DNA of 64,000 nt from Tetrahymena elliotti 4EA (taxonomy: Eukaryota; Ciliophora; Oligohymenophorea; Hymenostomatida; Tetrahymenidae), in the NCBI GenBank assembly GCA_000231825.2, contig JH720349.1, positions 79,763 through 143,762 on the forward strand, written 5' to 3'. Under the pieces are notes generated by a model that worked only from the letters and a program-made list of their open reading frames with translations, had not been told where the DNA came from and did no database searches. The position numbers were made by a program, and so were the translations under genes. Shown here one piece after another: positions 1 to 64,000 of this stretch. Each line of letters begins with the position of its first letter. Within the stretch, counting starts at the first letter, position 1.

Positions 1-131
1 TGTTTCAATATCAATGATTGATTCTAAATAAATAAAGCATTCATTTATTGACATTATGCTCAATTTTTATGTTTTCTACTTCTTTAAAAATTTTTCTTTA
101 TTCAAGATTAATTTTTATTATTTTTTAAAAG

Positions 132-1227
132 GTGGAATGATATTAGTGATATGGGAGTATAAGGATTAGTTTCTGGATTAGTAATGTGCTCTAATCTCTA
201 AACTCTGAATCTATTCCTTGAGTAAAAATAATGTTTACGTTAATTATTCATTTTTGAATAAATATTTATTAGCAAATTATTAATTTATTTTTGCTAGATA
301 TTTTTTATTATTTTGAAAAAGAAAAACTTATATTAGCGAAATGGGATTATGGGAATTAGGATCAGGATTAGCAAAATGCCCTCATCTCAAAACTCTGAAT
401 CTTAAGCTTTAGTAAAAATATAGTTTTGATATTAATTATCCATTATTGAATAAAAAATGTTAGTTTTTAAGCTATTGATTAATTAAAGTTTACTTGGTGT
501 TATCCTCATTGGTTTTATTTGTTGTTCTCTAATTTAATTTTTATTAAATATTTATCTTTTTCTTATGATTTAAATGTTTCTTTATTTGACATCTATTTTT
601 ATAATTTTTTAAAAGGTATAATTATATTGATGATACTGGAGTTTAAGGATTGGGATCTGTCTTAGCAAAATGCTAGAATATCTACAATTTAACTCTTAAC
701 CTAAAGTAAAAATTAAATCACAACATTAATAAATTAGCTTGATCATTCATTTTTATTTATTATTTTTAGAGTTAGTTAAATTTGTATATCAATATATCTT
801 TATTCAGCATTTATTTTTATAACTCTTTATAAGGTGGAATAATTTTAGTGAAATCGGAGTCTAAGAATTGGCATCTGAGTTGGCAAAATGCCCAAATCTC
901 TTAGCTTTGACTCTTTATTGTGAGTAAAAATAGCGTTTAATATAATCTTTTATTATTGAAAAAATTATTTACGAGCAAATGACTAATTTAGGTTTACCTG
1001 ATATTTGGTTCATTAAATTTTTATCTGCTTTTTTCAAATTTAACTCTAATTTTGATGTTTTTCTAATTCCTTTAAAATTTCTCTTTATTCCAATTTTATT
1101 TTTATAATTTTTTAAAAGGGGAAATGATATTGATGGAATGGGTTTCTAAAAGTTAATATCAAAACTTTTAAAAGGAAAAAGATTAGTTCTCTAAACAGTT
1201 ATTTACTAAGAAATAAGTTTTGACTGA
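132..1227 (+). CDS. Leucine-rich-repeat protein, C-terminal part (5' end outside the window)
   Basis: Five exons are visible: 132-221, 322-411, 616-705, 834-923 and 1119-1227. The first four are exactly 90 nt and each codes one LRR of about 30 residues with the pattern N-x-I-x(3)-G-x-Q-x-L-x-S-x-L-A-K-C-x-N-L-x-x-L-x-L. Every intron is phase 2, starts GTAAA and ends in AAAG, AAAAG or TAAG. The last exon is a degenerate capping repeat (ISKLLKGKRLV) that ends at TGA 1225-1227. The sequence left of 132 resembles the introns, so the array probably continues outside the window. The repeat resembles ribonuclease-inhibitor-type LRRs; such proteins bind other proteins, but no partner can be inferred. 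TAA/TAG are read as Gln. Neighbouring gene at 1455 is a tandem relative on the same strand. Confidence 0.85.
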
Positions 1228-1454
1228 TCTTACTTATTTTTAAATAATAATATGATTATCTTATATTTTTAAATTTATTTACTTTATTCAATAAAAAATT
1301 TTTTAAAATTAGTGAAATTACAGTTATTTTTTAAAAATTTTATCAAAAATCATTGTATTGTCCTCTATATTTAATAGCAGAACCTTCAGTTCTATATATA
1401 TATATTATTAATTAAAATTGAATTGTATTTCTTAAAAAAATTTTTAAAAAATAA

Positions 1455-4400
1455 ATGCTGAAAGAGAAAACCAAATATTTTAGAAATCTCAGTGATGTAC
1501 TTAAATTTAAAATTATATATAAATATATTTTAATATTTGTATATCAAAAGTTACTCAATTCTAATTTTACTTCTGATTTAAATCTTCATGTTTAGTTAAG
1601 GTAAAACTATTAATGTTTTTTTTCAATTTTGAGTATAATATATTTTTAACTAACTAATTTCGGTTTATTTAACATTTGAATTATTAATTTTTATTTGCTA
1701 TTTTAAATTTAATAACATTTTTTATTTTTTTTCTCATTCTTTCTATCAATAATTATTTTTTTATTTTTTAAAAAGTAGTTAGAAAATTGGTGAAATTAGA
1801 ACATAAGAATTAGGATTCTAGTTAGCAAAATACACTAATCTCTAAAATTTGGCTCTTTATCTCTAGTAAATATTGCATTTTTTATTAATTATGTATTTCT
1901 ACATATATTAAAATTTTAATCTAATAACCAGTGACTAAATTTGGGCTTACTTTATATTTATTTAGCTAATTATTTTTGTTTATTGTTCTCAAATTAAATT
2001 AACATTATTATCTTTTTTTAATTGTTTAAACATTTATTAATTCTGTATTTATTTTTTTTATTTTTTAAAAGGTCTAATAATATTAGGGAAATAGGCGCAT
2101 AAGAATTAGGATCTGGTATAGCAAAATGTTCCAATCTCTAAACTTTGAATCTTCATCTAGAGTAAAAATAATATTTGATAATTAATTATGAATTTTTGAA
2201 TAAATAGTATTTAATTTATAGGTGACTAACTGGCTTGGGTTATTATCATTATTTGGTTTTTTGAAATTTAATGAACATTTTCTTTTTCTCATGTTTGTAA
2301 TATTTCTAATTCAAATATTTATTTTAAAATTATTTGATAGGTACAATTATATTGGCTAAAAAGGAGCATAAAGATTAGGATCAGAGTTAGAAAAATGCTC
2401 TAACCTCTAATCATTGATTCTTAAACTCAGGTAAAAATTGTGTTTCATAATTAATTATGCATTTTTAATTGAATAAATAAAGCTTTTAATTATTTAGTGA
2501 ATGACTAATTTTGGTTTGTTTAAAATTGCTTGGTTAATTAATATTTATTTATTCTATTTCTTTTTTTATTTTTTAATAATCTCTTTTCTCAATACCTATT
2601 TTTATAAAAGGCTTAATAATATTGGTTAAAAGGGAGCATAAGAATTAGCATCAAGTTTAGCAAAATGCTCTAATCTCTAAACCTTGGATTTTGAACTTTG
2701 GTAAAAATAGTATAGTACTTCATAATTAAAGAAAGAATAATTTTGGTTTATTATTTTAAGTTTTTCTCATTAATTTTTAATTGTTTTTCAAATTTAATTC
2801 TTATGTTAAAATTTATCTCATACTTAAACAAAATTTCTTTTCATAATTTAATTAAGTGAAAATAGTGTTGGTGAAGTTGGGTCATAAGAATTAGGATCTG
2901 AGCTAGCAAAATGCCATAAACTCTAAACCTTGACTCTTGATCTTGGGTAAAAATAATGTTTCAATAATAAGTATTCTTACTTAAATAAATAAAAACATTA
3001 ATCTATGAGTAAAATAGTCTAATTTTAGTTTATTTGATTTACTTGGTTCATTTATTTATTTTTAAATTTAATTTACATTTTTATTTATTCTTTATCCTTT
3101 AATAATATAATATTTTTGATAGGTACAATAATGTCGGTTAAATGGGTTCATAAGGATTAGGATCTGAGTTAGCAAAATACTCTAATCTCTAAGCTTTGAT
3201 TCTTAAACTCAGGTAAAAATAGCTCATTCTTAAATTATGAACAACTTAATAGTTGAGTTCACTTTTATTATTTATTTATCTTATTAATTTAATTGATTTT
3301 TCAAATTTAATTCACATTTTTATGCTTGCCTCATTCTTTAAACATTGTTGTTCAATATTTATATCTATAATTTTTAAAAGGGGTAATACTATTGATGAAG
3401 AGGGTTTGAAAGGATTAGCATCTGGCTTAGCAAAATGTTCTAGTATTTAAACTTTGGATCTTGAAGTTTAGTAAAAATGGTGTTTAAATATAAAATTTAT
3501 AAATTTGATAGTATAAATTAAGAGAGCAAGTGATTGATTTGAAAATATTGCTCATTAATTTTCACTTTTTATCTTCAAATGAATTCACATTTTTATACTT
3601 TTTTCTTTCTTTCTTTAAATATTTCTTGACATTTATTTTTATAATTTTTTAAAAGGTAGAATAAGATTAATAATCTATAAGAATTTGTATACGAGTTAGC
3701 AAAATGCTCAAATCTCTCAACTTTAACTCTTAACCTCTCGTAAAATTAGTCATTCAATGTTAATTATGGAATTTTTAATAAATAAATTTTAATTTATCAG
3801 CTACTCTTAAATAATTTGAATGGTTAATTTTGCTTATTAATTTTTAAATAATTTTTTAAAAGATATAATAAAATTGATTAAAAGGGGATTGAAGGATTCA
3901 GTCTCGGTTTAACAGAATGCTCTAATCTTAAAACTTTGATTCTTGATCTCTCGTAAAAATAGTGTTTAATCATTAAGTATTAATTATTAAATTAATAAAG
4001 AATTGAGTGTATGAATAACTGAATCATCATTTAACTTGATATTAGTTTAGAAAATTAATTTTTATTCATTATTTTGAAATTTAATTCATATTTTTCTCTT
4101 TTTCTTGTCATTGAAATATTTTGTAATTCAATATTTCTTTTTTTTATTTTTAAAAGGGAAAATAAGATTGGTTAAAAAGGAGTGTAAAAATTAGGTTCTT
4201 AGTTAGCATAATGCTCTAATCTCTAAAATTTAACTCTTGCTTTTTCGTAAAAATATCATTTTTATTTTGAATTATGCATGTTTAAATAAATAAAAACTTT
4301 AATTTATGAGCAAAAGCTGATGTGTATTTACTTCATTTTTTGGCTCATTAATTTAATTTCATGAATTCAAATTTAATTATTATTTTTATCTTTTTTTGAT

Positions 4401-5311
4401 TTTTTAATCGCTTCCTTATTCAATATTTAATTTTATAATTTTAAAAGCTGCTGTAATATTAATGACATGGGTCTTTAAGAATTAGTAACTAGCTTAGCAA
4501 AAGCCATTAAACTCTTAGCTTTGTCTCTTATCTTCTAGTAAATATAATTCTTCATTATTAATTATGTACCGTCAGTTTTTTAATTTAAGGCAAGGTCTAA
4601 TAAGGTGATTTAATTTTCTGGTTTGTCAGTTTTCATTCATACTTAATTAGAGTTTTTGATCAAATTTTCAATGAAAATTTGTTTAATTGATTTTCTAAAG
4701 AAAATTTGAAGTATATAGTTATAAAAGAAAAAAAACCATAAAAGAAAGAAGGTTAAATCCTACTAAAATGTTACTCAAAAAAAATTTACATGAAAAACTT
4801 GAAATAATAATTTATTAATTTAAATTTATTGAAAAATTAAAGAGGATTAGTATTATTTAATAATTAAGAATCTTAATTTTTAAATTAAAAATTTTCAAAA
4901 ATAAATATTTCTAAGCTAAGGTGTTTTATTTTTTAAAAGCGATGATTAAATTGGAGAAATAAGTGTAAATGAATTGGGATCTCAGTTAGCAAAATACTCT
5001 AATCTCTTAACTTTAACTCTTATCCTTAGGTAAAAATATTACAATATTAATATGCATTAACAAAGAATTTAATTTATCAATTAATGAAGGATTTGGGTTC
5101 AGCTAATACTTGTTTGGTTCATTTATTTTTATTTTTGTTTTCTCACTAATTTAATTCACATTTTTATGTTTTTTAATTGTTTGAAGATGCTTTATTCAAA
5201 TTATTTATAATATTTTTTAAAAGCGGGTAAAACATTATTGAAACTATGATAAACAGATTAAGATCAAAACTTTCAAAATCAAAAAGATTAGTTAAATTAT
5301 ATGTAGAATGA
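1455..5311 (+). CDS. Leucine-rich-repeat protein built from 12 single-repeat exons
   Basis: Fourteen exons: 1455-1600, 1776-1865, 2072-2161, 2341-2430, 2611-2700, 2857-2946, 3123-3212, 3381-3470, 3656-3739, 3863-3952, 4157-4246, 4448-4537, 4940-5029 and 5224-5311. ATG 1455 opens a 146-nt exon that ends in phase 2 at a GTAAAAC donor, exactly the phase needed by the repeats. Eleven of the 12 internal exons are 90 nt and one (3656-3739) is 84 nt, so each exon is one LRR and can be duplicated or lost without frame change. The terminal exon is a capping repeat (SKLSKSKRLVKLYVE) ending at TGA 5309-5311. The predicted protein is about 435 residues with no other domain. The start exon is inferred only from phase and the donor site, so it is less certain than the array. 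Confidence 0.82.
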
Positions 5312-8151
5312 TTACAAATCAAGTGATAGGCATCACTGATTATTTTTAAATAATTTAATAATATCTTACATTTTAGAATTAATTGAAAATTGTATTTAGA
5401 AAAAAGATTATGATTGAAAATTCTAAATCAAAAAAATAATAGTCTTTTCTTAATTTTTAATTTATATTTATTTATCTTAAATAGCATTACAATTAAGTTT
5501 GTATTTTCATACCTAAATTATAATTATTACACTTTTATTGAATTAAAATAACTTGATTTACTTTATGAATAAAAAGGATATATTTTAATTTTTGAAATTA
5601 GAATTACCTTATTAATTTATTACAAACCTAATAGTTAAAAATAGTGGGGCAACCACAACAAGCTTGAATAATAAAAAATTAGTTGGATTGAGTGATAAGT
5701 CTTTGCATCCAAGGTATTTCTTAAATAATTAAAAATTAATACCCTATTTAGTATTATATTAATTTACAAAACTTCATGGAGTTTATTAAAATATATTTAA
5801 AACCGTCAATTATCAAAAATATTCTGAGAATAGAACTTTTATTTAACCTTTGAATGCTTATTTCTTCAATAATATTAACTTACACACTTAATTGGTTTTT
5901 AGAAATATTAATTGAAGCAAAATTTTGGATTTTTATAGTAACCTCTTTAATTAAAATTACTTTAAAAATTCATAATTTAGCAAGATATGATACTAGCTGA
6001 ATTTACTTAACTAAGTTTCAAGCAATTAAAAGCAACCAATAAAAGTGAATGGAATATAAAATGATTGATTGTTAAATGTAAATTGTTTTTTGGATTAAAA
6101 TGAGAAGTGAGATCAAGACTTTTATAAATTATTGTGAGAAAGATAAAAAATGAATTTTTATTCAGAAGAATGAATAAATTTGTGTTAATAGATTTTTCTA
6201 TAAAATTCATCTTAATTAATTTCTTATTTAATATTTACTTTTACGTCATTAATTAAAGAAAATAATGATTAACCTATACATTTTTAAATGAAAAATAAAA
6301 TATTAATTCTATTGTTATTAAAATAGTTAATAAAAAATAATTTACATTTTTTTCAATTTACTGCTAACAAAATCTTTTAAAGTTAATTTAACTGTTAAGA
6401 ACTTGATTTTGATTCTGATCTAATCAAATTTTCGATCATAGTTTAGTGGTTTAAATATTGAAAGGAAATAGGAGGGAAATCAATTTTTGAAAAGAATACT
6501 TCATTTAAAGTAAAAGATTATTCTATGTTTAAAATTTTTAGAAAGAGTAAATATCAAATAAAAAAATATTAAAAATATATTTCAAAAATATTTAATAAAT
6601 TGGAAAAGAAAAAGAATAAATTAAATTTGTACATTCGTGATAAGAAAGAATCATTTAAAAATATGCGTTTCACTTAACTTTTACTGAGTCTGGGTAAATA
6701 TTGATTTGAAAAAATTAGAAAACAAATTAATTTTTTAATAATTTTGTTTCTTTGCGAAATTGAATAATTTAAAAAACACAGTTTACATTTTTTACCTTTA
6801 ATTGCAATATGGTTTTTTTTGATAAAATTCAATTTTACATGATTAATTTATCCTTATTTCATATTATTTATTAATTTTTTCTAATCACTGTTCTGCGTTA
6901 TTTGTATTATATCAACTCTAACAAAAAAGATTTAAAAATTTACTACTACTATCAATCTCAAACTCAATTTTAGAGTGTGTTAAAAACATCTCAAAAACAT
7001 GACGCATGAAGTTAATTTAATTAATTTTAACTCCCTAATCTCATGGTTTACTTAATTTATTAAACATAGTTATTACAAAAAATTTATTAGGTTTTACTCA
7101 TGTTTTTCTTTACCTTAATTTTGTTTTTTATTATATTTTGATTATTTTTAAATTTGTCAAATAGAAATAGTTATGATATTCAGAAAAAAACAATTATTTT
7201 ATGGCCAGAATCAATGATAAATTAAAAAAAAATTCTACTTTTTTCTAAACTTTACAAAATTTAAAAAAACTTTTAAGCTAAAAATATTTTTGAATTTTAA
7301 TGAAAGAAAATATTAAATACACTTGTTTCTCAATATTTGAAAGAAGAAGTAATTTAAATAATAATGCGTAAGTTGCTTAATATTTTAATTAATTTAAAGG
7401 TTAAAGGAATAATATGTAAAAAAATTCAAAGGGTGCACTAGAAAACTGGAAATTAATGAAAAACACATATTTAATTAATTTGATTTGATCATTTATAGAC
7501 TACTTTCCCCTTAATTTTTGCTTTGAAAATTTTCTAATAAATGAAATAATCATAAATTAATTTGGTTAATCAAATAGATTACATGAAGAACTAATAACGA
7601 ATGATAGTATATGATTGTTTCAGAACAAAATAAATCAAGTAAAGTTTTTAAATTTCTATTTTATTGAACGTTTCTTGTTATAAATTAGGTACTGCTATTT
7701 TTAAAGCAGAAGGGATAAAATATACATTAGAAAATGATTTACTTAATAAATTTAATTGGCAAATTCATGTATTTTCTATTTGAAAATAAATTTTTTATGA
7801 ATATTTTGCATAATACTTTTAGGGTGCCATATTTATGAAATATCCCTTTAACTTAATTATATCCGAATAATCCTTTTGTGTTAATTAATTGATAAAATCT
7901 CTTAGTTTACCTTGTAATGCATCTCCACTAATTAAATTTTTTATTAACTTATTTGGTATATAGTGTTTTATGTAAACTAATACTATTAGAATTAGCCAGA
8001 ATCAGAATAATTAAATGGTTGATTACCGCATAGTCAATAAACCAAATTAATTTAATCTCTATAGAGATATCTCCCATTTTCTTTAAATTGCTTAACTAGT
8101 TGAATAAAATAATTAATTATTATTAGTAAAAAATAACAATATTAACTAAAA
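5312..8151. other. Long intergenic region
   Basis: About 2.8 kb of very AT-rich sequence between the LRR gene and the transporter. I found no reading frame with ciliate codon use bounded by splice sites, no tRNA-like fold and no clear repeat. Short open stretches on the minus strand near 6007-6210 have random, hydrophobic AT-driven composition. Promoter elements of the transporter at 8152 presumably lie at its right end, but nothing there can be recognised. Confidence 0.6.
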
Positions 8152-10008
8152 ATGAGAAAAATATCAACAGGATACACACAAAAAGAAGTTAAAACTAAAT
8201 CTGTTTATATCAGATCCTTCATTATTAGTTTAGGGTGTCTATACTTTGGATATAATAATGGAAGTTTTAATACAACTCAATAACATATTTCCTATTTAAA
8301 TGGCTGGTTAACTAGTTCTCAAGTGGCTCTATACACAGGTTTAATCACTTCCGCTTTATCGTTTGGTTGCTTGATAGGCTCTCTAATGACTCCTTAATTC
8401 CTAAAATCGACTAAAGACGACCATAGACTCTGCTTAATGATTACTGACGTTATCGGTATTTTTGGAATTATTGAATAAATTATTGATTACAATCTTGGAC
8501 ATTTTCTTTTGGGAAGATTCCTCAGTGGTATTGCTTGCGGTCTAAATACTTCTCTTGTTCCTATGTATCTCTCCGAGTTCACTCCTATAATTATGAGAGG
8601 CAAGACTGGAACTTTTGTTTAAACATTTGCCTAATTAGGTTCATTTATAAGTATATCTATCGGAGTTATGTAACCTATTTATGATAGTGTTCCTAAAGAT
8701 ATGGACAAAGCTCTTTATGTTGAAGAATCCTTAGATAGTTTAAATACTTTTGAAAAAGATGTAGCATGGAGAATCATACTAGGCCTTCCTATTTTGATGT
8801 GCGTTGTAAGACTAATAGCCCTTTTGTTTTTTTACACTTAAATTTCTCCAATATAAATGGCTAAAAAAAATTAACTATAAAACCTCAAAAAGCTTATGGA
8901 ATCCGTCTATTCACCTACTAGAGCTTTAAAAACTTACACTGAAATTATCACTTAGGCCTAAGAATGTTTAAATAATGACGAACAGTTAGATGATTAGTCA
9001 AGCCAATTAAAACAAATAAAAAGTCTTTAGTATATACCTAGCTAAGCATCCCCAACAACTAAAAAATTCAAAATTGAATTGGAAATGATTAAACAGGAAA
9101 CATAAAATGAAATTGAATAGAAAGGCTAAGACTAAGAATAAGAGTAAGAGTAAGAATAAGGTCAATTTGAATAAATGTAAAATCAAATAAAAAAAGATGA
9201 AGATACAAAAAGCTTAGAAAATATTAGCAGTCCTAACTAATCTCCAACACACAAAAGACTAAAAAAGAGAGAATTTAGTGAAATTAGGGTTTCCAATTAC
9301 AATGAAACAAGTATTTGTAAAAGCGATGAACTAAGAGCAGCAACCTAACATACATCCACTAATAACACAAAAAAAGAGAGCACAAATTAATCTAAATATA
9401 ATAGAAGCTCTAAAAGAAGACTTATGCTAGGTTTAGTAATTTAGACTGCATCTAGAATTAATGGCTAAATAGCTTTGACTTTCTTCTCAAGTAGTATATT
9501 TTAAGCTCAAACTAGCGATAAAAGTCTGGTTTACATTTTCTTAGTTCTATAAGGTGCTGCTGGTTTCTTTTTCACTTACTTATCTTTATTTTTTATTGAA
9601 AAAACTGGAAGAAAAAAACTTATGTTAATTAGCACAGTTTTGCTTATGTTTGCTTAGCTCGGAATAGCTATTTTTTCAATGTTGAACATATTCTATCTTT
9701 CCTTCCTTTCTATTATCTTCTTTTTGTTTGCTTTTGGCATAGGACAAGGTGGAGTTACATGGCCATATACAGTTGAATTGGTAAACAAAGAGCATGTTAG
9801 CCACTGTTCTGCTATGAGATGGGTATGGGTTCTTGTCATTGGCATAACTTTCCCCTACACAAATTTAGTGTTAGGTTTTGCAGGTACCTTCTTTATCTAT
9901 TTAGGTGCAACCTTCTTATGCTTTATATACTTCATAAAAGAAATGAAAGAAACTAAAAATTTAACTCACGAATAAATAGATATCCTTTACAGCAGAGAAG
10001 AAAAATGA
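8152..10008 (+). CDS. MFS sugar-porter-like membrane transporter
   Basis: Single-exon gene, ATG 8152 to TGA 10006-10008, 618 aa. Hydrophobic segments are arranged as two halves, as in the major facilitator superfamily. The N-terminal half carries GRFLSGIACGLNTSLVPMYL followed by SEFTP and MRG at about residues 120-145, close to the sugar-porter R-x-G-x-G-x-G/PxYxSE signature. The second half has EKTGRKKLM (the conserved loop G-R-[KR]) and TWPYTVEL, where sugar porters have P-W-x(3)-E. The central cytoplasmic loop (about residues 245-425) is unusually long and rich in Gln, Glu, Ser and Lys, including a run of alternating Glu-Gln encoded by GAG/TAA. It probably moves a sugar or similar small solute across a membrane; the substrate cannot be told. 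Many TAA/TAG codons are read through in frame. Confidence 0.85.
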
Positions 10009-10599
10009 TTCGATTTTATATTTACTTTCTATATAATTATATAATTACTACTACAATCTAAACTTATTTTATTGTTAATCCGATAAGATACACACACTAT
10101 ACTCTTCTATATAATTGCGGTTTAAGACTTATTCTTCCAATTTTGTTATTTTTTTGTTTCATAAAGGCTTAATTTATTCTAATTCTTTTATAATAACTTC
10201 AAATTTTAAAAGGAAATTACAAAACAAATTAATTCATATTTTCTTATTACATTTTGATTTTATTTATACTTGAATCACAAAAGATTGGTTTTTATTTTCA
10301 AGCTGCTTGTCAAAAAACAAGCCATTTAATAAATAATAGCAAACCAAAATAAACTTTTTCCAAGCTAATAGCAAATAATAGGTTTTTATGTTATTGAAAT
10401 AATTTGAAGTTTAGAAAATTATAGATATATATATATATTCATTAATCATAATTATTTTTTAAGATAGATTGAATCCCTTATTAAAAATAAATAAATTAGA
10501 ATGATGTGAACAAATAAAATACAACTGAAAATAAATACATCAGCACTTTATTTATAATTAAAGATTAAATTAATTTTGAATTTTGTTAAAGATCTCCTT
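10009..10599. other. Intergenic region between convergent genes
   Basis: AT-rich spacer between the 3' ends of the transporter (+) and the exchanger (-). It holds short homopolymers and a TATATATATA run near 10426-10437. No gene, RNA or repeat family is seen. Confidence 0.6.
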
Positions 10600-13296
10600 T
10601 CATCTAAAAATTATGCTTAGCACCATAAAGAATGTAGCTGTAAAAAAGAAAATTGCGTACATAATATTTAGATAATTTGAGAAGGATTTTCCAAGAATGT
10701 ATCTAAAATTCATTAAAAAAATTTTAAATATTTATTTCTTGTTGGTTTAATAATGCTTATTTACTTTGATTTTTTAGCTAAAATAAGAATTAAGGTTAAG
10801 TTTATAAAACTAAATAGTAAAACAGAGGCAACAATTATGCTGTCAAATTACTCAGAAATAGTTTTTTCACTGAATAGAGAAAATTCTATAACTTAACTTT
10901 TAAATAAAATGTTTAGAGGATTTTTTTATTCTTTACTAAAAATTTACTTTTTGGTTTTTAAAATAAGAGCTATTCCAAATCCTAGTAAAGTATTAAATAA
11001 CTATCCTGCAAAGCAACCTGTCATAGCCATTATACCATAACCCATTTTTGCCAATTATGGGTTTGTGAAAAAGTCTAAATTTATGAAAAAGTAAACAAAC
11101 TATATAATTTGTTTTGTTTATTTTAGAAAATACCTCCTGCTGAATTTCCAAATGCCAAAAATGTCAAACCTAAATATGCCTTATTGATATTTGAGACCAG
11201 TTAAAGTAGCTATTTAATTATTAAATATATTTTTAGATTAAGAAGATAAATACTAAATATTACTTGAAGGAAGTCTACTAAAAGCTGTGCTGAAAGAGAA
11301 ATCCAAACAATAGAATTAATAAATCCAAAAATAGAAAAAACCCATAAAAATGTTGGAGGTTTAGACACATGACTAAACTTCCAGACTGCTAAACAAAAGA
11401 GAGTACTAATTGGTAATACGATATACAATATGTGAATATTAAATACTTATGCTTAATGATCTATTAATAGTGAGAATCAAATTAAAATAAAAACAAAAAA
11501 TAAAAAATCTTACTTTCAGTGTATAAGAGAAAAAATAAAGGAGCTGTAAAGCACAATATCATGCCTTACCATTTGTTCCATTATTCTTCTTCTGAAGGTG
11601 GAATAGTTAAATCTCTTACTACATTTATAGGTAATTCATATAAAAATATGAATTTCTGCCACCACTTCATGTATTACCATTACAAATCAAAATTAAGCAT
11701 TCTACCTTTAAGCCTTGATTTCATTTTCAAAAAGTTATGGCTTATTCTAAACTGTATTGAATGCTATTTAGTCCTAAAGTTAAAATGAAAATTTAATTTG
11801 AATAATCAAATAAGTAAAATTTTACTTTTGTACTGTATTTTTAATACTAAAATCAACAAGATTTGAGGAATAATGTTATTTTTTTTGTCTTTCATTTTCT
11901 AAACTAGTACTTGCATTCTTTTTTATACAAAATAAAGTTAAATAAGAAATTAAATAATCTTAATAAGCATAATCATCTTACTTCAAATTCTTCTAAATAA
12001 TCATCTAAAAGACCTCTTTACTCCTTTGATACAATATATAAACAAAAATTTTGCAAAAGAAGAAAATGTAAGATGTCGATGATATGCTTTTCAATTAATT
12101 CTAAAAATAGAATTTATTACTTCTGGAGCTTCTTATTTAAGATACCCTGTCTTCAAAAAATCTTTCAAATTTTCTCTTTAAATTTATAAATAATTAAAAT
12201 TAATAGATCAAATTAATTAATAAATAATTACGATGCTTTATAACTTTTTTCAAAATCATTAGTGTCTGCATCTGACATATAATCTTCAGTATCTTATCCA
12301 CTAGCAATACTCAAATGCCTATTTTACAATTCATTTTCATCATTAATTAACTAAGCATTTATTCCATATTCTATTTTAAATATTTTGTTGAATAAATAAG
12401 TAGATAATTTTTAATTTTAGAAATACTTCTCTTTCTTTTAGCGTCCCACTCTTAATAAATCACAACAATTATAAACCTAAATTTTGTATAAATCATAATT
12501 AATAAAATCATTTTTTATTTAAATTTCCCTCAAAAAATCTATAGATTTCATGATGAAGTATCTGATTTGAAAAAGTAATAAATTAACAATTTATTATACA
12601 CGAAATAAAGTGAGAAGAAAACCACTGCCATAGCAAAATTAACTTTTCCAATCAATAAGTAAACTAAAATAAGAAATGCTGCAAAACAATAGAAACCAAC
12701 ATCCCTGATGAATATATTCTTATCAGCCTATTTTATTAATTAGAAATTAATTACTTATTTTTCTATTTCATAACTCTATTTTTACTTTTAACTCATCTGA
12801 ATTCTTAATAACTTTTGCTAAAGTAACTGTGGTAACAAAGAGCCCAGCTCCAAAAATACTACCAATTGCTAAATTTATTCCTTCATCATCATTACCACCT
12901 CCTGCAATAATAGCTGTGAACACATCTGGTGCGCCATTACCAAGAGCTAGCAAAGTAACTCCTGCCAAAGTTTAAGAACATTTAAGTGAATCAGATATTT
13001 TAGCTAAAGCAGGAGATAAATATGATTCTGCTGTAGATGAAAGAAGATGAAAAGCAACCAAAGAAATAACTATCTAATATTTGACAAAAAGTAACAATTA
13101 ATCTTAAATGAATTCCCTCATTAATTTTTACTGTGAGAATGATTAAAACTGGAACACTTTAATTTAATGTGCAATAGTAGAAATGAGTAAATTATATTAA
13201 CTCTTCATCATTACAGTGCTCGACTACGAATTTGCATACATCTATTGCTCTTTAAATATTTGCTTGTGTGCAATCTGATATATTGCTTTCACTCAT
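10600..13296 (-). CDS. NCLX-type cation/calcium exchanger
   Basis: Eleven exons on the minus strand in transcript order: 13296-13132, 13073-12786, 12727-12600, 12561-12232, 12150-11982, 11763-11514, 11460-11264, 11209-11134, 11074-10948, 10869-10765 and 10702-10600; all phases agree and give 645 aa ending at TGA. The alpha-1 repeat (LAGVTLLALGNGAPD, about residues 91-105) and alpha-2 repeat (GLTFLAFGNSAGD, about 523-535, assembled across an intron) are the paired ion-binding motifs of the CaCA superfamily. The spacing, a cysteine-rich N terminus, IFIRDVGFY after alpha-1 and RDLTIPP before the second membrane half fit the NCLX/CCX branch. Family members exchange Na+ or Li+ for Ca2+, in animals at the inner mitochondrial membrane; location here is unknown. 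One intron (12562-12599) is only 38 nt. Confidence 0.92.
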
Positions 13297-13690
13297 TAAA
13301 ACTCTAATCCTAATAAATCCTGCTACGTTTTCCTTATGAATTCTGTTTTTAACTTTTTTAATATTTACTTTTTGCTACCCTTAATATCAAATAAAATTTT
13401 TTTTGATTATCTGCTTTTATATCTTTTATTATCAAGTGAATTATTTTTTGATCAAAAGAAATGCAAGAAAGAAAGAGTATCAATATTAATGGTATTTAAT
13501 TATACATACTATATTAAGTGTTTTTACTTCAAGATTTCATCAAAATAAATAAACAAAAAACATTATCCACATTAGATATTTTGTATTGATTTAAATCTAC
13601 ACGTTTTTAAATCTATTTATTGTATTGAAAATGAAATATTTTTAAATCTATTTATTGTATTGAAAATGAAATATTTTTTAACAAATTAAT
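13297..13690. other. Intergenic region with a short tandem repeat
   Basis: AT-rich spacer upstream of the exchanger and downstream of the zinc-binding gene. The only structure seen is the 35-bp duplication at 13604-13673. A plus-strand open stretch at 13336-13548 has random AT-driven composition and is not called. Confidence 0.6.
13604..13673. repeat. 35-bp tandem direct repeat, two copies
   Basis: Positions 13604-13638 and 13639-13673 are identical over 35 bp (each starts TTTTTAAATCTATTTATTG). A perfect duplication of this length is unlikely by chance even in AT-rich DNA and suggests a recent local duplication. No function is evident. Confidence 0.9.
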
Positions 13691-15145
13691 TCAAACATGT
13701 ATTAGCTCATGAATTTGATGAGCACTTACTAGATTAATCTTTAAGCCTTCTTGATTTCTAAAGTAAATAATGAGTCTGTATTTTTAATCAGGATCGAATT
13801 CATACTATTTAGGATCTAAGGCATTTACATTTTCACATGAAGGATAATCAGAGAAATAAAGTTAATTTTATGCTATATGGAACTACATAACCATTTTAGA
13901 GTTTTCAGCAAACATTGATTTTATATTCTTTCCTTTTAAAATTTTTTCACAAAAGCTATCATTTGAAGATTTGCCTAATTAGATGGCATAAAAGTTATTT
14001 CTATCATACCAATTATAGTCTTTTTTATCATCTTCAGTAAGTCCAATAATGATACACTCCTTAGGAGGTCTATCAAATTCAAATATAAGCTAATACTTTT
14101 CATTAGAATCAAATGTACAACTTGAATAGACCTAACCTCTACCTTCAAATGCGGCACTTATTGACTAATATCCAAATTAATTATCTTCTATCTTCATTAA
14201 ATATGATTTTTCATAAGTGCTCTTTTCAAACTTCAAATTAGAAACACTTTTCCTTTTAAAAAAATAAATATTTTAACTTTTAATTTTTTGCTCTTTAAAA
14301 TTATTTTTTATGAATTTTTTGAATTAAATTTTGGATTTTTTTTTTTTTTTAAATTTCAAAAATAGCAAGTAATGAATTTACTTTTATTGTTGTGCCCTAA
14401 AGGATAATAAAATTTTATTTAAACTATTATTGAAATTTTCAAACATTTATTAACTGATTTGAGGAATATTCTGCATTATATTAAATAGTTTTTGGCTCAA
14501 TTAACTATTGATTTTATCAGCATTTTCATATTGCTTAACTATAAAACTTTCAATCTCTTCATTAGCTGATTTGATATCTGAATTATTTTTCTCAATTATT
14601 TATCTTAAAACTTAGAGTTGCTTTTAGCTCTCATAAAATTAGTTAAGGTTTTCAAAATCTTCAATCACTTACTGAGCAATCAGCAAAGTTTCTTTTTTTA
14701 TTTATTCAATCATCTCATTAAAATTGCTTTTAATTTGATCAAATGTTTCTATAATATTTTCCATAATATTATAATTCAGTTTCTACTTAATAGTCTTGAA
14801 TTTCATTTTTAAATCAGGATTTATGGGCGGCCAAAATTACTCATATTCTTCAAGATCATTATCAATATCATTTTATGAAGAGTCATTTTAATCATTTTCT
14901 TATCTTTCACTCAGTTCAGATTTTTATTAGCCATCATTTGAAGGCTATTATTAATGAGAAAAGATATTTTATATAGAAATGCATTATAAATCTTTAGATT
15001 TAAGGACACATTTGAAGCACTATAGCCTATTCAAATTATCAATGCATCTTTATCCCAGATAAACACCTTAAATTTAGTTATTTTTATGGATTTAGCAAGA
15101 TTTTAAGCTTTCTAAATCACAGTAGCTATCCAATAAATTATTCAT
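13691..15145 (-). CDS. Zinc-binding, coiled-coil protein with a beta-rich C-terminal domain
   Basis: Two exons: 15145-14382 and 14252-13691, joined by a phase-2 intron; 441 aa, TGA at 13691-13693. The N terminus has a B-box-like cysteine/histidine pattern: C17-x2-H20, C43-x2-C46, then C55 and H64. Residues about 65-105 are acidic and Gln-rich, about 110-250 are predicted coiled coil (many Ile, Leu, Glu, Lys at heptad spacing), and about 265-441 form a compact, aromatic-rich domain that could be SPRY/TLD-like. Proteins with this zinc-coil-globular layout are common in ciliates, mostly of unknown role. I do not assign a function. ATG 15145 is chosen as the first ATG before the zinc motif. Confidence 0.75.
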
Positions 15146-15344
15146 TTTTAAACTATGTTAGTGCAAGTATCCAAAGTAATTAAAATATGATATTATTTAA
15201 TTAAATAATGAAAATAAAAGAGATTTAAAGATTTTAAAATAAATTTAATACATAAAATTGGTTAAAATAACAAAATATTATTTACAAAATATTAGTTTAA
15301 ATATAAGTTTTAGAAAATTAATTTAAAACTTTTCATTTCTTTTT

Positions 15345-18300
15345 TCATTCTTATTAATTATCATTTTAGCGACTTGCAGAGTTAGAGTTATGATTATTTT
15401 CTGTAATCTAATTATTTTCAGTATTCTAATTATTTTCTGTATTCTAATTGTTACTGTTACTGCCCTCTTAACCACCCTCATACTCGTACTGACCCTAATC
15501 ATACTAATCCTCTTCATAATTTTCATCTTCATAATGTTAATCCTGTTGAGAGTATATTTCATTTTCATTGTCATCTTAATCAGTATAACCACTCTCTTCA
15601 GGATTATATAGCTTATTTATTCCTTATCCATCAGCTTATATAAATTCATTATTTCCACCTTGTTTTTCACTGACAAAATAAGCTTTCACCTGCAAGTTAT
15701 TTAAAGATTTTATTATGACATCTTCTTCTCTTTCTTCAAAATAAAAGGAATTAGGGAAGCTTCCTTTGACAAGTTTGTATGTAGTTTCGCTAACCATCAC
15801 TCTTCCTCTCTCTCCATTAGATTCCATTTTATTTGCTATCAAGACATTAGGACCATATATATCATATCTAACTATATCTGTACCAATGACTCCACCAATT
15901 ATATCTCCTGTATGTATACCTATTCTCATATCTATATCGGAAAATTCTTTTTTCTTCATTTCATCTATTGATTTTATCATTTAAAAAGCCATTTTAATAA
16001 CATTTTTAGCCTCAATAGCAGGTTTTCTTTATTTTGCATTTAGAGTTCCCATAACTACATAGCAATCACCAATCGTGTATACTTTGTAGACCTCATTATG
16101 AATGCAGGCTTTATCAAATTCTAATTTTTTTAAATTTTTTAATTTAAAAAAGTTTTATTCAAAAACAAAAGATTTAATTTTCTTACAAACAAAAAGCTTT
16201 TGAAGCATCTGCAAAACCTTTTCAGGCTCTTTTCCAGAACAATATTTTGTGAATCCAGCAATATCTGCAAATAAAAGTGTTGTATTTTCAAGGCTATCAG
16301 TCAGCTCAATCTACTAATCTTGTTACTGAGAAAGTAACTAACCCATAATATGTGAAGGAAGGAGGTTGTACAAGAAACGCTTATAAAGAAGTCTTTTGAA
16401 TTCGAGATTTCTGATATCGTTAAAGTTATTAATTTAAAATTATATAATAATATAATGCATAAAGAGATGATATAATGAGGAAAATAATGTAATTGAACAA
16501 AGTGTCATTAAGCGGAAGTATCCCTCCTTGAAAATGCAAAGCATAGCCTCTGAAAAGATGTAAATGAAGCAGATGAAGATTTTCTCACAATAGTATTGAA
16601 AAATGAACTCAGTAAAGATAACAAAAGTAATAAATTACTCAGCAGACTGTAGATTAGAAGAAAAGGTATTTTCTTTCATTAAGTTCATAAAGGAAGTCTC
16701 TATATAATAGAAAACGTATTGCATGATGTATAAAAAATATATGAGACCTTTAATATCCCTTAATCTCCATTAATTGTATATAAATTTTATTTTATATACA
16801 AAAAAGGCAAACCCAACAATATACATTGCTCTGAGAACAACAACGTAGATGAAAATGCTAATCAGTTTATCTCTAACTATTAAATATGAGATTGTTTTAA
16901 AAATATAAATGACCAGCCACACCCATAAGTTAATTGTGTTGGAATCCTATGCCTTTTATATTTATTAAGCAAAAAAATCAGTTGAGAGTTCTATTTCACT
17001 TTCACTATTTTTTCTTTTTAAAGGTAGAACATCATTAAAAGTTAATCTGTATTAGTCGTTTTAATCTTTCTTTTTTAGCTTTTTCTCCTCTAATTCTTCT
17101 ATATCCTAATCATCATAAACTTGTCTTAGGTTGCTGGGATCAACCTAATTTTCTAAGCTATACTTTCCTTCAGAAACCACTTTCTCATTTATTTCTTGAT
17201 AATCAAAAATAACTAGCTTTTTTTCAGAACTCATAATACTTTCTTGTTCTTCTCTTATTTACCTTGAAAAAATATTGATTAATAAAAATATGCAACATTA
17301 ATCTTAAATTTACTATTCTTCCTCTTCCATTATTTGTTCAATGTCATGGTCTAACTAAACTTAGGAATTTACTTAATTAGTTGGGAAAAAACCAATATTA
17401 GGGCCTATTGAAAATAAATTTTTATTTTGATAATTAAATAGGTTTTTTGAATAAAAAATTATTACTGTTTAAATTTGTTTTATTATCAAGAGTATATTTA
17501 CTGGATTTAGTATTACTTTTAGAGCGGATAGCAAATTCAGTTAATCTTTTTTCTAAAGTCATTCTTTTTAAGAGAGTGGCGTTTGCCTGGTTATCAACTA
17601 AATTAGAATTTTTAAGATATTGAGTGAGGTATCCTTAGCTAGCCAAATCATTTTAATTCAACTTTCTTTTGTGTGATTCATTAGGTGTATTATTAGAACT
17701 CCTTAAAGATTAATTATTGGTGTTTGATGAAGATCTGTTAATAACACCTTATGGAGTTAATCTTCCCAGAGTTTTAGGAGTTGCGTCTGGTGATTTTTGA
17801 GTATTATATGGGATTTCATATAAATTCATATTATTAAAGTCATTAACTTATTTACTTTTTGAAGATGAGTCCTTTCTTGTGTAATTATTATAGTTATTAC
17901 TACTAAAATGATTATTATGATTTGAAATTGTTTCTTATTATTATCCATTTGGTGATGATTCTAATACAAAGTTAATTTAATTCATCTACAATTAAGAGTT
18001 CGTTTTTGTATTTTATTCGACTTGATTTTTATGAGATTTAGGTGTAGGTGGTATGAATATGAATAAATTTTCACTGCTTTTCTCATTTTAACTCAGCAAG
18101 CCTTAATTTTATTATTACTAATAGTTTAAATTTTGATTTGCTCTTTGATCTCTCTGCTAACTACTACCTTTGCTATATGTTGATTGTTTTTCAGGGTTAT
18201 TATTTTAGTTGTTAAGTATAGCTTTTGATTTCAAATCATTTAATGGTAAGCTGATAGGTAAACCTATATTCTAAGCAGAAGATCCTCTTCTTACTTTATT

Positions 18301-21300
18301 TGATGGTATATCAGATTTTTTCTCCATTTCTTTTATATTTTTTAGCATTTGTATCATGTTTGGGTCAGGTAGATTTTGCATGCTAGAGCTGATAGCTGTA
18401 GGTTGCTAGAAATTACCATAATTCTTTGAATTTCTTTTAAGATTTAAACTGTTTACATTACCATTTCTATTGATCGGAGTGTTTATTTGATTTATCAATC
18501 TGTTACTTTTAGTAATAACAGGAGGGCTGAGGGTAGAAGAATTAGTATTTAATACATTCTATGGATGGTTATTATTTGCAACATTACTGAGAATATTATT
18601 ATTGTAGAAAACAGATTTTCTTTTTTGTTAAGGATTAGGACTTATTTCTTCTTTTGGCTCATTGTTTTGAATCATGCTATTGTTTTAATCAATATGCACA
18701 TGACCTTTGCTTAAAAAATTTGTGATATTTTCTAGACTGCTTTAATTAGTAATCTAGTGGTTCTCCGGGGTACGAGTATTTCTTTTGTTTGGTGTACGCT
18801 GAAATGGAGTTTAAATGCTAACTGTATTAATAGTATTTCCTGAATTTAAGCTTTAAAGATTATTTTAATTAAGAATTGAATTCAAATTTGCTATTCTTGC
18901 AATATTCCCACTTTTTGAAGATGAATCTAGATTTTCAAATTCAGAATAACTTTTGGAGTTAATTTATTTTTCATTACTAATTCTTTAAATTAAGCTTAAT
19001 CCTTAAATTTTGTTTGTACTAGCTCCACCTCCAGTAGAAAGATTATTTTCAGCGGGAAATTAGTTTGAAACAACATCAGTGAAACCTTGTAGATTTTTAA
19101 TTTAATGAAGTTTGTGTAAAGAAGTTTTTGATTAAGGAGTACTCACAGTATTCGTTATATTATTTACATACATAGTATGTCTTGATTTATCATATCCAAC
19201 AAATCCTTTAGGTGTATTTCTCATCTTATCTATCTTTTGCTTGGAAGAAGGTTTAGATGGATTAGCTATTACCATTTATTCTGGAAGATTAATGTTTCCT
19301 TAATAGTTTGGATTGAATATTGATTTTTTTCTTAACTAATTGTCAGGTTTATTAAGAGCAGATGAAGGTGCCATACCCCCACTTGAATTTCTGCTTGAGT
19401 TAGCAACAAAAGCAGGTAGATTCAAATTAACACTACCACTATTAGAAAAAGGATGTAACTAATCTTCTTTGTTTGGTAAAGTATTATTTGATGTATTCTT
19501 TCTGCTTTCAGCACTGCTTAATATTTTTGATTTATTTTTAGATTCTAAAGAAGGATTAGGCTCTTCTACTTCATTATTGTTAATATTAATGAGAATACTT
19601 GCAATGTTTTTTGACAGATTTTTTTTATGTTAATTACTTTCTGCTAGTCTTAGCTTTTATGCTACAGACTGAACATTCTTAGAAGGTGTTGATTAATTAT
19701 AGCTTTTTCCTGTATTTCCTCCATTTTAATTGTTGATGGTTGGAAGTACTTAAGAAATATTTTCTTCATTTTAAAGATTTTAATTATTTTAAGGAAACTT
19801 TAATTTTAAAGTATCAATATTTTAAATTTTTTCACTCTTTAACTCTTAGAAGTGACTAATAGAAAAGTTATGGCTTCTGTTGTCTATTGTTAATTTAGGT
19901 TTTTGCTCTACCATTTCTAAGTTGCTAGTAAGGTCTTAGTTTGTATCACTTTTTTCAGCCCGAGTAGCCAAAATATTAGGAGATAAAAGATTGCTGTTAT
20001 TTTAATAATTTAGTACACTATTTGTCTGAGGGAATCCTGGAATATTTATATTGTTTTAATTATTATTTGTATGTCCTAATATTGCTGCATTATTATGTGA
20101 AATACTTAGTTTTGAAGTATTACTTCTAACCATGTTTTCAGGGGTGTTATGTATACTTGGAGTAGCCCCTGACTATCTATTTCCTTAAGTGTTTATGAAA
20201 TAGCTTGAATTAACTCTGGAATGTGCTAATGGTCCTCCATCGTTTTATTAGTTTTCTCCCAAAATTTATTAATTTAAGTTAATCAATAGTTCTTATCTTA
20301 ATGTATTTGAGCTATTTGTTTAATTACCATTTTGAATCTTTTAATAAATATTACTTAGAGCACTAGAAGAAGCATTATTAATTCCGTTATTCTCTTTTGC
20401 TTCAACGATTTAAGTTAAATCCTTTTGATTTAAGAGATGCTATTGCAAAGCTAATGCTTACTTTTATCTAATTTTTTGTTGAGGAGAGAGTAAAATAAGA
20501 GCATTAGTGTTTTTTTCAAATAAATCTGGTTTATCATCCAAGATATGATCTTAATCAGCGCTGTTTGGAAATTTTTATGACAAAGGAGATTCTTCAAGTT
20601 TTAATGTGTTTGACTAAACACTTTATTTTTAAATTTTTTCTCTTGAAGGTAATGTAGCTTCTGGTGAAGAAGCTAGTTTTTTTTACTTATACTTCTATAC
20701 CTAATACGTTATAAGCTCACCCTTTCCTTTAGCTTCAACTCTTTTTTATTTAGCATCATTTATCCTAAACTTCTCATTACCTTTTTCTAACTTATCCATT
20801 TACTAAACTTTTAAATCACTCTCCTTTACCTTTTTTAGTAATTTGAATAATTAAAAAAAATGTATTTATATTTTTAAACATACTCTTTCATATGCTTCCT
20901 CTGAAAGGGTAACAGTTCCAGGTTCAGAAGTACTACACACTCTACTAGTAGTGTTAACAGTATCTCCTATAAGAGAAAACTATGGTTTGTGGTATCCAAT
21001 AACTCCAGCAATTACATTACCAAAATGGATTCCAATCTTTAATTGTATTTTTTCTCCATCTTCACCAAATGTAAGAGTACTTGAATATTCCAAAATTTCG
21101 AAGGCAAAATTAATTGCACATTTGACTTCATTAACTTCGCTATATTATCCTTCTCTCTACTACAATTTGTTTTAGACTATACCACCACAAGCCATGTATG
21201 TTTTTCCAACAGTTTCTATTTTTTAAAGTCCATTTAAGTTACAAAGAATATCAAAAGCTCTATACAAATTATCTAAAAGCTTAATAACTTCTACATTCTT

Positions 21301-24300
21301 TTTAGCTATAATATCATCAAAATTGTAAATATCACAAAAAATAATAGCTACTTAATTCTCAATCTTAACAACATTCTAGTTATCGCTTTGAATTTAATCT
21401 CTAATGAATTTAGGTAATAATATGGATAAAACCTCATTAAATTTTTACATTTCTAACTAAAGCTTATTAGCAGACAAATACTAGTATCTATCCATCATAC
21501 CATACTATATATTTTTATTAAATTGTTAAATAATTTTAATTTTCCTTTAAAAAATACCTAGTATTTTTAAGACATTAGAATGTAGGTGAAAGCAGATAGT
21601 ATAGTTAGAGCATTTATTATATAATATGCAATAAACTCATTAACAAAGTTAAATCTACTCTAAATTCCAATTACAAAGCTATTTTAATGTTTTGCAAATA
21701 GATTAAAATTAAAAGAAAACTGATCATTTTAAATATATTACTTGATTGAATCATAGACTGCGAAGTAAATATAAACAGCTATAACTATGTCCATTCTTAC
21801 AAGTTGTACAAAATAGCAAATGTACATAAAAACAAGCATAATTAGAAAGTTATCGTAGTCATTAATAATTTAAATAGCAGCTGTTAGATAGCCTAATCTA
21901 ATCAAAATCATTCCATAATTAAGAATAATAAAGAATTTCTCATATTTCCATTTAGAAAGAGTCAATACTAAAGTCATACTTATGAAAACAAATAAAATTG
22001 CCTTTAAATAAAAAATAAATTAAATTTTCACTAAAGTCTTGAAAAGAAATTTTACTTTTTCTCCATTTGAGTAATTCGATTCGGTCATGATTTAAACAAA
22101 CAGGAAAATATCGAAAGTAAAAAATATAATTAAGCTGATGTATTTGCTAACATTAATTTAACTAATAATAGCACGTTTAATGTATTTTTCTTCAAATTCA
22201 GGATTTTCAAATTTCTATGTTATTTTGCTAATTCCTGTATGGATATTATCAATCCCAGTATTCATCACTAATTTTTTTAAATTTTAATTAAGATGCATTC
22301 ATTTAAATAAATTAATTTACTTGATTAAACTATTTCATCAACTTCTGTTTACCCATTAAAGTATTGCTTGATGATACCTAACAGAGTTAAATGATTTGAT
22401 TAAGCTCTTTCTCCTTCTTGTTTAGGTTCAGATAATCTACTTAATCTAAATTTAGGAAAATTTTCTTCAAAATAGTTAATAGCTTTTTCTAAGATTTCTA
22501 AATTCTTTTCAAAGAAATGTGGTAGGATTTTAAATAGCTAATTTAGAATTTCGAAGCTAAAGCAGGTGATTAAACTCACAGCTAGAATTGAGATGAAAAA
22601 ACCAGGAAAAGTAAACATCTCACCAAAAACGATAAAATCTGTGTTTTCATAGCTGTTCCATGATAAGTATATGCAAGTACAGATAATAAACATAGAAAAT
22701 TAATAGATTATATTTTGCCATGTTATATTGTTAGAAAGATACACAGTCTAAAATTACACCACAAGCATAAGAATTATAAAAACTATCATTCTTGTCTCTT
22801 CAAATCCTATGAGTCTACCATCACTCTAAATGCTTTCTAAAATCTAATCCAAACCAAAGAAAATAAACAAACTCTGTATCAAAGAAACAACCAAAAGCTT
22901 CATGTATGTTGGAATTTCTGACTTTGACCAAAATTCTTTTGATGTTTAGTACTGCATCGAATAATACTTTAAATTTTCTGGATCTGTATTTTCTTTGAAA
23001 TTAATTAATGAAAAAAATATTATCTAAAAAATGAAAAATATTTTAAAATATTATTTACTACTGTTTGCAGGATTTGAAGGGTTGAAATAATAGATGAAAA
23101 GAGGGAAAAGTGAAAAAAAGTTCAATAAATAATTATAGACAGTTATTTCTACTTAGTCAATTGTATTTTCTCCTTCCAAGCAATATTTATCTTCTGTGAT
23201 TAAGTAGACTAAATAAAGTAGCATCTATCTGTAAATTTATAGATTTAGAATCAAATTTATGAAGTCAGCTTATCTTCTTCCATGCATAAAAACTAATTTG
23301 TATAAATCTTGAAAACTGTCAACAGTGATATCAGCCACGTAGGGGCAGGAGGTTTTTGGATCTTTTAAATTTTCAAAAATGAATTTTAGCAAAGATAAAA
23401 AATTTAAATTTATTTACTTTCAATTTCAACTGAAAAATGTGCGCTATTAGAAAGAGCTCTATCATTAGTAATGGCAAGGAATCTTTAAGGAACTTCTTAT
23501 GATTTGAGTATACTAAGAAGTATCTGCTTAGTATCAGAATCTATTTCATAGGCGACAAAACCCTTGCAGAAGTGACAAAGGAAAAGAAAGTGATTCTTTA
23601 AGTAAATTTCATCTTCTAAAATAGTCTTTAAAACTTCTCCTTTAATTATTATCTAAAACTACAACTACTACTCTAATTAATTTGAGTCAACAGTAATCAC
23701 CCTTGATTTTTTTCTTTGAAATTTAGTATGATTATCCTTACTATGAAAAGCAGAGTTCTTCTCTTAGTCTTCACCTATTTTTTTATTTGAAAATAATCAA
23801 AATATTTTCCAAATCTCATAAAAATAATTTACCCAATAAAGATGTTTAGACTTTTTCTAAATTTCTTCTGATGATAAATTTAATATCATCATAATCATTA
23901 GATTCGAAATGGATGTTAATTAAATGATTTTGATTCTTAAAATCTTCTGGCTTGATAATCTTACTTAAGTAAGCAGAAGAGAGGGCTCTAGTATATTACT
24001 CACCAGTAAGCATCCAAGTTTTAATCTTATTATTGTAAAGAGAATCCAAAAAGATTTCTGTATTTTCCTATTATTATTTAGCAAAAATAAATTTATTATT
24101 TGATTGCTTCAATGAAAAAATACCTTGAGTTTTTCTTTAACACCAAGAAGAGTGACAAACTACATTCCACTTTCTTTTTCCTCAAACATCCCAAATAACT
24201 TATCTAATGCCTCCTTTTCTTTGACTATGTTGGTTTAGAAATTTTCTAATTGACTTACAAAACGGTTAGTTTCTTCTTAGCTGAGTGAATATTTAGATAT

Positions 24301-27300
24301 TAAAACACTCCTAAATCCATTTTGCATGTTTTTATGAATTATTTTTGCCATTAAATCTCTTTGATAATCTAAATATAGAGGTACAGTTCTTAGCTCTTCT
24401 CTCATAATTAAATCTGCTCCATTTTTTCTCTTAATTAAAATGCTAAATCTAAACTTTCTTCTATGGAAAGCTATTACCTCATATTTTTTCTTTTTGCCCT
24501 ATATTTAGATGATGTACTCATGTGAATACAAATGTTCTTATTTTTGTATCAGGTTTTAACACTTAAAAGTATATCCTAGATTTTTGCAAAATCGAAGTAT
24601 CATTTCTTCGTCTTCATTGTAGAATGTATGAATCAATTAGTTTTTATCGATATCAAATTTAGTAACAGTTTAATGACATAATACAAGACACTTTAATGAG
24701 CTTCTAATTTACTTTCTGTTCTATGAGTTTTCTTTAATGTAATGCTCCAAAAATTTGTCCATATCTTTTGGAATACTATGATCCTAAAAAAAGAATTGCT
24801 TTAACATATTTTTTTTAAATATAATTAATTATTTACTTAGAATCCTTGTAATTTTGTAAAATTAACTGAGGATGATCTGGAGCTCTTAAATAATTAATAT
24901 TATATTAAATATAAATTTTTAATAGAAATTTAACTTACTTTGTTAGAATCTGTTTGAAGAGATTTTTATGGTAACAATTTAGGTCTTCCCATTTTGCTGC
25001 TACCAAAAAATTTGTTTTAAGATGTCTTAGCAGGGGAAAGATTTAATCTTGAGGAAAGCTACCCCATTTCTAAGCTTTCTCTTTTTATGTGCAATTTAGG
25101 TAAAGTGGACTTATTTAAATTTTTAAATGATTTTTTTCTTTATGGTGTGTTTTAATTGTTTTTTCCGATTGAACTATTGTGGGCATCAAGACCAAGATGG
25201 TTAATAGTTTAATTGTGCAAGTGATTGATATCACTCTTAACTTCATATTACGAGTCGTTCTTCGAAAACAATTCACTATCTACCTTTAAAGATTTTTTTT
25301 ATGTTTTAGTATCAATTTATAACTAGCCATTTGTTTTTAATTTTTCTTTTGGACTTATCTCTTCTTCACTCTCAAGATCAAGTTCATTATTTTCGTTTTC
25401 ATCATTATCGTCTTCTAATTCATCTTCTTCATTTTTATTTTCTATTAAATCGAAATGATTTTCGCTACTATAAAGTTCAATCTAGAATGATTTTTTATGT
25501 ATACCCATAGAGGAGTTGTATTTATCACTTAAATTGAGCTATAGATCTGTCTTTTTATTATTGATATTATTGTTATTATTTATTGATTCTAAAATCTAAT
25601 TATTTTAATTCTAACTATTTTCTTATAAATTGGATTCATTAACTGTATTATTGATTGAATCAAATGGTTTCTCTTATCTAATAGAAGAACTGGCCACTTA
25701 TCTAGTTTAAAAGGTAAACTATTTAACAGGTTTTCTCTCTATTTTTTAATTTTCTTAATCTCTTGAGTGTATCGATAGTTGATATTACCTGCTTCTACTT
25801 CCACCTCTTAAAGATTCCATTGAATTTAAATCATTAAAATCTCTTGCACTACTTGGTTTCTTACCTGAATCTTACTTCTCCCATAGAATATTCATAAATT
25901 TACCTAGTTAAGGACTCTCTAAAGAATTACCATTATTATTGTTGTTATTTTAAAATGCTTTTTGATCTTCGAACTCTCCTGACATATTTTACTAGCGATG
26001 AGTTCCACTATTTTCTTCTTTATTTATTATGTTTAAAAATTTTACATAATTTTAGTCATCTATTTTAGATACATCTATTTTAAGAGACTTCTATTTATCT
26101 CTTGGAGTCTCTTCAGTGTTAAGTATTCCAGGCTTGAATTAACTGTCTCTTCTTGTCATAAAGTTACCCTAATTTCCCAAAGAAACTTGGATACTTCCTG
26201 AGATGTTGTTATTTGTATTTGAGGCAAGTAAATTAAAAATTGTAGACTACTTATTATGATATCCAAAGCGAGTTGATGGATTTTTTGAAGACCTACTTAA
26301 AAGACTTTCTTCAAGTGAAAAGCGTCTTGAAAATTCTTTTTAAGCACGTATTTCAATAGATAATTTCTTACTTTAAATTGTCAGCTTTTCAGAGGGGTTA
26401 GAGCTACTAGAAAGTTAATCTTTGTTCTAAGTTTATTAAAGGAGAGTTTTATTGTATTCTTCATCTTTTTCTTCTATAGTAAAAGGCAGAGGATTAATTT
26501 ATTAACTTTGGGATCTTTGCTTGTTTGATTAATTTGAATTGATCATAATTTCTTTTTTGTTAGATGTTGATTAATTTGACAAAAATAAATCTCTCTCATC
26601 CTGGGAAGGGCTGCCTTTATCAAATTGAAGGCTATTAGAATTGATGAATTTCTTTTAGGCTGAAAAATTAATGTTCAGACTATTTTATGAAGCAGGATTA
26701 TTTAATTTAATCTTTTCATTAATTTCAGAATTAATGTCATTAAGAGAAGCTGCTGGGCTTGAATTATCATGCTCTCTTAAGCTTTGATAAACTTTTTACA
26801 TTCTTTATGAAACTTTTTCAGAAGGAATTTCAGATTATTCATAAGCAGCGTCACTATTTATTCCATTAATATCTGATTTATAGTTTGTTAATTTATTATT
26901 CTAAACTTTATTTTTTAAGCCTTTCTATTCATTATCTATTCCATTAGTATTTAACTCTGAATCTTGTGAATTATCTCCTTGACCTATCACAAAGACTCTT
27001 GAGTTTTAAGAGGGAGGCTTTGAACAGTAAGGGTATTTAATTTCAGGATCCTCAAGATGATCGTCTATTAAATAACGTGTAGTCTCAGGCTCAGGCTCAT
27101 ATGTAATTCTATTTCCATTTATCTTAAAGTCATTCTTATTATCAAAAAATGTTGGAGAAAATATCATCCTTTTTTCATTATTGATGAGTAATGATGATTC
27201 ATTTTTTAACTTATCTTCTGTCTTGAACTACTATTCGTTTTCTTAAGGAATGACTAAATCATCTATTTCTAAGCTTGTTTTTTGCTAATTATTATTGCTA

Positions 27301-30300
27301 GATCTTCTGCTACTTTTAACTTAAATTTCTTCTTTATTAAAAGTAAATTATTTAGTATTGTTTTTTTAGTAGTTTGTTAATGAATTGATTTAATTGTTGC
27401 TGATGTTAACAATATCTTCATAATCAGAAACATTCGATTTCTCTCTCTAAATCGATTTTGATCTATTTGTAGATGATTAATCACATTTAGCATTTATTTC
27501 AGCATTTGAATTCTAATGTAATATTTTATTTAAACTAAGATTACCATTATTTAGTTGAATCATTAAATTATTTATTTAAGAATTTGTTTGGCTAAGCTAA
27601 CTTCCTCTTTTTTAATCATTTAAGAACCCATCGTGTGTAATATATTTATTATCAAACTAGCCAATCCCTTCAAAATGAGGATCAGAATCTTTTATCAAGT
27701 TGCTTGCAAGAGATTATATTTTATCAGATATTGTGTTGTTAACTTCATATATGTTACCATTTTTATTACTATTTCCTCCAGTTCCAATCTTTGTTTTGAT
27801 TGAATGATTACTCTCTTCCAAAATAATACTTTCTAAACCTTTTTTTTAATTATTGTTGTTAGCACTTGCCAAGTGATTTAGTTATTGATTAGATCGAAGA
27901 CTAGATCTAAATTCTGGACTTTCTTAAAGATGATTCATACTGTAAGATCTTTAGTATGTTGGTCTATTATATTCAGAATGATAAACATTTTATTCAACAC
28001 TGCCATCCCTTTTTCTCTTTGCTCTACCAGTACTATCATTTAATTTACTACCTCTATCATACATATCATCAATACCAGATTAACCTAAGTTATTGAATAT
28101 ATTAATCTTTTCTTCACTCATAGCTTTATTATCTGAAAATCCAAATTTATCATAATCTAGAGTTTTTGTCATTTCTGTTTTTTCTCTTTAAGAGGTCCTC
28201 TTTTTCTTGAAAGGTATACTTATTTTTTTGCTAGATTTATTACCTTTTAACTTTCTTTATAATTCTTGATATTTACTCATAAAATCTTCATATTTTTAAG
28301 ATACCTTTTCAGGGATTAATTTGTATTAATTATCTCCATATAATATTTTGCAAACATCAGATGAATATGGATAGCTTATTACATTAGTTTTACCAATAAT
28401 TACATGAGTTGTTACCGATAAATCAGCTATCGGTAAAGCTTCTCTAATCCTGAATTAAGGATAAAAAAACTTTTGACTATACATCAGTTAGAATTGAATT
28501 TTAAGCTATGTCAAATACTAACCTGCCTTAAAATAAAAACTCTTAAAAAATTCAATCAACTAATTTTTTTTCTTTTGATTGTTTAAGTGATTGATAATAC
28601 TTACACTTTTATCTCTAGAGTTTTGAACAACACTATAGCTTTGTTGATTTTATTGTTGAGCTTTATGAAGCTATGATTACGAAGGTATTTGCTATACATG
28701 TTGTTAAGCAGCAATACTCTGTTCAAAGCTTTATATGGGTTTTCTTGCACTTTTAACTTCAGCTATTGATTTCAATCTCAAGAATTTATTTTTATCTTAA
28801 GTTACGATTTCTTAATTTTGAAGGCAAATCTCAATTAAAGTGATACTATCAATAATAACATATATTAGTACTGGAAATAATGGCAATGTATCTGTAATAG
28901 TGATAAATAGCTGTTTCATATTAAAATTAGTAAAATAAAATCTAGCATCGTCTTTCAAATCTACATAGCAGCTACTACTTGCTTACAAAATTAGTCTCTG
29001 AACGAGTATAGGAATAAGTAATAAATAATTAAATAAGCAAAAAAACTAAACTTTATTCAAAAAGAAAGACTCGTTTTCTTTTGTAAAGTTATTCATTTGG
29101 TGTTTAAATAACCTACACTCTAATCCCGTGTATAGAGCAATTCCAAATACCCATTCTTATTTAATAATAGCTGCTCTAGGAATAATATTTTCCTCAGAGA
29201 ATTGCTCTACTTGTGGATCCTATTTTAGTTTTATGTAACCCTTAATTTCATTAAATTCATTTTTGCTATATTCAATTTATCCTTTAAACATCTTCCTAAA
29301 ATCAATTTAACTTCCTTTATTTTTTGTTTACTGTTATGCTTTTATTTTTAAATTTAATAAATAAAATTAAATATTAAATCAATTCTTTCATACATCTAGT
29401 CACTTTTAATGGCTTAATTTTTTTGTAAATAGTATTTCCATTTATTTAATGCATATCTAAAATACAATGCTCTCCCTAAAAATCTAGCAAAAGCACTTCG
29501 CATGGACAATGTTCATCTTTATAAATAATTATTATATCTCCTACCTATAATTAAAATAAAATTACTTCCTCACTTGGTCAGTTGTTATTTGATTTATTGT
29601 TGTTCGTAATATTCAAAATAATAAATTTTTCTTAAAATAAAACTTAGATATTTCAAATTCGAAAAAAACTTGAAAATTGATCAAATATTTAAGCATAAAA
29701 TTAAAAAATGAATGATTAGCATTTGCTTAAGAGTTTGTTTCTCTCTTTTTATTATTTTTCTTATTTTACTAAAGCTATAATCTATTTTAAATACTTTTTA
29801 TTGTATAATGTCTAAATTATATTTATACTGGCTTAACTAAGCAAAATATTGAATATATAATAATTACTTCTATGTCTTTCCATTTTTTCAAATCTGATAA
29901 ATTTATTTGTTGCTCCACAACGTTTTGATGTGCTTCGAACAACTTACTTCTATGTTTATTAAATACTAAACTCTAGCGCTCATTTGTTGTTTTATCAAAT
30001 GTGCTTTTATTCTACTCTATCCTGAGCATTAACAGAATATATACTGCATAAGATATCAAAATAGGCACTATATAAACTGCAAATAACTACACTCTATTTA
30101 TTAATGAATATGGCTTTAACTAATATATTCAATTATGCTATTATAAATGCAATTAAATACCTATCTATTGTAAAATTTTTAGTATCATCTACTCCAACGC
30201 TTATAATCAATATAATCATATGTATTAAAAGGAACTTGCGTTAAAAAAATTAAAAGAGCGTTAATGGAAAAAAGTTTTTAACCTGTTTGATAATTTAAAA

Positions 30301-30703
30301 AGGATTGGCTTAATTCGTCATATTTATATTTAATTCATATTTAATGAATTTACATTATATCTACGAGTATTTATTTAATTTGATAATTGCTCAGGCTTTA
30401 CTCCTGAAATTAATACTGCTTCTCCTCCATCAAGCTAAATCTATTATGAAAATAAATCAGTTAAAATAAAACTTTTTGAAGGGCGAATGATAATAAATTG
30501 TAGCAATAAGGAAAAATAAAGATGATTTCAGAGTTCTTCCATTCTTATAATTTAATTTTTTTTTCAGTATAAAAATAGAAATTTTAAAATAAAAATACTT
30601 TTCTGTTCGTTGAAGAATATCCTAATTTGATTGCATTTTACGATTTTCCCTTTTCCCTAATGCTAAAAAATGACTTTGAGCTATACTATTTGTCTGGATT
30701 CAT
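15345..30703 (-). CDS. Giant P-type-ATPase-like/guanylyl cyclase fusion (GC1)
   Basis: Eighteen exons, in transcript order 30703-30599, 30440-30354, 30282-30161, 30093-29868, 29544-29394, 29338-24939, 24884-24837, 24783-24124, 24067-23833, 23774-23418, 23361-22321, 22267-21742, 21678-21558, 21504-20884, 20829-17466, 17404-17314, 17262-16187 and 16120-15345. All phases match and give 4,668 aa. Residues 1 to about 2,300 resemble a P4-type ATPase (NFFPLTLFQFFQRKF, VGDIIIIYKDE, CHQTV, WMLTGEQ). Cyclase domain one is about 2,740-2,900 (FCDIYNFDD, KIETVGKTYM, FSLIGDTVNTTSR); a second membrane cassette and cyclase domain two follow (about 4,375-4,550; LLFADIAGFTKYC, YTIGDCYVVMG). Glu and Ser at the purine-selecting sites (KIETVG, FSLIGD) predict GTP as substrate; both metal Asp lie in domain two, Asn and Arg in domain one, the inverted order known from ciliate guanylyl cyclases. 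The ATPase centre is degenerate: DGET is NGNT (215-218) and DKTGT is GKTNV (about 545). A 1,466-codon exon and a 1,121-codon exon consist mainly of Asn/Gln/Ser-rich sequence. Confidence 0.93.
15380..15460 (-). repeat. Short in-frame tandem repeat in the tail of GC1
   Basis: In the C-terminal tail of GC1 an 18-nt unit coding N-x-T-E-N-N repeats about three times (QNTENNQNTENNQITENN), after a stretch rich in Asp, Glu, Tyr and Gln. It is a low-complexity acidic tail outside the catalytic domain. Confidence 0.7.
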
Positions 30704-32551
30704 TCTCAACTATGGATTACTAAGCTAAGGTTGTATTGAAGTATTAAAATTTATTATATTATTATGTGATTAGTAAAGATCGATAAGTATTGCTTAATGG
30801 AAGGAAATCCTTAACCTTATCAATAATATAAATAATAATTAGCTCTTTGAAAATTAGTTAATAAAATTAATAAGCAAACTTTAAAATATTGTTTTTGACA
30901 ACTCTTCTACTTTATAAATTAAAAATTATATGGTAATGATAAATAAGCAATACTCTATTTTCAATTTATCAATTTTTTAATATGCAAATTAATATAGATC
31001 TTACTTCTTAAGTCATACTAAAGCCACTTTTCCTTTATTTTATAAAGACAATTATTCTTCAGTTCAGTAGTTGTTTGTAACATTTATTTAAAGCTCAATA
31101 AATTTTGCCTTTAAATATAATTTAATATACTTAAACAGCAATACAAACAACAAAATAGTGGTTTAATCAAATATTTAATAAATTAACCTTTATTTTTTTT
31201 TATTTTATTTCGCTTTTCTTACAATTTTTATTTTTTCAAATAAAAACAAATTAAATTAAATCTAATTAAAAATATAATATTATTTATTTTTATTTATAAT
31301 CTATTTTAATTCAAACTAAATTTTTGTAATCAAATATTTTCACATGAGATAATTCATTATAATTTAATCAATCTAGATTATTTATTTATTTTTATTTAAC
31401 CCTAAAACTATAAAAACTAATTATTTATCATTACAAATTCCACATTTAAGCTAGTTAAGCCATTTTTACAGAATATCAAGCTTGGTAAAGACAAAATACT
31501 TTACTATTTTAAAATCTAAAATTCTCTAAATAAATAAAAGAAAAGAAAAATTTAATATGAACTATGATGAAATATATTCTTGGTCTTCATTGAAACAAAT
31601 TCTGATAAATTAAAAAAATTAAGGATTATAATTAATTTATTAATATTCTTTTTGCAGATAATTTATAATAAATAAAGATATTTTTTATCTATTTTAGAGT
31701 AAAAAGAAATTGATGGTAGAATGTGAACAATATTTACTAATTTAAGTTTTTGTGGATAGAAATTAATTAATAACTTTTTTGATAGCTCTTAATATTTATC
31801 AAATTTGAAAAAATTGATTAATTATTCTGAAAATTATAGATGTAAATACTTAAATAATCAATATTTTATCTTGATTTTTTTAATAGAAATTAATTTGAAA
31901 GTCGTTTTTACTAATTAAGTCTACAGAGAATTCATAAAATAAAGTTTTTTTTGAGTGTGCTTTTGAAAGTTATTTAATTAATGAAAAGTCAAAATTTAAT
32001 TTAGATTATTCTTAATATCCCATAATAGCGATTTGGCATTAATAATTTTAAGTTTAAAATAAAATTTTAAAAGTTCTTAATTAAAGAACAATGATAACTT
32101 GTATGTATGATTATATTTTGTTGAGAAAATAATACTAAAACTTCACCGTTAAGTATATTCAATGTAAAAGAAGCAGTTTGTTAAATAAAAATTGTGGAAA
32201 ATACTTTAGTAGAATAAAAATTCATTTCTATAATTAAATGGCAATTGATAACACAAGATGAAACTTTTAACAGAAAGTGGTAAAACTTATCTTATTATTT
32301 ATTAAATATTCATTTTATAAATTAGTAGATTCATTTGTAAATGATAAAAATTAATTACTATTGTCACGCAAAAATTGATTGATTGAGTGAAAACATATTA
32401 TGTTCTTTTATATAGTGATTACACATAATGACCTGAAAATAAAAATTGTTATTAACAAAAACAAAGAAATCCCTATCTCAGTTAATAAGATAATATTTAA
32501 AATAATTAATTTGCAGAGATTATTTTTTATAGCTGACTGATAGGATTTAAA
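30704..32551. other. Shared upstream region between two divergent cyclase genes
   Basis: About 1.85 kb separates the start codons of GC1 (-) and GC2 (+). It is extremely AT-rich with long T and A runs (for example near 31,190-31,420). No extra gene is supported. Both promoters must lie here if the start codons are right; no specific elements are recognisable. Confidence 0.6.
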
Positions 32552-35500
32552 ATGAGGGAATTTAACAAGGAAAATAAAAATAGCAATTAGGCAAGCACAT
32601 TAAATTAGAAGAAGACATCCAATTAAACTAAGCATTCTGTATATACATAATATTTATATGGATTATTTGTCCATTCTTTTGATTTTTTTCAAGTAGCATA
32701 TGCTAGATTTTAATATAGTTATTTTAAGAATATTAAGCAAACAAATTTGAATCTAAGCAAATTTTAGAGATGAAAATGCTAAAATTTTTTTTATTTTTTT
32801 CAAATCATAAAATAGATAGAGTTTAAATTTGGAGAACCAATAGGATTGAGTGGCCATGTTAATATAAATAACAAGATATAGACTGAGTTGTATACAGTAT
32901 GATATAATTGCTTTTAAACTTAATAAAAAACTAATAAATATTTAGCAAAAGAGAGATTCAATAAAATATTAATGATTTCATTTATATTAAATAGAAATTT
33001 AACTTATTCCCAAGATGCCTTTTATAGTATTTGTTAAAAAGACCAGTGCATATATTGATAATTTGTTATTTAATTGGAGTTATTACTGCTGATCCTCACA
33101 TTTATCTTTATACAAAGTAAGAACTTATATTAATATTTTCAAGCAAGTAAACAAAATAAAAAAGAAAGATTTTGGAGTAAAATGAAAAGAAATTATAAAA
33201 TGCAGGAATAAAATTTTATGAAGAAATATATTTCATAATTAGCTCATGCAAATTGTTTTAAAATTTTTAATTGTAAATAATAGATCTGAAATTTGGCTTA
33301 TATTTTTTCTACCTCTTTTATTAAGTATTATGCTCTATACTTTTAATGAGCATTTCATAGATAAATAAAGATAAAAGAGAGATTAAATATAAAACAACCG
33401 TACTTGCAAATGCTTCACTCGACTTATAAAAAACTACTCTAATCTTCTAAAAAAGTTGAGGGAAGATATAAGTGAACAGATCAAAGAAGAAATAAGTGAT
33501 AAGTTAGATTAGCATTTAATAAGAGAAGTAAAATGGGGAGAATTAGAGGTATGTGTCTTTTTTACTGTTTAGTTTGATGTTAAAAAAACGAATCAATTTA
33601 AATCTAATCTAATTCTTATTTAAAATAGGTAGGAGATATAGTTTTTCTTAAGATTGGAGAAGTTGCTCCTGCTGATCTAGTTTTACTTGATTGTGAAGAC
33701 GATTACGCATGTATAGATACTTCTTAAATGAATGGGGATACCAATATAAAAACAAAATCACCTTTTCATCTTACAGAAAGTATTTTAATTTCTAACCCAT
33801 TTTAAATATTTTGATAATTTATTCCAATCTATCATTATTTTTTTATTTTCTCATATAAATTAAAAATACTTTTATTAATTTAAAATATAAAATTAATTTT
33901 TTATTCTTGTGAAAAGGTAAGAGGAATTCTAGTGTTAATAATAACCCCTTTGAGTTTAGGAAGATGTTAAGTGGTAAAATTGAATATGGAAAGAATTTAC
34001 CAGATTTAAATAATTTTGAAGCCTTTATAAAACTTAAAAAACACCCCAATTGGGAATAAATTACAAATGATAACTTTGTTCCTAGAGGTTCTAAAATAAC
34101 ATATACAGATTGGGTATACGGAATGGTAGTATATGTAGGCTTAAACACAAAATTTTATTTAAAATAATTAAAAAAAGAAAAGAAACCATTAATAACAGCT
34201 AAATATTGGAGTTTAGATGAAACAAAGCAACAATTATATCTTGTTGGATTATATTTGATTATGATAGCCTTTTTTATAATTAATTTAGTTATTTCTACAT
34301 CTACTTTTTATATTGACGATGATGCCTTTTCTGAAATATATTCTTATAGTAAAATCAGAAGTTAAAATCTTCAAATAGAATTTTTTAACATGATAAATAT
34401 GCTACCAGTTTATTATTTTTTAGTATTAGATTTTATTAATTTTCTCCTTCTCCTATAAAAAAGATAAGCTTAAAATAAAGATAAAAATGTTGAACCTTAA
34501 TCACAAAATTTATAAATATAATCAGACCCTATGAAACTTACATAAATTTCTTAAATGTCTCATGTCTTTTTGCATAAAAATACTTCAATTAGTACTGGAA
34601 AATTAAATGTTAGAACTATTGGTTTTGGAAATAATATATTATATTAATTTAGAAATTATGAAAGCATTCGAGAATATGTAGAGAAGAATAAAAACAGCTT
34701 TTCAAGTAACTATTTTTTTAAATTAAAATAAATAAACCAATCTATCTATATATAAAAATGACTAGGAATGAAAAATATCTCTGAAATGGAATTCAAATAA
34801 AATATTGGTGAGTAAAGTGACATGGAAGAAGATTTTGAGTTTGACGATGTCGTTTTAAATTTAAAATAAAGTATGTATTTTAAAGATAAAACCAGCTCAA
34901 ATAGACTTTTGACTAAAAAACCTTATGATGGAGTAGCAAAAAAAACAATTACCACCCTAAACTTTGAATATTCGGAAGATATTGAGTAGCCTAAAAAGCT
35001 TACTTCAGTCACAAATTAGTCTTCAGTAATGAAGCAATTAAAATTGGGTGAACAAAATTCAAATGACACATCAAACAATGTATTTGATGGCACAAAATTG
35101 AGTAACTCGTATGTTGCAACATCAAGATTTGGTTAGCCAAGCTAAGGAAATGGTTTTCTATAAAGTTTTACACACAATAAGATATTAGAAAGATCCTAAG
35201 AGGTTGATTTAGAAAAATCTGAAATATCTAGAAATGATTAACCTAATTTTATGAGAGTTTAATCTGAGAGAGCAAAAAAAGGTACATACCTTTATAACTA
35301 AAAGCTAATAACAAGAAAGGCTACTAGATAAAGCTAGACTGTAGTTAAATCAATCAAATCTAAATCGTTAGGCAAATATTTTGCAAAAATAGAAGAAAAA
35401 GAAAGATTTTCTGATTAGAATTCTACAACAAGATCAGCTTAAGACTAAAACAGCTTGAATCAAATATCTGAATAAAGAAAGAATTTAAATGGCTAGAATA

Positions 35501-38500
35501 CTAATTATAAAGAAGCATCAATACTAATGAATGAATTCAATCATAAAATAGAAAAAAGTGATGCTATTCAAACAGAAGAAAATACAAATGGTTAAATTAT
35601 TCAAGTTACTCCTAAAAATTAGAATATATAAATAGCCCCTACTTAAAATAGCGAAAACAAAAGTCCTAATTAAAATACAAACAGCTGTAATGAGTTGATT
35701 GGTAATGATAAGAATTACTTAAGCAGCAATTACAAATTTAATTTTTAGAAGAATAACATTCCTCATGAAGAAAAAACATTTAGTTAAAATACTATCTCTA
35801 ACTACAATAACATAAATAATACAAATGAAGAAAATAGAGAGAAAAAAGATCCATTTTTCCCATCCGATAATATTAACACAAATGAAATTAATGATGACAA
35901 TGTGAATTCGTAAAATCAATCACTTACTAAAGTTTAATACAGAGAAAAAGAAGAAGCAAACAAGAATATCAGATAGCTATTTAGGAGCACAACTTCAAAT
36001 AACAACATTGGTGTTAGCTAAAATCATATTAGAAATAATAGTTTAGGTTTGACAACAAGTTAGAACTTTAATAAAGAAGAAAGATTTTTTTCTCCTTTTA
36101 AAAATCCTCATAAAGGAAGAGGGTCAGGAAGAAGTCCTATTCTAATATCTTAAATGTATCATAATTCAGATATAACTGGAAGGAAGAAAAATAATTAGAA
36201 CTAAACATCTAATCATGTAAAGAGAAATTTTGAAATTCATTATATTAACTCTTATGATGTGAAAGAGGAAAAAGACTATTTAGACTCACTTTTTCATCCT
36301 GATGACCACATTCATAATGAAGTTCTTATAGCTATGTCCTTATGTCAAATGACTCGTTCAAGATATGACTCAGAGAATAAGCAGATTATGAATTTTCATC
36401 AAACACCTGAAGAGGAAGCAATAAACTAATTTATATCTAACTTTAATGTTCAATTAAAATGCAAGTCAGAAGATTCAAACAATATAAAGTATGTGGTTTA
36501 ATTTTTAAACTTTTTCTCTAACTACTAAATTCTTGCAATTATGGAACCATCAAAAAGCAGAAAAAGGTTTTCCATATTAATAAGAGATCCTAATTCTTAC
36601 TCAAATGAGGGGAAAGAAGGATCTATTTTGTATGTAAGATAAGAACTTGATATAACTAAATCTATCCCTAGCAATTTTAACTTAACAATTTCATAGATTG
36701 AATAAGTTGACAAAACTTTCAAAAATGTAATTTTTAAAATATATTTTATTATGAATTAAATTCATTTTTGCTTTAAATTTAGATGCTTTTACATGGCAAT
36801 CAAGTTATAATTTATGGTAAAAGAGAATTTACTGAATTAGAGACATAAAGTATAATCTAAAGTTATGATAATTTGTATAATAATGTTGTTGTTGATGAGT
36901 AAATTATTGAGAATTTATTTAATGAAATCGAAAACGATTTAGACCTATTATGTTTAGTTGGATTAGAAGAAGAAATCCTTCCAGATGTCAAAGAAACTAT
37001 AGAAATGATTGAACAAAGAAAAGTTAAGTTGAATTTATTTTCATCTGACAAAATAAATAAGGCGCTTCCTCTTGGGTTTAATATGGGTTTGCTTACTTCA
37101 ATGTCAAAGCTAACTTTTCTAACTTAAAGTGATCCTGAAAGTTTAAAATATGATATCAAAGAGCAAATTAAAGAAATAACGGTAAAAAAACTTTAATAAA
37201 AATAGTATTAATATTCTTCAATCTAAAAAAATAATAGATAAGTTTAAGAGATGGCCAAAATTTCAATTAAAAATCTAAAAGATAATCACTTAACTCTTCT
37301 TTGATAAATAGAAAATCTCTTCAAAATAGAAGAATAAGTGTTTATAGTATGTCAAAAACAGATTATTTGAAGAATTTTATGATTATTGTTACTTAATAAT
37401 CTTTAAAAGTAATTATGGTAAGTTAGTTATTCAAATTAATACTTTCCTTTATTTTTAAATAACTTTTAATAATTATTTCAAGGATGATGATTTCTTAAAG
37501 TAGCATTTTGCATTTGTGTATTACTTCAGTAAAGGTATTATAGGTTGCTAACTTACAAATGAATAAAAAAATGAACTTTACTCACTCATTAGAATGATGA
37601 GTTAAGAGGATTGCAAAATCATTTCTATTGGCCAAGATAATATTAATAGTGATGCTGATATAAATATCGAAACAAGAGAAACTTACAAAATAAATTGTGA
37701 TGCTAGAGTTTTTTCTTTTAAGGGATTGCAAGAGCTGCTTTTTTATACTTCTAGACTTCTTTTAGAAATGTATGACTAAATATTACTGTTTACTTTAAAT
37801 AGATGCTTAATAGTTGGATTTCTTTGGCTTATCATAACATCTGCTCAACAAAATGACATTATCATTTCACATATTTAAACTATTTTCTATCATTTTCTTT
37901 TTTATGTATTTGGAGTTTTCAATATTCTAGTGGATAAAGGGTGTGTACCATGGGTAAGCTAATTTTTTCATAAAAACCCTGAAAAAGAGATAGAAGAAAA
38001 TTTAAGCATGAATTTTATAACCCAAACTTAAGTTCCATTGAAAAATGATTAGTTCGCTAGGTATAGGTAGCTAATCTAAAAAGAGTTTTAAGTTAAAAGT
38101 GAGTAAGATTTTCGCTTAATTAGCAGCTTCTGGTAATTCAGTAGTGCATAATACTACTATCAATAGACAGCTCTCCTAAAAAAATTTGTAGCAAGTTGTT
38201 TAATAACCTCTTTCGTAGAAGTTGGTGTCTTTGTGTTCACAATTTATTTTTTTGGTATACTATAAATGGAGACTGGTGAAATATTACCAACTTAATTTAC
38301 AATCAGGGTTTTATTTTTAGTTTTTAACTGGGTTGGGCAGATAAGGATTGCATTGAATTCTTATAATTACACTTTCAAATAATTTATAACTTCCTTTCTA
38401 TTCATTTTTGGGGTATCAGTTATTTACATTTTTGTTGATGCTGATCCTGAAGATGATGTTCAGATAAATGAAGCTTGGGGATCAATTGGGTTGTGGATCT

Positions 38501-41500
38501 TGATAATCTCAATATTATGCTTTTAAATTTTGTTTATGATGGCAATATAAACAATAGAAATAAAATATTTATTTATAGGGATTGACCTATTGCGTGATTT
38601 AACTATTTCCTAATTCAATAAGATATTAATGTCTGCATAAGAGATTAAGCTAAAAGGTGGGAAGAAATTAGATTCTTCTTCCTTTAACTTAATGATATTT
38701 ATAAAGAAATTATTTGCTAATGTTGATATGGATTTAACAATATAATAGTTATTGAGCCCTGAAAATTCTTTGGTTAATAATACCAAAATAAATCGTTTTA
38801 CACTTAGTTTTGTGAATGACGATGCATAAAAAAGATTTGAAGAAGAAGCATATCCATTCTTCATTAAGTACTCCAACCTGAGTTTTTACACATATTTTTT
38901 CAACTAAATATATTTCCTAATTGAATATAATAACCTGATATTAGGCTCAATTTTCAAAAGTAAACCAAGTGGCCAAAGTGAAATTGAAGAAAGAGTTTAC
39001 CTAGGAATTTACATATTTTTGAATTTTCTCATGTTGTTGCTTCATGCATACTTTTATTGTATTTCTTCTAAATCAAAATCTTATGAATAATTAAAAACTG
39101 TTATCCTAAAGTTGTCTATTATCAGATGCCTGCTTTACATTGAGATAGTCGTTATTTGCTAAGACTAAAAATACATTACTTATTTTATTTTACTATTATA
39201 CTCAAATATTTACTTTACAACAATCCCTATTCATCTGATCATTATATAAAATATGATTCTAATAATAGTTTACATCACGATGAAAACAATTCTTTTTCTT
39301 GAAGATGGAAATTACGCCTTAATTGTCTTCCATCCTTTCATCATATTCTCATTCTTTATTTACACAATCTCTCAAAAATACTTATTCTAAAAAAGACAAA
39401 AGAAAAATTTTATTCAATAATATGAACTCAATATCCAAAATAGAAAAATTAATGATGTATTAGAAATTCTATTACCTAAATTTATAATCAACAGAATTAA
39501 ATCTAATGACCCTAATAAACCTTTTAGATTCTAAGAAAAGCAAGGAGAAGCTAGTATCATCTTTTGTGACATTTGTCACTTTGATGATATAATCAAAGAA
39601 AAAAATGAAAAAATCATCCCTTTTCTTGATAAAGTTTTCAAAAACTTTGATTAATTTTGTGCACGTTAAGGCCTTTAAAAAATAGAAACTGTAGGAAAAA
39701 CGTAAGATTTTGATTAAAAATGAAAAATATATATATTCAATATAAATAATAAAATTAGCTATATGGCATCAGCTGGTCTAAAAGATTTTGAAGACTAAGT
39801 CGACATAAGATAAAGAGAAATAGATCCTGTCGAAAGAGCTGCTAATTTAGCATTAGAAATGCTTGAATATGTCAAGGATTTAAAATGGAGCTAAAATGGT
39901 AAAAATCTAGAGCTTAAGATAGGTATGAACACTTAATAATAATTATTTAAAATTGAACTTTTCATCAAAACTTTTTTAGGTATACATTATGGTTAAGTAA
40001 TTGCTGGAGTTATAGGACATCATAAGCCATAGTTTTCTTTAATTGGAGATACAGTTAATACCACGAGTAGGGTTTGCTCTAAAGGTAACCCTAGTGAAGT
40101 AACTTTAAGTGAGCAAGCTTATGAAAAAATTAAAGGAAAGACAAATTAGTTCCATTTTTCAAATCCGAAAACAGTATTCGCAAAAGGAAAAGGGGATATT
40201 ATTCTCTACACCTTAAAAAAATTTAATCCTGCTATTCATAAAAGTAAATTTGTTTTGAGAATAAAAGCAAAATTTAATAAATCTAAATTTATTTTATAGA
40301 GAGATAAACTATGATTAAACCATCAAAAGTAAGGGAAGAAATCCTAAATTTAAAAGTATTACCTCCCATAACAAGTCTTCCTTAACAATTTAAAAAAAGA
40401 ACTTAAAAAAGAAGTTTAACAACAAAATTTAATGTTAGAAATGAAAATAATATTGTATCTCCAAGAATTGAATCAGACTAAAATGAACAAAAAGATAAAT
40501 AAAAAATAAACACTGCATCTAAAATAAATAATTTAAAAACTGAATAAAACTTAAATAGCTCAATAAGATAGAAAAATATAACATAAATCAACTAAGATGT
40601 TCCTCTTAGGACCTAAAGATCTTAAACAAATGAATCAAACAATCCAAGAGTTTATTAAGAAAACAATATAGTAAATTAATTTCTTTTTATATTATCAATT
40701 CTTGAATTAAAGATCTATTTATAATTCATAAAAAGGTTTAAATCAATAGAGAACATCAATTGATAAACAGCCCTACCAGCCCTTAAAATTAGAATCAATA
40801 AATCAGAAGCAAAAATATGAGTAGCTTCCATAAATAATGCTTGGCTAAATTTAATTCTCACAGTCCTAAGTAAAACTAAAATTCTATTGAAAAGAGCCCT
40901 GTGAGTAGTGATGCCTAAAAGAGTAAAATGTAAAGATAAGATAGCATTAAATTATCGGTTATGCCTGTAAAGGAGAGTGAGGGTGATAATTCTCCAACCC
41001 GTGAAATATACAAAAGAACTTTAAATATTTAATCTCCTCTTGCTACGCATTCTAACACAAATGGAAAAATTAAAAGACAAGGAATTATTCAATCTGGTAC
41101 ATTTTATGCTTAAGCAACGCAATAAACTATTAATTAGCCTCTTAATTATATTACAACATAACATTAAAATGGTGGTAGCAAGCTTAAATTAACTTTATCA
41201 GGTTTTTAGGCTAGCAAATCATAAGCAGTTTAAACACATCTAAACTCATAGCTGCTTACAGAAAGTTTGCATAACTTCAAATCATATATTGTAGGCTAGC
41301 CATATAAATAAGAATAAAGAAATAGCTTGGTTTAGAATGCTGTAACTTAATTAGCCACAAAATGCAAAGAAGATATCTAATTAAAATGTCTCCAAACATA
41401 TCAAGAACATTTTAAGATAGACTTGAAAAGAGCTCAACAGTTTCTTCTTAATGACAAAGAGGATGAAAACAGATACTTAGAAGGGCAACAGTAAATTAAT

Positions 41501-43600
41501 TAATTTATTTTATTTTAATTTAAAAAATAATTAACTCTCATTATATTTATTCAGAGATTTCTATGTTTTGAGTATCAGAGATGTTTTTTATAAGACCTAA
41601 GATGAAGAGGCTGTAGATGAGTTTTATGCTAACCTTGTAGAAAGTTAATATTAAAATATATAATATCATCTTGGTTTAGTATTGGTTGTTTGCTTCTTAA
41701 AAACCATAAGCTTACTTTTAATTCTTTTGGATGAAGACTACAATTAAAAGATAGTTGGAGCTAACATAGGTTGTAGAAGTGGTTTAATAATACTAATCAT
41801 TCTATTTATAATAAAAAATTAATCAATTATTTAATCAGACAGATTAGAATAGTTTAGAATAGCAGAAATTCTCACCTATATTCTTTTAGTTTTAATTTTA
41901 TTAGTGTCAACTTTTGAAATGATTTACTATGAAAACTTCTACTCATAAACATAGATATTAGAATAAATTATTTACTTCATCATATTCACTAATTTAAATT
42001 ATATAAAACTGTTTTTCAAATCTCTTTTGGCTATAACCACAATTATCGCCTTAACAACAAGCTAAATAATATCGGGTACATAAGATTTTGAAAGCTACTT
42101 AACAGTTTACTACATTTATTTCTTTACTCTTCTCTTACATACCTATAAATACTACTTGGTAATAATTTTTATCTATTATTAAATCTTATTTTATTTTTAT
42201 TAGATATTCGCTCTTCAATTGTAGAATTATAACACAATGAGAATTCTAGATTCTAAAAAGTAATAAAAAGATAATTTAGTTAGAAATCTTATACCAAAGC
42301 ATCTTTTAGACTTTTTCAATGTTAAATCTATAGCTTAGTAAACTGATCTTTGTGATGTTTTCGAAGAGGCAACTTTATTATTTGCCGATATCACTGACTT
42401 TACTAAATATTGTTCCATGAGAAACCCTGAAGAAGTAATATAATCTTTACATCTTTACAAAGTGCTTTCTGCCTTAAAAAATTACTTTTTTTTAAACAGA
42501 AAGATTTCTTTAAAGCTTTTAAAAATTTTTAGTAAAAATAATTGTGAAAATTAAAACATAAAAGTCAAAAATATATTGAAATTTATTCAAGAAATTTTTT
42601 ATTCATGAATGAAATTAAAGAAAATTTAAAAAAATCAAAATTGATTTGATATGTTCTACCCTTCTTATTAAAGATTATTTGACTTACTTAAACAAACCAT
42701 CCTAAATAAAGATATTTGCTTAAAATTAACTTTATTAAAATTAAATTTTTCTACTTTTTTAAAAAGGTTGTCAATATGCTTTCAAATTTATTTTTAAAGT
42801 TTGATATAAAATGCTAAGAACTAAAATGCTTTAAAGTTTACACAATAGGTGATTGCTATGTTGTCTTAGGTGTAGACAATGCTAAAGAAGTAATTAAAAT
42901 ATTTATAATTATAATATCAATTAATGTTTTAAATAAATAAAAAACAGAGAAATCCTGCTAAAGAAGCAAATAATGTTGTTTAGATGGCTTTAAACATGCT
43001 AGATATTATAAAGTAAGTTAGATAAGAAGTAAACTTTGAGACTCTTAACATGAGAATAGGAATTCATACTGTAAGATTTTAAATCAATTTAATTTTTATT
43101 TAATGTTTAATAATGCTATTTAGGGATAAATTATTGGAGGCATTACTGGTAGTGACATTGTAAGATATGATATATATGGAACAGATGTTATGATCTCAAA
43201 TAAGATGGAATCTAATGGTGAACCTGGTAAAATAATGGTTAGTTAAACAACTAAAGATTTGTTAGAGAGTGCATATGGATCCTACTACTAATTTGCTAAA
43301 GGAAGTGAAGTACATGATATATAAGGATACTTTATATAAAGAAGAAGTGAATCTGAAAATAATTTACTTGATAACTAATCTAGCTAACATCAATATTATG
43401 AAGGAGATCATCCTGCCTTTGAGCATGATGATCATTTTGAAGATATCTAAGATAGTAACAGCAAAAGCAGAAGTCACAAAGAAGTCCAAATAAATTAATT
43501 TGGGGATGAAATCGTAGGAGATTATGAAAATCAATACAACTATTAAATTCAGTAATAATCAAATGAAATAAATGAGCAAGAAATACAAAATGGTGTGTGA
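32552..43600 (+). CDS. P-type-ATPase-like/guanylyl cyclase fusion (GC2), paralogue of GC1
   Basis: Eighteen exons: 32552-32638, 32816-32896, 32995-33116, 33284-33548, 33629-33779, 33917-36726, 36783-37181, 37238-37417, 37483-39701, 39759-39922, 39980-40243, 40300-40670, 40736-41490, 41555-42158, 42204-42434, 42767-42889, 42948-43070 and 43124-43600; phases agree, 3,141 aa. The ATPase-like part (1 to about 1,700) has NLFPRCLLQYLLKRP, VGDIVFLKIGEVAPADLVLL and SKSRKRFSI, but DGET is NGDT (220-223), DKTGT is STGKL (about 461) and GDGxND is GQDNIN. Cyclase domain one (about 2,050-2,240) has FCDICHFDD, KIETVGKTYM and FSLIGDTVNTTSR. Domain two (about 2,880-3,040) has LLFADITDFTKYC and YTIGDCYVVLG. 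Glu/Ser predict GTP specificity. Exons 3 and 5 have the same length as in GC1 (122 and 151 nt) and introns fall at matching codons, so the pair arose by duplication. The first exon boundary is uncertain: a GTAGCA donor near 32,690 is an alternative. Confidence 0.92.
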
Positions 43601-45492
43601 GTGAGTTAGTTGCTAAGAATATAAATTATACTTTAAAAATCTGAAAATAAATTTATTCTTTTCTGTAAATAGTTTTTAAAATTAACTTTAAATTATTTCA
43701 ATTATATTGTTAATTTGTATACATTCTTTATAGTAAGTTAATTAATATTGTTATAAATAAGAGCATTTCTTTTATCTATTTTCTAACTTTACTTTTTTAA
43801 AATTTTTTCAAAACAAAAAGTTGTTAAATCTTTAATTTAATAACAAAGCTAGATATACATCCTCTATTTTTATTTTTTCATATTTTTTAATTAAAGCAAA
43901 CTATACAGACATCTAAATAATCTAACATAATTTAATTCTTATTAAGGTTTAATCATTTTTAATTTTATTTTTTTTTTCTTTGAGATGTCGAAGCTAAAAT
44001 TTTTTTAAATTAAAAATAAATATTAAATAAAATTAATTATTAACATTAATTTTTGTTTTTTTATTTTAATTAGCATAGCATATTACCACCAAAGGTTTGA
44101 TTATTATAAAAGGAATCTATAATTAAACTAATCTTTTCGCTTTTTATTATTTTAATTTTAATCTATATACACCAAAATGACACTAACCGCCTTCATAAAC
44201 ATAAAATCTTTTAAAAAATTATAAAATAATTATGAATTTAATATGATGAGAAAAATATGAATAAAATTATAAATCAACAAATAAAAGAATGAGACAAATA
44301 TCAAGTCACTTAGTTTTATTGAAAATAGTTTAATTAAAATTGAAAGATTATGTTTACTTTAAATTAAGATGCAAAGTTTGGAGATTAGATAATTTTGCTA
44401 ACTTAGCTAATTCAGAAAAAAATTCTTATTCTTTAATTTCTTAAGTTTCTCCACCTCTTTTCAAAAAATATACTGAATAAAGTTATTCTTAAAGAATGCA
44501 ATAAAAGTAAAAGTGTAAGTAAATATAAATACAGAACAGTTTAAAAAACCAAAATAAAATTACCGCTTTTAATTTAAAGTCTTTATTTTTCGGAAATACA
44601 ATATTAATATTAAAAAATAATTTTTACATTATGTTTTACCTCAAATTTTTGAGGTTAGAGATTTAGCTAACTCAGCTAACTTGATTCCTAATTCTTTTGC
44701 TCCCTTAACACTTATACTACTAGTGTATCTTTTTATAAAATTAATATGAATAAAATAATATTTAAAGAAAAGGTTAAAATTTAAAGCATGAATTAAAAAT
44801 TTTAAAACAGTAAATAACAATTATTGATCTAAACAAATTTAATTTTTTTATTTTAAAAATACATAACTAATGTTAAGATGCTAATAAATTAAGAGTCCAA
44901 TTTTGTTTTCTCTTTTAAAAATTGTAATAATAAATATGTAATAAAGAAATATAGAAAAGATAAAGAAGTGAATTAAATTTAAAACCAAATATTAATAATT
45001 AATTAATGAACCAATATCGAAATGAATTGAAGTTAGTCAGTAATTATTGATAAATGAAACTATTTATTTATAGTGAAACTATATTTTTACTTGAAGTCAA
45101 TAACCAAAGTTAAGATATTTTAGCAATTAACTAACTCATCTCCTATCTCTTAAACTCCCAAATCACCAATTTAGTTTTAACTTTTGTAAATTAAAATAAC
45201 ATAAATTAGAAAGAGAAAAGATAAAAACATTAATAAAATTTGAAAAAATCAAATAAAAGTTATATCAATCAAGTAAACATAAATTAGTCAGTAGCTGCTG
45301 ATAATTAAGCGTAATGATATATGTCATAAAAAGATTAAAATGAAAATAGCAAATAAAAATTAAAGAGTTAAATATATAGGTAAAATAATGTTGTTATCTT
45401 ATAATTAAATATATTTTTCTTTTATAATTAATATTGAAAAATAACTCTTACTAGAGTTAAAGAGTTAAATTTTATAGATTAAAACATTTTAA

Positions 45493-45766
45493 TAACTCAG
45501 ATGCTAATTTTTACACTCATATCTCACCAATATTATTTTCTCTTTCAAAAATAAAAAAAATTTTTTAAAATTCAGAAATNNNNNNNNNNNNNNNNNNNNN
45601 NNNNNNNNNNNNNNNNNNNNNNNNNNNNNNNNNNNNNNNNNNNNNNNNNNNNNNNNNNNNNNNNNNNNNNNNNNNNNNNTAACTCAGATGCTAATTTTTA
45701 CACTCATATCTCACCAATATTATTTTCTCTTTCAAAAATAAAAAAAATTTTTTAAAATTCAGAAAT
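45493..45766. other. Assembly gap (100 N) flanked by identical 87-bp contig ends
   Basis: Positions 45580-45679 are N. The 87 bases before the gap (45493-45579) and the 87 bases after it (45680-45766) are identical, both starting TAACTCAGATGCTAATTTTT and ending TTCAGAAAT. The run of 100 N is a placeholder length. The simplest reading is that two contigs overlap by 87 bp and were scaffolded without being merged, so the gap is probably not real and the exon 45541-45452 exists once. Confidence 0.9.
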
Positions 45767-46808
45767 TTTTAAGAATGAAAAAAAAATTTTAATTAAATTA
45801 TTAAAAAGTATTTAAAAATTAAAGAACTAGAAAGCATCAAATAAATTCAAACTAGGGAGTTGCTCTCAAATTAAAGACTTATTAATTCATTCAAAAATTC
45901 ATAACTAAAATTTAAACTGTATATTTACAAGAGGAAAGTTTCAAAGTTTAGAGTTAAGAGCAATTTATCAAGCTTGCTCCTAATTATTAAACACCTATTA
46001 GGCAAATATTATTCTTCCTTTTAAAAATTTAAAAAATAAAATAAAAAAAAATTTTTATGAAACATAAAAATCTAAAAATTAATTAATTAATTTTGCAAAA
46101 AAAAACTAAATATCAAGTAAAATAAAATTAGTAATTATCGTTGTTTTGAAGTTAATGATTTATTTTTTTCATATATTAATATCTAAAGTTTGTTTTTACC
46201 AGAGCTAAAGTGTCAAAATTTTGAGATTAATGCATTTTGCTAAGCCAGAACCTAATCCTTATGAGCCTGTATCACCAATTTTATTGTTCCTTTTAAAAAA
46301 AAATTAATAAAAGAAATATTTGAGAATGAGAAAAAAATAAATTTTAAAATAAAATAAATCTGTCGGGATTGACTTGCTCATAAATTTAAGATTTTATTTA
46401 TTTATTAAAAATCATAATTACTAACTGCTGTTTTAACTATTTTTACATAAGGTTTAGAGTCAAATTTTAGAGATTAGAGCATTTGGCTGAGCCAGTTCCT
46501 AATTCTTATGCTCCTCCTACACCGATATTATTAGCTCTTTTAAAAATGATATTTTATAAAAATAATTCTTCAAATAATAAGAAAAAGTTAAAATATGAAT
46601 TAAATTTGAAAACAAGAATTTAAAACTAATAGTCCAGATTAATATCAATTCGTCCAACTTAGTCAGTGAACCACTTGTTAATTAATTCCTCTATTTATTT
46701 AAAAAAGAAAATAAAAGCTGAAACTCTAATTTTACCTAATGTTAAGAGCCAACTTTTCAAGATTAGAGCATTTTGCTAACTGATATCCTAATTTCTAAGA
46801 TTCGATTA

Positions 46809-46933
46809 ACTGTAAATTCTCATTAATTAATATCCCCTTATATTAATACCCATTTTATAAAACTTGAAAATACCCAAAAATTGAAGAAAAAATTATTTAT
46901 TTGATTAGGTATTAATTAATGAGAATTTACAGT
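46809..46933. mobile_element. 125-bp element with 24-bp perfect terminal inverted repeats
   Basis: The left end 46809-46832 (ACTGTAAATTCTC...) is the exact reverse complement of the right end 46910-46933. The interior is AT-rich and non-coding. It lies inside an LRR exon on the minus strand (46950-46736). The exon is 215 nt with the element and exactly 90 nt, with the LRR frame restored, when 46809-46933 is taken out. It may be a MITE or a retained internal eliminated sequence. There is no clear target duplication at these borders; TAA on both sides (46807-46809, 46933-46935) is a possible 3-bp one, but removing one copy would leave 89 nt. Confidence 0.8.
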
Positions 46934-47170
46934 AACTGATATTTTATTCCCTTTTAAGAAATTACAAAAATATATTTTGAATAAAGAATTATTTTAATAA
47001 TGAGAAAGATAAAAAATGTCAATTGAATTTGAAAAAAAAAAACAAATCTAAAAATATTTGTAAAATATCAAATAAACTACCCAATTTAGTTTAAAGAAAT
47101 GAAAAAGCAATTTTGAAACATTATATTTATTAGACTTTAAGAGTCAAAATTGAGATTATTTTATTTAAAG

Positions 47171-47960
47171 AAAAAATATTAAGATAAATCAGAGTTAAAG
47201 AACTTTTAATTAGTAAAAGTTAAAATAAATATATTAAGCATCTAAAATTTAGGTACATCAGTGAGACTTTTAAAATATTTTATATTTTTTATCATTATTT
47301 ATTTTTTTAATTTGATTTGATTTGAATAAGCAGATAATTCTTATTCTGAAAAGTTTATTTAACTTTTTCAAATTAAATTACAAAAATGTAAAAAAATAGA
47401 ATAAATATTTCATTATTTCTAATTTTATTTAAGAGCTATTTTTTCCTTAACTCTATTAATTTTCTAATTATATTTTTCCTAATTTTGTTCCAAAATGGAG
47501 GTTCAAAAATAAAATCATAATTGAAAAAAAATTAGGAAATTTTAAAAATATGTATTTTTAAATTTCATATTATATTTTCTCAATTTTGTACTTAATTTTT
47601 ATCATAGTTAATCATTTACTTCAAGTTTTTTTCAAATAGAATTTTGGAATACTCTTTCATATTAAATTTTCTATTTGATAAGTTTGTTAAAAAAAGGTGT
47701 TTTTTTATTCTCAATAGAAACAATTATTACAAAAATATCTGAAATTTATCTCTTAAATAAATTTAAGGATAATATTTAAATTTTCAAAAGAAGATTTAAA
47801 TTAAAAAGTAAAAACCTACATCAATGAATGTAAAAAATAATAATTAGTATTTATCTATAAAATAATTTTTTAACTTTAAACAAAAGAACACAAACATTCT
47901 TTTCTTATGAAACAATATTTTTTGGAAATAAAATTTTAGTTTTGAATTATTTTGAATTCA
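47171..47960. other. Intergenic region
   Basis: AT-rich spacer between the decayed LRR array and the GST gene. No coding frame, RNA or repeat is seen. Confidence 0.55.
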
Positions 47961-48638
47961 TCATATTGGAGATGGATCTCCATAGAATAAAAATTCTTTG
48001 TGAAATCTCTCAGAATTAAGATATGCTTTAATCTAAGGAATATTTTCGATATTTTCTATGTATTTTACTAAATTAGGAAGAGATTAGAGTTACTCCTTTT
48101 TAATTTTTTCTAAGGTTTTTAAAGATTCGTAAAGAACAAAATCAAGATAGGAAACATTGCTACCTAATAAAAATCTATTTTCATTTTACAATAGAGTATT
48201 TAACCTTTAGAGGATAGGTTAAAGTCTTTTTTAAAGGAATAATTGATCTGCTTCTAATGGATCATTATGATAGGCGTATCTACTTAAGTAAAGCTTAACA
48301 TCTTCAGTAACTCCTCTCATTTTACTTAGTAGCACTAAATCATTACCTATCAATTGCTAGCCTCCAAAATTTTAGCAAATGAAAATGCTAATACTATCAC
48401 TTTCTACATAAATTTGCTAGTTTTCACCATCTTTATTTTCTATTTAAATATATGGCAAATTTATGAACAATTCCTTACTTTTGTTTTTAAAACTGAGCCA
48501 CTTATCCCTATTATCTAATGGATAGATTTCATCTGTATATTCTAACTACAAGTAATTGAGAAGTAATCTAACAGGCTCACCTCTTCCTCTAACGTCCCAA
48601 TATCCTAAAGTGATTTTGCTCTTTTATTCCTGTTGCAT
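47961..48638 (-). CDS. Glutathione S-transferase
   Basis: Single exon, ATG 48638-48636 to TGA 47963-47961, 225 aa, the usual length for a cytosolic GST. The N-terminal thioredoxin-like domain begins KITLGYWDVRGRGEPVRLLL, with the catalytic Tyr (about residue 13) and the RGRGEPVR pattern of mu/alpha/sigma-type enzymes. NLPYIQIE supplies the cis-Pro, and ESDSIS matches the glutathione-contacting E-S-x-A/S-I motif. The C-terminal half is helical, with SNVSYLDFVLYE fitting the conserved N-capping/Asp motif. It should conjugate glutathione to electrophiles in the cytosol. The mu-like class is an inference from the N-terminal pattern. Next gene starts 595 bp away on the opposite strand. Confidence 0.93.
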
Positions 48639-49232
48639 TATGTCTAAATATTTTTGATAAAAATTTAATTATTAATCTAATTAATTATCATAAAATTATT
48701 GACCAAAAAGATACACTTGACATTACTTCAATAATAATAATCTAAGAATTTATCTAAAATTAAAATAAAACAATAAATATGTTTTGGCAACTAATATGAT
48801 TTTTACATTCTTTATTCATCATTTATTTATATCTCTTTAAATATTAAATTATTCTGATATACCAATAGCTCATAAAATCTATTGATTTTATTTGGATTAA
48901 ATAGAAGCTATGAAAAAATGCATATTCTATTTGATATTAATAGATTATTATAAAAAATTATCATCAAAAGATGAATCCGTTAAATAATCAGAAGTTATTT
49001 ATGAAAGAATATAAATATTAAATAATTATTTATATATTTATTTTTGTTGATATTGTCTATTTTTACAATTTTGTTGATTATTTATTAATAGCTAAGCTTT
49101 AATCTAAATTGTTTCTTACCTAACAGAAATAGAAATAAAAAAATTAATATTAATTTAATTAAGACTAAAGCAAGTAGGAGTTTTAAAGATATATAGATAA
49201 AGTTAAGTAAAAGAAAGAAGATTAAAGACAAA
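48639..49232. other. Divergent intergenic region
   Basis: Spacer between the start codons of the GST (-) and the pseudokinase (+), presumably holding both promoters. A minus-strand open stretch at 49085-49285 is hydrophobic noise overlapping the start of the next gene. No motif is recognised. Confidence 0.55.
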
Positions 49233-52200
49233 ATGGCAAAATAATTTGAAAATTGGAACTCTGATTTTATAAAGCAATTTAGCACATAGTATACCTATCT
49301 TTATGAAGATAATTCTGAAAGATTAGGAAAATTCAAGGTCTATCAAAGCTTAAAAAAGAATTCAGAGTTTAGTTTGGTGGCATTAAAAGAAGTAGAAATA
49401 CATTAAGTAGAAGAAAAGTTAAAGGAAGAGGGCCATTTAATGCATAGAGCTATTGAAGAATATATTGATGATTTTATGAAAGCAATTAAAAAAGTTTTAG
49501 AAAATAAAATGAACCTCCATCAAAGTATTTTATAAATGATAGCTTATGAATGCTAAGTGTTAGAGATTGGATCAATCTAAAGGCTATAGCATATAAAACT
49601 TTATTATGAATATTTTCCAAATAATATATTATAGGAGGCTAAAAGAAAGTATTGCTTTAACAATATAGGATTTTAAGAAACAGAAATATGGCAAATTCTT
49701 TTCAATATTTCTTCTTTAATGTATCATTTGGAAGGTTAAAACAGATGGGTTGGCAATCTAATCCCTGAAAATATATACTATGCTCATACAAATGGAGAAG
49801 TTAAAATTTTACCCTATAAAATGAGTTTACTTGATGACATATAATAGACTTTCACCTTTATAAAATAAAACATAAACTCACCTATGAATAGAGACATTAA
49901 TTAATTTTAAACTAATACTCTCTGCAATTTAGACATCACAAAATACTTCAAAGTACATTATTTATTCTAATTAGAATTAGGGATCTTTTCCATTTAATAA
50001 TATTCATTTACCACTAAGACTTTAGTTCTTCAAAATAGTTAAAAAAAATCATTTTGATTTAAATAACTTGAAATATTAATAAGATGCCCTCTTTTTATTA
50101 TTTTTTTAGAAATTATTAAAATATTATTTATTAAAAAATCTATTTTATGGAATAAAAAAAATCAAATTAGTTTTTTCAAATTTGAAATTCTTTTGTTGAA
50201 AATATATTAAGGTCAATTGTAAATAAAATGAATTTATTCTTGTTCTTTTACCATTTATTTCTTTTAATCAAAGTCATAAATAATTTTAAATTATTTTCAT
50301 TTAAAATTTATTTTCTTTTTTTTCTTTTTAAAAAGTCAAATATTTTGTCTCTTGGAATTAGTTTACTTAGAATAATGATTTGTAATGAGCTCTTTTCTTT
50401 TGAAGTACAAGAATAGCTGAAAAAAAAATGCATAGAATAAGCAACTTTACAAGAACTGATTAGAAGATGCTAATTAAAATATAATGGGTTTATTATAAAG
50501 ATTTTAATAGCTATGACAGAAGAAAATGAACATAAAAGACCAACTGGAACATAATTATTTAGGTTTTTATCAAATTACTCTTAGCAAATTAAATAAGGTT
50601 ATTTTAATGGGTCATAAATATAAGAATAGACAATTTTTGAAGATCTTAGCAATTCTTATGATTTTAAAAAATCTCCAAGCCTTTATGCATCATAAAAATA
50701 TTCTTCCATAATTAGAAAGAATTCTATGTCTTTAGATGAAAAAAGCTAAGAAGATGAAAATAACAAAATGCAAAAAATATTAGACAGTGTTAAGAAAATA
50801 ATTAGTAAAAAAACTGCTAATGACAACAATTACACATCTGATAAATCTTAGAAGTAAGATATACAAAACGATAGTAGAAGTAAAGCATAAAACTAATCAA
50901 ATTAAACTTACGAAAGTTTTACTGAAATGACTGATAAGCAAAGTATATCAGAATTTTAGTAAATACAGACAGACAATTAGATACAATCAAACATATCTCT
51001 GATTCCTACATTTACAAATGTAAGTAAGCTAACAGAAATCTAAAAAAGTAATCAAAATTAAGCTAAAATTCAAGTAGATATACCTTTGCCAAACCAAAAA
51101 AGATAATCTAAAAAGTAGAGTATTAATGAAAAATAGTTAATAACAAACAACAACCCAAACTAGGAAAAGGAGACTAGTTTTTAAAATACTTATCTTTAAA
51201 ATAATAGTTTTATCTCAAATATGAATTTACCGAGTTAAAATAATTTTAATAACTTCAATTACTAAACTCCATAAAAAGTATCAGATAATTCTTAAATATT
51301 TATAAGCTAAATAGCTAATACAAAAAATAAATAATTTTAAGTTTAGGTTGATAAGAGCATTTAAACAGATGATAATAACTAAATTTTTTAGAATTTATCA
51401 TAAATGCATTAAAAATAATTAGAAACTATTAAGTTAGCTTATTAAGAACTTTAGAAATTAACTAAAGATATTAACTCATTAAGTGAGTAAAGAACTAGTT
51501 TGCTAGAATAGAATAAAAGACTTATGGAGATTAATGATAAGTTAATTTTGCAAAATAAAGAATAAGCATTATCATAGCTTTCTTATAATAAAAAACTTAA
51601 AGATATTTCTAAAAATATTTAAGAAAGCTCAAAGTTTAATGGAATTGTTGCTGCATAAGATAGATAAAATCATTTTTAATAAATAGATCCTCGTTTTTTA
51701 AAATAAACTAGTTTTTCTCAGCCTCCTTTACTTTCTTATGACAAACCTTAAAACTCATAGTGCTTATCACCTAATCTTAGTTTATCTACTTAGTAAGCTA
51801 ATTATATTTCTAAGACACCTTTATTGGCTATTCACAGAAGAGATTTGGATCTTTCTTAAAGTAGAAGTAATGAGATAGTACAGACACCTTCAAATAGAGA
51901 TGGAAGGGTTAAATCATTGGATAATTATTCCTGCTAAGCCTAAAATATTAGTCTTTCTTAAAATTATTCAGTAAAACCATTTGTTAATTAAAGCAACTAA
52001 TTTGAAAAAGATTTTATTGTTTAAGATGAACTTATGCGTTCAAATACTTTTTAATCATCGGTACTAAGTCCTTAGCAAAATAAAATTTCTCAAATAAAGT
52101 CACCAAAAACTTATAAAATTCTTGATTTATCTCGTAAAAACAGTATTTTAATTCCTGGAGAGGAAAGTTATTCACTATCTGTCAATTAAAGCTAAAACGT

Positions 52201-53707
52201 AACTAATAATTAACATTAATAATAATAATAATAAGTATCTAAAGTTCATGAAATATCAAAACAAGAAAATTAATAACAAAAAAGTATAGATGCCTCTTTA
52301 GTTCAATCTTAGAATTTTTACAGATAATCATTAAGATAGACTTTTTAAGACCTAACAAATTAAAATTTAATTAGGTCTGAACTCAAAGAAGGTAAATGTA
52401 TAAATATATATCAAATAAGAAGTCCTTCAAATCCTTCTCGTGAATGTTCTCCCTAACTTTCTTATTCTCCATAAAGTCCAAATCTTGCTCTAATGAAAAT
52501 CCCAATAACAAATCAGAATTAAAATCAAAATTAAGAATTAACAAATGTAAATACTCAAACGAAATGCTCTGAATTTACTCAAAATTCTTATTTAAATAAT
52601 AATGGCTAAAATAATTACTTATAATAAAGCGATTTATCAATAAATTAAAATAAGCACCATTTAAGCTCAGCTGTGAAAAAAAATAGTGAAACAGATTGCA
52701 CTTAAAGCAATTTGATTTACAGACAATCTAGAATCTCAACAAGTGTATCAAATTTTATTTGTTTCAATGGCAACAAAAATTAAGAGTATTCTGATAAATA
52801 AATTAATGCAAATGGTTTTACGAATAATTAAATTGTTTTAACTGAAACAAGATAATAATAATAATAAGTTCCAAAAACCATTTATAATTAACTTGATGAA
52901 AAAATTTAATTAAAAAAGAGTGCTTCTTTACCAAAACCGTTCCCTACTCTCCATAATTCTAGCTACACAACAGATTCAAGATTAAATACTATTCCTTTCA
53001 GAGCTAATGAAGATTCACAAAATTAAGCTCAAAAAATGAATAAAAACTTAAATCCTAGCTAATTAATTAATAATTTTACACTAAGTTAATAAGGGATGTA
53101 TATTCTAAAAGAATAGCATTCTCAACCATAATACTCACAGATCCACAAAAGACAAGTTTCTTTAACAGAGCCTTAAAAATAGAGTTAAATTAGTGTTTAA
53201 GCATAATAAAGTAAATTACCTTTAGAAAATAAGAATGAAAGTCAGAATTTAAAATTAAAAACTATCTCAGGTATTAATAGCAAGCTATAAAATTAAGAAA
53301 TTGATAACAAAACTGGATAAAAGTGGTAGATATAATCTTATAATATAACTAACTCTCCACATTAGTAACAATACAAGTAAAATCCTTTAAAAAATGGTTT
53401 ATTTTTAGGTAGCTAATAATAAAATCTTTAGAAATCTGAAAAATCAAATCTTTCATTATAAAACAGTTCCATTTTGCTACCCTAAAAAGCTTAAAAACCT
53501 TTAATTTAAAATACCCAATAATAAACAATAGAAAAGTAAAGCACAGTTTATGAGAATAAAACATCTGCTATTAGGAGTCCAAAAAGTAGAGTAGCTTAGC
53601 CTCCTTTTTTGATTTTAGGAACAACAAAAAAGACTGATTAAAAGACTAACGAAGGGCCATTAAAAACATTTTAAAATAACTCTAAGAGCCAATTATTTCC
53701 TAAATGA
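49233..53707 (+). CDS. Pseudokinase with long Gln/Asn-rich tail
   Basis: Exon one runs from ATG 49233 to about 50,030 and a large exon from 50336 to TGA 53705-53707; the donor of the intervening intron is uncertain. The first about 260 residues align loosely with a kinase fold: YQSLKKNSEFSLVALKEVE resembles the ATP lobe, GNLIPENIYY sits where HRDLKPENI is expected, and KILPYKM replaces the DFG region. The second exon opens with NILSLGISLLRIM, the helix F region (DxWSLGxxL), and AMTEENEHKRPT, the HKRPT of helix H-I. The catalytic Asp of HRD and of DFG are both missing, so it is probably inactive. From about 50,700 on, some 1,000 residues are Gln/Asn/Ser-rich with poly-Gln tracts written as TAA repeats (52217-52234 and 52853-52867) and one coiled-coil stretch (near 51420-51620). 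Role unknown. Confidence 0.75.
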
Positions 53708-54052
53708 AAAATAACCTATTGATTTACTACTACTAAGGTAATACATTCACTTTAGATATATGATAAAAATTTAATTTTTTGTACAATAAATATTGTTTTT
53801 GGTTATTTGTATACAAACAAAAGTAAAATTAATCTAAATGAGGATATTGTTATTAATTATTTTTGAGGTAAATATAATAAGTAGCTCTTTTAATATAAAT
53901 ATATAATTAATGGTTGGTATTTAATGTATATTATCTAATTAATTTGTAAATACTATTGGTGAAAATTTATTAAGAGAATGAGAAAGTTTTTTAATTAATT
54001 AATTTTATTGATAAATAATAACTTTAATAAATACTTTAGAATAAATACAAGT
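53708..54052. other. Intergenic region
   Basis: A 345-bp AT-rich spacer between two co-directional genes. No feature is recognisable. Confidence 0.55.
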
Positions 54053-57000
54053 ATGAGTTTCACAATATCAAATCAATAATAACCTTTTAAAAAAACAGTT
54101 ACTTTCAAAAAAAACTCAAGATCTATAAGTTCAACTCAGTTTAATTATCCAAGGCTATTAATTGTCTAGGATTAAAAGGATTAGTATTCATATTAATAAG
54201 ATTATACTCTATTAAAATCTGAATACTAGAATTAAAATAAAGATCAATTGAATGATCTAAATTAATCTAGATTGTCGAGTTCTCACAGTAAGTATGTTGT
54301 AGAAGATCATACTTAGAGAGAAAGTTAATAAGATGACATCAAGGATAAACAAAGATAAATAACTGAAGTTTAAAATCTTTAGGAATGGATTAACTTAAAA
54401 AAATTTGGTCAACGTAATTTAGAATCAAATTCAATAAGATTTGATCCTTTAATATTAAAAGGAAAGCTAAAATATTTATTTAAAAATAGGAGAGAATTAT
54501 GAAGAATAAGTAGAAGATATTTTAAATTTAAACGAGGTTAAGTAGAGACCTGATATACGTGTTGACATGATTGATGATATTATGAATCCATAATCTAAAT
54601 AGAAAAATAAAGAATAAATAAATAAACAGAAATCCAAAGGTTTATATTTAATTAAAAAATAAATAATATTTAAATTCATTTTATTAAAATAGCTTTGGAA
54701 TAAAATGAAAATAATCCTTAAACGCTAACAGATAAAACATTTCAAAAGTCTAGTGATTATGCTAAAGCTTATGTTATAAATAAAAATATATTAAATTCAA
54801 TTTTATAAAGAAAAATGAAAGACTATTCTGATTAGGAAGAGAAACTAGCTATTTAAAAAGAAACATAATATGATGAAGATCACAAAAAAAATAAATTTTT
54901 ACTAAGCTAAAGCAGCTAAAAATTTTTTAAATAATTTGTAGATAACAAAACAAATTCTACTTTAAAGTTTAATGATAGTAGATCTTAATTTTGTCAAACT
55001 ATGACATTAAAAAAATTATTGATTAAGAGTGACTAAGAGCAAACCAAAAATTAGAATTAAGGCTTAAATACAAGTTATTCAATGAATCAACTTTAAAAAT
55101 TAACAAATTTGAAAGCAGATGAATTAATTAGTAAATTTTCAGGTTTGTAAAACTTCAAAAGAGATATTTGCAAGAGTATCATTGATTATCAAGCTATAAA
55201 ATAAGCTATTATTTCTAAAGAAGATGTAGATATAAAATAAAATAAATAAATGAATAAAGGATCAAGAAGGCCTTCTAGTCTAAGTTCTTAAAGATTAATT
55301 ACATTATATTAACCTGATTACCCTTTAGAAAAATACTAAAAGAAAAAAAATTCCACTTAAGAAGAGAAAGATCCTTTTCTGAAAAAGCAAGAATAAGATA
55401 AGGTGTAGTAGTATGAAGCTTTGTAAGAAATATCTAAAATGAGAAAGGAAGAATATCATTAAATTAGAAAAGATTACAAATAAAGTAAAGAAAGAATTTA
55501 ATAGTTAGGATTGCAATAAATATAAACAGAATAATAGATTAAGAAAACTAAACAAATTATTTTAGAATAAACATCAAAACTAGAAGAAAACTTAAAGTAG
55601 TTATCTTTAATTAAGAGAAATAACAATAAAATAAGCAAAGGAGTTAGGTACTCTAATACAGATCACGACAGAAGCAAAATTAATCAAGTTATTGAGGAAG
55701 AAATAGAAGATGAAGATGAATAAAAAAGTTTACAGTAAGAAACAAATTTGATAACTTTTTAATAATTCAATTAAGACTGTCCTCCTTCTCCTGTAAAGCA
55801 CAAAAAATTTTTGAAAAAGGTATTAACTCATTCATTCATTCCTTGAAGGCAAATTTTTTACCAATTTATTCATTTAATAGAAAGATAAAAAGATTTCACA
55901 ATTTGAAACTATTGAAGAAATCATAGAATAATCAAAATTAGAATTGAAAGGACTAGAAAAAAAACAGTAAGAATTAGCAATTACGATAGAACGTTTAAAA
56001 GAAGAATAATAGCACTAACAAAAAAATAAAAAAGATTTACTTTTTGAACTTAAAAAATTATATTAAGTCTTTATGAAAAACTAAGATAATTGGAGACACG
56101 AAAAGTAATTTCTTCAATTTTTCACTTAAATTAAAATTATCAAAAAAATAGAATTTATTGGGTCTAAAATGAAATGCATGAATTAGGCTAGCCTTTAACA
56201 GAGGAATATTTTCCAATCGTGATGGAACCTTAATCTCAAGAATTTTTGAAGCAGGTTTGTTTATATTTAAAAAAAAAAGTAATATTTTAAAATGTGGTTA
56301 TTATTTAAAGGTATTTTTACTTCAGTAAGAAGTTAAAGAGTTAGATTAGAAATGGTAATCATGGAAAAATAAATACCAAGTGGATCCATCGATTAATTCA
56401 AAGTTATAAGAAAAACAATTTTTCAGTCTCTTAGATAAAGTATATTTTTCAAAATAATAATTTTATTTATGTATTTTTTAAGATGAAAAGAAACATAAAG
56501 TTGGTTAGACAATCAAACATAGACATTACTGTTAAAAAAAAGAATGATAGACCTTAATGCTAAGAAACAATAAATAAATTGCTTGAGGAAGCAAAATATT
56601 TAATGAACTAAGATGCTGATATAGGTACAAAAGAAAAAATAGTTTCTGAATTTATTGAATAGGAGGAATAATACATTTAACAGAAGCAAGAAATAAAATA
56701 AAAAATAGAAAATCTAACAAAATAAGAAGTGAATAGGCTATTTAACAAGTATACAATATCAAGTGAGTCCTCGCTAAATGAAATTAAAAACATTTTTTAT
56801 ATGATCTTAAATGAATTTTAAGCTAAAAGATTTTCTAAAAAGTACTAACTACTAAGAGAAGTAATTTATTTTTTGTTTATTAAATTTAATTTAATTTTTT
56901 TAATTAAAAATTTTAAGTCATCAGCAATTTCAGAGTAAAAGAAAAATAAACGTATAGATTATGAAGAGTTAAGAGAAAAAATAAAATCATCTTTAAATAA

Positions 57001-57289
57001 AAGTGCTCATTTAAAAGTTGTTTCCTCCTCATAAAGAAAAAAGAGAGCTATATCAACTAACACTACTAATTTCTCAACATAAACAGACTAAGACACATTG
57101 TAGACAACTAAATAATTTACAATGTCATCAGCCTCTTCATAAAATAATACAAACTAGTTACTTATTAGCATAAATAAATTAGATACCATTAATAAATTAG
57201 ATAGCATTAATAGTTTACCATATATCAACTTTTTTGATTTTTATGGAATGAAAACACCCAGTGCCAGTGGAAATTATGTAGTTGATTGA
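54053..57289 (+). CDS. Coiled-coil protein of unknown function
   Basis: Eight exons: 54053-54287, 54355-54639, 54693-55819, 55881-56104, 56152-56254, 56311-56439, 56483-56860 and 56918-57289, giving 950 aa with consistent phases. The first intron (54288-54354) is the least certain; acceptors at 54318 or 54324 also keep the frame. The protein is charged, rich in Gln, Lys and Glu, with strong coiled-coil stretches (about residues 395-470 and 550-625) and again in the region coded by 56483-56860. Between them lies a conserved-looking block (ELGQPLTEEYFPIVMEPQSQ). The last exon is Ser/Thr-rich. No catalytic motif, signal peptide or membrane segment is seen. Such proteins are often cytoskeletal or ciliary in ciliates, but that is only a guess. 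The gene sits 263 bp before a kinase on the same strand. Confidence 0.75.
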
Positions 57290-57552
57290 AATGTATATTT
57301 TTGTATTCATAATTTCATTAAAAAAATTATTCAAACAAAAAATGGTTTTTTTTGATGTTTTTGGTTATGTAAAATATATTGTGGATAGTATTTTAGAATT
57401 TTTTTGTGAATTAAATTTTAATCGATTAATAAAAAGTAATATTCTTATTGAGATTTAATAAAAAATCTATATGATTATTATTAATTTTATTGAGTTTAAG
57501 TATTTATTAGCATTAATTATATTAAATATTAAGGTAGGAATTCTCAAAAAAA

Positions 57553-59626
<2,074 letters not shown>

Positions 59627-60347
59627 TTTTTAATTTATATTTTTATTTTCATCAACAAATACATACAATAAATACAACCATTCAAATTCTTTTCTCTTTA
59701 TTATCTTTTATAAAAAAATATAAGTTTTTTTGTTTGTTTATTTATTTATTTTAGGATTTTTAACTACTCCTATCATATATTTAAAAAAAATTAATGAAAT
59801 TAATCAAAAATAAAAAATTAAACAAAATTTTTAATAACTCTATGTTAAAAATTGGATTTGAAAAAAATAATTTTTTAAATAAGCAAAAAGAAAAAAAATA
59901 TTTTTAAGGAGAAAACCTTTTTTAAAACAAGAATACCCTGATTGAATTATTTATGTCCCTTTAAAATTAAAGATAAATAATTATAAAATTAAAAAAAAAT
60001 TTATTGAGTGATTTTAAATATCTTGCATTAAAGTATCTAAGCTGCAATTATTTATCTTGGTCTACTAGAAAGAAAGAAGAATTTTGAATAAAAATAAAAA
60101 TTAAGTTAGAAATATGAAGGAAATAAACTGAATGTTTGAATAATTAAAGTGAAGATACTTACATGTCTATATACATTATATTATTGATGATATTAATGAA
60201 GTTATTGTATTATAATAAATTTTTAATATTCTAATATTATTTAATTTATTTTTTTATATTAATTGATTGTTAAACTAAGTTCGATTTAAAAAATTATAAG
60301 TTTGTTATTTGTAAATAATTTTGTGATATTTATTTATCAAGTTGTTT
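59627..60347. other. Intergenic region between convergent genes
   Basis: About 720 bp of AT-rich sequence between the 3' ends of the kinase (+) and the cyclic-nucleotide-binding gene (-). No coding frame, RNA or repeat is seen. Confidence 0.6.
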
Positions 60348-63300
60348 TCATTTTTTTGCTTAAAAAGCCTTTTTAAACATCAGGTTTTGACTACTTTTAG
60401 GTGTCCTAAATGAATTAGCAAATACCTATTATTATTATAATTCAAAACTTTCTTAAAGTTTAGCAGTTGGTGTAATTGAAATATTTTCTTTGAATAATTT
60501 ATGGCTGGCAGAATTTTTCAATTTATTAAAATTAGTTATGAAAGGAATAGTTCCTAAATTCTTTTAAAGGTTTTATTTCCTAAGCTTATCCATATGAATA
60601 TTAGATTAAGTGATGCGAAAACTGGCTTAGTTTGAAGTTTTTGTTTAATTTGAGGGAGATGTTAAAACAAAGTTTGTCTGACTCTACTAACCTTTATTTT
60701 CATCTTATTCTTATTCATCAGTCATTAAGATTTTTAAAGATTCAAATGCATTCTCTGAGGCATTTAAATTTAATGTAGAAATAATATTTTTTGAATTAGG
60801 TCCAAATTATTCTTAAAAGCTGCTTCTTGATACTTTTCCTGCTGGAAGAATGTTTTAAGTATGGCTATGTTGTTCATTATAATCATATTTAGTTTATCTT
60901 TCAGCAAGAGGTTCTTTGTAAAATAAATAAAATATGATTAAATAAATAAAAAATAATTTGAAAAAAAGTTAAGATTTTACTTAAATTACTTTTAGGTGTA
61001 AATCCAGCAAGAGAGTGTAAACTGGGCTTTAAATGTAGCTTTGATTATAAAAAAGACATAGAAGTACTATCCTCATCAGTTTCATGGAGAAGCTATATAG
61101 ACACTATATTAGTAGAATTTTGTTAAGTCTTATGTTTATGGTTTTCAGGCTTATTTATCAGATAATCATTTTCAAATTAAATATCAGATTTCATCTTTTT
61201 TAGCTTTTTCTTTGAGTTATTTTTTTATTCTTAGTTTTCTATTTCGTTGATTTATTGAAGCTAATGTTTGCTTTCTTAGATTAGATCTTAAACATTTTGA
61301 TATTTATTCTTCTTTTCACCTAAATTATTTAATGAATCGCATGACATATTAGTTTATTGATTGTTCTATGCTTATTACGCAAGCTAACTTTTAGTATCTT
61401 CACAGAATTCTTTAATTTAAGTTATAGAAGACATTGAATTAGCTTATGATGCAAATAGACAACGAGTAGAATTGGAATATTTATGACGATTTAAGAAATA
61501 GTCTTCATCAAATAAATGCAATTTCTTCTAATCTGCACTTTCTTTCTTTTTGTCTGAGCGATTTGTATTTTGCAGACTTGGCTTAGGTTATTCTTTTTAT
61601 ATTTTTTCTATTAATGGTTTGATTATTGCATTTTGTTTTGGGGATGCAAACAAATTGTGAAGAGTTTTTCTTTTTTAATCTGAAGCATTTGCATTTATTA
61701 AATTAGTGGTTGAGGATGTATTTTTCAAAATTTTATTTGAAGGTTATGGTTACTCATCATAAGACTAAAATGGATCACGGAAAATTCCTTTTCTAATTCC
61801 ATTTCCAGTACTTAGCTAAAATAATAAATTTTTTTGATAAGGGATTTAGACTTTATGTTTAGAGGCAAATTAAGCATTAAATTCTTCATCTAATTCGGTT
61901 AAAGATGACTAATATGGGTGTTAAGTACTATTTGTAGCAGCTATTCCCTTTGAGCTTATTTCTTTTAAAATTTTCATTTTCTTAGAGTTTTCTAAGGCTA
62001 CCTACTCTAAATAATTGTTTCTTGAAAAATATTGATACAACTTTTATTCATGAGTGTTTTTTTGTAGATTATCTTCATTACAAATATATTACATTTCATC
62101 TTTTTTTGAGAAATGATTATTAAATAAGGTTTTATTAAAGAATTAACTATGTCTTGTGTCTTAAGTTTCCTAGATATTTCCTATAGTTTCTTCTTACTCA
62201 GATTTTATTAAATCATTTAATGAATATTCTTAAGTATATTACTTTGGATTTTTTTTTGGTTTGTAATTGCTTACCAAAAACTTGTCTTCTTCTTTTTTAA
62301 TTGTTGAGGATATCTTTTATAATCTTTGATTTCTTAGGTTTATTTAAGATTTACATTGATCTTAAAATTTATTAAATGTTCTTTGTTGCTTTAAAAGAGA
62401 GTAAAAGCTTTTTCTGTCTAAAATCCATATTACTGCTGATGTAGAAAGTACTTTTGCCAAGTGATTTCTATAAGGATTTTCCATTAAAATTTCTTCATCT
62501 CCAAAATAGCAAGGCTCAGAAATAACAGCATATTTAACTCTAGTGCCTTACCTTTCTTTTTTTGGCTAGTCATTATTAATTGCTTATTATTCACCCTTTT
62601 TCTTTTTTAATGGTTAAGTATCATTTTAAGCACCGTTTTTATTTTTAGAAGAATTTAATGCGTTTGGCTAATCTGATGTTTAACTTCCTCTAATTAGTTA
62701 ATCTATTTCTCCTTTCTCTAATTATTATTAAATAGTTTCAGTTTTTTATATTGAACATAGTTTTGAAAGCTCAATCTCCCCTTCTTTGATAAAGTAAACA
62801 TTGTCAGGAGTTTCATCTTCTCTGTATATTACTTCGTTTCTTATCATAGTAGCTTACTTCATTGAATGTAAAAGTCCTAATAAATACTTTTCATTTACAT
62901 CTTTGAAGAATGCAAAAGATTTTAAGAATGTTAATTATTCATCTGTTTTTTGTATCTCCCATCTACCAAGGACTTCATCAAAACTTTATTTATCAAGAGT
63001 CATAAGATGACAATCTTCTTTAGGAACTACCGTTCCTGATCTTTTTATTTAGTAAATTAAATGTGTGAACAAAATTTGCAATAAATTATATATGATACCT
63101 TTCAGTTTTTCTTAACAGTGCAATTTCTCCAAAGCCTGCACCTGAATTAAATGTGAAAGCATTTTTATAGTTTGGAAAAAAGGCCTATTAGTAAAGTTCA
63201 AATATGTCAATTTAATTAGAACTTTAATCTTATTCGTTTTCTGGAGCTTTAAATCTGTAACTTTATTTCCTAGATTAAGGTAATGAATTTGTAAAACTGT

Positions 63301-64000
63301 TAGGCGAAGATTGATTATTAGGGGTTTAAGGTTTTCCTGGATTTACACAAAATTTTAAAGCTGTACTTACATATTTACTCAAAGATTGTACTCTGTTCTT
63401 ATTTGAAGGTAAAAGATTAGGAGATCTTGGAGTAAAGTCTTCTTCAAATCTATGAGTATAGTTTTCTGGATCCCTTAACCTGTAATACCTGTCCTTCAAT
63501 CTTTATTATTATAACTCATCAATATAAGCGCATTCTTCGAATGGCTTAGGAGGTATTAACAATACAAGACATCCTAATCAATTAGATTAAAAATTAGTAA
63601 AATTATAAAATCGATTAGTATGCAGCTGAATAAAATTAAAAATTTGATTAAGCAAATTACCTTTCAAGACAATGTAGTACTTGTCTCCCTTTTCACCTAT
63701 TTTAGAAAATAAGAAATATAAATTGATTGATTGCAAGTAAACAATTCAAATAAATATTTAATTTTCATCACAATCAAAATAAAATATTTATGTTCACATT
63801 AAATCTTTGCAAAAATATATTTCAGTAAGTTTTACCATGATAGAAAAGAGGTTTTTCTTTTTCTAAGAACTAGTATTATAGCTTTTCCAATAGTTTACTA
63901 TATAATTTCTCATTCAGTTGCAGTTTTTTCTCTGCGAAAAACTTCAATGAACACACAGCTCTATCAATAAACTGAAGTTCTCTTTTATTTCTTACCTCCT
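60348..64000 (-). CDS. Cyclic-nucleotide-binding-domain protein (5' end outside the window)
   Basis: Exons in transcript order: >64000-63836, 63696-63661, 63573-63099, 63040-60981 and 60913-60348; phases agree and the frame ends at TGA 60348-60350. The first domain starts with a helix (SLKFFAEKKLQLNEKLYSKL), then GEKGDKYYIVLKG and, after a roughly 130-residue insertion, the phosphate-binding cassette GFGEIALLRKTERSGTVV with the Glu and Arg that contact a cyclic nucleotide. A second domain follows (FAFFKDV, VYFIKEGEIELS, FGDEEILMENPYRNHLAKV) with Asp in place of the cassette Glu. About 500 residues of Gln/Asn/Lys-rich sequence make the C terminus. No kinase domain or channel segment is visible in the part seen, so it could be a regulatory-subunit-like protein or the end of a larger one. 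cGMP or cAMP specificity cannot be told. Confidence 0.88.

What the first reader, a model, noticed from the sequence alone, without database searches (positions are those of the whole stretch)
46736..46950. Inverted-repeat element whose exact removal restores a 90-nt LRR exon
A 125-bp segment with 24-bp perfect inverted ends interrupts an LRR exon. 215 - 125 = 90 nt, the canonical exon size, and the LRR frame (ISLIESQKLGYQLAKC) is restored without a residual duplication. This looks like a precisely excisable internal eliminated sequence retained in this assembly, or a MITE. Precise excision within a coding exon would be noteworthy.
Basis: partly seen in the sequence, partly recalled or inferred. 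Interest (0 to 1): 0.8.

Follow-up and report, generated by a model that had tools for sequence, protein, structure and literature searches.

The report
Transposon stub left by programmed deletion
A 125-base insert in a worn-out gene of a Tetrahymena cell looks like the two short ends of a jumping gene, left behind in the working nucleus after its middle was deleted on schedule, which suggests that the ends of jumping genes can mark where these ciliates cut their DNA.

Summary
In detail: a 123-bp element (46810-46932) with 24-bp perfect inverted ends interrupts a 90-nt LRR exon; element plus one TA is 125 bp. The interpretation needs turning round. The host is a Tetrahymena macronuclear (somatic) assembly. 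About 200 such ends lie in it (238 places versus 38 for the reversed pattern), many paired at 121-130 bp and flanked by TA (24 of 34 pairs): ends of a TA-inserting transposon. Paired copies do not share one interior; each looks like two end modules of about 62 bp. Where one copy is one-sided, homology stops at 59-66 bp in 44 of 61 informative pairs, and in one BLAST search all 9 half-matches break at position 63-66 of 126 (7 of those 9 loci were already in the sample). The window's left module stops at 62 bp in its closest relative. T. thermophila deletions are bounded by inverted repeats about 62-65 bp outside the cut. Most likely this is a somatic scar: the transposon body was removed by programmed deletion and both stubs stayed. 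It is neither a retained IES nor proof of precise excision. Germline sequence would decide; none was available.

The parts
46736..46950 (-). LRR exon interrupted by the insertion (215 nt with it, 90 nt without it; phase 2)
   Evidence: AG/GT borders and translation; 90-bp phase-2 LRR exons as in PMC6564038 section 9
46810..46932 (.). Inverted-repeat element, 123 bp, CTGTAAATTCTC...GAGAATTTACAG
46808..46809 (.). Left copy of the target-site duplication, reads AA (inferred TA to AA)
   Evidence: family flanks TA/TA in 24 of 34 pairs; codon argument
46933..46934 (.). Right copy of the target-site duplication, TA
46809..46832 (+). Left terminal inverted repeat (24 bp including the outer A); proposed boundary (flanking regulatory) sequence
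   Evidence: family consensus
46910..46933 (-). Right terminal inverted repeat (24 bp including the outer A); proposed boundary (flanking regulatory) sequence
46810..46871 (+). Left end module, 62 bp; shared with the one-sided copy at C40:363013-363075, where homology stops at this point
46872..46932 (-). Right end module, 61 bp
   Evidence: remainder of the element; a two-sided relative at C87:235341-235472 (73%) spans both modules; no module-family partner at score 22 or more
46871..46872 (.). Inferred deletion junction where the two modules meet
   Evidence: end of homology at 62 bp; inference
46447..46536 (-). Next LRR exon, 90 nt
46200..46289 (-). LRR exon, 90 nt
45929..46017 (-). LRR exon of 89 nt (frame broken)
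45452..45541 (-). LRR exon of 90 nt with an in-frame TGA
45091..45180 (-). LRR exon, 90 nt

Best explanation
A transposon that inserts at TA and ends in CTGTAAATNCTCATTAATTAAG landed in a TAA (Gln) codon of an LRR exon in the germline (shown: TA flanks in the family and inverted ends; inferred: the germline event). When the somatic nucleus develops, the transposon body is removed by Tetrahymena's heterochromatin-guided deletion pathway (inferred), whose cut is placed about 62 bp inside each transposon end (shown as the position where homology stops), because the inverted ends act like the flanking boundary sequences known from T. thermophila (inferred). The two 62-bp stubs are joined and remain in the somatic chromosome as a scar of about 125 bp. 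The scar is 125 nt net, so the exon stays out of frame; it is tolerated because the LRR array is already decaying (inferred). In one-sided copies only one end served as a boundary and the other edge of the deletion lay in unrelated sequence (inferred).
For: Somatic assembly of a Tetrahymena species: the capped list of CCCCAA repeats names 20 contigs; in 9 the repeat starts at the first bases, in 7 it lies within about 50 bases of the known end, in 4 the contig length was not seen (lengths); the neighbouring GST is 81-83% identical to T. malaccensis, T. utriculariae and T. thermophila proteins; 90-bp phase-2 LRR exons. Family: 238 places of the extended end within 3 mismatches against 38 for the reversed pattern. 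Partner at 4 mismatches or fewer: 44 of 111 ends on the inner side, 4 of 111 on the outer side; of 28 distinct pairs at that level, found in a 68-317 bp search, 23 are 121-130 bp long. TA on both sides in 24 of 34 reliable pairs. Interiors fall into 18 clusters among 35 elements at one chosen threshold. Homology beyond the shared repeat: 158 of 7140 pairs, 0 of 7140 after shuffling; 56 of the 158 stop at 60-67 bp. Of 61 higher-scoring pairs with at least one one-sided copy 44 stop at 59-66 bp, and all 7 module families with a one-sided member show breaks there, the L016 family loosely. BLAST with a whole 126-bp copy, a search not keyed to the end motif: 16 matches, 7 span the midpoint, 9 are halves and all 9 have their inner edge at query 63-66; 7 of these 9 loci were already in my sample, 2 (C90, C72) are new. 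The window's left module against C40 stops at 62 bp, 97% identity. Literature read in sections: T. thermophila inverted repeats lie about 62 bp (TACCNT) or 65 bp (TATA core) from deletion ends, and removing TACCNT in vivo unsettles the boundary (PMC6547420). A TACCNT form of the transposon end occurs here: 80 places within 1 mismatch against 2 for the reversed pattern, of which 34 keep TACCNT itself; L071 has TACCGT at both ends, 133 bp apart.
Against: No germline sequence was available, so the deleted body is unseen. 43 of the 158 pairs stop already at 32-43 bp; they score low and share only a short stretch beyond the repeat, which I did not explain. Inner edges lie within 4 bp of each other, tighter than the mean 11-bp difference reported for TACCNT in T. 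thermophila. The L016 family is looser: of 13 matches 3 are nearly whole and 10 partial, with inner edges at query 28-62 of 125, 5 of the 10 at 56-62. No transposase with these ends was established: of 8 transposase-relic loci one (L059) has two facing ends at 4 mismatches about 640 bp apart, which I take for chance; of seven one-sided ends followed for about 6 kb, two (L121, L122) have a facing end at 4 mismatches 1.9 and 4.3 kb away, about what chance gives by my estimate. Several two-sided copies of one family share nearly the same junction, as an amplified MITE would.
Confidence: 0.7

Rival explanations
1. A plain MITE: a 123-bp non-autonomous element of the TA-inserting (Tc1/mariner-like) kind, present in the same form in germline and soma, inserted in the exon.
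For: Inverted ends, TA duplication, many dispersed short copies; one family has at least five copies with nearly the same join.
Against: Copies share ends and length but not interiors (18 clusters of 35); one-sided copies mostly carry about 62 bp and then unrelated sequence, which random truncation does not give.
Confidence: 0.17
2. A germline fossil: the transposon body was lost in the germline itself, for instance by faulty gap repair after excision, and the stub is inherited as such.
For: Cannot be told from a somatic deletion in a somatic assembly.
Against: An offset of about 62 bp in seven module families asks for a measuring mechanism; the offset equals that of known T. thermophila boundary repeats.
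Confidence: 0.09
3. A retained, precisely excisable IES.
For: TA borders and inverted ends recall Paramecium and Euplotes IESs (passages of PMC7599177).
Against: Present in a somatic assembly, with many like copies; Tetrahymena's few precisely excised exonic IESs have TTAA borders and CACTTT ends (passages), which this lacks.
Confidence: 0.02
4. An introner: the ends carry GTAAAT and TTTACAG, so the element could be spliced out as an intron.
For: GT...AG at 46930-46810 on the minus strand, 121 nt; introners with both splice sites exist (passages of PMC9860276).
Against: Splicing leaves 94 nt, a frameshift and a TGA; copies lie in AT-rich, probably non-coding DNA (mean flank GC 0.189 for 34 copies against 0.239 for random stretches of the window).
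Confidence: 0.02

Closest known systems
Tetrahymena thermophila IESs bounded by flanking inverted repeats (FRS: TACCNT T-domain, A5G5/Lia3, Ltl1-dependent)
   Same: Inverted repeats kept in the soma, facing a deletion point at nearly equal distance on both sides; the offset of about 62 bp equals that of TACCNT (about 62) and TATA-core (about 65) repeats; a TACCNT form of the end exists here.
   Different: Here the repeats are long (about 22 bp), flanked by a TA duplication, and so recognisable as transposon ends; junctions look tighter; germline form not seen.
Tc1/mariner-like or Stowaway-like MITEs (label partly recalled)
   Same: TA duplication, inverted ends, about 125 bp, many copies.
   Different: No common interior; half copies of about 62 bp; no transposase with these ends established.
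MITIES / BogoMITE of Blepharisma (PMC9942856, abstract and two sections read)
   Same: Short inverted-repeat transposon derivatives tied to DNA elimination in a ciliate.
   Different: Those lie in eliminated DNA, with TAA/TTA duplication; here the ends stay in the soma.
TPB1/TPB6-dependent exonic IESs of T. thermophila (passages)
   Same: Transposon-like inverted ends, inside coding regions.
   Different: TTAA border, CACTTT end, precise removal; none of these here.

Membership tests
Tetrahymena FRS-bounded IES junction (somatic side) | Inverted repeats on both sides of the junction, in DNA kept in the soma | tested here: met
   Window copy and 34 reliable pairs in a telomere-capped somatic assembly; about half of the sampled ends are one-sided (58 of 120 two-sided)
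Tetrahymena FRS-bounded IES junction (somatic side) | Nearly equal, fixed distance of the repeats to the deletion point | tested here: met
   End of homology at 59-66 bp in 44 of 61 informative pairs; 9 of 9 half-matches; looser
Tetrahymena FRS-bounded IES junction (somatic side) | Extra DNA between the repeats in the germline | not testable with these tools
   No germline assembly of this species was at hand
Tetrahymena FRS-bounded IES junction (somatic side) | Boundary depends on the repeat and on a binding protein (Lia3, Ltl1 or other) | not testable with these tools
   Needs excision assays
Tetrahymena FRS-bounded IES junction (somatic side) | Microheterogeneity of the junction | tested here: inconclusive
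   Inner edges within 4 bp, less than reported in T. thermophila; no reads to test within a locus
TA-inserting (Tc1/mariner-like) transposon ends | Terminal inverted repeats | tested here: met
TA-inserting (Tc1/mariner-like) transposon ends | TA target duplication | tested here: met
   24 of 34 pairs TA/TA; the window copy itself reads AA/TA
TA-inserting (Tc1/mariner-like) transposon ends | A transposase bounded by the same ends | tested here: inconclusive
   DDE_3 relics exist (24 matches); of the 8 loci examined one (L059) has two facing ends at 4 mismatches, weak enough for chance
MITE | Copies share one interior from end to end | tested here: not met
   18 clusters of 35 elements; breakpoints near the midpoint; true only inside single clusters
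Precisely excised IES (Paramecium/Euplotes TA type or TPB1/6 TTAA type) | Absent from the somatic genome | tested here: not met
   Present in the somatic assembly
Introner | Splicing keeps the reading frame | tested here: not met
   121-nt splice leaves 94 nt and a TGA; tested on the window copy only

The most novel reading that the evidence does not exclude
The inverted ends of a TA-inserting transposon family are themselves the boundary elements of programmed DNA deletion in Tetrahymena: the cut is measured about 62 bp inward from each end, deleted copies leave a palindrome-ended scar of about 125 bp in somatic chromosomes (in exons too), and the T. thermophila boundary motif TACCNT is the outer edge of such an end (TA duplication plus CCNT).
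Probability: 0.5. Interest if true: 0.75.

Novelty: new variant of a known kind. Interest (0 to 1): 0.6.

Why it matters
Where Tetrahymena cuts its thousands of deletions is set by short flanking sequences of unsettled origin; the authors of PMC6698652 speculated that such boundary sites come from transposon ends (discussion read). This family shows recognisable transposon ends, with their insertion duplication, sitting at the known boundary offset, so the idea becomes testable by reading a handful of germline loci. It would also explain how a transposon insertion in an exon is cleaned up badly in this genus: most of it goes, but a frame-breaking stub stays.

Tried and rejected
Retained IES: rejected because the segment and many relatives lie in a somatic assembly. 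Introner: rejected on frame for the window copy. Longer target duplications (TAA or TAACTG, which also flank the element here): a 126-nt removal would leave an 89-nt exon, and the family duplication is TA (longest duplication 2 bp in 23 of 34 pairs, 1 bp in 3, none in 7, 6 bp in 1). A close LRR paralogue with an empty site: none; the best LRR relatives of the region that were listed are 70-72% over the exon part or up to 79% over short pieces (237 matches, list cut). Autonomous element: not established (open frames of seven extended loci were only listed, not searched against families). Other inverted-repeat families spaced about 125 bp in 308,537 fetched bases (some overlapping): none at a strict threshold, so generality to other boundary repeats is untested. 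A first extension analysis with loose scoring drifted through AT-rich sequence (193 shuffled pairs passed, against 410 real ones) and was replaced. The covariance model was never searched with, since this genome cannot be searched by a model.

Rows dropped: of 79 candidate pairs 34 were kept for the duplication count (partner at most 5 mismatches, 108-132 bp, one of two readings of L017 left out); the length filter is part of that choice, so the length statement uses the 28 pairs at 4 mismatches or fewer without a length filter. One search uses pairs at score 22 or more (96 of the 158). One search listed the first 100 of 126 places and the first part of 238; only listed places could be fetched. 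The 20 extra loci were chosen with TA in the pattern, so their TA flanks are not counted; of their 24 ends 6 matched another end at score 22 or more.

Full report
What is there. The window is G000:C57:79763-143762 of a 90-Mb, 134-contig assembly. Its contigs end in CCCCAA telomere repeats: the capped list of that repeat names 20 contigs; in 9 it starts at the first bases, in 7 it lies within about 50 bases of the known contig end, and for 4 the contig length was not seen (lengths). The tool's own control for that pattern, the same repeat read backwards, matches the same arrays and says nothing. A GST gene beside the finding is 81-83% identical to proteins of Tetrahymena malaccensis, T. utriculariae and T. 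thermophila. Exactly 90-nt LRR exons with phase-2 introns, the signature described for Tetrahymena macronuclear genomes (PMC6564038, abstract and sections 9 and 18 read), occur near both ends of the window's two LRR arrays. So this is a somatic Tetrahymena chromosome.

The element. The exon at 46950-46736 (minus strand) is 215 nt long and contains a 123-bp element, 46810-46932, inside 24-bp perfectly inverted ends 46809-46832 and 46910-46933. Removing 125 nt restores a 90-nt exon in the LRR frame. The 125 is element plus a 2-bp TA: among 34 reliable relatives 24 have TA on both sides. Here one copy reads AA. Precise excision is therefore not needed to explain the arithmetic.

The host gene. 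The array on the minus strand has an 89-nt exon (46017-45929) and an exon with an in-frame TGA (45541-45452), besides the interrupted one. It looks like a decaying LRR gene; I did not look for its first exon. The plus-strand array at 132-5029 has 15 exons of exactly 90 nt.

The family. The end TACTGTAAATNCTCATTAATTAA has 238 places within 3 mismatches in the assembly, against 38 for the reversed pattern. I examined 93 loci (40), giving 111 ends. A partner end at 4 mismatches or fewer lies on the inner side of 44 of 111 and on the outer side of 4 of 111; of the 28 distinct pairs at that level 23 are 121-130 bp long, though lengths of 68-317 bp were allowed. Flanks of 34 copies are AT-rich (mean GC 0.189 against 0.239 for random stretches of the window), so most copies probably lie outside coding sequence.

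The internal breakpoint. The paired copies share ends and length but not interiors: 35 elements fall into 18 clusters at the threshold used. When ends are compared inward past the shared repeat, 158 of 7140 pairs are homologous (0 of 7140 after shuffling). Of the 158, 56 stop at 60-67 bp; a second group of 43 stops at 32-43 bp, low-scoring pairs that share only a short stretch beyond the repeat and that I have not explained; 15 run to 120-148 bp, complete members of one cluster or the tandem pair L035. At score 22 or more, 61 pairs include a one-sided copy and 44 of them stop at 59-66 bp; seven module families have a one-sided member and all show breaks there, the L016 family loosely (51-78 bp). 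A BLAST search with one whole copy (L051, 126 bp), not keyed to the end motif, gave 16 matches: 7 span the midpoint (one of them ends at 96) and 9 are halves, all 9 with the inner edge at query 63-66. Seven of those nine loci were already in my sample (L028, L050, L080, L087, L097, L111, L150), so the search is independent in method and only partly in loci. A second such search with L016 gave 13 matches, 3 nearly whole and 10 partial, with inner edges spread over query 28-62 of 125, 5 of the 10 at 56-62. The window copy fits: its left module is 97% identical to C40:363013-363075 for 63 bp including the outer base and then unrelated; a two-sided relative lies at C87:235341-235472 (73%). Of 24 further ends 6 matched another end: L150 breaks at 62-65 bp, L152 at 59, L156 at 59, L153 at 47-61, L162 at 52-60, and the two-sided L147 at 55-76 or through to 129 against its cluster mate.

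What it most likely is. In T. thermophila most deletions are imprecise and made by Tpb2p at heterochromatin borders, and many borders are associated with inverted repeats kept outside the cut: TACCNT at about 62 bp, TATA-core repeats at about 65 bp, A5G5 at about 45 bp (PMC6547420: abstract, introduction and sections 14, 15 and 20 read). There, too, one-sided motifs are common: of 1881 TACCNT copies near IESs 198 cases form a pair on both sides. Two such repeats left in the soma stand about 125-130 bp apart, with locus-specific DNA between them. That is the geometry found here, except that the repeats are long enough to be seen as ends of a TA-inserting transposon. I therefore read the element as the scar of programmed deletion of a transposon: the body was removed, two 62-bp stubs were joined. 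One-sided copies are deletions with one such border. The outer edge of a subset of ends, TACCNT, equals the T. thermophila motif (34 of the 80 places; 5 of 120 sampled ends, which were chosen for the TACTGT form; both ends of L071), though a six-letter motif with one free position is weak evidence alone. The speculation that boundary sites come from transposon ends is in print (PMC6698652, discussion read). My searches listed no title or abstract start about such stubs in a somatic genome; they cover open-licence papers only, and most listed papers were seen only as listings.

What is shown and what is inferred. Shown: the insertion, its TA duplication in the family, the somatic assembly, the length peak, the breakpoints. 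Inferred: that the missing body exists in the germline, that it is removed in each generation, that the inverted ends act as boundary signals, and that a Tpb2-like enzyme does it. A MITE that happens to be 123 bp long remains possible; it does not explain the recurrent half copies.

Noticed in passing
window 45580-45679: A run of exactly 100 N flanked by an identical 87-bp direct repeat (45493-45579 = 45680-45766): probably a scaffolding overlap that shows one LRR exon twice.
   Followed up: partly
G000, e.g. L055-L062: DDE_3 transposase relics in the somatic assembly, 24 matches, 12 of them with in-frame TGA; somatic Tetrahymena genomes are usually thought poor in transposases (recalled).
   Followed up: partly
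window 47174-47400: A stretch with 71-76% relatives elsewhere, two of them next to other LRR arrays (C23:939225, C133:5623; also C17:719212), perhaps a shared upstream part of LRR genes.
   Followed up: no
window 132-5029, plus strand: An LRR array with 15 exons of exactly 90 nt found by a motif scan, apparently intact.
   Followed up: no
L091 502-788: A copy with both ends 287 bp apart and TA flanks that shares its first 64-65 bp with the 125-bp copy L053: perhaps a less complete deletion, which would hold part of the transposon body.
   Followed up: partly
L035 452-574 and 650-772: Two nearly identical copies in tandem, 198 bp apart start to start, with their flank duplicated too.
   Followed up: no
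L122, about 1853-3001: A stretch of about 1 kb with very low GC (open frames at 0.03-0.12 GC) some 3 kb from a one-sided end.
   Followed up: no
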